The translations under genes and the position numbers were made by a program. From Herbinix sp. (GTDB lineage Bacteria; Bacillota; Clostridia; Lachnospirales; Lachnospiraceae): DNA of 64,000 nt. Below are positions 1-64,000 of this stretch, one piece after another. The notes beneath the pieces are model-generated. The model made no database searches, was not told the DNA's origin, and was given only the letters and a program-made list of their open reading frames with translations. The DNA lies in contig JARBTJ010000005.1 of assembly GCA_029240245.1 (NCBI GenBank), positions 1 to 64,000 on the forward strand, in the 5' to 3' direction. How positions within the stretch are numbered: position 1 is the first letter of the stretch; each line of letters begins with the position of its first letter.

Positions 1-189
1 ATAGTTGAGAATTGTGCTTCATCCTATATAGTTGAGAATTGCGCTTCATCCTATATAGTTGAGAATTGCGCTTCATCCTACATAGTTGAGAATTGTGCTT
101 CATCCTACATAGTTGAGAATTGTGCTTCATCCTATATAGTTGAGAATTGCACTTCATCCTATATAGTTGAATATTACGCTTACTCCTAC
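1..189. repeat. 27-bp tandem repeat, about 7 units (last one degenerate)
   Basis: Units start at 1, 28, 55, 82, 109, 136, 163; consensus atagttgagaattgYgcttcatcctaY. Confidence 0.95.
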
Positions 190-225
190 ATAGTTATATT
201 GTTGTCCTTTATAAGACTACACTGA
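1..225 (+). CDS. 3' end of an ORF open from the left edge: nonapeptide tandem repeat (IVENCASSY)n then IVILLSFIRLH*
   Basis: Frame 1 open from base 1 to TGA 223-225; the 27-bp units keep frame and most unit-to-unit changes are third-position synonymous (tgt/tgc, tat/tac). Not in ORF track because start is outside window. Confidence 0.5.
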   Translation: MVENCASSYIVENCASSYIVENCASSYIVENCASSYIVENCASSYIVENCTSSYIVEYYAYSYIVILLSFIRLH

Positions 226-259
226 CCTGACAATTACAGTTGTGATTCCGGGGGATATA

Positions 260-1771
260 TTAGAACTTACAGATGAAATCCATGCAGATTACATAGGTCA
301 TTTCATTTGCTCCCTTATACGAACAGGAAATGGTCCTGCATAGCCCTCCGGTAGCCGTAGATATATACTCATAGGAGGTATATATCTCCTCCGGATACTT
401 CATCGCTTGTTTATAATATTTCTTATCACCGTGGTAATCCCCTGGTACTGCCGGTTTAAATTCTTCATCATTTTCTATGATAATGGAAGGGTTCATAATC
501 GTATTACTAAACTGGTATCCGTTTTCATCAATGATATAAAAACACTCCATATCATTTTGTGGCCGGATCGCATTTTTTAAATAGTCATCCACTTCTCTTT
601 GATTTGATATCTGTTGTAAGTGATCCGTAAGTTGAAGTATTAATAGGCGCAATTTCTCCGTGTCTATTTTTTCCTCCTGACTTTGACTTCCTGTCTGACC
701 TTTTAATTGATATTGCATCAGAACATTTTTTAAATGTGTGGATAAGTTCGATAAATCGGTGGCTCTTTCATAGCTTTCCTGTGCATAATCCGCATTACTT
801 TGCACCACTTCCGAAATATTTGTAATTATTTTCGATGTATTCTTTAAATTCTTATCCTGTGTATCAGAAAGCTTTGCAATATCTTCACAGATACCGGTAA
901 TTCCATTTAGAGAGTTCTGAATCGTGGAAAAACTTTCCGCTGTTCTATTCGCTATGGCCGAACTCTCCTCGGCTGCCTGTATGCTCTTTATGATTAACTG
1001 CGAGGTCTGCTTCACGGCACTGGCGCTGCGTTCTGCGAGTATCCCTACCTCATTGGCCACCACGGTAAAGCCCTGACCGGCTTCTCCGGCTCTTGCGGCT
1101 TCAATTGCAGCATTCAACGCGAGTAATTTCGTCTGACTTGCCACCCCGTTTATGATATCGACGATGTGTGATATATCCTGGGAGGAACTCATTACATTCT
1201 GAATCGAAGATAGCATCTGATTCATATAATCCCGCCCGATATCTGCCTGAACCGCTATGTCCTTGATACTTAAGGAGGCAGCTTTTGCATTCTGCGCATT
1301 GTCCGAGGTTTGTTTGGTTATTTCATATACTGTATTGGTTAAATCAGAAATCAGACCGGCCTGTTCTGACGCATTTTTTGCTATTTGTGAGGATTCCGTC
1401 TCAACCCGGCTGCACATCCGGTCGATTTCCAATGACAAACCATGTAGTTCTTCAAAGGAATGGTTTAAGGAATGTCTGATTTTACGGAGTGCATTTTTAA
1501 TCGGTAGAAAATCGCCCTGATAATCAAGCTGTTTATTAAAAGAAACTGCCATATTACCTGCTGATAGATGGGACAAAATATGTGAAATCTCATAAATATA
1601 ATCATTAAAAACAACACTAATCTGTTTTATATCCGCAGCCAGTTCATCCAGCGCATCATAATTTTCAGAATCGATTGTGATATCTAAATCACCCTTAATC
1701 ATCTGATGGGTATGATGTAGAACACTGAGCGCTTCTTTCGTAATTTGTATCGTTTTCTTCTGTTTTAACAT
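260..1771 (-). CDS. Soluble methyl-accepting chemotaxis protein with C-terminal PDC/Cache-like domain
   Basis: Conserved MCP tip ([31 protein letters not shown]); no TM segment; C-terminal [26 protein letters not shown] sensor-like region. Start MLKQKK preferred over ORF-track start at 1804. Confidence 0.85.
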
Positions 1772-1829
1772 AATTTTATCTCCTCTGTTCCTAATAATTT
1801 GCATAAGCTTTTATCTCATTTACATATGC

Positions 1830-1863
1830 AAAAAAGCAGCGAGTTAAGCCTCGCTGCTTTTTT
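1830..1863. terminator. Bidirectional intrinsic terminator
   Basis: AAAAAAGCAGCGAG-ttaagc-CTCGCTGCTTTTTT. Confidence 0.85.
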
Positions 1864-1935
1864 AATACTATATATTACTAATTTCATTCTGTCAAGATTT
1901 AATAACCCTTTGAATAATTACAATACTTTCGATAT

Positions 1936-2316
1936 TTACTTTTCTACTACCGCAATCACTTCAACTTCACAAAGTACATCTTTGGGAAGTTTCGCTGCTG
2001 CCACACAGGAACGTGCCGGTTTATTAACGAAGTATTGAGCATAGACCTCATTGAATGCAGCAAAATCATCCATGCTCTTTAAAAAGCAGGTGGTTTTAAT
2101 TACATTTTCAAAAGAACCTCCTGCTGCCTCTAAGATTGCCGAGACATTTTTCATTACCTGAACTGCCTGAATTTTAATGTCACCCTCAACAACCTGTCCA
2201 TTTTCCGGATTAATTGGAATTTGTCCAGATGCAAAAACAAAATTTCCATACTGTAAGGCCTGTGAATACGGCCCGATCGCAGCCGGTGCTTTATCTGTAC
2301 TGATTACCTGAAACAT
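1936..2316 (-). CDS. ridA: RidA family enamine/imine deaminase
   Basis: KAPAAIGPYSQA...GQIPINPENGQ...ARSCVAAAKLPKDVLCEVEVIAVV. Confidence 0.95.
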   Translation of the reverse strand: MFQVISTDKAPAAIGPYSQALQYGNFVFASGQIPINPENGQVVEGDIKIQAVQVMKNVSAILEAAGGSFENVIKTTCFLKSMDDFAAFNEVYAQYFVNKPARSCVAAAKLPKDVLCEVEVIAVVEK

Positions 2317-2404
2317 CTTGAGTCCTCCTGTTATTTTCTTTTGTTTTATTCATTATATAATATTATCCAATTAATTCAATGATATTTTAAAGATTCGATT
2401 AAGA

Positions 2405-2905
2405 CTATTTATAGGCTGTCTCCACTTTACCGCGAAGCACTCTGTTTCTGGAAAAAAGCTTGAATGCCAGATGGTATAAGCCTATGCCCGCCAGTGCTCC
2501 GAGCATATCAATGACCACATCAGCAACTCCCGCCCCTCTTCCGCTTACGAATATTTGATGAACTTCATCTGTGACTGCATATAGGCCGCAAATAATAAAG
2601 GCCAACAGCTTTCTGCGTTTTAATCCGCTGTTTTTAAAAAATACAATAAATAATATGGCCAAAATAAAAAACTCACAAAAATGGGCTAATTTACGGAATA
2701 CGAATTCGAATAGTAATTTATCGATTGTCATATCCGGTATGATTGCTTGAAGTATTGTGATTAACCGTTCCGTAATTTTTGTGCTTAATTGATAGGATTC
2801 CGTTGCTATTTTCGATGATTGTTTAAATATAAGTGTCATCCATAAAATTATGACGATGATTAAAAGCCTTTTAAAATAAATAGCCAGTTCTTTCTTTTTC
2901 TTCAA
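2405..2905 (-). CDS. VanZ-like membrane protein
   Basis: RKLAHFCEFFILA...YAVTDEVHQIFVSGRGAGVADVVIDMLGALAG. Confidence 0.85.
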   Translation of the reverse strand: MKKKKELAIYFKRLLIIVIILWMTLIFKQSSKIATESYQLSTKITERLITILQAIIPDMTIDKLLFEFVFRKLAHFCEFFILAILFIVFFKNSGLKRRKLLAFIICGLYAVTDEVHQIFVSGRGAGVADVVIDMLGALAGIGLYHLAFKLFSRNRVLRGKVETAYK

Positions 2906-3044
2906 TCAATTCACTCCTTATTTATTACTTGCAGGACCAGTATCCAGTTTTGTTTTAGTTAAATTATTCCATCTAAAATGTGTTTCATACAAATACCGGA
3001 CTTTTTCTTTCCTGGTAATAATATAAGTTTTGTGTAAGAATGAT

Positions 3045-4268
3045 TTATTGTTGACCTTCGTTTATGACAGCTCCGTAAATTTTCGTCCATAATGCATCAA
3101 TATTTTTCTCAAAATCAATTCCGAGTACCTGTTTTCCTTGAATCCGCATATCGGTATAGGTATCCTTCATTGGAATCCGAAACTGTTTCAGCTCATAATC
3201 TTTATATATGGGCAAAGAAAGAATAAATGCAAACAGCTCACCCTCCGTTAGATTCGTTGTTACTCCGGGCAAAATAATATTCAAAAGTTGATTTAACTCT
3301 AAAAGATTTGAATCCTTAATTGCCAAATATATCTGCTCCAGCACCTGCCGCTGTCGGTTCGTACGTTCAAAATCCGCATTACCTACATAACGATTGCGGG
3401 AATAACCCAGCGCCTGTTTACCATTCAGTAATAAAAGTCCCTCCTTATGTAACTGATCCTGATCCGCTTCTTCACCTGACAACTTATTAATTTCTTCTAT
3501 GTAAAAGTTAATCACCGGTATTTCTGCCTCAGTCACAGGAAGCGTAACACCTCCGATTGCATCTACAATATCGATAAATGAGAAAAAATCTACGGAGACA
3601 AAACGGTCCACCGGTATTTTAAAATTCTGTTCCACGGTCTCCATCAGTAAATCAGCTCCACCATAAGCATAGGCAGTATTAATACGGTTTTTGCCACAGC
3701 CGGGAATCTGCAGATAGATGTCTCTTAATATGGAGGTTGCTGTTATTGTTTTGTTCCTCTTGCTTATGGATATTAGTATGATTGCATCGGAACGCCCAAT
3801 ATCACCGGCTTCTCTGGTATCACTGCCTATGAATAGTATATTTATAACATCCTGGTCTACCTCTTTTGACTGTGCCTGATCTGCTAAATTAATCTCTATC
3901 CGATCTTCTAATGTTTTTATTTCTTCCTCAAGAGAATCCCCGGTTGCCTCTGTTTGTTCTGCGCATACCTCTTCTCCGGTCTGGTCTCTTATCCAATATT
4001 CCCCGTACGGATTTTGTTCTATCTCCTCAGCAGTTTCAACTACCGCTTGAAACAGAGGCTTTGTTAGGCTATTCGATGCATATGCATTTGATTGTGTATC
4101 AATGATATTTATTTTATCAATATAGCCTCGTATCAGTAAATAGGAGGAAAATGTCACCAAAAGAAGCAGGATACCAATGATTCGAATTACAATAAAAATC
4201 CCCTTTCGCTTTATGTTTTTCGATTTCACTTTACTCATAGCTATTTCCTTTCTATGGATCAACTCCAT
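3045..4268 (-). CDS. LytR-CpsA-Psr (LCP) family glycopolymer ligase/transcription attenuator-type protein
   Basis: N-terminal TM; NILFIGSDTREAGDIGRSDAIILISI, DIYLQIPGCGKNRINTAYAYGGADLL, YSRNRYVGNADFERTNRQRQVL. Confidence 0.9.
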   Translation of the reverse strand: MELIHRKEIAMSKVKSKNIKRKGIFIVIRIIGILLLLVTFSSYLLIRGYIDKINIIDTQSNAYASNSLTKPLFQAVVETAEEIEQNPYGEYWIRDQTGEEVCAEQTEATGDSLEEEIKTLEDRIEINLADQAQSKEVDQDVINILFIGSDTREAGDIGRSDAIILISISKRNKTITATSILRDIYLQIPGCGKNRINTAYAYGGADLLMETVEQNFKIPVDRFVSVDFFSFIDIVDAIGGVTLPVTEAEIPVINFYIEEINKLSGEEADQDQLHKEGLLLLNGKQALGYSRNRYVGNADFERTNRQRQVLEQIYLAIKDSNLLELNQLLNIILPGVTTNLTEGELFAFILSLPIYKDYELKQFRIPMKDTYTDMRIQGKQVLGIDFEKNIDALWTKIYGAVINEGQQ

Positions 4269-4320
4269 GATAAGATCTCCCTCTTCATCACACGAATAAT
4301 GGACTCAATTCAAGTTTCAC

Positions 4321-5424
4321 TTACTTATCCCAGTCCGGTGAGAATTTTTCACCAATTTGGATAAAGGACTCCCGATGATTCCAATTGCAATGGGAGGATT
4401 GATAGCATCTTTTACAAGGCAGTTCCATATTCGAACTGTCATTCACGTTCTTACGATAATCCTGATATTCCTGTGCATTCCACATCTCCATAAAATCAAG
4501 GTCCGAATTATACGGAAAAAATTTCACAGGCGTAGACATGCAGGGTCTGACATATCCATCTGAACCAAGGAAAAAATCCCGCCAGGTTACAAAACAGTCT
4601 TTATGAAATTTGTCGCCGGCAATATCCTCACCGATTAAGTGAGGTAATTTTAATAGTATACCAAGCTCCGCACTAAGGCTTTCCGCTTCTATAAAATACT
4701 TGCTGATAAGTTCCTCTTCTCCCCATAGACTTTCCTCTAATAATTCATTGTTAAAAACGGTCAGATATACAACCTTTACTTCATCGATCCCTATTTCTGC
4801 CGCCAACCGCACCAGCTCAGGCAACTCGGCAATATTTGATTTCATAGCACAGAAAACGAAATTAATATAAGGATAGCTTAATCCTCTTTCATTTTTCTCC
4901 ATTATAATGCTCTTTAAATCCTGAGTGATGAGGTTCAAATCCGAACCCCTGCGAATTCTCGCATTCGTTTCCTGGGTAGCACCATCTACACTTACAGCAA
5001 AAACATCCACCTTATAACGAAAAATACTGTCTTTTATTTTTTTTAAATTCATTCCGTTCGTGCAGAAATATTTCCTGGCATTATGCCTATCAATTATTTG
5101 AAGCATTTCACAGAAATCCGGATGGATGGTTGGTTCTCCCCATCCCATTAAGGTCACTTCTTCAACATAATCCATTAGATCTTCAAATTCTCGAAAGGTA
5201 TCCATAGGAAAAAGGGTAGGCTTAAATTTAGCAGCATTTCTTCCACACATAATACAGTTCAAATTACAGGCATTCGTTAGTTCAAATACTAATCTTCTGG
5301 GATAGGATTGTAAGATACATTTTTCCTCCTCCAACTCCTGAAGATTTAAATAAGAATTGCTGTTCTGCTCCTCGGTTAGTTCCTTACCCGAAAAAAGATT
5401 TTTGGTTTTCGCTCTGAGAATCAT
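4321..5424 (-). CDS. Radical SAM/SPASM-type protein
   Basis: CNLNCIMC (CX3CX2C), GWGEPTIHPDF, C-terminal Cys-rich SPASM-like region. Start revised to MILRAKTKN (4-nt ATGA-type overlap with upstream gene, good SD) rather than 5520. Confidence 0.85.
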   Translation of the reverse strand: MILRAKTKNLFSGKELTEEQNSNSYLNLQELEEEKCILQSYPRRLVFELTNACNLNCIMCGRNAAKFKPTLFPMDTFREFEDLMDYVEEVTLMGWGEPTIHPDFCEMLQIIDRHNARKYFCTNGMNLKKIKDSIFRYKVDVFAVSVDGATQETNARIRRGSDLNLITQDLKSIIMEKNERGLSYPYINFVFCAMKSNIAELPELVRLAAEIGIDEVKVVYLTVFNNELLEESLWGEEELISKYFIEAESLSAELGILLKLPHLIGEDIAGDKFHKDCFVTWRDFFLGSDGYVRPCMSTPVKFFPYNSDLDFMEMWNAQEYQDYRKNVNDSSNMELPCKRCYQSSHCNWNHRESFIQIGEKFSPDWDK

Positions 5425-6815
5425 TCTACCACCTCTTTCTTTGCTCTCACAAAATTTACGATGCATTCTATCATGGTGTACAGCATCTCTTCCGTCATAC
5501 CGGGATATACACCGATCCACAAAGAATCCTCCATGATTTTATCCGTGTTTTCTAAAGATCCCACCACTCGATAGCCCGTATTATCTCTTCTCATTTCATC
5601 AAAGCAGGGATGTTTTAAAAAATTACCGGCAAAGAGATTTCGTGTTTGAATATTATGTGCTTCGAGATATTCCGATAGTTCTACTCGTGAAAATCCCGTG
5701 TTATCCCTTATCGTAAGAAGAAAGCCGAACCAGCTTGGTATCGAATTCTCTTCCGGTTCCGGCAAGTAGAACGTCTCCCTAAGTGGGTCAAGACCGGATC
5801 GCAATTTACTCCAATTTCTTTTTCTGGCATCAATAAATCCTTCCAACTTATCCATCTGGGCACAGCCAATGGCTGCCTGCATATCAGTGGCTTTTAGGTT
5901 ATAGCCGAAATGGGAGTAGACATATTTATGGTCGTATCCGTAAGGAAGCTCCCCAAACTGTCTGGCATAACGGTGCTTGCAGGTATCATCCACTCCCGGA
6001 TTGCAATAACAGTCTCTTCCCCAATCCCGGAAGGAATTCACAATCCTGTATAGCCTATGATCATTGGTATAGACAGCACCGCCTTCCCCTAAGGTGATAT
6101 GATGGGGCGGATAAAAGCTGGAGGTAGCGATATCTCCTACGGTACCTGTTTTCCTCCATTCTCCGTCAAAAAGGTACATTGACCCCAAAGCATCACAATT
6201 ATCCTCAATCAACCATAAATGATATTTGTCACAAAACTTTTTAACATAGTTTAGATCAAACGGATTTCCCAAGGTATGGGCTATCATAACCGCTTTGGTT
6301 TTTTCCGTAACGGCTTCTTCCAGCCTATGAATATCTATGTTATATTGGGGAATTGTAATATCAACAAATACCGGAACTGCACCATACTGCAGGATAGGTG
6401 CAATTGTTGTCGGAAAACCCGCTGCAACGGTGATTACTTCATCCCCTCTCTTAATTCTTCTTTCACCCAGCTGCGGTGAGGTTAAAGCCATAAGTGCCAG
6501 GAGATTGGCGGATGAGCCTGAATTCACCAGTGAGCAGTATTTTAAACCCAAATATTCGGCAAGCCTATGTTCAAATTCCTGTGCATATTTTCCAGCAGTA
6601 AGCCAGAATTCCAATGCCGAATCAACCAGTTTCACCAGCTCCTCACAATCAAATACTCGTCCTGAATAATTAATCCGATCACCGCTTTTAAACGCCTCTT
6701 TACGTTTATGTCTTACCTCATAATATTGTCTTGTCAGATCAAGGATCTGACTTCTTAAAAAGACTTCGTCATTCATATGTATTTTTGCAGGATGTATTCT
6801 TTTTCCTACATCCAA
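5421..6815 (-). CDS. rfbH: CDP-6-deoxy-4-keto-glucose 3-dehydrase (E1/RfbH-type, DegT/DnrJ/EryC1 fold)
   Basis: SSFYPPHHITLGEGG: His in place of the PLP Lys, plus DCYCNPGVDDTCKHRY Cys motif typical of the [2Fe-2S] E1 dehydrases. Confidence 0.9.
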   Translation of the reverse strand: MDVGKRIHPAKIHMNDEVFLRSQILDLTRQYYEVRHKRKEAFKSGDRINYSGRVFDCEELVKLVDSALEFWLTAGKYAQEFEHRLAEYLGLKYCSLVNSGSSANLLALMALTSPQLGERRIKRGDEVITVAAGFPTTIAPILQYGAVPVFVDITIPQYNIDIHRLEEAVTEKTKAVMIAHTLGNPFDLNYVKKFCDKYHLWLIEDNCDALGSMYLFDGEWRKTGTVGDIATSSFYPPHHITLGEGGAVYTNDHRLYRIVNSFRDWGRDCYCNPGVDDTCKHRYARQFGELPYGYDHKYVYSHFGYNLKATDMQAAIGCAQMDKLEGFIDARKRNWSKLRSGLDPLRETFYLPEPEENSIPSWFGFLLTIRDNTGFSRVELSEYLEAHNIQTRNLFAGNFLKHPCFDEMRRDNTGYRVVGSLENTDKIMEDSLWIGVYPGMTEEMLYTMIECIVNFVRAKKEVVE

Positions 6816-6898
6816 ACGCTCCTTTCATTATAAGCCTAGTAAAGACAATTACGAAAATAGTTTTTGCTATTGTAGATTATGAATTTCGTAATTAACTA

Positions 6899-7864
6899 TT
6901 AGCCTAGTATTTTGTTAACGACTGTGAATTTGGGGAAATATCGCTCCCTCATCATTTGATACCTTACTTTGAATGAAAAATGATTTTTGTACTTGTAATT
7001 ACAATAGGATCTTATTAATTTCCTGCGTAATTCCTGTTTGTTCTCCTTTAACTTCCTATAATATTTCCTGCACATGAAATAATTCTTTAACAGCGAATTA
7101 CGGTACCAATATAAGGATTTATTATATAACTCGCTATGATTGATCGAGGTAAAGAAATCAAGTCTCTCCTCATAGGCGGCTAGCACATCAAGCCTTTTTA
7201 AATTATAACCACTTCTCATGTAACTGTTTTCCGATCGGAAATAATAATAAAGCGGTTCCTCCGTAACTGCTATTTTCTTTGCTGCATAAATAAGTAAATA
7301 AGAGGTGGAAAAGTCCTCCATAATTCTCCCCACCGGGAAGCTAATGTTATCAAATAAATCCTTTCTAAACAGCTTATTCCATACTACATTTGTAGTGGCA
7401 CTATGTTTACTGTACAAATGTTGCAGCATATCAAGATTGTCATATATCTTTATCTCATATTCCATATTATTTTTTGGGATATGGAAATTCTGCAAAGTGA
7501 GATACAAGGGTCTGCACTGAGCTATGGGCAGACAGTTCTCCTCACACATTTTGTAAAGGACTTCGATAAACCGCTCATGGATAAAATCATCACTGTCAAC
7601 AAAAGCAATGTATTCACCTTTTGCCATCTTTAATCCACAGTTCCTGGCATCCGATACTCCACCGTTCGTTTTATGCAACACCCTTATCCTACTGTCTATT
7701 TTTGCAAAATTGTCACATAATAAGCCGCTGTCGTCCGTTGACCCGTCGTTCACTAATATGATTTCAAGGTTTTTATAGGACTGATTGATTAATGAGGGCA
7801 CGCAGTGATCCAGATATTTCTCTGCCTTATAAATCGGTACTATTATGCTTACCAGCTTGTCCAT
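6899..7864 (-). CDS. Family 2 glycosyltransferase
   Basis: VSIIVPIYKAEKYLDHCVPSLINQSYKNLEIILVNDGSTDDSG...FVDSDD. Confidence 0.92.
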   Translation of the reverse strand: MDKLVSIIVPIYKAEKYLDHCVPSLINQSYKNLEIILVNDGSTDDSGLLCDNFAKIDSRIRVLHKTNGGVSDARNCGLKMAKGEYIAFVDSDDFIHERFIEVLYKMCEENCLPIAQCRPLYLTLQNFHIPKNNMEYEIKIYDNLDMLQHLYSKHSATTNVVWNKLFRKDLFDNISFPVGRIMEDFSTSYLLIYAAKKIAVTEEPLYYYFRSENSYMRSGYNLKRLDVLAAYEERLDFFTSINHSELYNKSLYWYRNSLLKNYFMCRKYYRKLKENKQELRRKLIRSYCNYKYKNHFSFKVRYQMMRERYFPKFTVVNKILG

Positions 7865-7910
7865 GACACTCCTCCTTCTTCTTTTCTTTGCAATAGCTAA
7901 TAAAAAATAC

Positions 7911-9005
7911 TTAGCTTCTCACACGGATTTTATCCAGCATTTTGTTGGTGTTACTTCCAAAGGTACTTACTCCGCTGGCTGCCTGCGGTAACCACGAACT
8001 ATGACCCAACAAATTTGCTTCAATTAAAACCGGTACATTATTTTCATCAAAAGTAAAATCCCAGGAGATAAACTTTGTATGAGGTGTTTTTTTATGGCAT
8101 GCGAAAGCGCATTCAATTATTTTATCGATACCAGTTATAGGATAACCCTCAAACCGTATCCTGCTGTCAGGATGAACGCAATATCCCTCACCCTTTCTTG
8201 TAAAGGCTTCTTTTTTCAGATAACCGTCATCACTCAAACCAACAAACAGCCCTCCAATGCCAACATTATCCACTTCATTACCACCTTTCCCTATCCGAAG
8301 GATTAACGGCGCATGATACAGCTTATCCTCCAGGATATAAGTCATAATGCGGATGGTATTTAATGAGTTATCATACAAAGCACGAAGCTCTTTTGAATTT
8401 ATGATATACTCCTGTACGATAAAATTTTTCTTATATCCATGAAATAGAGTCAAAATCTCTTCACTACTGTTATACGCATCTTGTTTACCTATCACCACAC
8501 CGGCACCGGAATGAGTACCCACCGTGGGTTTAATAACAAAACGTTTCCTTTTACTCCACTCATAAACAAGATCAGCGGCCGTCTCTTTATTTATGATATT
8601 ACGATTACCGTCATAAAAAATGCCGGAGCAGTTAACAATCACGGTTTTGGGTAATCTAAGCTCCGGTACCGAATGATATAAGACTCCGATTAGTCCTTTA
8701 TCCTGCAGCACCTCGCATATACCTCTTGGACACAATATTGGCTCCAGCTTTGTCGAAAAGAGTATTTCAGGAAAATAATCCTTATTAAATTCCCCGGTAT
8801 AGGATTGATAAAGCCGATGCCACTTATTACTGGTTTTTTTGCCAAATACCGCCTGCAGTTCCTTTTCCTGCTCCTTGGTTAAAATGACATCCTTCCACAA
8901 TTTTTTCTGGGCTTTAATGTATCTGACTTCATGTAAATAGATATAGATATAATGATAGAAATCAAACATATGATAAACGAATTCCTTAATTTTGCTCTTA
9001 GCCAT
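7911..9005 (-). CDS. Sugar-transfer-associated ATP-grasp-like protein
   Basis: KRFVIKPTVGTHSGAGVVIG, FIVQEYI, NVPVLIEANLLGHSS (ATP-grasp motifs). Confidence 0.75.
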   Translation of the reverse strand: MAKSKIKEFVYHMFDFYHYIYIYLHEVRYIKAQKKLWKDVILTKEQEKELQAVFGKKTSNKWHRLYQSYTGEFNKDYFPEILFSTKLEPILCPRGICEVLQDKGLIGVLYHSVPELRLPKTVIVNCSGIFYDGNRNIINKETAADLVYEWSKRKRFVIKPTVGTHSGAGVVIGKQDAYNSSEEILTLFHGYKKNFIVQEYIINSKELRALYDNSLNTIRIMTYILEDKLYHAPLILRIGKGGNEVDNVGIGGLFVGLSDDGYLKKEAFTRKGEGYCVHPDSRIRFEGYPITGIDKIIECAFACHKKTPHTKFISWDFTFDENNVPVLIEANLLGHSSWLPQAASGVSTFGSNTNKMLDKIRVRS

Positions 9006-9044
9006 TTATTTATCCTCGTCATCAAATTATTAGATTTAAATGTT

Positions 9045-9164
9045 GGTTAAAGTGTCAAAAGCACCTTCGGAGCTTTCGTGCTACAATATATTGATATGGA
9101 AGCTTGCTTCCGTATCAGTATATTGTAGTATGAAAAGTGCGTAGCACCATTTGACACTTTAACC
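9045..9164 (-). mobile_element. 120-bp cloverleaf MITE-like element, copy 1
   Basis: GGTTAAAG...CTTTAACC termini; flanked by direct repeats AATGTT (9039-9044 and 9165-9170); same orientation as copy 3 (strand sign is arbitrary). Confidence 0.9.
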
Positions 9165-9239
9165 AATGTTAAAAGGTGAACTACACATTTCCGGCTATCC
9201 TATATCGCTATGCAAGCCAGCATGCAATCGCAATATATT
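9165..9239. repeat. Decayed relative of the 120-bp element (variant subfamily), interrupted by copy 1
   Basis: aatgttaaaaggtgaactacacatttccggctat resembles 35052-35093 aaatgtcaaaaggtgctacgcacattccggctat. Confidence 0.6.
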
Positions 9240-10265
9240 TTATGTCATATTATAATAATCAACATACCAGTCAGTGAATTTTTGCAAACCCTCCTTTATC
9301 GGTGTACAGGGTTTAAATCCAATTGCCTCCTGCAATAAATCGATGGATGCATAGGTTACCGGCACATCACCGGCTTTGATAGGCTCGAATATTTTCTTGA
9401 AAACAACTTGTCTGTTCAAGGATTTGCTCAGAGCTTCCTCAAGCGATTTGATAAATTCCATAAGTCTCTCGGGACGGTTATTTCCTATATTGTATACTTT
9501 ACTTGGCGAAGCTCCTTCCGGCGGGGTGTGAATTAGTTTTGCAATACCTTCAACAATATCATCAATATAGGTAAAATCCCGATACAAATCGTGTTCGAAA
9601 TCACCGTTATTATAGATGTACACCGGTTCCTCCTTAAAATATCGGTCAGTAAATCCAAAATAAGCCATATCCGGTCTGCCCATCGGACCATAAACGGTAA
9701 AAAAGCGAAGACCAGTGGAAGGAATCCGGTAGAGATGGCTATAAGTAAATGCCATCAGTTCATTTGACTTTTTCGTTGCTGCATACAGGGATACCGGGTT
9801 GTCAACCGCATCCGTCTCTTCAAATGGCACCTTCTTATTGGCACCATAAACGGAGCTTGAGGAGGCATACAATAAGTGGTTTACCGGATGGTATCTGCAG
9901 GCCTCCAATAGATTAAAAAAACCAATGATGTTGCTCTGTATATAGATATCCGGATGTTCTATGGAATACCTTACTCCGGCCTGTGCTGCCAGATGAATGA
10001 CAATCTGAGGCTTAAATTCCTGAAATATATCCATAACTGATTCCTTATCGGAGATATCTTTTTCCATAAAGATAAAATTAGGTTTCTCCCTTAACAGCTC
10101 CAGGCGATCCTGTTTCAATTTGACATCATAATATTCATTCAAATTATCGATACCGATTACTCTGCAGCCATGATCAAGTAATTTTTTCGATAGGTAGAAG
10201 CCGATGAAGCCTGCTGCTCCTGTTATGAGATAATTGATGCTTGTATCGAATGATTCTAATTTCAT
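9240..10265 (-). CDS. NAD-dependent epimerase, UDP-glucuronate 4-epimerase-like
   Basis: NYLITGAAGFIGFYLSKKLL..VIGIDNLNEYYDVKLKQDRL; YAATKKSNE (YxxxK). Confidence 0.9.
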   Translation of the reverse strand: MKLESFDTSINYLITGAAGFIGFYLSKKLLDHGCRVIGIDNLNEYYDVKLKQDRLELLREKPNFIFMEKDISDKESVMDIFQEFKPQIVIHLAAQAGVRYSIEHPDIYIQSNIIGFFNLLEACRYHPVNHLLYASSSSVYGANKKVPFEETDAVDNPVSLYAATKKSNELMAFTYSHLYRIPSTGLRFFTVYGPMGRPDMAYFGFTDRYFKEEPVYIYNNGDFEHDLYRDFTYIDDIVEGIAKLIHTPPEGASPSKVYNIGNNRPERLMEFIKSLEEALSKSLNRQVVFKKIFEPIKAGDVPVTYASIDLLQEAIGFKPCTPIKEGLQKFTDWYVDYYNMT

Positions 10266-11619
10266 TGTTATTCTCCTTCATAGAAAATTCAGGAACATAA
10301 GTATATTTTCTTCCTACCGAATAATACTCCACACCGACCTCCTTCATCTTCCTTACGCTGTATATATTTCTGCCATCGTAAACCAACGGTGTTTTCATAT
10401 ATTTCTTATACATTTCTGGTGTAATCATTTTGATGCAGTCCCATTCCGTAAAGATAAAACAAATATTCGCTTCCATAAGCGCATCTTCGATACCATGAAC
10501 ATAAGTAATATTGCCTTTACCGCATTTGCCCTGCGGATATACTTTAGCAAAATTAAGAGTTCCGATTGGATCATAGGCATAGATGTCTGCACCGTTCTCC
10601 AACAAGAGAGGTATATTATCTAGGGAAGGAGCTTCTCTCAAATCATCGGTATCCGGTTTAAACGTAAGACCAAGCACCGCTACCTTAAGCCCACTAAATG
10701 TGATCAGCCTTCGGCTTGCTTTCTTAAACAATAAAACCTTTTGATCCCGATTTACTTCGATGGCTGCTCTTACGGTTCTAAGTTCATATCCATTCTGTTT
10801 TGCTAAATATTCCAACGCTTTTGTATCCTTCGGGAAGCAGGAACCTCCGTATCCTATACCCGCATTCAAGAATTTACTGCCAATACGGCTGTCAAAGGAC
10901 ATTCCTCTTGCCACCTCATCAATATCCGCCCCTACCAATTCACAAAGATTTGCGATATCGTTCATATAAGAGATTTTAAGTGCCAGAAAATCATTCGAGG
11001 CATACTTAATCATTTCAGCAGAACGCCTTTTTACCGTTACGATCGGAAGATGAAAAGGTTCATAAATTTTCGTTAACAAATCCTGTGCCCATTTGCTCTC
11101 TGCGCCAATAATAATTCGCGAAGCCTGCAGCGTGTCGTGTACTGCTGAGCCCTGTGCCAAAAACTCCGGATTGGAGGCTATTTCAAACTTCACATTATGT
11201 ACCAGAAAATCACGGATAAACTGCTCTACCTTATCATTCGTCCCTACCGGAACGGTGGATTTTACGACAATCAGGCAATCCTTTTCAATGGTTTCGGCTA
11301 TTTGCCTGGCCACGTTTGCGATAAACGTAAGATTTGCCGAACCATCCGGTCGCTCGGGAGTACCAACTCCGATAAAGATGGCATCAGCATCCTTATAGGC
11401 TGTTTTGTAGTCTGTCGTATACTCAAGCCTGCCGGCTTCATAATTTTTCTTCATCAGAATTTCTAAATCTGCTTCATAAATTGGAGAAACTCCTGATCTC
11501 ATCAGTTGAACCTTATTTTCATCTATATCAACGCATATTACCTTATGACCAACTTCTGCGAAGCATACCCCCGCGACTAATCCTACGTAACCAGTTCCTG
11601 CTACTGCGATTTTGTACAT
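10174..11619 (-). CDS. ugd: UDP-glucose 6-dehydrogenase
   Basis: MYKIAVAGTGYVGLVAGVCFAEVGHKV...GYGGSCFPKDTKAL; C-terminus reads 92 nt into the next gene. Confidence 0.95.
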   Translation of the reverse strand: MYKIAVAGTGYVGLVAGVCFAEVGHKVICVDIDENKVQLMRSGVSPIYEADLEILMKKNYEAGRLEYTTDYKTAYKDADAIFIGVGTPERPDGSANLTFIANVARQIAETIEKDCLIVVKSTVPVGTNDKVEQFIRDFLVHNVKFEIASNPEFLAQGSAVHDTLQASRIIIGAESKWAQDLLTKIYEPFHLPIVTVKRRSAEMIKYASNDFLALKISYMNDIANLCELVGADIDEVARGMSFDSRIGSKFLNAGIGYGGSCFPKDTKALEYLAKQNGYELRTVRAAIEVNRDQKVLLFKKASRRLITFSGLKVAVLGLTFKPDTDDLREAPSLDNIPLLLENGADIYAYDPIGTLNFAKVYPQGKCGKGNITYVHGIEDALMEANICFIFTEWDCIKMITPEMYKKYMKTPLVYDGRNIYSVRKMKEVGVEYYSVGRKYTYVPEFSMKENNNEIRIIRYKHQLSHNRSSRLHRLLPIEKIT

Positions 11620-11655
11620 ATTATGTTTCCCTTTCCCCTCTGTTTTTCATGGCAG

Positions 11656-13056
11656 TTACCACTCCCATTCATATCCTTCACAATCCCCTTCCTCTAATTC
11701 CATACCTATCTGAACTTCAATATAATGGAGGTCTCCTGGGCCATGCGCCTTCATGGCATGCTTTTGTCCCCTTGCGATCGAGATGACATCCCCTCGTCCT
11801 ACCCTTTTTATAGCTCCGTCGATTACGATTTCACCACAGCCGCTTACGATCGTACATATTTCCTCCCGAATGCGATGTGCCTGATAAGCGATTGACTGCC
11901 CCGCTTTTATCGTCAGATGCTTCGTGAGCGATTTTATTGAATCGGAATATTGATGATAATCGTAGGCCCTATACTCACCCCATATGCCCTCTCCATACAT
12001 TGGTCTTTCACTGATCTGATCCACATATGCTTTTAATGAGGTACTTTTTATCTTGTCCGTAATTAAAATTCCGTCCGGACTGGCTGCAATCACTAAATCC
12101 TTTACGCCCAAAGCTATGATCGGAATGGAAAGCTCGTTGATCACCGTCGTATTTCGTGTTTCCTCTCCGATGGTAACCCTTCCGATATAATTTTCTTTCA
12201 TTTCCTCGGACAGCATATTCCAGGTACCCATGTCCTTCCAATAGCCGTCATATAAGACCATGGCAACAGAGGAAGCACGCTCTACCACTTCATAATCAAA
12301 GCTTATTTTATTCAATAATTTATAGTTTTTTTGGATTTCTTTATATGAGAGGTGTTTCAATTCGACCGATATCCGATGTGATTTTATGATATTCATTAAG
12401 TATCTTAATCGAAATGCAAATACTCCACCGTTCCAGACCGCACCATGTGAAATCAGCAGATTTGCAGCTTCTTCCGATGGTTTTTCAGTAAATCGTTCAA
12501 CTTTTTGAATCGTTGTTTTCTCAGAAATGTATTTTTCATTCATATTATTTTGAAGTGATATTGTTTCTTTTGCAGGTACTATATAACCATATTTTGTAGA
12601 GGGTGAATTTGGCTTTATCCCCATCAGGACCAGGTCAGCCACATCCTGTAGCACGGCCTCTTCCATCTGTACTAATGTGTTAAAGTATTCCATATCGGCA
12701 TATGGATCTACCGGAAGTACAAGGATTACTTCGTCATCGTCTAAATTTTTTTCATAAGCCAGATAGGTACAGGCTAATGCAATCGCAGGAAAGGTATCCC
12801 TTCGCTCCGGTTCAATCACGATGTCAACCATATCGCCAAGTTGATTTTTAATCGAGTCCACCTGTGACGCCCCGGTAGCAATGGTAATATCCGCTTTGAT
12901 ACCTGCTTTTTTAATTTGGCCATACACCCGCTGGACCATCGATTCAAAGTCACCCCGGTCATTTTTTAGGAGCTTAAGAAACTGTTTTGACCGGGTATCA
13001 TTGGATAACGGCCAGAGTCTTCTTCCTGAGCCGCCCGAGAGAAGTATAATATTCAT
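11656..13056 (-). CDS. manC: Mannose-1-phosphate guanylyltransferase with C-terminal cupin/isomerase domain
   Basis: IILSGGSGRRLWPLSNDTRSKQFLKLL; C-terminal SIAYQAHRIREEICTIVSGCGE cupin. Confidence 0.93.
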   Translation of the reverse strand: MNIILLSGGSGRRLWPLSNDTRSKQFLKLLKNDRGDFESMVQRVYGQIKKAGIKADITIATGASQVDSIKNQLGDMVDIVIEPERRDTFPAIALACTYLAYEKNLDDDEVILVLPVDPYADMEYFNTLVQMEEAVLQDVADLVLMGIKPNSPSTKYGYIVPAKETISLQNNMNEKYISEKTTIQKVERFTEKPSEEAANLLISHGAVWNGGVFAFRLRYLMNIIKSHRISVELKHLSYKEIQKNYKLLNKISFDYEVVERASSVAMVLYDGYWKDMGTWNMLSEEMKENYIGRVTIGEETRNTTVINELSIPIIALGVKDLVIAASPDGILITDKIKSTSLKAYVDQISERPMYGEGIWGEYRAYDYHQYSDSIKSLTKHLTIKAGQSIAYQAHRIREEICTIVSGCGEIVIDGAIKRVGRGDVISIARGQKHAMKAHGPGDLHYIEVQIGMELEEGDCEGYEWEW

Positions 13057-13097
13057 TTTTTCATTCCCAACTGCTGTATCGTTCTTTCGTATAACAC

Positions 13098-14048
13098 CTA
13101 TGCTTTTAACAAGCCCGACATAAAATCATGGTAGGTAAACTTGATACCGTCGAGCAGCTCCGTCTGATATCTCCAACCCAATCCCAATAGCTTGCTGACG
13201 TCCAAAAGCTTTCTTGGTGTCCCATCCGGTTTGCTCCGATCGTATACAATCTCACCTTCGTATCCGATCACCTTTTTAATGGTTTCTGCCAGATTTGCTA
13301 TGGATATTTCTTTTCCGGTACCGATATTTACTGTTTCCATACCGGAATAAGTATTCATAAGAAATACACAGGCATCTGCCAGATCATCCACATAGAGAAA
13401 TTCCCGGTAAGGCGTGCCGGTTCCCCATATGGTTACTTCCTTTGCATCTGCTTCCTTCGCCTCATGGATTCGACGGATCAAGGCGGGAAGTACATGCGAA
13501 TTCTGAGGATGGTAGTTATCATTGGGACCATAGAGATTTGTCGGCATTACACTTATATAATCCGTACCATATTGTCTGTTTAAATACTCACAGTATTTTA
13601 ATCCTGATATTTTTGCCAGAGCATAAGCTTCGTTCGTCTGTTCCAGTTCACTTGTAAGCAGACACCTTTCCGGCATTGGCTGGGGTGCCAGCCTTGGATA
13701 AATACAGGAACTTCCCAAAAACAAAAGCTTTTTGATCTTATGGTCGTAAGCCGCTTTGATCACATTCATCTCTATCATCATGTTGTCATACATAAAATCA
13801 GCTGAATATGTACTATTTGCCATAATTCCGCCTACCTTTGCAGCGGCAAGGAAAACATAATCGATATTTTCCTCGGTAAAAAATTTCTCTACTGCCTCCT
13901 GTCTGCGTAAATCCAATTCGGCGGAAGCCCTAAATATGATGTTAGGATAACCCTGTTCCTTAAGTTTTCTAACAATTGCTGAACCAACCATACCACGATG
14001 ACCCGCTACATAAATTTTACTGTTTTTATCCATTCTTTTTCCTTCCAA
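13098..14048 (-). CDS. fcl: GDP-L-fucose synthase
   Basis: [19 protein letters not shown]...[17 protein letters not shown]...[21 protein letters not shown]. Confidence 0.95.
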
Positions 14049-14129
14049 TCTTATTCACTATCAAGGCAATTGCGAAGCATAAAATCTGTATTAATTGCGC
14101 ACACAGCATATACTACTCCGGAGCGGAAG

Positions 14130-15245
14130 TTAAGCCAGTTTTCTCTTATCCTCTATTTCCTTATCCACATTAAATTTATCAATATCAATTTCAGCAATCT
14201 CCAGCATATCAGCAGCCACCATTTTATGGATCAGGCCCTTGAAATCAACATTTCGCTTCCAACCCAATAGCGTTTCTGCTTTCGTAGAGTCACCCCATAA
14301 CAACTCTACCTCAGTCGGTCGGAAATATTTCGGATTAACATCAACTAATAATAAGCCCGTTTTCTTATCATAGCCTTTTTCATCGATCCCTTTGCCAATC
14401 CACTTAATCTCTATTCCCACCTCAGCAAAGGATAATTCCACAAACTCCCTGACTGTATGAGTTTCATTCGTTGCAAGGACATAATCATCCGGCTTGTCCT
14501 GCTGAAGCATTCTCCACATTCCCTCCACATAATCCCCCGCAAATCCCCAGTCTCTTTTCGCATCAAGATTACCCAGAGATAATTTCTCCTGACTTCCAGC
14601 GATGATACCAGCAACTGCCCTGGTAATCTTTCGGGTTACAAAGGTTTCTCCTCTTCTCGGTGATTCATGATTAAAAAGAATGCCGTTGCAGGCAAATAAA
14701 TTGTAAGCTTCCCGGTAATTTACAGTGATCCAGTAAGCATAAAGCTTTGCAGCGCCGTATGGGCTTTTCGGATAGAACGGTGTTGTTTCACTCTGAGGTG
14801 CCGTACCCGGTAAGCCTCCAAATAATTCCGAAGTGGATGCCTGATAAAATCTGCAGTTTATTCCGCTTTCCCTAATTGCATCCAATATTCGCAACGTACC
14901 GATACCGGTTGCTTCCGCCGTATATTCCGGGACTTCAAAGGATACTGCAACATGGGACTGGGCAGCCAGATTATAAATTTCAGAAGGTTTTATCTTCTCA
15001 ATTAGCCGGTTTAGATTACTGGAGTCTGTCAGATCACCATAATGCAAAAACAAGGTTTGATTACCAATTTCCGGATTTTCAAATAAATAATCGATTCTCG
15101 TTGTACTTATCATACTATGTCTGCGGATAATTCCATGTACCTCATACCCTTTTTCCAGCAGTAGTTCCGTTAAGTATGAACCATCCTGCCCTGTAATACC
15201 TGTGATTAAGGCAACTTTTCTTATTTTACTCATTTTATCCCTCAC
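14130..15245 (-). CDS. gmd: GDP-mannose 4,6-dehydratase
   Basis: [33 protein letters not shown]...[18 protein letters not shown]...[18 protein letters not shown]. Confidence 0.97.
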
Positions 15246-15298
15246 CTTTATTCATTTTTTATCAAGCTTTATTTATAAATCAATACAGTTAATTCAGG

Positions 15299-16858
15299 TT
15301 ACATCTCCCTTCTCTCCTGTATCATTGCTTTTCTTGTTTTTAGACTTCTGACTTTTTTCATCGCCAAACGATAAATATATTGAAATTCGTCTGCTTTATG
15401 AAATATCACTATAAATAATAAATTAGGTATTACTGTTACTATTATGATTGATGTAACAAACGTAAAGATCAAAGATCCGGGCATTCTGCTGCATATAAAT
15501 TTTGTTATAAATCCCGACAACAGGGTAATTGCTCCAAATTTAAAAAAGATAAAAAAGTAATGATATAGTCTTTTTTTAAAACCATATTTAAAGACAATGT
15601 AAGGCTCCACCCATAGATCCGTTACAATTGTACTGATCAAAGTTCCAAGGAGTACACCAATAAATCCGAATAATTTTAGCAATATTACGGATGCAACCAG
15701 ATTGATTACCGCTTCGAATGCAGGCTTAAATCTATCCTGCCAGAATAATCCCATCGTATCCTTAAAGGTATTCGTTACGGAACGAATTCCTCGAATATCA
15801 CAAAGATAGAAATTAATTGAGATAATTAAAACAATTTCAGGGGATAAAAGATACTTCTTGCCTACCCAAAGCTCTATAAAAGGATTAAGCAATACATAAA
15901 AGGCAATCGAACAAAAACCCACCAACCACGCATTGATAAAATAAATTTTTTTATAGATATCATAAGATTTTTCACTTGTTTCAACAGCATTGAGATGCCC
16001 TATACTGGCCGTAACACCATTAATTAATTGAACTATAATACCTTTTACGGCAGAAACTATCATAATGTAATTCGAATACAGGCCTACTGCCGCCAGACTG
16101 ACAAACTTAGCGATTAAAAAATTATCTGTGCTGCATACTACAACAAATCCGATACGATGCATTAATAGAGCACTGACATCCTTTAATATTTTCATACGTT
16201 CTGATTTTTCTAATTTTTCTTTATTCGAAATTAAGAATGGATATAATTTATTTGCTTTTTTAGAAATTTTATAATTGAAGAAGACAATCGTGACTATTTG
16301 TACGATGTAATATAAAATGATATTCCCGGTAACGATCAAAACTGTATTCTGTACTATTGACTGTACAATTGTCTGCTGATATAAATTGATACTATCAATA
16401 TAATTTTTCTGATCTGCAAAAATGATTGATCTTTTATAAGTAAAGAAATAGGATGCGGATGAATTCATTACATATAATACATATATGAGATGCAAATGAT
16501 TGATATCCGGCTTATTATTGATAAAAAACTCTAAAAACGGAAGTAAAGACAAACCGGTTATTAACACAAAAACACCGATTACGTTATATGCCATTTTATA
16601 AAAATTCATTAATTTCTTCACTTTGGAAATATCATTGGTGGCTAAAGGCTTATACATATTATATATAATGGCAGACCCTACTCCCAGCTCAGCCAGCGAT
16701 AGAATAGATAGTATGTTACTAAATAATCCATTCACTCCCAAATATTCTACCGAAAGAAAATGGATGAATATCGTCCGGTTCAAAAAGCTGGCTGCAACTG
16801 CCATTGCCTGTCCTACGATAGCGTATTTGGTATTTCTTACGGTATTCTCAAGCCTCAT
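15299..16858 (-). CDS. Wzx-type polysaccharide flippase
   Basis: Multi-TM protein; RNTKYAIVGQAMAVAASFLNRTIFIHFLSVEYLGVNGLFSNILSILSLAELGVGSAI. Confidence 0.88.
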   Translation of the reverse strand: MRLENTVRNTKYAIVGQAMAVAASFLNRTIFIHFLSVEYLGVNGLFSNILSILSLAELGVGSAIIYNMYKPLATNDISKVKKLMNFYKMAYNVIGVFVLITGLSLLPFLEFFINNKPDINHLHLIYVLYVMNSSASYFFTYKRSIIFADQKNYIDSINLYQQTIVQSIVQNTVLIVTGNIILYYIVQIVTIVFFNYKISKKANKLYPFLISNKEKLEKSERMKILKDVSALLMHRIGFVVVCSTDNFLIAKFVSLAAVGLYSNYIMIVSAVKGIIVQLINGVTASIGHLNAVETSEKSYDIYKKIYFINAWLVGFCSIAFYVLLNPFIELWVGKKYLLSPEIVLIISINFYLCDIRGIRSVTNTFKDTMGLFWQDRFKPAFEAVINLVASVILLKLFGFIGVLLGTLISTIVTDLWVEPYIVFKYGFKKRLYHYFFIFFKFGAITLLSGFITKFICSRMPGSLIFTFVTSIIIVTVIPNLLFIVIFHKADEFQYIYRLAMKKVRSLKTRKAMIQERREM

Positions 16859-16871
16859 TTTACTTTTTCCT

Positions 16872-18089
16872 TTATATAGAATTTAGTAAAGTCTTAACAT
16901 TATCATCTGCAATCAATTGATTGTAGGTTAACTCTCTTTTTAGATTATCTTCCAACCGATTCCTTAATTCTTCATCCTGCATCAGATTTAATATCGCATT
17001 CGTTAATTCTTCCACCGAAAAATGAACAATAAAACCATTTATTCCATTTGTAATCTGCTCAAATGCCCCTACAAAATCGGTGCATATGATTGGTTTATGA
17101 AGCACTCTGGCTTCTGCTACTGCAATACCATATCCTTCATGCCTGGAGGGCTGAACATAAATATCACAATTTTTTATGTAAGGATACGGATTCATACGTA
17201 AACCAAGTAATTTTATTCTGTCACCTACATTAAACTCGTTAATTTCATCTTCTAATTTCTTTCTATCCTCGCCCTCTCCTATGATATACCAGATAAAATC
17301 CTTTCCCTGCTCTTTTAATTTCGAGCATACTTGAATTGCTACATCAAACCCTTTTTGAGAAGTGAGTCTGCCTATAGATAATAGCTTATACGTGATTTTA
17401 CTTATGCTTTGATACTCCTGAGGTATAAATTCGTATGACATCCGGCTAATCGCATCGGGTAGGAGTATGTTTTTAAACACAGTAACCTGATTATGATATT
17501 TTAATGGCATAACCTCCATAAATTCTGATTTCAATTGATCTGAAACTACATAAAATTCTGCATAGCAATCAAAATACCGAAAAAGCTGCTTAACAGGAAA
17601 TTTTGTTGTTTTAAAATCATTGTGTATCCATGCGATTTTTTTATGAGCCTTTACTTTTTTAGCTATATATGCAAGGTTAAACGGACAATGTATGTGATAA
17701 CAGATTGCCAAATCATATTCCTCTTCTAAATCTTTATCCATATTCTCCAAAGCTTCAATTTTATTAGGTATATAATAGAAGTAATCCTTGTAGAAATACT
17801 TACGACAGATAGAATTCATTGCCTTTAAAAACTTCCCCGCTTTTACATAATCATAAACCAGCCTTTTCATACTCTTATTCCGCATGAATTCATTTGAAGA
17901 TAACTGCTTCACATTAATTTCCTTCAATATAATATCCTTTGGTAATAAAGGTAAAAACTCACCTTCCATTTTTAAAAGCAGTAATGTAATCGTATATTCA
18001 TTGCGTGGGATAAAGTGAAGCATATTCAGTAATGCTTTTTCCACTCCACCACCATACATACCTGAGGTCATAATAAGCATTTTCTTCAT
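16872..18089 (-). CDS. Family 4 glycosyltransferase
   Basis: SIGRLTSQKGFDVAIQVCSKL...VQPSRHEGYGIAVAEARVLHKPIICTD. Confidence 0.92.
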   Translation of the reverse strand: MKKMLIMTSGMYGGGVEKALLNMLHFIPRNEYTITLLLLKMEGEFLPLLPKDIILKEINVKQLSSNEFMRNKSMKRLVYDYVKAGKFLKAMNSICRKYFYKDYFYYIPNKIEALENMDKDLEEEYDLAICYHIHCPFNLAYIAKKVKAHKKIAWIHNDFKTTKFPVKQLFRYFDCYAEFYVVSDQLKSEFMEVMPLKYHNQVTVFKNILLPDAISRMSYEFIPQEYQSISKITYKLLSIGRLTSQKGFDVAIQVCSKLKEQGKDFIWYIIGEGEDRKKLEDEINEFNVGDRIKLLGLRMNPYPYIKNCDIYVQPSRHEGYGIAVAEARVLHKPIICTDFVGAFEQITNGINGFIVHFSVEELTNAILNLMQDEELRNRLEDNLKRELTYNQLIADDNVKTLLNSI

Positions 18090-18120
18090 TTGATATCCTT
18101 CCTACCATAATTGTTACAGG

Positions 18121-19395
18121 TTAAATCTTTTGAAATTCTAAAAACTCATCCATCTCATATGATAATTCACATTCTTTTTGACTATAAGCGAGGAAAGTCA
18201 ACATAAAAAAGCTGGGATAAAATACATAAGTTTGTGCTAAGGTAGTATTGACAAACATAAAAACAAATATTAAAAATGCAATTTTTGATGCCCCGTATTT
18301 AAAAATCGGTATCAACATTCGATATAATATCACAAGCATTGGTATCACTCCCAAGGCTGCAATTGTTGATAACAACCCATTTCCTACCGCTTCCAGCTTT
18401 GCATATCTTTTTACCATGTTCAAATAATCATAACCCTGACCAAGCGGATTATTGATAATCGAATCCATTGATATCCGTATGGATTCTACTCTGTATTTCC
18501 CTGTAGAAGATGATAAATCAAACCGGTTCCCACTAAATAATTTCTGTAATACAATCCTGCTGATCAAACTATCTTCTCCCTGTATATTATAATCAATCAT
18601 TAATATACATAATAAGAGTGCAGCCACAATTAGGATATAACGTTTAATTCTCCTGTTTTCCATTTCCCATCGATGTCTCGAAACAGCAAAACCTAGCAAT
18701 ACAGCCATCATTGATAAATAACCCGATGTGGATTGTGCTGACAATAAGGTTAGGATAAACGTCATTAAATAGTGTATTGTTTGTTTTTTGGTGAAATTCG
18801 CTTTATGTCCGTAAAACAGCAATAAATACAACGCCATATTCAAAGCAATCTGATATACTCCGGGTTCCGGATATATGCCTACATTTCTTGTATTATTATT
18901 ATGTATTACAAAAAATAATTTCCCGTAAAATATAGAATTATCATAATTTACTGCAACATTAGCAGATAAGAACGGTTTTAAAATATTTGGGTTAATTAAC
19001 GCTATGATCCAACTGATCAAACTGATTACCGCCAGAAAATAAACCACCTTAATATAAACCTCTATAAAGGTATCTCTCCGGTAGTAAACAGCCAGGAAGG
19101 CTATCAGCATCTGTGAAGCAAACAAAATCCATACATCCATGCCGATTCCGCCATGGTTTATTTGACGGACAAAGATGATACTGATTAGCAAAAATGCAAG
19201 TGTCATGATAATTTTCATATCTCTGTATTTCGCATTATAAGCAAATAGAACTACACTAACAAATAGGATTCCCATTTTAAAAGCATTTTCATTTAGACTA
19301 AACAAAAAGGATCCGTCCATTGTCAGAAGGATATATACCAGGCAGCACTGAATTAATATTTTATAATTTATTTTTATCGTTGCATTTATCATCAT
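18121..19395 (-). CDS. Wzy-like O-antigen/EPS polymerase
   Basis: Multi-TM, large loop, NPLGQGYDYLNM motif, context between wzx/GT genes. Confidence 0.75.
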   Translation of the reverse strand: MMINATIKINYKILIQCCLVYILLTMDGSFLFSLNENAFKMGILFVSVVLFAYNAKYRDMKIIMTLAFLLISIIFVRQINHGGIGMDVWILFASQMLIAFLAVYYRRDTFIEVYIKVVYFLAVISLISWIIALINPNILKPFLSANVAVNYDNSIFYGKLFFVIHNNNTRNVGIYPEPGVYQIALNMALYLLLFYGHKANFTKKQTIHYLMTFILTLLSAQSTSGYLSMMAVLLGFAVSRHRWEMENRRIKRYILIVAALLLCILMIDYNIQGEDSLISRIVLQKLFSGNRFDLSSSTGKYRVESIRISMDSIINNPLGQGYDYLNMVKRYAKLEAVGNGLLSTIAALGVIPMLVILYRMLIPIFKYGASKIAFLIFVFMFVNTTLAQTYVFYPSFFMLTFLAYSQKECELSYEMDEFLEFQKI

Positions 19396-19403
19396 TCCAC
19401 ATC

Positions 19404-20723
19404 CTAACCGTTTATTAACTCATCTAATTCATTTATATTAATGTTGCTGGCAGCATGAAACGAAATATCATGATATATGGAGATTAATGTGGCTGCATTG
19501 TTTAGGGCATTATGAGTCACAGTTGCATGACGCATTGCATTATTAGACAGCTTTTTTGCCAGCTCCTTGCTACTTAAAATTTCACATACATAATATGCCA
19601 ACATATAGAAAGCATCGGCCTGATAGATAAAGCCTTCTTTTCCATGCACTAATAGATTCTTCACTCCACCAACATCCGACGCCACTACAGGTACGCCTAA
19701 TAACATAGCTTCACCAATGGAATTCGGTGAGTTCTCTATTAGTGAAGGAGAAATATATACATTTGATTTTAAATATCTCTCACACATCTGAGTCTCATTT
19801 AGCGTGCCGCAAAATACAATGTTATCACTAAGATTATCATTCTCTATGAGTTCAAACAGAAAATTCTCATATGCCTTTCGTTTCCATTTTGGATAACTCT
19901 GTTTCTTTTTTAATACCTCACTGCCTGCTATGTATAATTTTACGTTGGGATATCTTTTTCTAATCAGTGGTAAAGCTTTTAGGGCAAAATGCAAACCCTT
20001 GATTGGATTATTTCCCTGACTGATAAACAATGAATACGGTTCACATTCGTTTTGACTCCATAATTTACCGTAAAAGGGAGGTCGTAGTGTTTCATTATTA
20101 AAATAATACTTAACCTCTGGATTTATCTGCATCGTACATGCTCTATCCCAATCAGTCCGACCGATTACATTCTTAACTTGGCTAAGAGCTAATACTTCAT
20201 ATCTCCCTCTCTTATAAAGCTCCTTCTTATATTTTTGAAGGGAATCTCTTTTTATTATGTCTCTAATTGATCTTTGGTGTAATGCATCATGTGGAAGACC
20301 CAAATCATAATGATGAATACATATTGATACCAAACCTTGTATTGAAATAACAGCCCTTGATATATAATCACATGCAATACATGCTTCTACCATGGAATAA
20401 CAGTGGGGAAATTCACTTCCCATAATATGAATGACGTCAGGCTTTTCTTTATATATAATTTCAATGAAATCTTGCTTTAATAAGATATTGTAGTCGATTT
20501 TATTACTTAATTCGGGATATCCATAAAATCTAAGCTTCTCGGTAATTCCTGTGATTTGTTTGGTGATACCGCTCTGCGGATAAACAACCGTCAGCTCTAC
20601 ATCGGAATTCATCATTAATTGCTTTGATAAACCGATCAACCACCCTTCATTAACGATCTTTTCATTTCCCAGGGCTTCGGCAATCATCGGAAGTGCATAG
20701 TTTGTCAACCATAAAATTTTCAT
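19404..20723 (-). CDS. Family 4 glycosyltransferase
   Basis: FISQGNNPIKGLHFALKALPLI...ISPSLIENSPNSIGEAMLLGVPVVASDVGG. Confidence 0.9.
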   Translation of the reverse strand: MKILWLTNYALPMIAEALGNEKIVNEGWLIGLSKQLMMNSDVELTVVYPQSGITKQITGITEKLRFYGYPELSNKIDYNILLKQDFIEIIYKEKPDVIHIMGSEFPHCYSMVEACIACDYISRAVISIQGLVSICIHHYDLGLPHDALHQRSIRDIIKRDSLQKYKKELYKRGRYEVLALSQVKNVIGRTDWDRACTMQINPEVKYYFNNETLRPPFYGKLWSQNECEPYSLFISQGNNPIKGLHFALKALPLIRKRYPNVKLYIAGSEVLKKKQSYPKWKRKAYENFLFELIENDNLSDNIVFCGTLNETQMCERYLKSNVYISPSLIENSPNSIGEAMLLGVPVVASDVGGVKNLLVHGKEGFIYQADAFYMLAYYVCEILSSKELAKKLSNNAMRHATVTHNALNNAATLISIYHDISFHAASNININELDELING

Positions 20724-20789
20724 TCTTACTCCTCATGACAATATAAAACAAATGAACATAAGCAATGGATTTATCATGATTTTATACTA

Positions 20790-21569
20790 TCAAAAATTGA
20801 TATTATTAATTCTTATAATGCTTTTCTGTGTAAAATAATTATGCAAAAATCGTCTCAAGGAATAGAGTTTCACTTTTGATGACAGTTTCTCGTAAGTATG
20901 CAGCATTCCAATCTCACCATAATACTTACTTCTATCCTCTGATTTTTGTCCTTTATGTACACGGAATCCAGCTAATATGGAATTAACCACATATAGTTTT
21001 TCATATCCTGCAAAGCTCTTCCATAAATAATAATCACCGGCAAATAAATAATCAGGGTTAATACCACCCGACTTTACATACAATTCTTTTGTCCAGAAGG
21101 TTGATTCCTGTTGTATGCAGCCCAAGCGCCTGCCCTCCATCAATCCCTTCTTTATCACCTTTTGGGAATAGGTGGGAATTATTCTGCACTGGCAATAATT
21201 AATACCAAATTCGTTAAATTGAGAAGGAATACCTGTGCACCATTGTATTTTAGGATTTATCATAACACTGGACACCGTCTGTAAAGCCCATGGCATATAC
21301 ATATCATCCGAATTCAGCCAACAAAAAATATCTCCTTTCGCCATCTCGAATCCTTTTTTAATCGCATCGTACATTCCCTGATCCTTCTCACTAATCCAGC
21401 GCATGTTGTATCTATTCTCATATTTTTTAATTATCTCTAAGGTTCGGTCCGTTGACATACCGTCCACTATGATATGTTCGTAGTCATCATAACTTTGATG
21501 GATAATGGATAGGATACAATCCTCAAGGTATATATCCGAATTAAATGTTGGCGTAATAATACTGATCAA
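20790..21569 (-). CDS. Family 2 glycosyltransferase
   Basis: MISIITPTFNSDIYLEDCILSIIHQSYDDYEHIIVDGMSTDRTLEII...WLNSDD. Confidence 0.93.
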   Translation of the reverse strand: MISIITPTFNSDIYLEDCILSIIHQSYDDYEHIIVDGMSTDRTLEIIKKYENRYNMRWISEKDQGMYDAIKKGFEMAKGDIFCWLNSDDMYMPWALQTVSSVMINPKIQWCTGIPSQFNEFGINYCQCRIIPTYSQKVIKKGLMEGRRLGCIQQESTFWTKELYVKSGGINPDYLFAGDYYLWKSFAGYEKLYVVNSILAGFRVHKGQKSEDRSKYYGEIGMLHTYEKLSSKVKLYSLRRFLHNYFTQKSIIRINNINF

Positions 21570-22766
21570 TTAATTCACCTCTAACTTATTAGTAATAAAA
21601 TCTGTTATTCTGCCTGACCAATTTTTATAATAAAAGTTTTGCACAGCAGAGGATCTGCAGTCTAACCGAAACCTCTCCTTATCCTTTCTTTTCATATTCA
21701 AGGCGAAACGTATTGCTTTCTCACACTCTTCGGTGGAGCAGCCCTCCAATATGATGCTATCAATCCCATTTCGTAAATACTTTTTCGTATAATCTCCGAC
21801 GTCGGAACAAATCGGTATAACTCCGTAACAAAGTATTTCCGGAACCTTACTTGGAAAGTTGGCTCTTGTAATCTTATTATTGTATCTTGCAAGAAACAAA
21901 TAATCCATTTGCAGATATAGCTTAACTAAGTCTTCATAATCAAGCCATGGATGTATGATCAATATCTGCTCTAATTCATTTAATAAATTCCTATCTCCAT
22001 GTAGTATTTGCAATATTCTTTCCCTTGTCAGCCCTGTGATATGAAATTCTATCCTTTTTCTTTCCACCCGCTCTATTCGTAAAAATGCTTTCAGCATTGC
22101 TTCCACAGCATCTTCTCTATCAGTAACCTTATTACCGGAATATATAAATCTCACTTTATGCCTGTCAAATTCCGTAGGCATATACTCGTATTCATAAGGA
22201 TCCGCCATCGCCGGCAGCACCAAGGTGCTACATCCGCTGGACCTGAAGTAATCCGCTAAGATTTGGCTAATTGGAAAAATCTTATGTATGTTTGACCTAA
22301 TATATTTAAATCCAAATCTATGCCTTAAATAGGCCGGACTAAATACATTTAACCGAAATTGTGACGGTTGAAACCATTCCACAATACATATGGAAAGATG
22401 GTCCTTTTGAATAAATCTACTAACGCATTGAATTAGTTTTAGATTAGTCGTATATATGATCGCGTAATCTTCCTCATTTATCCTATAATCGTTTAGCACA
22501 TGACTAAAATTTTTGATATATTCCGAATTACTGTAATGATTGCCAGAATTTTCGCATGATACATTACAATATTCAATTCCTCTGTATTCATATATTTGCT
22601 TATCATCGTTATAATCCTGAGGTCGATTCCTACCCTTACCGAGCAGTAGAACGTCCCAATCTTCTTCCTTTAAAGCCAAAGCAAGATATTGAATATAATT
22701 AGCACTGGCTCCTGACCGAGGAAAATTTACACTTGTACATAGAAATATTCTTTTTTTCATACTCAC
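21570..22766 (-). CDS. Glycosyltransferase, GT4-like
   Basis: GASANYIQYLALALKEEDWDVLLLGKG; RFIYSGNKVTDREDAVEAMLKAF; FPSKVPEILCYGVIPICSDVGD. Confidence 0.75.
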   Translation of the reverse strand: MSMKKRIFLCTSVNFPRSGASANYIQYLALALKEEDWDVLLLGKGRNRPQDYNDDKQIYEYRGIEYCNVSCENSGNHYSNSEYIKNFSHVLNDYRINEEDYAIIYTTNLKLIQCVSRFIQKDHLSICIVEWFQPSQFRLNVFSPAYLRHRFGFKYIRSNIHKIFPISQILADYFRSSGCSTLVLPAMADPYEYEYMPTEFDRHKVRFIYSGNKVTDREDAVEAMLKAFLRIERVERKRIEFHITGLTRERILQILHGDRNLLNELEQILIIHPWLDYEDLVKLYLQMDYLFLARYNNKITRANFPSKVPEILCYGVIPICSDVGDYTKKYLRNGIDSIILEGCSTEECEKAIRFALNMKRKDKERFRLDCRSSAVQNFYYKNWSGRITDFITNKLEVN

Positions 22767-22768
22767 CT

Positions 22769-23794
22769 CTAACTGTTACATAGAAAATCGTTTTTGGATA
22801 TATAATCGTTTTCACTCAGACGGTATTCCCCGCCTTTGAAAAGCTTATGCTTTATAATCCACCAGCCGGGTATCCAAATGTATTTATGTATGGCAGGAGA
22901 AGCACTCCCAATCATCCAACAGTTTCGATCACAGCTCTTGGTACATCTTCTTACTTCATTTGCCTGCGCTGAATTCCATAATTCCTCCCAGGTCTGTTCA
23001 TGAAGATTTCCCATTACAGCCTTCTTCTCCATACCATTACATGGAATAACGTCACAGAAAGGGTCGATAAAAAATGCATTTTTGGACATGTCACAGGGAA
23101 GCAGCCTTTTATTACCGTAGATATAATTAATCAAACCATGATTGAAGTATGCACGGAACCATTTTTTGGGGGATTTGCTCTTAAGAAGCTCATTAATTAA
23201 TCGTTCAAAATTTTGAGCTACATGAAATTTGTCGTCGATTTTGTTGTCTGTCTTTCTAAAATAGAAGGAATTATGTAACGTTGCTGTGGCAAATTCCATA
23301 TTTAATTCATTCGAAATATCGTAGAGAGGCACTAAATCATCACAGTTCATATCCTGGACTGTCATACCAAATCCGACATCGGGATGCTTCATTTCAACCA
23401 GGGTTTTTAAAGTTGTATAGCCTCTTTCAAAGCCATTTGGAATCCCGCGGATTGCATCATTTGTCTTTTGCAGGCCTTCAATGCTGATCCGAATTCCCAC
23501 CTTGGGGAACTTTTTGCATAAATCGATAATCCGTTCCGTGTAATAACCATTGGTGGAGATAACAATTCGATTTGATTTCTTATATAACTCTTCTACTATT
23601 TCCGGTATGTCTTTGCGGATAAAGGGTTCCCCTCCGGTTATGTTAGTAAAAGACATTTCCGGTAATTTACGGATATCCTCGATTGTAATTTCATCACTCG
23701 CCTTCGTAGGGTCCTTATAACAGTCACACATATTACAGTGAGCATTACAGCGATATGTGACAATAACAGTGCCATATAAAACTCTTCTAGCCAT
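22769..23794 (-). CDS. Radical SAM/SPASM-type protein
   Basis: VTYRCNAHCNMCDCYKDP; NITGGEPFIRKDI; C-terminal IPCNGMEKKAVMGNLHEQTWEELWNS. Confidence 0.88.
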   Translation of the reverse strand: MARRVLYGTVIVTYRCNAHCNMCDCYKDPTKASDEITIEDIRKLPEMSFTNITGGEPFIRKDIPEIVEELYKKSNRIVISTNGYYTERIIDLCKKFPKVGIRISIEGLQKTNDAIRGIPNGFERGYTTLKTLVEMKHPDVGFGMTVQDMNCDDLVPLYDISNELNMEFATATLHNSFYFRKTDNKIDDKFHVAQNFERLINELLKSKSPKKWFRAYFNHGLINYIYGNKRLLPCDMSKNAFFIDPFCDVIPCNGMEKKAVMGNLHEQTWEELWNSAQANEVRRCTKSCDRNCWMIGSASPAIHKYIWIPGWWIIKHKLFKGGEYRLSENDYISKNDFLCNS

Positions 23795-23799
23795 TGTAT

Positions 23800-25104
23800 C
23801 TATCCTCTTTTCATCGATATTTCACTCGTATGCTGCAAATCGGAAGAAAGCAGTTCACGAAAGGTATTCATTAAACGGTTATAATGAGTCTGAGCTGAAA
23901 AATTACCATCAAGCAAAGAATGTCCATTGGTTCCCATCCATATAATTTTACTGTCCTCCCCCAATTCTTTTATGTACCGGATGACTTCCTCCACATTTCC
24001 GGGTTCGAATAAATAACCGTTAAAACCATGGATAACAAGTTCGGGCAGGCTTCCGATGTTACTGGCAATCACAGGCTTAAAGTATTGGAAGGCTTCTAAC
24101 GCTGTGTTCGGCAGATTATCGTACCAAAGGGACGGAATGAACGTAAATCTTGCATTTCGGATGACGGTTTCCAGCTCGATCCCGGTTTTAAAGCCTATGA
24201 AATCAATATTAGTAATTTTGTTATCATTTATATAGGCTTTTAATGCTACTGCCTCATCGGTTGCATCATCTCCCATAACCACCAGCCGATACTTCCTCGG
24301 CAGCTTTCCATATGCATGAATCAAGGTTTCAACACCCTTTTCCTTGGTGATACGGCCGAAATATAATCCGTAATCACCTACTTCCGGCTTGTCGATTTCA
24401 CTTTGACTTGAGGTAAAAGTAGGGATACAGTGTATTTTTTCTTCTTTAAATCCATTCTCGGCTAATTTTTTCTTTAAAAATTCAGAGGGAGCTATAAATG
24501 CATCTACATCATTATTTATTTTCATTAATTTATGTACTTTCATCGAAAAGACCCGGATCAAGGAAGCAAATATGGAATCTTTCACACATCGTTTTTTTAT
24601 GCAGGATTTATAACCTTTTGTCAGGCAATCCTCACAGATTTTCTTCTGATACAGAAAATCAAATCGGGGACAGAGAAGAAAATAATCTGATAACCGGAGC
24701 ACAACCGGTAAACCCATTTCTTTTGCTCCTTTAATAACACTCGGCGACAATTTATTGACATAGTGGAGGATATAGACGATATCCGGCTTTACATCGGTAA
24801 TTATTTTCTTAACCGCTCTTTTAACTTCAAAGGAATATACACTACGGGATATCATCTGTATAATTGCCTTCGGCGTTTTCTTATATTCCCTATAGTAGGT
24901 TACGTCTCTGCTGCCAATTGGATTAACAAAATATTTTGAGTACTCCGTTGTTTCATTTTTATTGGAATGGATGGAAAAAGGAATTACTTCATGGCCTTCC
25001 TCCTCCAGCTTTTTCTTGATATGAAACATATATTTTTCAGGTCCGCCAGAAATAAAGTACCTATAGTTAATCAATAATATCCTCATCCTTCCTCCTTCCT
25101 CCAA
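23800..25104 (-). CDS. Family 4 glycosyltransferase
   Basis: YRYFISGGPEKYMFHIKKKLEEEGHEV...YFGRITKEKGVETLIHAYGKL...LPNTALEAFQYFKPVIASNIGSLPE. Confidence 0.93.
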   Translation of the reverse strand: MEEGGRMRILLINYRYFISGGPEKYMFHIKKKLEEEGHEVIPFSIHSNKNETTEYSKYFVNPIGSRDVTYYREYKKTPKAIIQMISRSVYSFEVKRAVKKIITDVKPDIVYILHYVNKLSPSVIKGAKEMGLPVVLRLSDYFLLCPRFDFLYQKKICEDCLTKGYKSCIKKRCVKDSIFASLIRVFSMKVHKLMKINNDVDAFIAPSEFLKKKLAENGFKEEKIHCIPTFTSSQSEIDKPEVGDYGLYFGRITKEKGVETLIHAYGKLPRKYRLVVMGDDATDEAVALKAYINDNKITNIDFIGFKTGIELETVIRNARFTFIPSLWYDNLPNTALEAFQYFKPVIASNIGSLPELVIHGFNGYLFEPGNVEEVIRYIKELGEDSKIIWMGTNGHSLLDGNFSAQTHYNRLMNTFRELLSSDLQHTSEISMKRG

Positions 25105-25114
25105 AGAAAAGCAA

Positions 25115-26044
25115 CTATATTACTTGTTCCTTTGGTATTCGCTGCAAATCAAAGTATTTACCAAACTCATAATCCCACTCGTCCGGCTCAAAGCGTGTAA
25201 AACCACCGAAATGATAAAAGGTCAATTCTCCGAAATACACTCTGCCCTCTTCCTCATATAAATCCACCCGGACATGAGGGAAATCCTCCGAAAGCTTCCC
25301 GGCGATTCTTAACATTTCATCAAAATGCTCCGGTTTACGGACAAATGACTTACAATCATGACCATTTTTAACCGGGATCAGATTCCAATTTAAATCATAG
25401 AAATTAAATTTCAAATTTGAGTCCCGGTCGGAACCGACAAACAAAAATTTAGGTTGTCCAAAAAAGCAAAAAATCTTATAATCTTTAATCGCTGTTCCAT
25501 CTGTGCTTTCTATGTAACGTTCCGCTATAATCCGGTATGGCAGATCATAATAGGCCCATTCCTTGGTTTTGGAGGAAAAATGCCGCTTACTGTATTGATT
25601 TAATGTTTTTCTCGCTTTATGTAAATCGAGTTTACTTTTATCCCTGCACACTACGACATCCCCACTGCCATTGGTAGGCTTTAAGACAAACCGGTTAGGA
25701 AGCTTATTAAAATCGATTTCATCAAAACTATCCCAGCAGCCATAATAATCGATTAGATACTCGGAACCGATTTTTCCTGTTACGTATTCACGTACTTTCA
25801 GTTTATCGGCGCAATCCTTTGCCAAATGATTTCGCCAGTGCAGCTTATACCAGGCTATTTTTTCCGTATATGATTCCGGACGGTTGAGATTGAGTATTCT
25901 TTTGAAGATTAACTTATAAATAATTTTTAAATAAGTTTTATCACTGATCCAATCCAACAAACCCATTTTTTGAATACCGAACAGAATTTTAACCGGATTA
26001 TTGATAATTTTTTTCATCGTCTCAAACATGAATTTACCTTTCAA
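25115..26044 (-). CDS. TupA-like ATP-grasp protein
   Basis: NRPESYTEKIAWYKL, FVLKPTNGSGDVVVC, RVDLYEEEGRVYFGELTFYHFGGFTRFEPDEWDYEFG. Confidence 0.85.
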   Translation of the reverse strand: MKGKFMFETMKKIINNPVKILFGIQKMGLLDWISDKTYLKIIYKLIFKRILNLNRPESYTEKIAWYKLHWRNHLAKDCADKLKVREYVTGKIGSEYLIDYYGCWDSFDEIDFNKLPNRFVLKPTNGSGDVVVCRDKSKLDLHKARKTLNQYSKRHFSSKTKEWAYYDLPYRIIAERYIESTDGTAIKDYKIFCFFGQPKFLFVGSDRDSNLKFNFYDLNWNLIPVKNGHDCKSFVRKPEHFDEMLRIAGKLSEDFPHVRVDLYEEEGRVYFGELTFYHFGGFTRFEPDEWDYEFGKYFDLQRIPKEQVI

Positions 26045-26060
26045 TATTGATCTTTTTTCC

Positions 26061-26624
26061 TCAGATACATTGATATTTCCTTATAAACTCCTCAAAGCTT
26101 TGCAATCGATTATCCTTTTCCGACACGATAGGTTCACCTGCACCCCAGTCAATTGCTATATTAGGATCATTGTATTTAATACCACTGTCACAATCGCTTA
26201 AATATTTGCCGATGCATTGATATGAGACGATTGCCGCCTCGGATATCACTCTGAAACCATGTGCAAAGCCCGCGGGAATCCATAAACATAAATGATTTTG
26301 ATCCGTTAATTCGATACCCCTCCATTTACCAAAGGTAGGTGAGTCTTTCCGAAGATCCAGAATTACATCATAAATTGTTCCTACAATAACTCTAACCAAT
26401 TTTATCTGGGGATTTTGCGTCTGAAAATGCATTCCCCGGAGTACATTCTTTTTCGAATAGGATTCAAAGCTTTCGTAGATCTCTGCAGAAAGTCCTAAAC
26501 CCTGATAAACATCCCTTTCCAGGCTTTTTAAGAAATATCCCCTGGAATCCTCCCTGTAAAAGGGAGTAATTAATCTGACTCCTTCCAGTTCCAGCTCTTT
26601 TACTTTAAAATCAGACATTACCAC
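26061..26624 (-). CDS. dTDP-4-dehydrorhamnose 3,5-epimerase (RfbC)-family cupin
   Basis: DSRGYFLKS; KNVLRGMHFQTQNPQIKLVRVIVGTIYDVILDLRKDSPTFGKW; IPAGFAHGF. Confidence 0.88.
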   Translation of the reverse strand: MVMSDFKVKELELEGVRLITPFYREDSRGYFLKSLERDVYQGLGLSAEIYESFESYSKKNVLRGMHFQTQNPQIKLVRVIVGTIYDVILDLRKDSPTFGKWRGIELTDQNHLCLWIPAGFAHGFRVISEAAIVSYQCIGKYLSDCDSGIKYNDPNIAIDWGAGEPIVSEKDNRLQSFEEFIRKYQCI

Positions 26625-27446
26625 TTATCTCCCCATTGCCAGATTTACTACCTTGGTATATTTCCCCCATACCTTCCAAGGTGCATCCCCGGTAGTCCAA
26701 AGGGTTTCTAATCGTTCTTTGTCCCGGATGGAATCCATACACTGCCAAAAGCCGCCATGTTTATAACAGATTAATTCTCCATCGGCAGCCAGTGCTTCCA
26801 ATGGTTCTTCCTCAAACATTGTTTTATCACCCTCAATATAATCGATTACCTCAGGATTTAAAATCATAAAACCGCCGTTCACCCATCCATTGTCTGCTTG
26901 AATTTTCTCCCGGAAAGACATTACCTGGTTGCCCTGTATATCCATAATCCCAAAACGTCCTTCCGGCTGGACTGCCGTCAGGGTTGCAATTTTTCCGTGC
27001 TTTTTATGAAATTCCAGCATATCCGAAATATTCACATCAGCAAGACCATCTCCATAAGTTAAGAAAAATGGTTCTTCTCCAATATAATCCCGTACTCTTT
27101 TAATACGTCCGCCTGTCATGGTAGATAAACCGGTATCCACTACGGTAACTCTCCAAGGCTCCGAAAACTGACTATGGACAAACATTTTATTTCCTTCGGT
27201 TAAATCGAAGGTGATATCGCTGTTATGTATAAAATAATGAGCAAACCATTCCTTAATAACATGCTGCTTATATCCGGAGCAGATGATAAACTCATTAAAA
27301 TTATAATGTGAGTAAATTTTCATAATATGCCATAGGAGCGGTTTTCCACCGATTTCAATCATTGGCTTTGGCTTTAAATGCGATTCCTCAGAAATCCTTG
27401 TACCAAATCCTCCTGCTAAAATTACTACCTTCATATGAACCTCCAT
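26625..27446 (-). CDS. rfbF: Glucose-1-phosphate cytidylyltransferase
   Basis: VILAGGFGTRISEESHLKPKPMIEIGGKPLLWHIMKIYSHY...FWQCMDSIRDKERLE. Confidence 0.95.
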   Translation of the reverse strand: MEVHMKVVILAGGFGTRISEESHLKPKPMIEIGGKPLLWHIMKIYSHYNFNEFIICSGYKQHVIKEWFAHYFIHNSDITFDLTEGNKMFVHSQFSEPWRVTVVDTGLSTMTGGRIKRVRDYIGEEPFFLTYGDGLADVNISDMLEFHKKHGKIATLTAVQPEGRFGIMDIQGNQVMSFREKIQADNGWVNGGFMILNPEVIDYIEGDKTMFEEEPLEALAADGELICYKHGGFWQCMDSIRDKERLETLWTTGDAPWKVWGKYTKVVNLAMGR

Positions 27447-28468
27447 TAAATTGATAATACTAATTTTCCTATTGTTTTTCCCATTGCCTCTATTGTATGA
27501 TAGCTGCTATATCTGTCCTTAGCATTGTGACACATCGAATGATAGAGCTCCTCATTGTTATAGATTTGATTAATATAGTCTAACCAGATTCGCTTGTTAT
27601 TCGGTGCAATGAATCCAGTCTCTCCATGGGTTATATAATCACAGATTCCTTTGGAATCCGTTACAATAACCGGTTTACCAATCTGCATGGCATGCAATAT
27701 GGTTAGCTGCCCCGCAGCAATATTCGAATCCTTTAACGGTATCACCAGGCATCTGCATCTTGATAACATATCCCATGTTTTATTGCCCAATCTTTCACTG
27801 GACATTTGTATGTTACCGTTAAGATTCAGTGTTTTATCCCCATAGATTTTGACATGGTAATCGGTATCCTTCATGGTATCGATCAGAAAATCATAATCTC
27901 GGTAGCTAAAGCCCACCGATAATATAAAATCCTTTTCTTCCGGTATTTGCGTTTCCTCGGAAAGGGATGGCTCAGGTAGTTCCTCTCCGAAATGAACAAA
28001 TACAAATTTATCATCCTTTAATCCAAACAATGCTGCATAATAAGAGCACTCATGCGAGGAAAAACAGACAATTTTATCAATATATCTGCTTTTAATGATA
28101 TAGGTCATAAATCTATGATATATTTTACCTAATACTCCGGGTTTGGCTTTATAGATAAAAGTCATAATCATCAATTTGTTCGTCTTCTTACAGTGAAATA
28201 ACCTGCAGTAGAAGGCGAAGATCAATCCATAGAATTGCTGCCACGCTATAATATCAGAGTACGATTTTCGGGTTAAAAATATTTTTAAAGTGAACATAAA
28301 ATACTTCACATATCGTTTCATATTGGCAAAAAAGCCAATTCTGTCGTTATTGCTGATGCATTTGATAACCTTCCATTCTTTTTTCGTGGTCTTTTTCAGT
28401 GTATCAGCAAATTTCCATTTATTGCCTGTCTCGAAGTCAACTAAAACAATCCGCTTTTTTTTCTGCAT
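27446..28468 (-). CDS. Glycosyltransferase
   Basis: RCLVIPLKDSNIAAGQLTILHAMQIGKPVIVTDSKGICDYITHGETGF. Confidence 0.8.
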   Translation of the reverse strand: MQKKKRIVLVDFETGNKWKFADTLKKTTKKEWKVIKCISNNDRIGFFANMKRYVKYFMFTLKIFLTRKSYSDIIAWQQFYGLIFAFYCRLFHCKKTNKLMIMTFIYKAKPGVLGKIYHRFMTYIIKSRYIDKIVCFSSHECSYYAALFGLKDDKFVFVHFGEELPEPSLSEETQIPEEKDFILSVGFSYRDYDFLIDTMKDTDYHVKIYGDKTLNLNGNIQMSSERLGNKTWDMLSRCRCLVIPLKDSNIAAGQLTILHAMQIGKPVIVTDSKGICDYITHGETGFIAPNNKRIWLDYINQIYNNEELYHSMCHNAKDRYSSYHTIEAMGKTIGKLVLSI

Positions 28469-28480
28469 ATATACTCCCCA

Positions 28481-29662
28481 TTATTTTTGATATAACTCTA
28501 CCGTATTCCTTACTACCATATCCCAATCATACTTGTGGCATATAAAATCCGATGCTTTTTCTTTATAGGCATTCACTATATCAGGGTTATCCATAAGCCA
28601 GGTCAGTTTCTTTGTTAAGTCCGTCACATCACCTTTGGTAAAGCTGACCGCCATATCCTCCACAACCTCCAGGCATTCCGGTATATCACTTACAACGCAA
28701 CAGTTGCCATAGCTCATTGCTTCCAGCAGACTGATCGGCATACCTTCCAAATCGGACGGCAGAATATACAGATAAGCATTGCTGTACAACTCCTCCAATT
28801 CCTCTCCCTGAATAAAATCAGTAAAAATGATCCGTTCATCTCCTGCAGCTTTTTGCATAATTTCCCTCTTATACTCATCGGTATGACTACTCCCACCGGC
28901 TATCACCAGTTTCTTTGTAATCGGGAGAGCCCGGTAAGCCTCTATTAAATAGTGCAGACCTTTCTCAGGAACAATTCTTGCTAAATACAAAAGGTATTCG
29001 TCCTTTTGCAACTGCCATTTTCTCCAAATTACATCTACGCTTTTTATGACTGGTCTTACGATTCCGTTCGGTATGAAACTTACTTCCCGTCCGTAGGTAT
29101 TCCTGAAATAATTCTGAATATTTTTTGATAGCACAATAATTTCATCTGCATATTTTGCGGCAGCCTTTTCCCCAAATTTTAGATATTTCGAAGCAAAGCC
29201 ACCCCATTTTCCTCTCTGCCAGTCCAACCCGTGGATGGTAGCCACAGTGCGTATTCCGAATAAATGTGGCAACCATAACATGGCACAAGGCCCCTCTGCA
29301 TGATAATGAATGATATTATAATGGCCGACCATTGCTCTTAGGGTTCCGAATACAGAATAAATTAGTGCATTCCATTTACCATTTTGTAACGTAGGAATGG
29401 TTATAATTCGTATCCCCTTGTATTTTTTCAAATACGAGCAGTTTGTGTTGCTCGAATCAAATTTTTTGCCTGAAACATGATGGCCGCTTCGGTTATATGC
29501 ATGAACCTCGTGCCCCGATGCCGTCAAACGGTCCGAGAGTTCTTCCACTACAATTTCAACACCACCCTCCCTGGAAGGAATACGTTTATGCCCGATCATA
29601 GCAATCTTTAACGGATTGTACGGACTATTTCGGTTTTTTTTCTGTCCATTCCACTTTTTCAT
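28481..29662 (-). CDS. Family 4 glycosyltransferase (DUF1972/rhamnosyltransferase-like)
   Basis: IAMIGHKRIPSREGGVEIVVEELSDRLTASGHEV...YLLYLARIVPEKGLHYLIEAYRAL. Confidence 0.92.
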   Translation of the reverse strand: MKKWNGQKKNRNSPYNPLKIAMIGHKRIPSREGGVEIVVEELSDRLTASGHEVHAYNRSGHHVSGKKFDSSNTNCSYLKKYKGIRIITIPTLQNGKWNALIYSVFGTLRAMVGHYNIIHYHAEGPCAMLWLPHLFGIRTVATIHGLDWQRGKWGGFASKYLKFGEKAAAKYADEIIVLSKNIQNYFRNTYGREVSFIPNGIVRPVIKSVDVIWRKWQLQKDEYLLYLARIVPEKGLHYLIEAYRALPITKKLVIAGGSSHTDEYKREIMQKAAGDERIIFTDFIQGEELEELYSNAYLYILPSDLEGMPISLLEAMSYGNCCVVSDIPECLEVVEDMAVSFTKGDVTDLTKKLTWLMDNPDIVNAYKEKASDFICHKYDWDMVVRNTVELYQK

Positions 29663-31080
29663 TATCTTGATCCCTTCCAGAAAAGCACTACCCCGATCGT
29701 TTTAAACAGGATTTTAAAGTCCATTTTCAGTGACCAGTTATCGATATACTCTAAGTCCATCTTTACAACATCCTCAAAGTTATTAATATCATTTCTTCCG
29801 CTGACCTGCCAAAGCCCGGTAACTCCGCCTTTCAAAGCCAGCCTTCTTTTATGCCTGCTCTCATATTGGATAAATTCCGATTCCGTAGGCGGTCTGGTTC
29901 CAACCAGGCTCATGTCCCCTTTTATGACATTAAAAAACTGAGGGAATTCATCCAGACTGGTCTTTCTTAAAAATTTACCGACCTTGGTAACTCTCGGATC
30001 ATTTTTCATTTTAAACATGAAGCCATCCATTTCATTGTGTTCCATTAACTCCGCTTTTCGCTGTTCCGCATCCATATACATGGATCGGAATTTATAGATT
30101 TTAAACCGTCTTCCGTTTTTTCCAATTCGAATCTGTGTAAAAAATATAGGACCGGGGGATTCCAACCAAATGGCAGGTGCTATAATCATGGTTAAACATA
30201 AGGTGATGATGCAGCCAATCAATCCTCCGATGATATCGATCATCCTTTTGAGCAACATTTGACTTTCGGTAAAGAACTGGGAGCTGAAGGTTAATACATG
30301 ATATCCACTCATTTCCCGGACCACCTTTTCATGTATCTTTAGACCAAAGGTGTTAATACTCAAATCCACTGTAATACCCATATTTTGAAATTTAAGTACG
30401 GTATCCTCTAAATTAAGATCAAGCATATCATATGGAATATGTATAAAAATACCATCCAATACTTCAGTCTTAGCCACTTCAAACATATTTTCAGCATCTG
30501 ACCTTACATCAATTCCTTCTATTTTCCGTCCAACCAGATCCTGATCAAGTATCGTTAAATATGTAATCTGATATTCCCATTCATTTTCATTATGAATACG
30601 GGTTAATACATTCTTAACCTGGTCAGATGTTGTGATAATCATAATTTTATAGCTGGAATTACTTTTCTTATAAACACCAAGCAATAAAAGCTTAAAATAC
30701 TGTCGAAAGATATAGGTAATTAAAATATTTAGCAGGAAAAAGCATAGGAAGAAAATCCGTGAATAATAAGTTCCTCCCTGAAAAAAGTACATTACGCCGG
30801 TCAAGGTAGCAGCAAGTATAATGTTTATTTTAAACACCGTAATAATTTCATCCAGAAAGCCTCGTTTGAAGAGCCTGCTATAGGTATCGTACAAATAATA
30901 AATTACAATGTATAATAATGTGACTAAAATAAATGCTCCTCCATAAATGCTTAGGTTAAGCCAATCTTTTGTGATACCTCCATACCGAATCCAGGTGGTT
31001 ATGAAGAATGAGATAAGAATGCTTATTAAGTCAACTAAAAGAAGATATTGATTAGGCAAATTTCTTTTCATCAAATCCAT
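29662..31080 (-). CDS. Exopolysaccharide polyprenyl-phosphate glycosylphosphotransferase (initiating enzyme)
   Basis: KRMIDIIGGLIGCIITL...SPGPIFFTQIRIGKNGRRFKIYKFRSMYMDAE...KTSLDEFPQFFNVIKGDMSLVGTRPP; start revised to MDLMKRN (SD AAAAGGTGG). Confidence 0.95.
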   Translation of the reverse strand: MDLMKRNLPNQYLLLVDLISILISFFITTWIRYGGITKDWLNLSIYGGAFILVTLLYIVIYYLYDTYSRLFKRGFLDEIITVFKINIILAATLTGVMYFFQGGTYYSRIFFLCFFLLNILITYIFRQYFKLLLLGVYKKSNSSYKIMIITTSDQVKNVLTRIHNENEWEYQITYLTILDQDLVGRKIEGIDVRSDAENMFEVAKTEVLDGIFIHIPYDMLDLNLEDTVLKFQNMGITVDLSINTFGLKIHEKVVREMSGYHVLTFSSQFFTESQMLLKRMIDIIGGLIGCIITLCLTMIIAPAIWLESPGPIFFTQIRIGKNGRRFKIYKFRSMYMDAEQRKAELMEHNEMDGFMFKMKNDPRVTKVGKFLRKTSLDEFPQFFNVIKGDMSLVGTRPPTESEFIQYESRHKRRLALKGGVTGLWQVSGRNDINNFEDVVKMDLEYIDNWSLKMDFKILFKTIGVVLFWKGSR

Positions 31081-31792
31081 CGTATTTCCCACCTTTTACA
31101 TATAATTGCTTCTTCTTTGCTATAACGATGCAGACACTAAACAATACCAATAATAAAATTAATGTGATAATGAATGCTTCTAAGCGAAATCCGGAGGTTT
31201 CTAAGGGATTCTTATTTTGAAATAGAACTCTGCCGGATACCTCAGCTATCTGATTGATATTCCCTTCATCATTCATGATAAGTTCCAATCCACTTAGTTC
31301 ATAAATCTTCTTAAGCAGATAAATCGTAATTTCACGCCCGTCGATGGACATTTTATGAATGTCACTTTCCTTCTCAAGGTATATGGTTTGATTTCGGTTT
31401 CTGATTAATTTCTCGATATCAATTGCTGAGTTCGTATTTAGTTCCACATTCGGATTGCTGTAATGATTTTTTATGTACGTAAAATATGTAATATACAAAT
31501 ACTCTGCTTGTTCCGTCGGTTGATCCGGGAATTCGATCCAATCGGCAAGCATCGTTAATATTCTAATCTCCGAACTATTCAAACCATTCTCCTCATTCAG
31601 TACTATGTTCCTGGACATCGCTTCAACACTGTTGGGTTCGATTGATCCTAATCTTCCCTTAGCAACACATATGATACCAATTATAATGAACATGTTAATT
31701 ATTGTCAGTATCAGGGTCATCCTTGATTGCTTTTTCCGCAACTTTACCTCTGAACCCATTTTTGTATACCTCCCTACCTTATTGCTTTTCAC
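31052..31792 (-). CDS. Uncharacterised two-TM protein inside the EPS regulatory gene block
   Basis: ORF intact in operon order between BY-kinase and initiating transferase; TM near residues 25-45 and near the C-terminus. Confidence 0.7.
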   Translation of the reverse strand: MKSNKVGRYTKMGSEVKLRKKQSRMTLILTIINMFIIIGIICVAKGRLGSIEPNSVEAMSRNIVLNEENGLNSSEIRILTMLADWIEFPDQPTEQAEYLYITYFTYIKNHYSNPNVELNTNSAIDIEKLIRNRNQTIYLEKESDIHKMSIDGREITIYLLKKIYELSGLELIMNDEGNINQIAEVSGRVLFQNKNPLETSGFRLEAFIITLILLLVLFSVCIVIAKKKQLYVKGGKYDGFDEKKFA

Positions 31793-31893
31793 ATGCGGTA
31801 TAACGCATCTGCCTGAGTATCGAATTAACCTTTAAATTTAATCGGTTCCTTCCTCTTATGTAGGGCACTCTATATATACTTTCCGGGCATTCA

Positions 31894-32592
31894 TTATGCT
31901 TTATAATAGTATTCTTTTTCGTACTTCTTATATTTTCTACCGTAATAAGTATTACGTATACTATTAACCTCAACCTTATTTAAGATTGCTCCCAGGATAC
32001 GGATTTTACCTTTTTGAAGCTGGTTTTTAACCTTCTGAGCCAACTTATAACTGATAGCGTTTGCCTCAATAACCAATACCACTCCATCACATTGTTCTGC
32101 TACAATAGCACTGTCAATAACACTTCCAAGGGGAGGTGTATCGATTATGACATAATCATACTCCTGCTCCAATACCTTCATCAGATCACCAAAAAGTGCA
32201 CTACTTAACAACTCTGCAGGATTTGGCGGAACCGGTCCGGTAAAAATGATATCCAGATTATTCACATTCGATTCATACAGTATTTCATCAAGGGAATTTT
32301 GGCCGGATAAGAAATGTGTTATTCCAAGGACGGCCTGATCCGGCTTAAAACGGCCAACCATAATGGATCGTCGCAAATCGGCATCCAGATAAATGACCTT
32401 TTTTCCACTCTCCGCAAAGGATACTGCCAGATGAAATGATACAATAGATTTCCCTTCATTCGGCAGACAACTGGTAAAGCAAATAAGCTTTAAATCACTG
32501 CCACAGAATTGAATATTGGTTCTTATCGATTTATAAGCTTCGTTACTTCTATAATCAATCTCCTGTATATTTTCTAAGTTTATCTGCAACAT
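31894..32592 (-). CDS. BY-kinase (CpsD/CapB-type tyrosine kinase)
   Basis: Walker A TSCLPNEGKSIVSFHLA, Walker A' VIYLDADLRRS, DYVIIDTPP; Tyr cluster at C-terminus (NTYYGRKYKKYEKEYYYKA). Confidence 0.93.
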   Translation of the reverse strand: MLQINLENIQEIDYRSNEAYKSIRTNIQFCGSDLKLICFTSCLPNEGKSIVSFHLAVSFAESGKKVIYLDADLRRSIMVGRFKPDQAVLGITHFLSGQNSLDEILYESNVNNLDIIFTGPVPPNPAELLSSALFGDLMKVLEQEYDYVIIDTPPLGSVIDSAIVAEQCDGVVLVIEANAISYKLAQKVKNQLQKGKIRILGAILNKVEVNSIRNTYYGRKYKKYEKEYYYKA

Positions 32593-32604
32593 TATTATTC
32601 TCCT

Positions 32605-33345
32605 TTAGCTTGCCATGGTAGCTACTTTCCTTTTGGATTTCATCTTTTTCATATATTTTTTGCTCTCTGCAAAAGGTATAGTTCCTAGAGCTGTGATATT
32701 TAAATATTTTTCTATATCTTCGGTCGTCCTGATCGAGTCGTTTAATATAAATATTACTAATATGATCGCGGATACAAGAAATACTCCGAACAATCCACCC
32801 ATTGTTGCATTTAAAGGAATAATCGGACTGGAGGGTTTACTTGGAATGTCTCCCCATTCCACAATATTTACCTTCTCCATCTCCATAACACTGACCATGC
32901 GTTCCGCTGATATTCTCGTTACAGCATCCGCTATTTGTTTTGACATTTCCGGATCTGTATGCTTTACCGATATTTCAAGAATTCTGGTAGCGGGCGGGTT
33001 TACGATATCGATTAGTTTTGCTAAATAGGAATTGGACATATCCAGTTCCAACTCTTGAATTACCTGTTCCGTTATAAGCTTACTCTTTACTAAAATCATA
33101 TAGTCCTTCGTCAGCTGCTCACCTGTCTGAATATCCGCAAAAGTCATTCTGGTCTCATCCTGACGATTAATTATGTACACCTTTGTGGAGGAGGTATATA
33201 AAGGTTCGATCAAATAGTAACTCATAACCCCTGCACCAACTGCGAAGACGATTCCAATGAATATAATGAGCCATATTTTATGTAGCAATACTAATAACAA
33301 TTCCTTCAAATTAATCTCAATTTGTTCGTTATTCCGTGTGATCAT
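32605..33345 (-). CDS. Wzz/CapA-type chain-length regulator (BY-kinase activator)
   Basis: EINLKELLLVLLHKIWLIIFIGIVFAVGAG...two TM; P-rich motif near TM2. Confidence 0.92.
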   Translation of the reverse strand: MITRNNEQIEINLKELLLVLLHKIWLIIFIGIVFAVGAGVMSYYLIEPLYTSSTKVYIINRQDETRMTFADIQTGEQLTKDYMILVKSKLITEQVIQELELDMSNSYLAKLIDIVNPPATRILEISVKHTDPEMSKQIADAVTRISAERMVSVMEMEKVNIVEWGDIPSKPSSPIIPLNATMGGLFGVFLVSAIILVIFILNDSIRTTEDIEKYLNITALGTIPFAESKKYMKKMKSKRKVATMAS

Positions 33346-33373
33346 ACTTCAACTCCTTAGCTAATTTTTATCC

Positions 33374-34147
33374 CTATAGATGCTTATTTTCTATCATCGT
33401 CATGGGATTTTCCCATAACAGTTGTCTTACTGTATTTTCACCGTATCTTTTTTTCATTATTGTAACGGCTTTTCTCGCAAAAGGTGCTCTATAATAGGTA
33501 TCGTGTGTATCTGTCCCCAGGAAATGAACCCACTTTCTTTTTAATAGCTGGTGTCCAAAGATTGTTCTGGAATTCATTGGCTTTCCTGTTATACAGGATA
33601 AATTGAGTTGTATATAGGCTCCGGACTTAATGAGCTCATCTACATATTCCAAATTCCTGTACAGACAATAATAACGTTCTGCATGTGCCAGAATCGGAAT
33701 GTAACCGGCATAGATACAGCAGCTCAATCCTCTTTTCATTTCTTCATAAGTAGTGTCAGGTAAAAATTCAATCAATATGTATCTGGTACCATCAATCGTG
33801 AGAGCTTCCCCTTTCTCTAAAGCATTTATGAGCTCCTGGTTAAAAAAAAGCTCGTTTCCCAAAACAATACGATAGTCTTTGGAAACACTAGCTGCTGTTT
33901 GATTTACCTCATCATAGATTGTCATTAATCTGCCGATACTAATGTCAGTTTTTCCGGCAACATAATGTGGAGTCGCTACAATAATACGTATTCCCTCTTC
34001 ATAAGCTGTTAAAAGCATGCGTCGGGTTTCATTCATGTCCTTTGCTCCATCATCAACTCCGGGGAGGATGTGGCTATGGATATCAAAATAACCGTTCATA
34101 ATTTCCTCCTTGTCCCAAGGAGAGTGTATCCTCACTTTACTATGCAT
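33374..34147 (-). CDS. CpsB/YwqE-type PHP-domain tyrosine phosphatase
   Basis: YFDIHSHILPGVDDGAKDMNETRRML...ATPHY...LAHAERY...GTDTHD; likely start MNGYFDIHSH. Confidence 0.93.
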   Translation of the reverse strand: MHSKVRIHSPWDKEEIMNGYFDIHSHILPGVDDGAKDMNETRRMLLTAYEEGIRIIVATPHYVAGKTDISIGRLMTIYDEVNQTAASVSKDYRIVLGNELFFNQELINALEKGEALTIDGTRYILIEFLPDTTYEEMKRGLSCCIYAGYIPILAHAERYYCLYRNLEYVDELIKSGAYIQLNLSCITGKPMNSRTIFGHQLLKRKWVHFLGTDTHDTYYRAPFARKAVTIMKKRYGENTVRQLLWENPMTMIENKHL

Positions 34148-34229
34148 CGATTAGCCGAAGATTGTCCCCATATTTTTCCAATAAATGAATTATATAATAG
34201 TAATCCAACAATTTCAACAATTAAAAGTA

Positions 34230-34268
34230 AAAAAGAGGAAAATCCAATTTACAGATTTTCCTCTTTTT
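34230..34268. terminator. Intrinsic terminator (bidirectional)
   Basis: AAAAAGAGGAAAATC...GATTTTCCTCTTTTT. Confidence 0.85.
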
Positions 34269-34380
34269 ATACAGTGAATCAAGTTTTTCTATTACATTTT
34301 CCTTCATGCGACTTAATACCAGAAAAAACAATTCCTGCTACAGGTTATATAAATATCATCCTCCATTTATCTAGATTAAC

Positions 34381-34935
34381 TTACTCAATATCAGATAATT
34401 CATTCCAGGATTTCGGCAATACCGGTTCCTCCTCAAAGGTGCGAAGCCTTTTCACCATGACTAATAGATCCCACCATTGTCCCATTTTATAACCGGTCTT
34501 TTCATAAATCCCAACATTAGTAAAACCAAATTTCTTATGAAGTGCTTCACTGCCCAAATTGGGATATGTGATTAATGCATATATATTATAATACCCTTGC
34601 TTCCTAATATACTTAAATAACTTGGTATAAAGTGCAGTAGCTATCCCCCTGTTTTGGGCTTCCTTATGTAGATAAACAGAACATTCACAGTCCCATGCAA
34701 ATGCAGCCCTTTCTTTAAATTTAGAACAGTATGCATACCCGACAACCTTTCCCTCCAGTTCACAAACCAGCCAAGGAAACTGCTTTTGAACTGTTATAAT
34801 ACGTTCCACAAAGGTTTCAACACTTATCAAGTCATATTCAAATGTAATTGCAGTTTCTAGAATGTAAGGCTGGTATATCTCCATGATAGCTTGTGCATCC
34901 TCTATCACTGCCGATCTGATTAAAATATCATTCAT
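34381..34935 (-). CDS. GNAT acetyltransferase, phosphinothricin-acetyltransferase-like
   Basis: IRSAVIEDAQAIMEIYQPYILETAITFEYD...SVYLHKEAQNRGIATALYTKLF...NVGIYEKTGYKMGQWWDLLVM. Confidence 0.92.
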   Translation of the reverse strand: MNDILIRSAVIEDAQAIMEIYQPYILETAITFEYDLISVETFVERIITVQKQFPWLVCELEGKVVGYAYCSKFKERAAFAWDCECSVYLHKEAQNRGIATALYTKLFKYIRKQGYYNIYALITYPNLGSEALHKKFGFTNVGIYEKTGYKMGQWWDLLVMVKRLRTFEEEPVLPKSWNELSDIE

Positions 34936-35051
34936 AATTTGCCTCCAAAGCTACTCTTATCTTTACTCTCTACTAATCGGTTCTTTCCCCTCTATTATAT
35001 AGAAAATTATCATTGTTTCAATAGAAATATCTGACCCTATTATAAATTTAT

Positions 35052-35143
35052 AGTCTTGTTTAAATGTCAAAAGGTGCTACGCACATTCCGGCTATAATAG
35101 ATTGATATGCAAGTAAGCCTGCAAAGCCAATTTTTGTAGCCGG
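35052..35143. repeat. Decayed/variant copy of the 120-bp element
   Basis: aaatgtcaaaaggtgctacgcac matches the arm of copy 2; inner TCCGGCTA...TAGCCGGA stem. Confidence 0.65.
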
Positions 35144-35144
35144 A

Positions 35145-35182
35145 CAAAATAAAAGAGGGTAGGATTCAGAGAATCCCACCCA
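35145..35182 (-). terminator. Terminator of the opp operon
   Basis: gggtaggattc-aga-gaatcccaccc hairpin; on minus strand followed by TCTTTTATTTT. Confidence 0.75.
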
Positions 35183-35204
35183 AATTATAGTTACAGGCAC
35201 TATC

Positions 35205-36182
35205 TTAGTTTTGATCAAATAAATGACATGCAACTTTATGTGAATTACCATAATCCTTAAATACCGGAGCCTGTGTCTTACAAATTTCCATACACTGAGG
35301 ACAACGGGTGTGAAATTTACATCCAGCCGGAGGATTCGCAGGGGACGGAATATCACCCTCTAAAATGGTACGATTCATTTTAACATCCGGATTCGGGATT
35401 GGAACCGCACTCAGTAATGCCTTTGTATATGGATGCATTGGTTTACGGAATATTTCCTTGGTCGGAGCCATTTCAACCAGTGAACCAAGATACATTACAC
35501 CAACGGTATTTGAAATATGTTCAACAACGGATAGGTCATGGGAAATGAAAAGGTATGTTAAGCCCCTCTTCTCCTGTAAATCCTTCATTAAATTAATAAT
35601 CTGCGCCTGAATGGAAACATCCAAGGCGGATACCGGCTCATCGGCAATGATTAAATCAGGATTTAAAGCAAGTGCTCTTGCAATACAAATACGTTGACGC
35701 TGTCCACCGGAAAATTCATGAGGATAACGATCAATATAATACGGTCTAAGACCGCAGTCCTTCATAATCTTTAATATGTAATCACGGTATTGTTCTTTGG
35801 GAACAATTTTATGTTCACGAACAGCTTCTCCTATAATTTCACCGACCGGCAAACGTGGATCTAAGGACGAATATGGATCCTGAAAAATCATCTGAACCTT
35901 TGGTCTTGCCAGTCTGAGCTTTCCCTTCTTCATCTTGAACATATTCGTTCCATCTACAATTGCCTCTCCGGAAGTGGGCTCCGTTAAACGGATGATGGTA
36001 CGTCCAATTGTAGTCTTGCCACATCCGGACTCTCCAACAAGTCCAAAAGTTTCGCCTCTTTTTATTTCAAAACTTACATCATCTACCGCTCTCACTTGTC
36101 CAATGGTACGTTGCATGATACCGGATTTGATAGGAAAGTATTTCACTAAATTATTTACTTCAAGAATATTATCCTTCTGCAC
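35205..36182 (-). CDS. oppF: Oligopeptide ABC transporter ATPase
   Basis: [20 protein letters not shown]...SGGQRQRICIARALALNPDLIIADEP. Confidence 0.95.
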   Translation of the reverse strand: MQKDNILEVNNLVKYFPIKSGIMQRTIGQVRAVDDVSFEIKRGETFGLVGESGCGKTTIGRTIIRLTEPTSGEAIVDGTNMFKMKKGKLRLARPKVQMIFQDPYSSLDPRLPVGEIIGEAVREHKIVPKEQYRDYILKIMKDCGLRPYYIDRYPHEFSGGQRQRICIARALALNPDLIIADEPVSALDVSIQAQIINLMKDLQEKRGLTYLFISHDLSVVEHISNTVGVMYLGSLVEMAPTKEIFRKPMHPYTKALLSAVPIPNPDVKMNRTILEGDIPSPANPPAGCKFHTRCPQCMEICKTQAPVFKDYGNSHKVACHLFDQN

Positions 36183-36183
36183 T

Positions 36184-37350
36184 TTATTTACCTCCTACCT
36201 TAGCTTTTTTATCGGAAACTAATCCTTTATCATATAAGTAACAGCTAACCTTGTGGGTAGGAGAAACACTGATTAATCCCGGATAATCACCATTACACTT
36301 CTCCATGCATTTATCACAACGATTTTTAAAATAGCAACTCTTAGGTAAATTGATTGGATTGGGGACATTACCGGGTATGGAATACAGACGATCAATATCT
36401 TCATTTAAAATTGGTCTTGATTTCATTAAACCTACGGTATACGGATGCAATGGTTGATGATAAATTTCTTTCGCTGTGCCCTGTTCCACAATACGCCCAG
36501 CATACATAACAACCACATAATCAGCCATTTCAGCAACAACTCCCAAATCGTGGGTAATTAGCATAATGGAAGCATTTATCTTATCCTTTAAATCTCTTAA
36601 TATATCCAAAATCTGTGCCTGAATGGTAACATCAAGCGCAGTTGTCGGCTCATCTGCAATGATTAACTGTGGATTACAGGATAAAGCCATGGCAATCACC
36701 ACTCGTTGTCTCATACCACCGGACAACTCGTGAGGATAGGATTCATAGATACCTTCTGCTCTTGCGATACCTACTAATTTCAACATCTCAATCGTTCGCT
36801 CTCTCACCTCAGATTTCGGCATCTTTGGATTATGTAACAGGATACTTTCATCGATCTGATTTCCTATGGTGAAAACCGGATTTAAAGTGGTCATCGGTTC
36901 CTGGAAAATCATTGCGATTTCATTACCACGAATTTTCTCCATTTCTTTACGGGGAAGCTTTGCGATATCTACCGCACGTTTTTTCGATATCTGATTATAA
37001 CGAATTTGTCCTCCAGCAATCTGACCCTGAGGTCCTTGCAATAGACGCATTAAGGATAAACTGGTAACCGACTTTCCGCATCCGGATTCACCTACAACAC
37101 CGATCGTTTTACCCATCGGAATAGCAAAGGAAACACCATCCACTGCTTTAACCGTTCCTACATCTGTATAAAAGTAAGATCTCAAGTTATCAAATTCAAT
37201 TAAGTTCTTAGGATCCTGCATTTGTGTAAGGTATTCAGATTCCGGAATATTCCTTCTTTTATTTACCTTTTCATATTCCTTATACATCTTATTGTTATAT
37301 ATTTTAATTTTTCTTATCTTCTCTTTTTGTGCTTTCTTATCGATTGCCAT
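36184..37350 (-). CDS. oppD: Oligopeptide ABC transporter ATPase
   Basis: [20 protein letters not shown]...[38 protein letters not shown]. Confidence 0.95.
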
Positions 37351-37361
37351 TGAAATCTCAC

Positions 37362-38357
37362 CTACCTTTTCATTTTGGGATCGTAGGCGTCACGTAGACC
37401 ATCACCTATGAAATTAAATGCCAATACTGTTAATAAGATACAAACTCCCGGTGGTAGCCAGATATTCGGGAAATTTTTTAAAATGATTGAATTATTAACT
37501 GCAGTTACCATATTTCCCCAGGATGCATAAGGGAAGGCGATACCAACTCCCAGATAACTCATGGTTGATTCCATTAATATGATTCCGCCTAAATCCATAG
37601 TTGCAATAATAATGATGATAGGCATTACATTCGGTACTAAATGTTTAAAGATCTTTCGACTGGTACGAATTCCGGTAGCCTCCGTAGCCTGCATAAATTC
37701 CATCTCACGTAAAGAAAGAATCTGTCCACGGACCATTCTTGCTACACCGGCCCAGAATAGGACACCCATAACAAACATAATGATATATATTTTATATTTC
37801 GGTGAGATACCATAGCCCACCATTACAGCTGATATGATTAACATAAGAGGTATAAATGGAATACTGTAGAAAATTTCTACAAGTCGCATGATAATCATAT
37901 CGACGGCTTTTCCATAATAACCAGCGATACCGCCTAACGTTACTCCGATTAACAATTCTACTAAAACAACAACCAAACCAACGGTCAGGGATACCCTTCC
38001 ACCATACATGAGACGGGTTAGTACATCTCTTCCGTCTGCGTCAGTTCCAAGTAAATGTGCTGTGGAGATAGGAGCCTTTATATTTATTTTGACACCCTTT
38101 TCACTGATACGGGCGTCTGTCATATAAATTTCTTCTCCGGTTTCTTTATTTATGTAAAAAATTTCATATTCACTATAGGGTGAAAAAAATGGACCGATAA
38201 AACAGAATATTATCATAACTAATATAGTTATTAATCCGACGGCTGCCAATTTATTACGAAAAAATCTTTTTAACACTAATTGCGTGGGACTGAGGATTAC
38301 TTGGCTAAGCTCAAATTCATCCTGATCCTGTTCATTCCTTACTTGAATATCTTCCAT
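37362..38357 (-). CDS. oppC: Oligopeptide ABC transporter permease
   Basis: BPD-type permease; HLLGTDADGRDVLTRLMYGGRVSLTVG. Confidence 0.95.
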   Translation of the reverse strand: MEDIQVRNEQDQDEFELSQVILSPTQLVLKRFFRNKLAAVGLITILVMIIFCFIGPFFSPYSEYEIFYINKETGEEIYMTDARISEKGVKINIKAPISTAHLLGTDADGRDVLTRLMYGGRVSLTVGLVVVLVELLIGVTLGGIAGYYGKAVDMIIMRLVEIFYSIPFIPLMLIISAVMVGYGISPKYKIYIIMFVMGVLFWAGVARMVRGQILSLREMEFMQATEATGIRTSRKIFKHLVPNVMPIIIIIATMDLGGIILMESTMSYLGVGIAFPYASWGNMVTAVNNSIILKNFPNIWLPPGVCILLTVLAFNFIGDGLRDAYDPKMKR

Positions 38358-38373
38358 GTCAAGTTCCTCCTTC

Positions 38374-39390
38374 CTAACTATATCTTACGCGAGGATCTAC
38401 CACTGCGTAGAGTATATCAGATACTAACGTTCCAAGAAGCGTAAGTACTGCTAAGAACATATTAAATCCCATCAAATAAGGGATATCTCCATTGTTTACT
38501 GCATTAATGGCAATTTGTCCAAGACCTTCGAGTGCGAAAATTCCTTCGGTTATAACAGCACCGGAAAAAAGTCCGGGGATCATGCCGCCCACTAAGGTAA
38601 CAATAGGAATTAATGTATTACGAAATGCATGCTTTCCAATAACCTTACGTTCTGGCAACCCTTTTGCACGAGCGGTACGAACATAATCAGCATTCAACAC
38701 CTCAAGCATATTTGTACGTGTATATCTTAACAAACCGCCGACACCGGTAATAACAAATACCGTAACCGGTAAGACTAAATGGTGCCCTATATCCATGATC
38801 CTTGCAAAGCCTTCAAATCCTGCTCTTGCATTAACCATACCTGACAGTGGAAGTACACCAAGTCCAATGGCAAAGACACGCTTTAAAATGGCTGCAAAGA
38901 AAAAGGACGGTAGCGAAATACCCATGAGAGCAATTGCTACAATCGAATAATCCATCTTGGAATATTGTTTACGTGCAGCTAAAATACCTAATGGAATTGC
39001 TAATAACATCTCAAAAACCATTGCAATCGCTGCAAGTGCAAATGTTATCGGTAAATATCTTTGTATAACCTCCGTAACCGGCTTCTGATAGATAAAGGAG
39101 ATACCGAAATCTAACCGAACCGCATCACCTAACCAGGATATATAGCCTTCTAATAGTCCTTTGTCGAGCCCGTATACTTCCCTCATTCTTTGTTCCATTT
39201 CTGCAGTTACATTCATGTTTCCGGCAGTGATATTAGCTACATAATCACCGGGCATTAAACGGATAATAATATACAGCAGGAATGATACCCCGAATAATAC
39301 AAGTATACTGATTAAAATTCGTCTTACGATATACTGTCTCATATTAACATATTCCCTTCCACTTATTTTTGTTGGTCGCACTGCTGGCAA
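38374..39390 (-). CDS. oppB: Oligopeptide ABC transporter permease
   Basis: YIVRRILISILVLFGVSFLLYIIIRLMPGD; likely start MRQYIVRR. Confidence 0.95.
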   Translation of the reverse strand: MPAVRPTKISGREYVNMRQYIVRRILISILVLFGVSFLLYIIIRLMPGDYVANITAGNMNVTAEMEQRMREVYGLDKGLLEGYISWLGDAVRLDFGISFIYQKPVTEVIQRYLPITFALAAIAMVFEMLLAIPLGILAARKQYSKMDYSIVAIALMGISLPSFFFAAILKRVFAIGLGVLPLSGMVNARAGFEGFARIMDIGHHLVLPVTVFVITGVGGLLRYTRTNMLEVLNADYVRTARAKGLPERKVIGKHAFRNTLIPIVTLVGGMIPGLFSGAVITEGIFALEGLGQIAINAVNNGDIPYLMGFNMFLAVLTLLGTLVSDILYAVVDPRVRYS

Positions 39391-39489
39391 AACATATTAT
39401 GATATATTTCCTCAGCAGTGAGGCTAACAAATCATCTAAATCCTATATCCTATGATATAAGGTTACCGAATATTTATTCCCATAACAAT

Positions 39490-39520
39490 CCATATCCCAC
39501 CTATTCAGGGTGGGATATGG
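39490..39520 (-). promoter_or_regulatory. Intra-operon hairpin between substrate-binding protein and oppB
   Basis: CCATATCCCACC-tattcag-GGTGGGATATGG perfect 12-bp stem. Confidence 0.8.
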
Positions 39521-39590
39521 ACTTCTATATCATAATATTTTTAATAAACTTTTTAGTAAAAACTTATACTTTTACTGAACTACAGATTGA

Positions 39591-41669
39591 TTATTGCATT
39601 TCCAAATGATAGATCTGGCTAGCATAATTCCAATATGTTGTTGTTTCCTCAGGAAGAGTTTCGAGATTGATTGTACTTGCATTATAAATCTCCATATTCT
39701 TTCTCTGGTAAACAGGCATATATACCGCTGCATCCATGATCAGATCAAGTTCCTGAGCAACTAATGCACATCTTTCGTCAAAGTCTACTGTCTGAAGGAT
39801 TTGTTTCTGAAGAGCATCCACTTCATCACTATATAATCCAACCGTATTATCATTACCCTTGCTACCGAAAAGCTGTGTCAAATCGCAGGAAGTGGAATTA
39901 CCCCAAGCCATAACCCACATATCAAGTTCGCCGGCATCTACCTTTGTGGTAAGTGTGGAGAAGTCAATATCCTGGATAATGAGCTCAGCTCCCATACCAG
40001 CCATATCATTAACCATCTGGGTTAAGATAGGTGCTGAAGGGTGGTTCATAGTACCGCTGCTACCGATACCAACCGTAATCTGTAACTGTTCGCCATCTTT
40101 AACAAGCTTACCACTGCCATCCTTTGCATAACCAGCTGTAGTAAAGTATTCCAGAGCCTTTGCAGGATCATATGCATACACTTCTGTTGCACCGTGAGGA
40201 TATTCGGAAACGGTAGGTGTCATAGGTCTCTCAATAACTTCAGCCAAATCCCCATAATAGGATTCTACTGCAGGATGTCTGTTCATTAAGTGCATTAAGC
40301 CTTTACGTACATTAATGTCCGGAATTGTTTTAGCACTTACAGCAATATAACCATATCCAGGGTTATCTACTAAGGAGTAAGAATCTCCTGCTTCTTCAAT
40401 CTGATCAATAACATCCTGGCTTGCACTAGGATCAGTAATATCGATTTGATCACCGATTAATGCATCAACCATATCTTCTTGTGCAGTTACCTGGAATTTA
40501 ACCGTAGGGATTTTCGGTGTTTCACCAAAGAATAACGGATTACCTTCCAATGTAACTATATTATCCTGATAACTTACAAATTTATAAGGACCTGAGCCAA
40601 GAGGAGAACCATTTAATGCCTTAACTGCAGATAAATCGCCCTTCTTGAAATCCTTGCCGTAGTAATGCTCGGGAACGATTGATAAATAAGCAACTTCACG
40701 GTCACCATAGATGTTAACTGAATCAAATAATACGGTACAGGTATACTCATCAAGCTTTTTAATACCCTCGATCGTATCTACATCCACACCATCTTCTAAG
40801 TTACCTGTGATAAATTCGGATTCCCCTTTTGCCTGATAGTAGGACTGAGGATCATAATATGCAGCATATTTTGTATATTCACAATCAACTAACATCTCCA
40901 GTAATTTATCAGCATCTGTCTCAATACCGGTAGGGTCATAACCTTCACCCTTTAAGTATTCAACCCAGTCATAGCTGTCAATACCCTGCCACCATCCGTC
41001 AAGACTGCTGTCTTTTAAGTATGCTTTATAGTCATCAGCAGAAATTTTATCAAGTGTATATTTGCTTTCTACATCTGCTGTAATTGCAGCAATCTGAGCG
41101 GTATAATCCGGTGTATCATAGTAGTATTCCTTCAACCCAACGATATCTAATGTTGAGAAGGTTGATGACCCGTCATAGGTAGGGTCAGCAAATACATAAT
41201 ACTGGAATATCACGTCATCAATGGTAACCGGCTCACCATCTGAGAATTTCATACCTTCTTTAACGGATACAGTATAAAGCACCTGAGTATGACTACCGTC
41301 TTCAGACGGTTGCTCTTTGGCTTCAACATGGCCTGCATAATCGACTAATACGCCATCTTTATCTAAACGTGAGATGGCTACAAATACAGGGTCATATGCC
41401 TGTACGTCGTATGCATTACTTGAGAACATAGGTGAGAATACGCCATTAAATGTCTGTGTACCAACAACCAATGTATCATATGTACCGGTAGCAACGATCT
41501 TGTCAGGTACCTTCTCGCCGTCTGCATCAGCTGTGTCATCGCCATCTACATCAGCGCCGTCATCTGCTGTATCATTTTGATTTGTTTCATCGTCTTTTTT
41601 AGAGCCACAAGCAGTAAAAGAAAACGCTAAACACAGCAGGAAAATTAATAACAGTGTTCTTTTCTTCAT
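39591..41669 (-). CDS. oppA: Oligopeptide-binding lipoprotein
   Basis: Lipobox LAFSFTACGSKKDD; SBP family 5 features. Confidence 0.92.
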   Translation of the reverse strand: MKKRTLLLIFLLCLAFSFTACGSKKDDETNQNDTADDGADVDGDDTADADGEKVPDKIVATGTYDTLVVGTQTFNGVFSPMFSSNAYDVQAYDPVFVAISRLDKDGVLVDYAGHVEAKEQPSEDGSHTQVLYTVSVKEGMKFSDGEPVTIDDVIFQYYVFADPTYDGSSTFSTLDIVGLKEYYYDTPDYTAQIAAITADVESKYTLDKISADDYKAYLKDSSLDGWWQGIDSYDWVEYLKGEGYDPTGIETDADKLLEMLVDCEYTKYAAYYDPQSYYQAKGESEFITGNLEDGVDVDTIEGIKKLDEYTCTVLFDSVNIYGDREVAYLSIVPEHYYGKDFKKGDLSAVKALNGSPLGSGPYKFVSYQDNIVTLEGNPLFFGETPKIPTVKFQVTAQEDMVDALIGDQIDITDPSASQDVIDQIEEAGDSYSLVDNPGYGYIAVSAKTIPDINVRKGLMHLMNRHPAVESYYGDLAEVIERPMTPTVSEYPHGATEVYAYDPAKALEYFTTAGYAKDGSGKLVKDGEQLQITVGIGSSGTMNHPSAPILTQMVNDMAGMGAELIIQDIDFSTLTTKVDAGELDMWVMAWGNSTSCDLTQLFGSKGNDNTVGLYSDEVDALQKQILQTVDFDERCALVAQELDLIMDAAVYMPVYQRKNMEIYNASTINLETLPEETTTYWNYASQIYHLEMQ

Positions 41670-42032
41670 AAATATCCTCCTAATAATATATTTTATTATA
41701 TAATTCTAGGTACAAATAAAAAAGCTTTTGATTAACGTTTCTTATGCTCGCTCTTCAAAAAGCCCCATTGCTTATACTGTTAAATTATATAAATATTATT
41801 TCCCGAATACAAAAAATGGTAAGACGACTTAATCATCGGAAGATTTTTCTAATTCTGGAACTAATAAAATTATTATAGTATTTTTTAACTATCTTGTCAA
41901 GCAATATGTCTGCAATTGTGTTACAAATGTATTCGCTAAAAATACACCTTAGTAACTTTACTATTATTTTATTGCATTGGTGATAAGCCAATCACAGATT
42001 ATTTCGCAAAACATATAATGTGACATAAAGGA

Positions 42033-42917
42033 GTGATTATTATGTCCCATCTATATGAAATAGGTATCTTTGGTGGAGATCTCCGCCAGGTATATATGAC
42101 CGCTTCCCTTCTTTCCAAGGGTTATCGGATTGCAACCTATAGCACTTACGAAACTGTCAGCCACGAAAATTGCAGTCAGATGCAAACCTTAAGTGAATTA
42201 TTTGATCAATGCAAATACCTGATCGGACCCATTCCTTTTACAAAGGACCAGGTTTCCATAACAGCGAAAAGCTCTCCGGCAGATCTTACCATCGCTCATG
42301 TGGCTTATTTACTCAGGGAGAATCATTTCCTTATTGCCGGAAATATTCCTTCACCGATAACCGGCCTCTGTGACTCAAGACACATTCCCTATTATGACCT
42401 AATGAAAAATGAAAAATTAACCATTCTTAACGCCATTGCCACTGCAGAAGGTACTATTATGGAAGCAATTGCGGGCAGCACCAGAAATCTTCATGGCAGT
42501 AATGTACTTGTATTAGGGTATGGTCGCTGCGCAAAGGTTTTGGCGCAGAAATTAAAGGCTATGGATGCAAGGGTTACCGTCGCTGCCCGTTCCGAGGAGG
42601 CACTTGCATATGCGAATGCGAATGGACATCAAACGGTCCATTTATCTAACATCAAATGTATTTTGCCTTCCTTCCATTATATATTTAATACCATACCGGC
42701 CCTGGTTCTAGACCGCGACTGTCTGGATTTGGTCGATGCTAATGTTACAATTATTGATATATCTTCGGCTCCCGGCGGTGTTGACTTTGACTATGCTAAA
42801 CAACAACATTTAAATGCCAAATTATCACTCGGCCTGCCAGGCAAAGTATCACCAAAGGCATCTGCCGATTTTCTGGTAACCGAAATTAACGCGTTAATGA
42901 AAGAAAGAAGTGATTAA
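42033..42917 (+). CDS. dpaA: Dipicolinate synthase subunit A
   Basis: IGIFGGDLRQVYMTASLLSKGY...SRNLHGSNVLVLGYGRCAKVLAQKL; followed immediately by subunit B. Likely start MSHLYE at 42042. Confidence 0.93.
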   Translation: MIIMSHLYEIGIFGGDLRQVYMTASLLSKGYRIATYSTYETVSHENCSQMQTLSELFDQCKYLIGPIPFTKDQVSITAKSSPADLTIAHVAYLLRENHFLIAGNIPSPITGLCDSRHIPYYDLMKNEKLTILNAIATAEGTIMEAIAGSTRNLHGSNVLVLGYGRCAKVLAQKLKAMDARVTVAARSEEALAYANANGHQTVHLSNIKCILPSFHYIFNTIPALVLDRDCLDLVDANVTIIDISSAPGGVDFDYAKQQHLNAKLSLGLPGKVSPKASADFLVTEINALMKERSD

Positions 42918-43505
42918 ATGACCGTCAGCAATAAAAATATAGGTTTTGCATTTACAGGCTCATTTTGCACCTATGAAACAGTGTTTTTAGAGCTTGAAAA
43001 ATTAATCCGTGAAAATAACAACTTATACCCAATCTTCTCGGAACGTTCACAAAGCATAGATTCCCGGTTTGGTAAAGCAGCCGATTTTCTTCAAAGAGCG
43101 AAAACAAGCACCGGAAGAGATCCGATTACTACAATTGTAGAAGCAGAAAAATTTGGCCCGAGCAATCTCCTTGATGTTATGTTAATCGCTCCTTGTACCG
43201 GTAATACCTTAGCAAAGCTCACCTACGGAATAACCGATTCACCTGTTCTTATGGCAGCAAAAGGTCATTTAAGGAATGGAAAGCCGGTCGTACTTGCCAT
43301 CGCTACGAATGATGCTCTTGGTGCCAACATGAAAAATATCGGTATCTTAATGAATACCAAAAATATCTTCTTCGTTCCTTTCAGTCAGGATAATTACATG
43401 GGCAAACCCTATTCCATGGTAGCCCATTTTGATTTGGTCATGCCAACCATCGAAAAAGCATTGGAAGGTAAACAATTACAGCCAATTATTTTATGTCCTC
43501 AATAA
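42918..43505 (+). CDS. dpaB: Dipicolinate synthase subunit B (flavoprotein)
   Basis: NIGFAFTGSFCTYETVF...LLDVMLIAPCTGNTLAKLTYGITDSPVLMAAKGHLRN. Confidence 0.95.
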   Translation: MTVSNKNIGFAFTGSFCTYETVFLELEKLIRENNNLYPIFSERSQSIDSRFGKAADFLQRAKTSTGRDPITTIVEAEKFGPSNLLDVMLIAPCTGNTLAKLTYGITDSPVLMAAKGHLRNGKPVVLAIATNDALGANMKNIGILMNTKNIFFVPFSQDNYMGKPYSMVAHFDLVMPTIEKALEGKQLQPIILCPQ

Positions 43506-43535
43506 TCTTACAATATAATATCCTTAATCGAAAGC

Positions 43536-43601
43536 AAGGGTGCTGATATGTCCTAAAATGATTCTTACCGCCCGGTAAGCAACAGGATGGAATGCACCCT
43601 T
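43536..43601 (+). terminator. Terminator downstream of dpaAB
   Basis: AAGGGTGC...GCACCCTT enclosing CTTACCGcccGGTAAG. Confidence 0.7.
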
Positions 43602-43685
43602 GATTAATTCTTGTTTGTAACTATGAAGCGTTTATTAAAGCATGGAGTGCTAGACTTTAATAATATAATTAGATGAGGTGATGCT

Positions 43686-45536
43686 ATGTGCGGTATAGCC
43701 GGTTTTTCCAATATTCAGGCTGATTACACAAAGGAACAGGGTAAATGGCAATTAATTCTCGATCATATGAAACAGGTTCTGGCGCATCGTGGACCTGACG
43801 ATACCGGAGATATTCTTTATCCCCAGGCAGGCTTTGCGCATACCAGGTTGTCAATTATCGATTTAAGCCGCGGGCACCAGCCAATTACAAAGTATCAGGC
43901 CGGAAATGCTTATTCCATTATTTATAACGGGGAACTGTATAATACCGCTGAGCTTAGAGAGAATCTGATTCGAATGGGTTATTTATTTAAAACTCATACG
44001 GATACAGAAGTAATCCTAACCGGATATATGGCCTTCGGACCTGATTATGTAAAGGAGTTAAATGGTATCTTTTCTTATGCTATCTGGGATGACAATAAAA
44101 GAACTTTGTGCCTGGTCCGGGATAGACTTGGAATTAAACCGCTATTCTACACGGTGAAAGACGATACCATCATATTTTCATCCGAAATCAAGGGGTTATT
44201 TCAATTTCCGGGTATAAAACCAAGACTGGATGCGAAAGGTCTTGGGGAAATCTTCGGACTCGGACCGGCAAAATCCTATGGACAGGGGGTATTTAAAGAT
44301 ATACATGAAGTATTACCGGGTAACTATCTTCTTTATAACATACAGGGAGTACATGAACATAGCTATTGGAACTTAATCAGTAAACCACATGAGGATTCCT
44401 ACCAGGAAACCGTAGAAAAAACTTCCTATTTATTATACGATTCCGTTAAAAGACAGATGGTTTCCGATATTCCAATCTGTACCTTTTTATCCGGCGGTGT
44501 GGACAGCAGCCTGATAACTGCAATCTGTGCCAAAGAACTACAAAAAGCTAATAAACAGCTGGTCACTTATTCGTTTGACTTTGTCGATAATGACAAGCAT
44601 TTTAAATCAAATTCTTTTCAACCATCCCAAGACCGTCCGTTTGTGGATATTATGGTTAACCATGTGGGAAGCAAGCACTCCTATTTAATTTGTGATAATG
44701 CCGATTTGGTGGATCAGCTTTACCCAGCCGTGGATGCAAGGGATCTTCCGAATATGGCTGATGTTGAATCCTCCCTGTTATATTTTTGTAAAAAGGTAGC
44801 TGTGGAAACTAAGGTTACTCTTACCGGAGAATGCGCGGATGAAATATTCGGCGGATATCCCTGGTTTCATCAACCGGATATCATGGCACTGCATACGTTT
44901 CCCTGGTCTAAAAATATGGAAAGTCGAAAGCTTTTATTGTCGGAGGATTTATTGACCTCGGTAGATTTGGATGCTTATGTTTTGGAGGCTTATGATAAGT
45001 CGATAGCAGAAACCCCTAAACTTCCTGGTGAAAGTAAGGAAGAAGCCCGCCGTCGGGAAATCTCTTACCTGAATTTGAAATGGTTTATGGTAACACTTCT
45101 TGATCGAATGGACCGCTGCAGTATGTTTTCCGGGCTGGAGGCAAGAGTCCCGCTGGCAGATCATCGCATTGTAGAATATATCTGGAATGTTCCCTGGGAT
45201 ATGAAATGCCCGAATGGCTTAGTGAAAGGCTTACTGCGGGATGCCGGAAAAGGTTTAATACCGGATGAGATTCTATATCGAAGAAAAAGCCCTTATCCAA
45301 AGACTTATCACCCGGAATATGAGAAAATATTAGGTACTAATTTATTAGAAATTCTGTCCGATCCCAATGCACCGATTCACCCGCTCGTGGATACAAAAAA
45401 GATAAAAACCTTCCTTTCCTCCCCGAGCGATTACGGTAAACCCTGGTACGGACAGCTGATGGCAGGTCCGCAGATGATAGCCTATCTTCTGCAGATCAAT
45501 TATTGGTTGGAGAAATATAAGATTGAGCTGGTGTAA
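43686..45536 (+). CDS. asnB: Asparagine synthetase (glutamine-hydrolysing)
   Basis: MCGIAGFSN N-terminal nucleophile Cys; FLSGGVDSSLI PP-loop. Confidence 0.95.
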   Translation: MCGIAGFSNIQADYTKEQGKWQLILDHMKQVLAHRGPDDTGDILYPQAGFAHTRLSIIDLSRGHQPITKYQAGNAYSIIYNGELYNTAELRENLIRMGYLFKTHTDTEVILTGYMAFGPDYVKELNGIFSYAIWDDNKRTLCLVRDRLGIKPLFYTVKDDTIIFSSEIKGLFQFPGIKPRLDAKGLGEIFGLGPAKSYGQGVFKDIHEVLPGNYLLYNIQGVHEHSYWNLISKPHEDSYQETVEKTSYLLYDSVKRQMVSDIPICTFLSGGVDSSLITAICAKELQKANKQLVTYSFDFVDNDKHFKSNSFQPSQDRPFVDIMVNHVGSKHSYLICDNADLVDQLYPAVDARDLPNMADVESSLLYFCKKVAVETKVTLTGECADEIFGGYPWFHQPDIMALHTFPWSKNMESRKLLLSEDLLTSVDLDAYVLEAYDKSIAETPKLPGESKEEARRREISYLNLKWFMVTLLDRMDRCSMFSGLEARVPLADHRIVEYIWNVPWDMKCPNGLVKGLLRDAGKGLIPDEILYRRKSPYPKTYHPEYEKILGTNLLEILSDPNAPIHPLVDTKKIKTFLSSPSDYGKPWYGQLMAGPQMIAYLLQINYWLEKYKIELV

Positions 45537-45593
45537 CAACTCGAAGGAAATATTTTTAGTTAATTGAATAGGCACTAATATCAGCACATAAAA

Positions 45594-45624
45594 TTAGGCT
45601 TTAAGATCTGCTCTTAAAGCCTAA
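45594..45624. terminator. Terminator between convergent asnB and yajC
   Basis: TTAGGCTTTAAGA-tctgc-TCTTAAAGCCTAA perfect stem. Confidence 0.85.
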
Positions 45625-45641
45625 TTTATACTGTAAATTTT

Positions 45642-45761
45642 GGATAAAGTGTCAAAAGGTGCTACGCACTTTTCATGCTACAATATACTGATATGGAAGC
45701 AAGCTTGCATATCAGTATATTGTAGCACGAAAGCACCAAAGGTGCTTTTGACACTTTAACC
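45642..45761 (+). mobile_element. 120-bp cloverleaf MITE-like element, copy 2 (inverted relative to copies 1 and 3)
   Basis: GGATAAAG...CTTTAACC; direct repeats AATTTT at 45636-45641 and 45762-45767. Confidence 0.9.
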
Positions 45762-45784
45762 AATTTTATTTAATTAAATAGTAC

Positions 45785-46123
45785 TTACGCATTCTTCTCT
45801 GTATTTGGTTTTTCAATTTCAACAATAGCAGATTTCTTCATTGGAATTCTGCAGTTCTTGTTGTTACCAAATTCAACAATAACCACTTCGTCCATAACAT
45901 CAATTACTACTCCGTACATACCGCTTGAAGTAAGAACACTGTCACCTGAAGCTATGGTAGAAAGCATTGCCTGCGCTGCCTTCTGCTGTTTTTTCTGGGG
46001 ACGGATCAGCATAAAGTAAAGTAACAGACCAAGGACTGCAAATTGACCAATCATGACAATCCAATTAAGACCCGGCTCACTCTCTGCTGCTGCATTTTCT
46101 GCCAAAAGTATAAAATTATTCAT
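45785..46123 (-). CDS. yajC: Preprotein translocase subunit YajC
   Basis: LLLYFMLIRPQKKQQKAAQAMLSTIASGDSVLTSSGMYGVV. Confidence 0.95.
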   Translation of the reverse strand: MNNFILLAENAAAESEPGLNWIVMIGQFAVLGLLLYFMLIRPQKKQQKAAQAMLSTIASGDSVLTSSGMYGVVIDVMDEVVIVEFGNNKNCRIPMKKSAIVEIEKPNTEKNA

Positions 46124-46171
46124 AGTTTTCCTCCTAATGATTTTATTTTCTATAATTCAATGTTATTCGCT

Positions 46172-47329
46172 CTAATCATTGCTCCTAACAAATCCTTCCA
46201 GCTTTTGTTTTTTATATTCCTGGTACCGCTTGTTGCGGATTGCCTCTCTGATTTCCTCCATCATATGATTATAGAAATACAGATTATGAAGAACCATAAG
46301 ACGCATTCCCAGCATTTCCTTTGCCTTTAATAGATGTCTGATATAAGAGCGGCTGTAGGTTCGGCAGGCCGGGCACTCACACCCTTCCTCCACCGGTCTG
46401 TCATCCAGCTCATATTTCACATTTAAAAGGTTCATTCTTCCCTGGTTCGTATAGGCATGTCCATGTCTACCATTTCTTGTGGGGTAAACACAGTCAAAAA
46501 AGTCTACACCGCGGTCAACGGCCTCCAGAATATTCGCCGGCGTTCCTACTCCCATCAAGTAAACCGGTTTATGAAGCGGTAGGTAAGGCACAGTCTCTTC
46601 AATGATCCGATACATATCTTCATGGCTTTCGCCGACTGCCAGACCACCAAGGGCATATCCTTCAAGATCCATCTCTGAAATCCGTTTGGCATGTTCTATC
46701 CGGATATCTGCAAACGTTCCCCCCTGATTAATACCAAACAGCATCTGTTTCTTATTGATGGTATCCTCTAAGGAATTTAACCTGCTAAGCTCCGTCCGGC
46801 AACGTTCCAGCCAACGGGTCGTGCGGTCAACCGAATTTTGCATATATTCTCTTGTTGCCGGATGCGGAGGACATTCGTCAAATGCCATTGCTATTGTAGA
46901 AGCCAGATTGGACTGGATCTGCATACTCTCCTCCGGTCCCATAAAAATCTTTCTTCCGTCAATATGGGAGTTGAAATATACTCCCTCCTCCTTAATTTTT
47001 CTAAGTCCTGCTAAGGAGAAAACTTGAAATCCACCCGAGTCGGTTAAAATCGGTTTATCCCATACCATAAACTTATGCAGCCCGCCCATTTGCTTTACAA
47101 CTTTATCTCCGGGTCTAACATGCAAATGATACGTATTGGATAGCTCAACCTGCGTTTTTATTTCCTGTAGATCCATGGTAGATACAGCTCCTTTGATTGC
47201 AGCTGTTGTCCCCACGTTCATGAACACAGGTGTCTGAATTGTGCCGTGGACCGTATCAAATTCAGCACTTTTTGCACACCCATCCTGCTCTATTAATCTA
47301 TACATCTCTGTTTTCTGCCTACTTTCCAA
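46172..47329 (-). CDS. tgt: tRNA-guanine transglycosylase
   Basis: ILTDSGGFQVFSLAGLRKIKEEGVYFNSHIDG; C-terminal zinc Cys/His cluster CECPAC..YSRSYIRHLLKAKEML. Confidence 0.97.
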   Translation of the reverse strand: MESRQKTEMYRLIEQDGCAKSAEFDTVHGTIQTPVFMNVGTTAAIKGAVSTMDLQEIKTQVELSNTYHLHVRPGDKVVKQMGGLHKFMVWDKPILTDSGGFQVFSLAGLRKIKEEGVYFNSHIDGRKIFMGPEESMQIQSNLASTIAMAFDECPPHPATREYMQNSVDRTTRWLERCRTELSRLNSLEDTINKKQMLFGINQGGTFADIRIEHAKRISEMDLEGYALGGLAVGESHEDMYRIIEETVPYLPLHKPVYLMGVGTPANILEAVDRGVDFFDCVYPTRNGRHGHAYTNQGRMNLLNVKYELDDRPVEEGCECPACRTYSRSYIRHLLKAKEMLGMRLMVLHNLYFYNHMMEEIREAIRNKRYQEYKKQKLEGFVRSND

Positions 47330-47679
47330 TTGTTTTCACATTGTAATCAAAATAATCAAGATAAAAATCCTTGTAAACATTACAAGTATACCCTTAAAAC
47401 CCTATATTTTCAACTAAAATATTAAATGCCGTATTTAAGCCGAATTCAAGTGATTTCCATAATAAAAAGTATTTACCTATTATTTAATAACAATCAATTC
47501 AATTTTCATGAAATTCTCCATATTCATGCAATTGAATATTATAATAAAATGTTTCAAAAAAATTTATATATAATAACATATTTTATATTATTTATTGAAA
47601 TATTTTGACGAAATTGGTAGAATATATTAGGCTTAGTATCATCCATTGTAAGCTGGGCTTAAGACGGAGGTCTTTAAAA

Positions 47680-50139
47680 ATGTCAATTAAAAAATCACTA
47701 CGAATTATGCTTATCATATCATCTATCATACCTGTAGTATTAATGTCCGTAATAGCACATGGTCTGCTTACAAATAAGCTGATTACCCTCCAGTCGGAGA
47801 ATCTGGAGAGGACAGCCAACACGAATCGAATTGGTATTATGGCAATGTTGAATACACAGATTACTGAGGTATCCCTACTTGCTATACAGACTGAAATTCA
47901 GGAATTAATAAAGTTAAACAATCCCTCTGATGCATTCGCATCATCTGGAATTAACCAACTGCTAGAGACAAGAAAGAACGAGTATCCCACTTGTGAATCT
48001 ATCACTGTCTTTAATTCTAAAAAGCAGGTAATCGCTAGCTCCGACCCGCTTGTCATCGGACAGGAGAACCAATCGGACTATGCTCTTTCCTATATGTTAG
48101 TTACCCGCGAAATTTCAATAGCAGCGGGCGGATTGAAACCCATTACCAAATCAGGTAAAACCTTTTACACCATTGATGTCGGCTGTCCAATATTTGATTC
48201 TGACTCGAATTCCCTGATCGGTTACGTAGTCAGTAGCTTGAATGCCTCCTTCTTAGACGAGTTACTGGAATCTATTAATTTCGGAAAAAGCGGTTTGGGT
48301 ATTTTACTGGACTATAACGGTACTGTCATTTATCATCCGGAACCAAATTTAATAACTAAAAATATAAATTCCACAAAATTATCCGGCCTTGTTAACGATT
48401 ATAACAGAGGGAATATCAAATCAAGCGGAAGCTTTGAATACTTTTTCGATAATACGAATCAAGCTTTTGGATACAGTATAATTCCAAAATTAAATTTTGT
48501 TTTACTGGTCAAGCAGGATATTAGTGAAATCCGCTCCCTTACAACAATTATGTTATACCTTTTAATCTTTATCAGTGCTGTTATATTAATCATCATTATC
48601 ATTTTTGCCAATTGGCTGGCTAAATATTTATCAGCTCCGATCATATCCCTGCGTGATGCAATGCGGACTGCCTCAGACGGTAATCTGAATATACAATCAA
48701 ACATTAAAAGCAATAATGAACTTGGCGAATTATCGAAAAGCTTTAATAAAATGCTACATATTATTAAAACGAATTATGAGGATTTGGAAGCCATGCACGA
48801 GGAGCTTTTATCCAACGAAGAACAGCTCCGCATGAATTATGATCATATTGAATTCTTAGCATATCATGATATTTTGACTAACCTTCCGAATAAACTCGCA
48901 TTTTTGGATTATATGAATGGAGCTTTGCTATCTTCACCCTCCGATAAAAAAATTCACGCAGTTTATTTTGTCGACCTCGATAATTTCAAAACAGTGAATG
49001 ATACCTTGGGTCACGAATATGGAGATACTCTGCTGGTTAAGACGGCTCAGATACTTACCAATGTCATCGGGGGCGATGGCATGCTTGCAAGAGCAGGTGG
49101 TGATGAGTTTCTAATATTTAAGGAAAATATGACTTCAAAGAAATCAGCCGTTGATTTTGCTCACCAAATGATTGAAAGTTTTCATAATCCTTTAGACTTA
49201 GAAGGTGAGATGATATATGTATCAATGAGCATCGGTATCGCCGTCTATCCAGAAAATGGTTTATCTCCCAATACCTTGATTAAAAACGCTGATATAGCAA
49301 TGTATAAATCCAAGGATACCGGTAAAAACAAATATACTATGTTTGATTCTAAAATGGAGGATGAGCTTAACCGTAATACTATAATTATAGAAGTGTTAAG
49401 AAATGCAATCGATAATCATGAGATCTATATTCAATATCAGCCTTTGATCGAGTTAACAAGCAATAAGGTCATTGGTTTTGAAGCACTCATGCGGATAAGA
49501 AGCGAACGCCTCGGCTTCTTAACACCAAAGGAGTTTATACCGATTGCTGAAGAAAGCGGATTAATCATCGAACTTAGTTCCTGGCTTATTAGGGAAGCCT
49601 GTAGCTTCAATAAAAAGTTAATCGATCAAGGCAATAAACCTCGTCCGGTATCCGTTAACATCTCCTCCGTTCAGATTAACCGACCCGGTTTTACGAACCT
49701 TATATCGGAAATACTATCCGAAACCGGTCTTCCCCCGGAATGCCTAGAGCTTGAAATAACGGAAAGCACCCTGGTTTCCTCAATTATGGATGCTACCCAG
49801 TTGCTAACCAGCCTCCAGAAAATCGGAGTAAAAGTATCCCTTGATGATTTCGGTACCGGTTACTCCTCATTAAACTACCTGACCAAGATGCCGATTAACA
49901 CTCTAAAGATTGATAAATCCTTTATCGATAATATCTGTCATAGTAAAAAGGATGCCTTTATTGCCGAATCGATTATAAAACTTGCGCACAGCTTGGATAT
50001 TAAGGTTGTAGCGGAAGGAGTCGAGCATGAAAACCAATTATCCATGCTCAGAGCTCACAACTGTGATATTATTCAGGGTTATATCTTCAGTGCTCCACTG
50101 CATCCGGAGGATTTGACCGATATCATCTATGAATTATAA
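47680..50139 (+). CDS. Cache-HAMP-GGDEF-EAL membrane protein
   Basis: N-terminal TM + periplasmic Cache-like domain, HAMP, ARAGGDEFLIF, GFEALMRI, DDFGTGYSSL. Start MSIKKSL with SD GGAGG preferred over 47605. Confidence 0.93.
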   Translation: MSIKKSLRIMLIISSIIPVVLMSVIAHGLLTNKLITLQSENLERTANTNRIGIMAMLNTQITEVSLLAIQTEIQELIKLNNPSDAFASSGINQLLETRKNEYPTCESITVFNSKKQVIASSDPLVIGQENQSDYALSYMLVTREISIAAGGLKPITKSGKTFYTIDVGCPIFDSDSNSLIGYVVSSLNASFLDELLESINFGKSGLGILLDYNGTVIYHPEPNLITKNINSTKLSGLVNDYNRGNIKSSGSFEYFFDNTNQAFGYSIIPKLNFVLLVKQDISEIRSLTTIMLYLLIFISAVILIIIIIFANWLAKYLSAPIISLRDAMRTASDGNLNIQSNIKSNNELGELSKSFNKMLHIIKTNYEDLEAMHEELLSNEEQLRMNYDHIEFLAYHDILTNLPNKLAFLDYMNGALLSSPSDKKIHAVYFVDLDNFKTVNDTLGHEYGDTLLVKTAQILTNVIGGDGMLARAGGDEFLIFKENMTSKKSAVDFAHQMIESFHNPLDLEGEMIYVSMSIGIAVYPENGLSPNTLIKNADIAMYKSKDTGKNKYTMFDSKMEDELNRNTIIIEVLRNAIDNHEIYIQYQPLIELTSNKVIGFEALMRIRSERLGFLTPKEFIPIAEESGLIIELSSWLIREACSFNKKLIDQGNKPRPVSVNISSVQINRPGFTNLISEILSETGLPPECLELEITESTLVSSIMDATQLLTSLQKIGVKVSLDDFGTGYSSLNYLTKMPINTLKIDKSFIDNICHSKKDAFIAESIIKLAHSLDIKVVAEGVEHENQLSMLRAHNCDIIQGYIFSAPLHPEDLTDIIYEL

Positions 50140-50256
50140 ACAGAGCTTCGTATCAACTAGCCAAGCACAAGGTGTCAGCTCGCTGACACTGTCGCGCCCG
50201 GGCGGATTGCGAAGCAAAAAATCCTTACCGCGAAATGCGCTTCCTGCAGGGAGTGC

Positions 50257-50295
50257 TTTTTTGTTTCATAGGACACACTCCTATGAAACAAAAAA
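50257..50295. terminator. Perfect 17-bp inverted repeat between convergent genes, bidirectional terminator-like
   Basis: TTTTTTGTTTCATAGGA-cacac-TCCTATGAAACAAAAAA. Confidence 0.8.
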
Positions 50296-50420
50296 AGATA
50301 CTGTAGGACAGTTTCCTACGAATGTATTATAACCTCCGTACTACTATCCTACAGCATCTTTCCTATTCTTATTTATCACATATTACGTTTCATACAATTC
50401 TTACAGATTTTAACCGGTTC

Positions 50421-51359
50421 TTACCAAGCTTTACCGGAGCAACCAAGTACATTAACAATTTTATGCTTAACAACTGCTTTGATATTATTTCTTGCAGGTG
50501 TAAGGTATTGTCTCGGATCAAAGTGACTCGGGTTGTTGAAGAAATACTCTCTGATACCTGCAGTGAATGCAAGTCTTAAATCAGAGTCTATGTTAATTTT
50601 ACATACTGCCATGCCTGCAGCCTGTCTTAACATCTCTTCCGGAATACCAATCGCATCTTCCATTTTACCGCCGTACTGCTGAATTGTCTTTACATATTCC
50701 TGAGATACGGAGGAAGCACCGTGTAATACGATAGGGAAATTAGGCAATCTTCTTTCTACTTCTTCTAAGATATCAAAACGAAGCTTAGGTTTCTGGCCCG
50801 GTTTGAATTTGAATGCACCATGGCTGGTACCGATAGCAATTGCTAAAGAGTCTACGCCGGTACGTGTAACAAATTCTTCTACTTCATCCGGTCTTGTAAA
50901 GGAAGCATCTTCTGCCGATACATTAACATCATCCTCAATACCTGCAAGCTTACCTAATTCGCCTTCAACAACGCAACCATGAGCATGCGCATATTCTACA
51001 ACCTTTTTCGTCAAAGTAATATTGTCCTCAAAGCTGTGTTTTGAACCATCTATCATGACGGAAGAAAATCCTCCATCGATACAGGATTTACAAATTTCAA
51101 AGTCGTCACCATGGTCTAAGTGAAGAGCGATAGGAAGGTCGGTATCAATTATAGCTGCCTCAACCAATTTTACAAGGTATGCATGCTTTGCGTATTTTCT
51201 AGCTCCGGCTGAAACTTGTAAAATAAGCGGTGCATTTTCTTCTTTCGCAGCTTCCGTAATACCCTGGATGATTTCCATGTTGTTTACGTTAAAAGCTCCT
51301 ATTGCATAACCTCCGGCATATGCTTTTTGAAACATTTCTTTTGTTGTCACTAAAGCCAT
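50421..51359 (-). CDS. fba: Class II fructose-bisphosphate aldolase
   Basis: AIGAFNVNNMEIIQGI...PIALHLDHGDDFEICKSCIDGGFSSVMIDGS...LHGASSVSQE. Confidence 0.95.
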   Translation of the reverse strand: MALVTTKEMFQKAYAGGYAIGAFNVNNMEIIQGITEAAKEENAPLILQVSAGARKYAKHAYLVKLVEAAIIDTDLPIALHLDHGDDFEICKSCIDGGFSSVMIDGSKHSFEDNITLTKKVVEYAHAHGCVVEGELGKLAGIEDDVNVSAEDASFTRPDEVEEFVTRTGVDSLAIAIGTSHGAFKFKPGQKPKLRFDILEEVERRLPNFPIVLHGASSVSQEYVKTIQQYGGKMEDAIGIPEEMLRQAAGMAVCKINIDSDLRLAFTAGIREYFFNNPSHFDPRQYLTPARNNIKAVVKHKIVNVLGCSGKAW

Positions 51360-51654
51360 CTTATTATCAATCCTTTCTATTTGCTTAATATTATTCTGAT
51401 TTGAATGTTTTTTCCCGTGAAATCAAGTCAATCAAATCATAATTTGCAATTCTTATCTATTATACCATAAAATAGTTAGTTGAAAAGTTATTTTATAAAT
51501 TTTTTATGGATAAGCTATCCAGAAACTTCGGACCATTGATCACACATGCCTTCCGGTTCATATAATATATCATATCATCTGTTATATTATGTGTCTTTAC
51601 TTGATCTTCTATTATGAGGAAAGCATGCTGATACAACAAGAAGGAGCGAATTGT

Positions 51655-51873
51655 ATGTTTTATCATCCCTATAATCTCCGTAATCCGGATTATGACGGAC
51701 CATATCGACCAATACGGTGGCGAAATCCTTCCTCCTATTTTTATCCGAGAACCGGTCGAATCATTGTAATACCGATTACCCTCAGACCTCCGGTTGGTAG
51801 ACTTCCCTGGGGTCCCGGCCCTGCTCGTCCGCCATGGGGCATACCCAGATACAGGAACAAACCATATCGCTAG
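51655..51873 (+). CDS. Small Pro/Arg/Tyr-rich protein of unknown function
   Basis: 72 codons from MFYHPYN with SD AAGAAGGAG; composition dominated by P, R, Y, G. Confidence 0.65.
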   Translation: MFYHPYNLRNPDYDGPYRPIRWRNPSSYFYPRTGRIIVIPITLRPPVGRLPWGPGPARPPWGIPRYRNKPYR

Positions 51874-52112
51874 TCTGTAGAATCTTTTTTAATGCAACAC
51901 GTACCCACCTCCCTTATTGCTATAGTCTGATTGATAAATATATTCCTATCAATATCGGTAGTCAGAACTGTACTAAGGGAGGTAATTGATTCCTTATATT
52001 TCAAATTGCAGTAACTGAACCAAACCTTGATAAATGTCAGTAAAAGGTATAGAATAAGATGAACTTATCAATCATGTTTTATGTTATATTCTACGAACGA
52101 AAGGATTAACCT

Positions 52113-52583
52113 ATGGAACCAAAACGTGTTTCAGATTCTATAACCGAACAGGTACAGATTTTGATGCCATCCCATATAAACGGAACAGACCGGCTGTTTG
52201 GCGGGCAGCTGGTGGAATGGATCGATGTCGTGGCAGCAGTTGTTGCCAGACGCCATTCCGGCTGCAATGTAACAACTGCTGCCATAGACAATTTGCAGTT
52301 TAAGGCAGGCGCTTATATAAATAACACACTTGTACTAATTGGCCGTATAACCTATGTCGGTCATACCTCTATGGAGGTTCGAGTTGATACCTATGTGGAG
52401 GATTTAACCGGTTTCCGCAAGGTAGTGAACCGTGCTTATCTCGTATTGGTTGCACTTGATTCCGAAGGAAATCCGAATGAAGTCCCAAGACTTTTGTTGG
52501 AGAATGAATCAGAACGGGCCGAATGGGAATCCGGAAAAAAACGCCACGCACTGCGACACAGACGACGAAAGGAAGGCTTTTAA
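52113..52583 (+). CDS. Acyl-CoA thioesterase (hotdog, YkhA/YciA-type)
   Basis: NGTDRLFGGQLVEWIDVVAAVVARRHSGCNVTTAAIDNLQF. Confidence 0.93.
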   Translation: MEPKRVSDSITEQVQILMPSHINGTDRLFGGQLVEWIDVVAAVVARRHSGCNVTTAAIDNLQFKAGAYINNTLVLIGRITYVGHTSMEVRVDTYVEDLTGFRKVVNRAYLVLVALDSEGNPNEVPRLLLENESERAEWESGKKRHALRHRRRKEGF

Positions 52584-52679
52584 ATACCCGTATTCATAGC
52601 TGTTCATGTTGTAGGCCTTGTTGAAATGGGCGTAGCAGCATAACAGCTTTTCTAATATCGCTTCCATTGTGCGCCTTAT

Positions 52680-53423
52680 TTATTCTTCTTTTTCTATGGA
52701 CGCAGCCTTTCTCACCGCATCCTCCAAGGTCATACCTGCAAATGCCTGTGCATCTATGACTCTTCCACTTTTTTTATCATCCAGAAAAGCACCGATTACC
52801 ATACCCGGAATAACGCTATCCACCGAATTTGGAGCATGTGGTCCTCCCAAATCAGTGTTACACCAGCCGGGCTTGACTAAATTGATCATGACATTGGTGC
52901 CTTCCAATCTTGAACCTAAATCCTTCGTAACCTTATCCAGAGCAGCTTTACTTGCTGAATATCCTGCCTGTTGCGGTTCATTTTTAATTCCACTGGTTGT
53001 ATTGATGATTCTTCCAAAACCTCTTTCTACCATTTTAGGAATGAAACGGTAGCAAATCATCATCGGTGTAATTGTATTAATGATGAAACTTTGAGTAAAA
53101 TCCTCGGGCGGTGTTTTAAAAAAGTCATGGCGGTAAGCAACCTGGACTCCGGCATCATTAAAAATAATATCGATATGGGTTTCTTTTTCCTCTATCTCAA
53201 CAAACATACGGTTAACCGCATTGAGATCGGATAATTCAGCCTGGACTGCATAGGCATCTACACCGAGAGCTTTCACTTCCTCGAGCACCTTTTCTGTATG
53301 AGAGATACACCTGCTGTGAAGCACCAGATTACATCCCATTTCTGCCATGCTTAGCGCTATTCTGTAGCCAATTCCTCTGCTGGCACCGGTGATTAGTGCC
53401 CATTTTCCCTTAACCTTAGTCAT
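52680..53423 (-). CDS. Short-chain dehydrogenase/reductase
   Basis: ALITGASRGIGYRIALSMAEMG...YSASKAALDKVTKDL. Confidence 0.95.
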   Translation of the reverse strand: MTKVKGKWALITGASRGIGYRIALSMAEMGCNLVLHSRCISHTEKVLEEVKALGVDAYAVQAELSDLNAVNRMFVEIEEKETHIDIIFNDAGVQVAYRHDFFKTPPEDFTQSFIINTITPMMICYRFIPKMVERGFGRIINTTSGIKNEPQQAGYSASKAALDKVTKDLGSRLEGTNVMINLVKPGWCNTDLGGPHAPNSVDSVIPGMVIGAFLDDKKSGRVIDAQAFAGMTLEDAVRKAASIEKEE

Positions 53424-53795
53424 GCAATATACCTCCGTAATACGATTAAACTATTTTTACCATCTCTTATGGGATTATCAATTCAATTTGATTTTCTGTC
53501 ATATAAAATTCCTTCTCCAGTGACAAATATATGGAATACCTCCATTCCATGATCTCAATTATTATTCATAAATGTAGCTAGTAATATTCGGTATTGATGA
53601 ATAAATGTGATGAATTACATGTAATTAAATTCTAACATCGATATGAATAACTGGCTGATCCGGAACCCATTTTCGTATGGTATGAAGATACGAGGATTCC
53701 TTATATTTTAGGCATTTTCTTAAAGTTGTTTATTACAATACCATTAAAATGAGGGTACTGTGGATAAAACTACGGAAACTCAAGAAATAATCATA

Positions 53796-53824
53796 TTGAC
53801 ATAAATATTTCCATGTGTTAATCT
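53796..53824 (+). promoter_or_regulatory. Candidate sigma-A promoter for the aspS leader
   Basis: TTGACA (53796-53801), 17-bp spacer, TAATCT (53819-53824) with TGn extension; -10 is imperfect. Confidence 0.5.
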
Positions 53825-54007
53825 GATACAAATTAATGGCAGCATGATTGTCTTGCAAAGATAAGCGGGCCATGAAAAGAATAGCAAAAGCAACTATTCT
53901 ACGTGATTGATGTCAATTAGTATGAGCGTTAGTTTGAAGCTGGTCACACTGAGGTTCGTGTTTTTCGACCAAATGCAAGCAAACATTTTCAAATTTGGAG
54001 GTAGTAT

Positions 54008-54052
54008 ATGCAATTCGTATATGTAAATCTGAACAGGGACGACGATAGATAG
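54008..54052 (+). CDS. Candidate leader peptide MQFVYVNLNRDDDR
   Basis: SD GGAGG 53997-54001, ATG 54008, Asp-Asp-Asp (GAC GAC GAT) just before the stop; followed by mutually exclusive hairpins. Confidence 0.45.
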   Translation: MQFVYVNLNRDDDR

Positions 54053-54105
54053 CGCTTGTACTTATGATTTTCCGGGTACAGGCGCTTACAGTCTTGTGCC
54101 TGTGT
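54052..54105 (+). promoter_or_regulatory. Two mutually exclusive hairpins sharing 54076-54085
   Basis: A: GCGCTTGTAC (54052-54061) with GTACAGGCGC (54076-54085); B: GTACAGGCGC with GTGCCTGTGT (54096-54105). Confidence 0.55.
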
Positions 54106-54144
54106 GGAGGATCATATGATGTACTAAAATAATCATATAATAAC

Positions 54145-54183
54145 CACATCGGTAAATGTTATATTTCCCGGTGTGTTTTTTTT
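54145..54183 (+). terminator. Intrinsic terminator upstream of aspS
   Basis: CACATCGG...CCGGTGTG followed by 8 T. Confidence 0.8.
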
Positions 54184-54420
54184 ATCTAAAAATAGTACTT
54201 CGAAGGAGTTTTGACCGAATATTGGTCTCAAAGGAAGGGTGGTGATCGTATGGAACATATAGATTATGTTCGCACTGATCAATGGAAGGCTATCATAAAT
54301 TAATTGCATCTTTTGCAGTAGATAGAGACTGAATATGTTATTTTTGATAATACGAATGGTCAAGCAAAGCATGCGGGCCATTGTAAGAATAAAGATTATG
54401 ATGTAACTGACTAACGTATG

Positions 54421-54456
54421 ATCATAACAATTTAATCAATCATAACAATTTAATCA
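54421..54456. repeat. Perfect 18-bp tandem duplication just upstream of aspS
   Basis: atcataacaatttaatca x2. Confidence 0.95.
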
Positions 54457-54492
54457 ATCACAATAAGAAAAGTACATGGAGGAAATGATATT

Positions 54493-55818
54493 ATGAATAA
54501 AATAAACGGTAACCTCAAACAACGATTTGTTCAACCCGAAGAATTATATAGTTTCATCGGCAAAGTAGTGACATTACAGGGTTCAGTATATAAAATCAGG
54601 CTGATGAGCGGATTTGCCTTTGTTATCCTTCGGACGAAAAGAAGTATGGTTCAATGTATCTATAGTCAGGAATTTGCATGTTTCCCCCTGGAAAACATAA
54701 AGGAAGAAGCCTGCCTGATATTAACCGGTGAAGTGGTGGCGGAGGAACGGTCGAAAACCGGTTATGAGCTAAGGATGCTTGATGTTGAGGTACTTTCCTC
54801 TCCTGTGGAAGAGTCTCCGGTGGTTATTAATAATAAATGCATGGAGACCTCCTTAGAAACCTTATTGGATTTTCGTCCGATCACTCTTAGAAATGAGAAG
54901 GAGCGTGCTATCTTCAAGCTGCAGGAAGGAATTTGCAGAGGAATTCGTCAGTTTCTAACTGCACAGCAGTTTACTGAAATCCATTCTCCAAAGCTCGTAT
55001 ACGCCGGAGCGGAAGGTGGAGCTAATATTTTTAAACTGGACTATTTCGGCGGCGAGGCTTTTCTGGCACAAAGTCCTCAGTTTTATAAGCAGATGATGGT
55101 TGGCGTTTATGAGCGTGTATTTGAAATCGCTCCTGTTTACCGAGCTGAAAAGCATGATACTTCCAGACATTTAAATGAATATATCAGTGTTGACTTTGAA
55201 ATGGGATACATTGAAGGTTTTGAAGACATCATGCAGATGGAAACAAAGCTCCTGTTCGAAATACTGGAATTTCTTAAAACAGAATACACCTTCGAATTAA
55301 AGCTTCTTAATGTAAAGCTACCCGCCATTACAGAAATACCAGCAATCGCATTTACGGAGGCGAAACAATTAATTGCTCAGGAATACAACCGTGCGATCAC
55401 CGATCTGGAGGATTTTGAACCGGAGGAGGAAAAACTGCTTTATGAATTAATCAAGAAAAAGACAGGAAGCGAATTTGTATTTGTTACTCATTATCCTAGT
55501 AAGAAACGTCCCTTTTATGCCATGGAGGATCAGGAAAATCCGGACGTAACACTAAGTTTTGACTTATTATTTCGCGGTCTTGAAATCACAACCGGTGGAC
55601 AGCGAATTCATAATTATGAGGAACAACTTAATAAAATGAAACGTCGGGGCATGAATCCTGAAGCTTTTGAAAGCTATCTGATGATTCACAAACATGGTAT
55701 GCCACCGCATGGTGGTCTTGGTCTTGGATTGGAGCGTTTTACCAGTCGACTACTGGAACAAACTAATGTCCGATATTCCTCTCTTTTCCCACGGGATATG
55801 AAACGATTAGTTCCGTAG
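54493..55818 (+). CDS. aspS: Archaeal/eukaryotic-type (AspRS2-like) aspartyl-tRNA synthetase, ~440 aa
   Basis: Class II motifs: FTEIHSPKLVYAGAEGGANIFKLDYFGGEAFLAQSPQFYKQ; FEIAPVYRAEKHDTSRHLNEY; GLGLGLERF; short form lacking the bacterial GAD insertion. Confidence 0.9.
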   Translation: MNKINGNLKQRFVQPEELYSFIGKVVTLQGSVYKIRLMSGFAFVILRTKRSMVQCIYSQEFACFPLENIKEEACLILTGEVVAEERSKTGYELRMLDVEVLSSPVEESPVVINNKCMETSLETLLDFRPITLRNEKERAIFKLQEGICRGIRQFLTAQQFTEIHSPKLVYAGAEGGANIFKLDYFGGEAFLAQSPQFYKQMMVGVYERVFEIAPVYRAEKHDTSRHLNEYISVDFEMGYIEGFEDIMQMETKLLFEILEFLKTEYTFELKLLNVKLPAITEIPAIAFTEAKQLIAQEYNRAITDLEDFEPEEEKLLYELIKKKTGSEFVFVTHYPSKKRPFYAMEDQENPDVTLSFDLLFRGLEITTGGQRIHNYEEQLNKMKRRGMNPEAFESYLMIHKHGMPPHGGLGLGLERFTSRLLEQTNVRYSSLFPRDMKRLVP

Positions 55819-55911
55819 ATTGTCTGCAATTCTTTATAACGAAGCCATAAGTTCATCACTTTCGAATAATCAACCACTGTCATGCTCCTCAGGATAAAGA
55901 ACCAAGATAAA

Positions 55912-55948
55912 AAATAACCTCAGATTTTTACGTTTTCTGAGGTTATTT
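55912..55948. terminator. Terminator after aspS
   Basis: AAATAACCTCAGA...TCTGAGGTTATTT. Confidence 0.8.
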
Positions 55949-56017
55949 GAGATTTTATTTTATTTCTGAATGTTATTTCATTTCTCTTCATTAATTTCAT
56001 AGCTATAAAATTTTTCA

Positions 56018-56118
56018 AAAGGCGCTACACACATTTCCAGAGACTACCTAGCGAAATGTCTTACATTAATAAAATATTACCTTATAAATCACCAAAAGTG
56101 CTTATGTCATTTTAATTT
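56018..56118. repeat. Strongly decayed relative of the 120-bp element
   Basis: tttcaaaaggcgctacacacatttcc ... caccaaaagtgcttatgtcatttta resemble the two arms. Confidence 0.5.
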
Positions 56119-56175
56119 GTCAATTGTTTATAAATATACTTCCAAATCACAAATACTTTATTGACTCACATTTTA

Positions 56176-56544
56176 TTACCGCAATGAATCTAATTGTTCT
56201 TTTCTATGCTCCTGTTTTTCTTTTGCATTTCGGAACGTCTTCTCATCCATGTGATCAGCATTATGATTAAGATATCCTTCCGTATAAATTAAACGCTTTT
56301 CCGTGTTATCTTTGTAATTGTTGCTATAGTTATCACCATACGCTATTTTATTTTTCAAATTTTCAATTTCCTGCTGACGCTCTTCCTGAAGCTCTCTTGC
56401 ATGCTCCAAATTCTCAGGAGAAGAGGAAATATCCGCATGCTGCTCCAGATGACGTTCCGTACGTGTCTGCTTTTCCACTATATTAACCAAATGATCAATT
56501 CGACGTTCATTTTCAGCACTACGACAATTTTTATTATTATCCAT
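56176..56544 (-). CDS. Small highly charged protein with two internal ~35-aa repeats, unknown function
   Basis: TERHLEQHADISSSPENLEHARELQEERQQEIENLK vs TEGYLNHNADHMDEKTFRNAKEKQEHRKEQLDSLR; start MDNNKN. Confidence 0.65.
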   Translation of the reverse strand: MDNNKNCRSAENERRIDHLVNIVEKQTRTERHLEQHADISSSPENLEHARELQEERQQEIENLKNKIAYGDNYSNNYKDNTEKRLIYTEGYLNHNADHMDEKTFRNAKEKQEHRKEQLDSLR

Positions 56545-56755
56545 GTTTTCCCACCCTTTCATATCCTATTCGAGAAGTTTATCTCGAATTTATTTTTTCC
56601 GATGCTGTTCTTTTTCATACTAAAATACGACTGGATGAAAGAATGCCTTATTGCCAATTTATGAATTTTCTGCCTATTATAAATTAACATTTGGTTTACC
56701 AGATATCTACCATTAAATTTTTTAAAAACAACCTAATCAAATAATATCAATGCTC

Positions 56756-57580
56756 TTAAACTCCTTTTAAATTTCTCATATAATAAAACATATACTGTTG
56801 GACAATCCCTGCATATCCATCATAAATCTTCACATCGAAACGGTTATCGTAGATTTCCTTCAGTACCTTGGCAATCCATACGTCCACCGGAAAAGCTTCA
56901 ATATGATGTAAACCGTATAGCAAAATGCAGTTTGCAACCTTATTACCAATTCCACGAATCTTTTTTAAAACAGCTGCTGCCTCTTCAAAAGAACACCCCA
57001 TTAGCTTTTCCAATGGAAGCTCACCCTGAACAACAGCCTGTGCGGCATTAATTATGTATTCATCTCTGTAACCAAGCTTAAGCTCCCTTAAATCCTTCGC
57101 AGATGCTTTTGCCAAACGATCCGGTGACGGAAATGTGTAATATGTGACACCTTCGCCTTGATCGCTCCTTCTTTTTTCTCCGTATCGCTCACAAATACGT
57201 TCAATGCAGTTTTTTATGGAGGGTATATTTTTGTTCTGCGATATAATGTAGCTGATTAGCATTTCAAAGGGTTCTTGTTTCAGAATCCGTATTCCTTTCC
57301 CGTATTCAGCAGCTGCTTTCAGGAACTGATCCTTTCCTTGTATCAGTTCTTTCACAATACGGTCATAATCATACTTAAAATCGAAATACTCCACCCATCT
57401 CTCATGGAAATCCTCTTCACTACAGCTGATATTGACGGTTTCCTCGTCGAGCTGCTCCAATTCAATATAAGTACCATAAGCTATCATACTAAATTTATTT
57501 TCACTAATTTCATTCATACGAAAGCATTGTCCGGAATTAGCGATTTGAGCGATGTTAAAATTTTTACTTCGAATGAGCAT
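56756..57580 (-). CDS. OGG1-type 8-oxoguanine DNA glycosylase
   Basis: HhH: LKKIRGIGNKVANCILLYGLHHIEAFPVDVWIAKVL; SYIISQNKNIPSIKNCIERICERYG. Confidence 0.93.
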   Translation of the reverse strand: MLIRSKNFNIAQIANSGQCFRMNEISENKFSMIAYGTYIELEQLDEETVNISCSEEDFHERWVEYFDFKYDYDRIVKELIQGKDQFLKAAAEYGKGIRILKQEPFEMLISYIISQNKNIPSIKNCIERICERYGEKRRSDQGEGVTYYTFPSPDRLAKASAKDLRELKLGYRDEYIINAAQAVVQGELPLEKLMGCSFEEAAAVLKKIRGIGNKVANCILLYGLHHIEAFPVDVWIAKVLKEIYDNRFDVKIYDGYAGIVQQYMFYYMRNLKGV

Positions 57581-57770
57581 TCTGATTTCTCCGTCCTTTC
57601 ATACATGAATTTATATAGGCCATTGTGAAACAAAATAATATTTGCTATTGTACATACAACCTATACTATTCTTTCGCTCCATCACTACCTAGTGCTTAAC
57701 TTGTATTACAGGATAATATATAAAAAATTTATAGGATATAACATGAATTTCATACAACTAATAACATTGA

Positions 57771-57877
57771 TTATCTTAAAATTTATCTTATAATATATCT
57801 TATAATATGTCTTAAAATTTATCATAAATTTATCTTAAAATTTATCTTATAATATATCTTATAATTTATCATAGATT
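57771..57877. repeat. 12-bp AT-rich tandem repeat with higher-order duplication
   Basis: Nine units of ttatcttaWaat type; three-unit order repeated after 59 bp. Confidence 0.85.
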
Positions 57878-57968
57878 ATGCTATAGTGAAATCAGAATTT
57901 ATCAGTGAATTACTGGTATATTAATCAGCTTAAGTTTACACAAATGAAATGGAGGAATTCATCACAGC

Positions 57969-59405
57969 ATGTTCAATAACATAATGTTTGTACATAGGTA
58001 TCTTATGGGTCAGATCAGACGAATTTACTTTATGGCACTGCCGGAGAGTAAAGAGGACTTTAAAAAGAGCCGAATTTTTTATACTACCGCCGACACTGCT
58101 GCACAAACGATAGCTCAGTTAGCTGGCGGTACCTTTTTGGCCACTTTAATGTCCTACTGCAGCATATCGGATGCCAATATCGGAATTATCACCTCCTTAG
58201 TTAGCTTTGCTGCCTTATCACAGTTGTTCCTGGTAAATTTTTTCAAACGTATAAAAAAATATAAACTGCTGGTATGCTTAACCGCACTGCAACGTATTTT
58301 ATTTGCAGTCTTATATTTTATTCCCTTATTGGCCATCGGCGGCACCTCCAAAGCCACTATCATTGTTTTACTATATTTTGTGGGACAGGTTTTTGTGCAA
58401 ATCGGTCTTCCTGCTTCCCAGGATTGGATCGCCAGCTTAGTGCCGGGCAAATTAAGAGGTAAGTATTTCTCCATCAAGGATTCTGTAGCGGTCTTCGTAG
58501 TATCCAGTACTATGCTACTGTCCGGTGTAATCCTCGATTACTTTAAACCAAGAAATCTCCTGACTGGTTTTATCATCATCGGTATTTTAATTTTCCTATT
58601 GACTCTTTTGAACGTGATTGCATTATCCAAAATGAAAGAACCTAAGCTCTCTTATACTAACGAAAATGGCAAAGAAATGCACGGAAGACTGGCGAAAAAG
58701 GCAAAAGAAGATTTAAAGACGGATAAAGCATCTGAGCTTGGTATACTTTCCGAATTAAAGGTAGCCTTCCTCGACCGGAAATTTCGTAAGGCATTTACCA
58801 TCCAGTGTCTGTACACCTTTGCTTTTTTCATATGCCTTCCTTTTAATGCCAGTTATCAGATTAATGATTTATCACTTCCTTATACCTTTATAATGCTGAT
58901 AAGTTTTATTGCTAATTTATATCGTATTTATATTACTCCAAAATTCGGACGCCTGGCTGATAAACACGGTATGGCTAAAATACTACGGTATACTCTGTTT
59001 GCTTTGGGCCTCAGCTCCCTCGCCGTGACTTTTACCGTACCCGCGAATGCCTATCCCTTATTTATCATTTCCACTGTTTTCGGTTCAACGGCATGGGCTT
59101 TTGTTGGTATCGGATTGTTCGGGGTACAGCTGGATTTCTTTAAAAGCGAGAAACGTATGGTCTGGTTAACCATTACTTCTTCTCTTTCGGGCATTTTTGG
59201 GTTCCTGTTTTCAATCCTTGGAGGCATGATCCTGGATTATCTCCAGAAAGCAGACTTTCACCTGTTCGGAATTAAGATATATGCTCAGCAGGTGCTTAAC
59301 CTGATCGGATTTTTAATCATTTTGATTGCGGTATATTATATAAAATATCATATTGAAACTGAAAAGATTGATTCGAATCGCCTTGACGGAAGAGTGAAGG
59401 CCTAA
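57969..59405 (+). CDS. Major facilitator superfamily transporter
   Basis: 12-TM pattern; QDWIASLVPGKLRGKYFSIKDSV; FGRLADKHGMAKIL. Confidence 0.88.
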   Translation: MFNNIMFVHRYLMGQIRRIYFMALPESKEDFKKSRIFYTTADTAAQTIAQLAGGTFLATLMSYCSISDANIGIITSLVSFAALSQLFLVNFFKRIKKYKLLVCLTALQRILFAVLYFIPLLAIGGTSKATIIVLLYFVGQVFVQIGLPASQDWIASLVPGKLRGKYFSIKDSVAVFVVSSTMLLSGVILDYFKPRNLLTGFIIIGILIFLLTLLNVIALSKMKEPKLSYTNENGKEMHGRLAKKAKEDLKTDKASELGILSELKVAFLDRKFRKAFTIQCLYTFAFFICLPFNASYQINDLSLPYTFIMLISFIANLYRIYITPKFGRLADKHGMAKILRYTLFALGLSSLAVTFTVPANAYPLFIISTVFGSTAWAFVGIGLFGVQLDFFKSEKRMVWLTITSSLSGIFGFLFSILGGMILDYLQKADFHLFGIKIYAQQVLNLIGFLIILIAVYYIKYHIETEKIDSNRLDGRVKA

Positions 59406-59430
59406 CCATTTTTACATGAACATAAACTAT

Positions 59431-59496
59431 AAAAAGAGAGCCCTATTTGCACCCCATAATAGCAATTCAATCGGGGACAGGAAAGGCTCTCTTTTT
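59431..59496. terminator. Terminator after MFS gene
   Basis: AAAAAGAGAGCC...GGCTCTCTTTTT. Confidence 0.8.
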
Positions 59497-59764
59497 CGTA
59501 TTAAAAGCCCTGGTGTTCCCCATGATGTGGCATTGAAAGGTACGGACATTTTATTGAAGCGTAATCATAAAAGGATCGAAAGTCATGGTTGCAACCGTTT
59601 TAAAGCTTTTTAAATTGAACGTATCTTGGCAGGAATCCAAAATCCGGTGACTAATTTTGAGATTCTGAAAGAGACCCCTACTACCGCAGTAGTAGACGTA
59701 CATGACAGTATTGGGACGCATTGGGATATATTGGGATATAAAAAGAAAGTAAGTTATTTTGATA

Positions 59765-59793
59765 TTGACATTTGGTTAGTTATTATATATAAT
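59765..59793 (+). promoter_or_regulatory. Consensus sigma-A promoter
   Basis: TTGACA - 17 bp - TATAAT (both hexamers perfect). Confidence 0.85.
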
Positions 59794-59796
59794 TAC

Positions 59797-59812
59797 AGCT
59801 GACAAGACAGCT
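59797..59812 (+). promoter_or_regulatory. Candidate operator AGCTG-ACAAGA-CAGCT overlapping the transcription start
   Basis: Perfect inverted repeat 3 bp downstream of the -10. Confidence 0.5.
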
Positions 59813-59936
59813 ATCAAGTCTCTTGTATACACCGGAGGACAATTACACTTTTTATAACTACCACACTCTCTGTACAGGATCTGACTGGTAAACAGGCTGA
59901 ATTAATAATTATGTAAAAAAGGAAGGTAAGATAAGT

Positions 59937-60497
59937 ATGAAAACCCAACATAACAAAGTATTATCCATGACGATTACAGCAATGCTCTGTGCCATCGGTA
60001 TTATGATTCCCCAAGTCGCACCCAGATTTGTCATGGGGCCGATTTCATTTACTCTTGCAAGCCATGTATCAATATTTATTGCCATGTTTATATCCCCGGT
60101 GACAGCTATTGCTGTTGCTATCGTTACAACCCTTGGTTTCTTAATTAATGGGTTTGCTCCCGAAATCGTATTAAGAGCGGCTTCCCATTTAATCTTTGCG
60201 GCACTTGGTTCCTTCCTACTTCAGAAGAATGGCGGTATTATGCAGTCGATGAAAAAAGCAACTGTTTTTTCCTTATTAATTGCCGTTGTGCATGCAGTTT
60301 CTGAAGTAACTGCTGTAGCAATTTTCTATCAGATTACCGGTGTAACCTCAAGCTCCTTCTTTAAAATGGTAATCATCGGTGTTGGCGCAGGTACTTTAAT
60401 TCACAGCATGATTGACTTTACCATCGCCGTACTTGTATGGAAGCCTCTACAGCACATCATCATGATACCGGCAAGTGCGAAAGTTAGAGTAAAATAA
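59937..60497 (+). CDS. niaX: ECF transporter S-component, probable niacin transporter NiaX-like
   Basis: ITAMLCAIGIMIPQVAPRFVMGPISFTLASHVSIFIAMFISPVTAIAVAIVTTLGFLINGF. Confidence 0.7.
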   Translation: MKTQHNKVLSMTITAMLCAIGIMIPQVAPRFVMGPISFTLASHVSIFIAMFISPVTAIAVAIVTTLGFLINGFAPEIVLRAASHLIFAALGSFLLQKNGGIMQSMKKATVFSLLIAVVHAVSEVTAVAIFYQITGVTSSSFFKMVIIGVGAGTLIHSMIDFTIAVLVWKPLQHIIMIPASAKVRVK

Positions 60498-60540
60498 CCA
60501 CCTTCTATTATAATAAATCATTGAATAGATTATGAGATAA

Positions 60541-60577
60541 AGTGCTTTTCCTCAATTGTATTGCGAGGGTAAGCACT
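60541..60577 (+). terminator. Terminator after niaX-like gene
   Basis: AGTGCTTTTCCTC...GAGGGTAAGCACT. Confidence 0.6.
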
Positions 60578-60661
60578 ATTCTTATCTGCATTAATGTAAA
60601 TCATTTACTATTGATATGATCTTTTGAGTATGGTAAGGTTTTATTAAAGGTGGTAATGATT

Positions 60662-61150
60662 ATGAAAAAAACTTACAACATCAAATTCATTTTATCATTA
60701 GTATTTTTAAGCTTTTTTATCGGAAGTGTTCCTGTATATGCATCAAGTCTATTCGATTCTGAGATTTTATACTATCTTGAGATGTATTTTAATTCACATA
60801 TTTCCGGGTTTACCAGCAAGATTGATCGTGAAAAGAATCAAAACATCCAAACGCATAAAGAGGAAATGAAAGATTACATAGACTCCTCTACCGCACAGGC
60901 TATATCTAACGTTGATGGTTTTGTTCAAAACGAGATCACTCGAATGGACCGTGAATTACGCAACTATATGGATAGCTTATATCAGCAGCTTCCGGATGCG
61001 TTAGCGGAGGATGAGGAATTGTTAAAGGAATATTTAACTAATTATGTGAATCAACAAATAGACAGTGCTAAGGATGAACTATTCACTGCACTCAGTATTG
61101 AAATTCAGAATCATATGATAGAAGAATTAGAAGGAAACACGCAAAACTAA
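60662..61150 (+). CDS. Secreted coiled-coil protein of unknown function
   Basis: Signal peptide MKKTYNIKFILSLVFLSFFIGSVPVYA|SS then charged, helix-rich sequence. Confidence 0.7.
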   Translation: MKKTYNIKFILSLVFLSFFIGSVPVYASSLFDSEILYYLEMYFNSHISGFTSKIDREKNQNIQTHKEEMKDYIDSSTAQAISNVDGFVQNEITRMDRELRNYMDSLYQQLPDALAEDEELLKEYLTNYVNQQIDSAKDELFTALSIEIQNHMIEELEGNTQN

Positions 61151-61185
61151 ACAACCTATTCCGTAACGATAAGAGTTTAAAATAG

Positions 61186-61253
61186 AGAGGATACCGGAAT
61201 GGCCCCAATTAGCTGATTAGCCTATCAAGGGTAAACACCGGTATCCTCTTTTT
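61186..61253. terminator. Terminator
   Basis: AGAGGATACCGG...CCGGTATCCTCTTTTT. Confidence 0.8.
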
Positions 61254-61289
61254 ATTTACTACAATTTGCAAGTATATATTCTAAAGATT

Positions 61290-61409
61290 GATTAAAGTAT
61301 CAAAAGCACCTTCGGTGCTTTCATACTACTATATATTGATATGTAAGCTTGCTTCCATATCAATATATAGTAGTATGAAAAGTGCGTAGCACCTTTTGAC
61401 ACTTTAACC
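61290..61409 (-). mobile_element. 120-bp cloverleaf MITE-like element, copy 3
   Basis: GATTAAAG...CTTTAACC; direct repeats AAGATT at 61284-61289 and 61410-61415. Confidence 0.9.
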
Positions 61410-61509
61410 AAGATTATTATGTTATTGTTCATTTCAGACATCAGTACCTATGACGACTGTTCCTTTTTTCCTTTAAGACAAAAATGATAACAAGTCTATC
61501 ATCAAAACA

Positions 61510-63114
61510 TTATTCAGCTGTGATACCCACTTCATCCAACTGTTCTACACTGATATAATCCAGATTGATTCCTCCGTTACCACCGGTAAGTCTAATGGTA
61601 TTGGTTTCACCAGGATTAAGCTTTAATGTAAAGGAAGCCACACCGGTATACTTTTGCCAACCCCAGGTACAAACAGCATTCAATAAGGAATAATCTTCCC
61701 CATTTACATTCAAGTTCAATTTCGATAGCTGCTGCCCGTTAGCAAAATAAACTTTAATCGTTGATCTTCCGCCATTTCCACCATCCACATGGTTAAACTG
61801 ACAGTATGCACCTTCCATATGTAGGTTATTGATTACCCTGTCAGCTTTATTATCCACCTTAGCCCCTAAAGTTGCTCCACCGCCAAGTTCACAATCTGTT
61901 ACTTCATATTTCTTTAAGGTAGGATTAGGAGCAGGCGAATCACCCGCAAGTCCAACACCCTCTCCAGTCTGCTCCACCATCTGGATCGTACCATCTTCGT
62001 TAAAATATATCTTATCAACGCATACGCTTCGCAATACTCCCTGACCGGAAATATTTTGATTATGATAGAACAGATACCATTGACCTTTATATTCTGCAAC
62101 AGAACCATGACTCGTATCGCATCCGGTCGGTTTTAAAAAGATACCCTGATAATTCCAAGGTCCGAGCGGGTTATCACTGATGGCATATCGCATGTTATTA
62201 GCACCGGAATTATTATCTGCATAGGTTAAATAATAGATTCCATTTCTCTTAAATACCCAGGTAGCTTCATGAAAGTCCTCTAATCCCTCCATATCCTTCA
62301 TTTCAGTCTTTAAGGAAACCATATCTGTATTCATTTCTCCACCCATGCACATACTGCCGCCGCCGTAGTACATATAAACCCTGTCATCATCATCAATAAA
62401 TACACATGGATCTATCATTGCATTACCGCCTAGACCTTCTATGTACCCTTGATCTGTAAAGTCAGATGCCGGTTTATTACTGGTAGCTACTCCAACTTTC
62501 CATGTCGTCTGCCACTCACCACTCGGATGTGGGTAATAAAAATAATAGGTTCCGTCACGATAGGCACAGTCCGGTGCCCACATAAAGCCACCTTCCGGCC
62601 TGCCCCATGCTACATCATCCGCCCGAAGAATTTCGCCTTCATCCACCCAGTTCACCATATCTGTTGAGGAAAATACATGATATCGATCCATAAGATCACA
62701 ACCCCTTGCCGGGTCCATATCATGGGAAGCGTATATGTAAATCTTCCCGTCCTCCCATACGTGAGCAGATGGATCAGCAGTGAAAATACTGGTTATGATC
62801 GGATTACCTGCTGTTTCTTTTGCTACAGGCTCTACAAAAACCGGATCAGTATTCTCAACAACAGATGCTTCATCATCCTCCGCTGTTTCCGTATCTACTG
62901 CTCCATCCGTATTATCAGCGTCCGCTAAAGCATCTGTCACCTGCTGATTAGCCCCTCCATCCGATTGATTAACATCACCGTTTCCGCCCGTTTCTTCAGC
63001 CGGCCAAAGCCATGGAAACCCTGTTAATTTATTCATAGCATATCCTCCTCCGACCAATAAAATTATGGCTGCCCCAATGATGATGGAAATTCTGAATACT
63101 TTTTTATTCTTCAT
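61510..63114 (-). CDS. Membrane-anchored GH43-family glycoside hydrolase with C-terminal CBM6-like module
   Basis: N-terminal TM; NPIITSIFTADPSAHVWEDGKIYIYASHD...MWAPDCAYRDGTYYFYYP...MIDPCVFIDDDDRVYMYYGG; C-terminal INLDYISVEQL. Confidence 0.9.
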   Translation of the reverse strand: MKNKKVFRISIIIGAAIILLVGGGYAMNKLTGFPWLWPAEETGGNGDVNQSDGGANQQVTDALADADNTDGAVDTETAEDDEASVVENTDPVFVEPVAKETAGNPIITSIFTADPSAHVWEDGKIYIYASHDMDPARGCDLMDRYHVFSSTDMVNWVDEGEILRADDVAWGRPEGGFMWAPDCAYRDGTYYFYYPHPSGEWQTTWKVGVATSNKPASDFTDQGYIEGLGGNAMIDPCVFIDDDDRVYMYYGGGSMCMGGEMNTDMVSLKTEMKDMEGLEDFHEATWVFKRNGIYYLTYADNNSGANNMRYAISDNPLGPWNYQGIFLKPTGCDTSHGSVAEYKGQWYLFYHNQNISGQGVLRSVCVDKIYFNEDGTIQMVEQTGEGVGLAGDSPAPNPTLKKYEVTDCELGGGATLGAKVDNKADRVINNLHMEGAYCQFNHVDGGNGGRSTIKVYFANGQQLSKLNLNVNGEDYSLLNAVCTWGWQKYTGVASFTLKLNPGETNTIRLTGGNGGINLDYISVEQLDEVGITAE

Positions 63115-63172
63115 ATCTAACCTTCCGTCTGTTGACGGTACCTTTCTTCCTATGCTTACTCATGCTGCAATA

Positions 63173-64000
63173 TTATTTTATCTTTTTCTTTTTAAGGAAG
63201 AGCAGTACTGTTATCGCTCCCAGAATCAATACCGCTGCTCCAATGAGGATTGGCCAAAATAGCGAGGGATTCCTTTTCGCATTTTCCTTCTCATCCTCAG
63301 ACTCTGCCGGTGCTGATACTTCCTTTACAGCAGTAACCAAAGTATTTTTTGCAGCCTCCAACCTTTGTTTTAAATCATTTAATTCCGCAATTGCAGTGTC
63401 AGGTGTAAATGCTTGATCTGCTTCCTCAATGATAGACTTTAATTGTTGGTAGCTCTCAACAGTATAGTCCTCTGAATTAAGCCTTCTGCAATTTTCTAGT
63501 ACATTAACAAATTCATTCTGGGCAACCAAAAGCTCCATATCCGGCATTAGCTCACCCGCTGATTCAAAGGATATCCAGTTTACATTCATACCGGCATTCA
63601 TAATCAGATAAAAATCATGTCCTCCGGTGAACTGTTCTCCGTTAACGATATCCACCGTATTCGTCGTATAAGTCTGCCATTCATCTGTCGCTTTTACAAA
63701 AAGCTCTGCAACCACCGGACCATCGAAGCTGTCCAGGCAGACAGTAACCTTATTTCCGGAAGTACCAGAAGTACGAACATTAAGTTTCACAGGTATCTCT
63801 TTGAATTTAACATCATAAAATACTGCATAATTACTACCCGAAATAAAACCGAGATTTTCCCCGCCTTCGCTGCAGGCCTCTGTTTTAATATTACTACCAA
63901 CTAATTCATCATAATCTTCTGCTTCAATCTGTCCCGGAAGAAGTCTGCAATTATCAAATGCACTCTTCACAAAGCTAACGTACTGTTCGGCTTTCTCCCT
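63173..64000 (-). CDS. C-terminal part of a CBM6- and FIVAR-like-containing surface protein with C-terminal TM anchor (truncated by window edge)
   Basis: Frame open to base 64000 (REKAEQYVSFVKSAFDN...); IEAEDYDEL...GGHDFYLIMNAGMNVNWISFE; ...FWPILIGAAVLILGAITVLLFLKKKKIK. Listed 63970 start is an internal GTG. Confidence 0.85.
   Translation of the reverse strand, partial: REKAEQYVSFVKSAFDNCRLLPGQIEAEDYDELVGSNIKTEACSEGGENLGFISGSNYAVFYDVKFKEIPVKLNVRTSGTSGNKVTVCLDSFDGPVVAELFVKATDEWQTYTTNTVDIVNGEQFTGGHDFYLIMNAGMNVNWISFESAGELMPDMELLVAQNEFVNVLENCRRLNSEDYTVESYQQLKSIIEEADQAFTPDTAIAELNDLKQRLEAAKNTLVTAVKEVSAPAESEDEKENAKRNPSLFWPILIGAAVLILGAITVLLFLKKKKIK

Follow-up and report, generated by a model that had tools for sequence, protein, structure and literature searches.

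What are the three near-identical 120-bp repeats that lie between genes in a 64,000-nucleotide stretch of a Herbinix sp. assembly (the window, hereafter), and what brought them there? The best explanation is that they belong to a family of miniature inverted-repeat transposable elements (MITEs) that were probably mobilised in trans by IS1182-like transposases, a reading that is given a probability of roughly 0.87 on the sequence data. MITEs are a known kind of element, although this family is apparently undescribed as far as could be searched; no literature on MITEs of this host group or of this partner was found in a search of openly available papers.

Three copies in the window

Copy 1 (9045–9164, plus strand) lies between two minus-strand genes and is flanked by the target duplication AATGTT, at 9039–9044 on its left and 9165–9170 on its right. 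Copy 2 is inverted (45642–45761, minus strand) and sits between a converging asparagine synthase gene and yajC-like gene, with AATTTT at 45636–45641 on the left and 45762–45767 on the right, and copy 3 (61290–61409, plus strand) has convergent genes on either side and AAGATT on the left (61284–61289) and the right (61410–61415); the duplications themselves have no strand. The first-pass annotation had described all three as exactly 120 bp and indel-free, had given their termini and their perfect 6-bp flanking repeats, and had counted 8 mismatches between copies 1 and 2 and 11 between copies 1 and 3. Recomputation returned the same positions, ends, repeats and counts, and copies 2 and 3 differ at 12 positions. 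The first-pass annotation had also reported no ORF inside the element, and 120 bp would indeed not accommodate a transposase gene. At up to three mismatches the window contains seven occurrences of the end motif, against 0.8 in shuffled sequence (largest 3).

A fourth 120-bp copy lies on the same contig past the window (G000:C39:88137-88256), with the duplication AATTAT. Two other repeats were seen in the window, namely a tandem array of 27-bp units (ATAGTTGAGAATTGYGCTTCATCCTAY) at 1–222, which extends off the left edge, and an AT-rich tandem array of 12-bp units (AAATTTATCTTA and variants) at 57755–57884.

A dispersed family with exact target duplications

The assembly searched comprises 3.78 Mb in 147 contigs and is about 77% complete. 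It holds about 36–40 copies of 120 bp (blast with copy 1 returned ~40 places, many of which match on both strands owing to the near-palindromic sequence of the element) and about 13 short forms of 35–37 or 45 bp whose ends nearly touch, making about fifty elements altogether. The ends are inverted repeats of ~17 bp, G[AG]TTNN[AG]GTGTCAAAAG, and a search of the assembly with the end motif found 47 forward and 56 reverse places, compared with 3 and 1 in the reversed-sequence control.

Duplications were scored for 50 elements with both ends present; this set lists 14 short forms, one of which (L034) belongs to a long copy, so that the real number is 13. Of the 50, 32 are flanked by an exact repeat of 5 bp or more; when the flanks were re-paired 2000 times, the mean was 2.1 and the maximum 8, and chance is therefore excluded. 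These exact duplications are mostly of 6 bp (n = 22), the remainder being of 7 bp (n = 6), 8 bp (n = 3) and 5 bp (n = 1). When one mismatch was allowed, repeats of at least 6 bp flanked 40 of the 50 elements, where 6.7 were expected after the right flanks had been re-dealt. Target sequences are rich in A and T, in many cases palindromic (for example ATAAAT, ATATTT, CTTATAG and CTAATTAT) and span 6–8 bp, so the AANNTT target rule proposed from the window fits the three copies there but is too narrow genome-wide. A simple ORF caller placed all 38 copies that have a gene on each side outside ORFs; the flanking genes are tandem at 27 of these intergenic copies, convergent at 6 and divergent at 5.

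On the usual marks of a MITE, the element is short (120 bp) and non-coding with near-perfect terminal inverted repeats, the 50 scored elements are scattered through the assembly, sharply bounded and in most cases accompanied by a target duplication, and both the ends and the duplication are common to autonomous IS1182-like elements of other Clostridia.

Relatives and lineage-specific insertion

Several species of the genus carry diverged 120-bp copies, and in other genomes the same ends flank interiors that are unrelated yet self-complementary. One such element, from a different family of the same order (G039), is 119 bp long; G011 has elements of 189, 71 and 63 bp, and lengths of 120, 118, 110 and 88 bp were seen in other genomes of the order. 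In a viral contig (L261), two phage tail genes are separated by a 120-bp element that is flanked by the duplication CATATAA. The gap between these genes is 148 nt with the element and 11–42 nt (mostly 14–24) in related phage contigs, and subtraction of the element and one duplication leaves 21 nt; this relative shows the occupied and the empty state of one site. It was the one genuine 120-bp element in scans of viral contigs for the end motif, in which nearly all matches were unpaired and attributable to chance, and no DNA similar to the element was found in plasmid and phage collections. Window copy 2 has no counterpart downstream of the yajC-like gene in those relatives in which the gene end is visible; the exact empty site was not recovered, the intergenic DNA being too diverged between species. 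None of the outcomes named in the first-pass annotation as refuting its proposal of a non-autonomous element moved in trans was seen. The flanks are duplicated at most copies, similarity ends at the duplication and does not run past 120 bp, relatives lack the yajC-adjacent copy, and the phage tail relative shows both an occupied and an empty state. That proposal is still the best-backed reading.

Several further arrangements were seen in relatives. One 120-bp element is nested inside a copy of a larger 296-bp element (G009 L114:1583-2009), and G012 has a tandem array with the GTGTCAAAAG end motif every 77 bp and one full element at its end (L078:1195-1512 and L090:1426-1743). The larger element, of about 270–300 bp and with the same ends, has over 40 copies in G009 alone and occurs at L121, L122, L123, L125, L132, L142 and other loci (G009, G029, G027, G015, G012, G003). 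Its core, GAAGTACGTANTGGTACATAAG...CTAAGTACCAACGACTTCA, is near-invariant between species, has covarying stems and no Rfam match, and is also found in two viral contigs (L484:1685-1742 and L485:2641-2698). It looks like structured, possibly functional cargo, and seems more interesting than the 120-bp MITE. A related hairpin core, GGTACTTAG...CTTACGTACC, is present in G005 (L128 and L135, about 1400-1620) and lacks the usual inverted-repeat ends.

A probable IS1182-like partner

An order-wide search with the end motif led to two transposase genes directly within the motif, whose products carry DUF772 and DDE_Tnp_1_6 domains, the domain make-up of the IS1182 family, which is their nearest relative. 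The best NCBIfam model is likewise IS1182 (NF033551) at 97–143 bits, and because these scores stay under its cut-off of 270 bits the partner is named IS1182-like. As the motif itself had led to these first two transposases, relatives were then collected by protein similarity alone, from homologues in the order plus 80 loci from species genomes, giving 66 ISs with enough flank, among them those of Thermoanaerobacterium saccharolyticum, Thermoanaerobacter wiegelii (L349) and several Lachnospiraceae. A contig of Petrocella sp. FN5 in this collection matches without difference a contig of a genome assigned to the host's own order, which points to Lachnospirales as that order. The end seen in the Herbinix assembly was present on both sides of 32 of the 66 at up to four mismatches (0 in reversed sequence) and of 48 at up to five (3 in reversed sequence). 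Exact duplications were found for 16 ISs at up to five mismatches (five of 6 bp, nine of 7 bp and two of 8 bp). The first-pass annotation had assigned the element to no IS family but had put forward, as a check, the finding of an IS with the same termini and 6-bp duplications; ISs of that description are available, with duplications of 6–8 bp and not only 6. In Clostridia the complete ISs with these ends are about 1.8–1.9 kb long and encode a DDE transposase of 520–550 aa.

No IS1182-like transposase gene, intact or relic, was found in this assembly (77% complete). Within the genus, a decayed IS copy survives in G009, where a matching end faces inward and lies about 130 bp upstream of the reading frame; G003 retains a fragment. 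Past the ~17-bp ends, MITE and ISs have no clear common sequence, and the first bases are mostly GG in this genome's MITE and GA in most ISs. Like the lack of a partner gene in the assembly and the NCBIfam scores under the cut-off, these differences weigh against the assignment.

Fold and short forms

The cloverleaf fold claimed from the window copies is right for most copies, the elements of G039 and G176 forming a single long imperfect hairpin in its place. Compensatory changes were found at 20 of the 28 pairs of the central stem when 57 elements from several genomes were compared, and 136 compensatory cells were counted against 39 (maximum 53) after shuffling, a shuffle that ignores the relatedness of the elements; the figure describes the central stem, the side hairpins varying too little for such a count.

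The longest direct repeat in the 120-bp consensus is AGCACCTT, at element positions 16 and 99. Deletion between its two copies would yield exactly 37 bp, the length of the commonest short form, and the simplest explanation is therefore that the 35–37-bp and 45-bp forms are remnants of deletions that took place in situ.

Discussion

We infer from the sequences both that it was the IS1182-like group that moved these copies and the chemistry by which it did so. An IS1182-like DDE transposase, provided in trans, would bind the ~17-bp ends, move the element and insert it with a 6–8-bp stagger at targets that are AT-rich and frequently palindromic; repair of the staggered joint would leave the flanking target duplication. 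Slippage between repeats within the palindrome would then delete part of a copy where it stands and leave the 35–37-bp and 45-bp forms.

Mobilisation by another transposase family of the genus (IS256, ISL3 or the IS4/IS1634-like DDE_Tnp_1) is very improbable. Its best candidate is ISL3, since the genus ISL3 elements start with GG[CT]TCTGTGTCAATAG, similar to GGTTAAAGTGTCAAAAG, but their ends are unlike those of the MITE in length and sequence, and ISL3 elements make 8-bp duplications. With ends that resemble only in part, ISL3 is a useful lead but a weaker candidate than the IS1182-like ISs, which fit both ends and the 6–8-bp duplications at once. IS256 was rejected because the ends of the genus elements do not match, and DDE_Tnp_1 because its loci in the genus lack a paired end match. 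Among other classes, REP/REPIN sequences are palindromes of 20–40 bp that are linked to a RAYT tyrosine transposase and have no target duplication, whereas duplications are present here, and integron attC sites were dropped because their core motifs are wrongly oriented. Retention of the copies as functional hairpins (a terminator, an RNA stability or a regulatory element) whose mobility is past is also improbable. The compensatory changes in the central stem, the intergenic position of every scored copy and the divergence of most copies by several per cent from the consensus would all fit such a role. Yet hairpin-templated repair can also maintain perfect palindromes, the placement has no bias to gene ends, and the strand test for RNA function, an asymmetry between G.T and A.C, is inconsistent between data sets and so lends no support to RNA-level selection. 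No Rfam 15 family matches the element at gathering score, and nothing relevant was found at E ≤0.5 on related loci.

A further reading concerns the 35–37-bp forms, which might be mobile minimal elements transposing on their own ends and not remnants; this is unlikely, if somewhat less so than the other alternatives. Several short forms at unrelated sites have exact 6–7-bp duplications of their own, and the CATAAG end variant, which is also the right end of several ISs, is found at 3 of 20 short-form ends compared with 1 of 74 long-copy ends (p = 0.03, from three short forms). Against this, the 37-bp sequence is the exact product of deletion between the AGCACCTT repeats, and such a deletion would retain the original duplication. 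Only about ten short copies are concerned, and the p value is weak and post hoc. Furthermore, a DDE transposase would struggle to pair two ends so close together. The broader proposition, that selection maintains the fold as the hairpin or cloverleaf substrate of the transposase and that the 37-bp forms are still mobile, is more doubtful again; if it were true, these forms, as two ends and a 3–5-bp linker, would rank with the smallest of transposable elements.

With IS1182-like mobilisation as the preferred reading, widespread unannotated palindromic repeats of the Lachnospirales are now tied to a definite transposase group with 6–8-bp duplications. The same ends are carried by a 1.8-kb IS, by folded elements of 120 to 300 bp and by 37-bp pairs, which makes the role of hairpins in IS1182-type transposition testable.

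Correia elements, RUP and ERIC differ from the present family in their end sequences and partners. They are likewise dispersed, non-coding, foldable repeats, and are reviewed with other palindromic MITE-like repeats in PMC2229807. Closer parallels lie within the IS1182 family. IS1272, a well-studied member, transposes by replacing a stem-loop, so that the target stem-loop is deleted (PMC5678879, PMC4923244), and makes no target duplication (PMC5678879), whereas exact 6–8-bp duplications are the rule here, a difference that counts against an IS1182-like partner. IS1182-related transposases act with or without target duplication, as the Thermoanaerobacter kivui study reports (PMC12056078). That paper, whose subject is a large circular element, reports the T. 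kivui IS as IS1182-like by ISfinder; this IS shares its host genus with the T. wiegelii IS, and the likeness drawn here is one of host and family assignment. IS1272 also belongs to the same broad transposase family as the present partner, and hairpins are its targets; the elements described here are themselves hairpins with palindromic targets. MITEs of the IS1182 family are already on record, for example those of ISMac2 in Methanosarcina acetivorans (PMC3852290). Like the present elements they are non-coding, 100–200 bp long and have inverted repeats that point to an IS1182-type DUF772/DDE partner, but they come from another host group, their ends are 25–26 bp compared with 17 bp here, and their duplications are of 0 or 4 bp (table of PMC3852290) compared with 6–8 bp. 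The strongly folded interior and the short forms of 35–45 bp are seen in the family described here and not in the ISMac2 MITEs.
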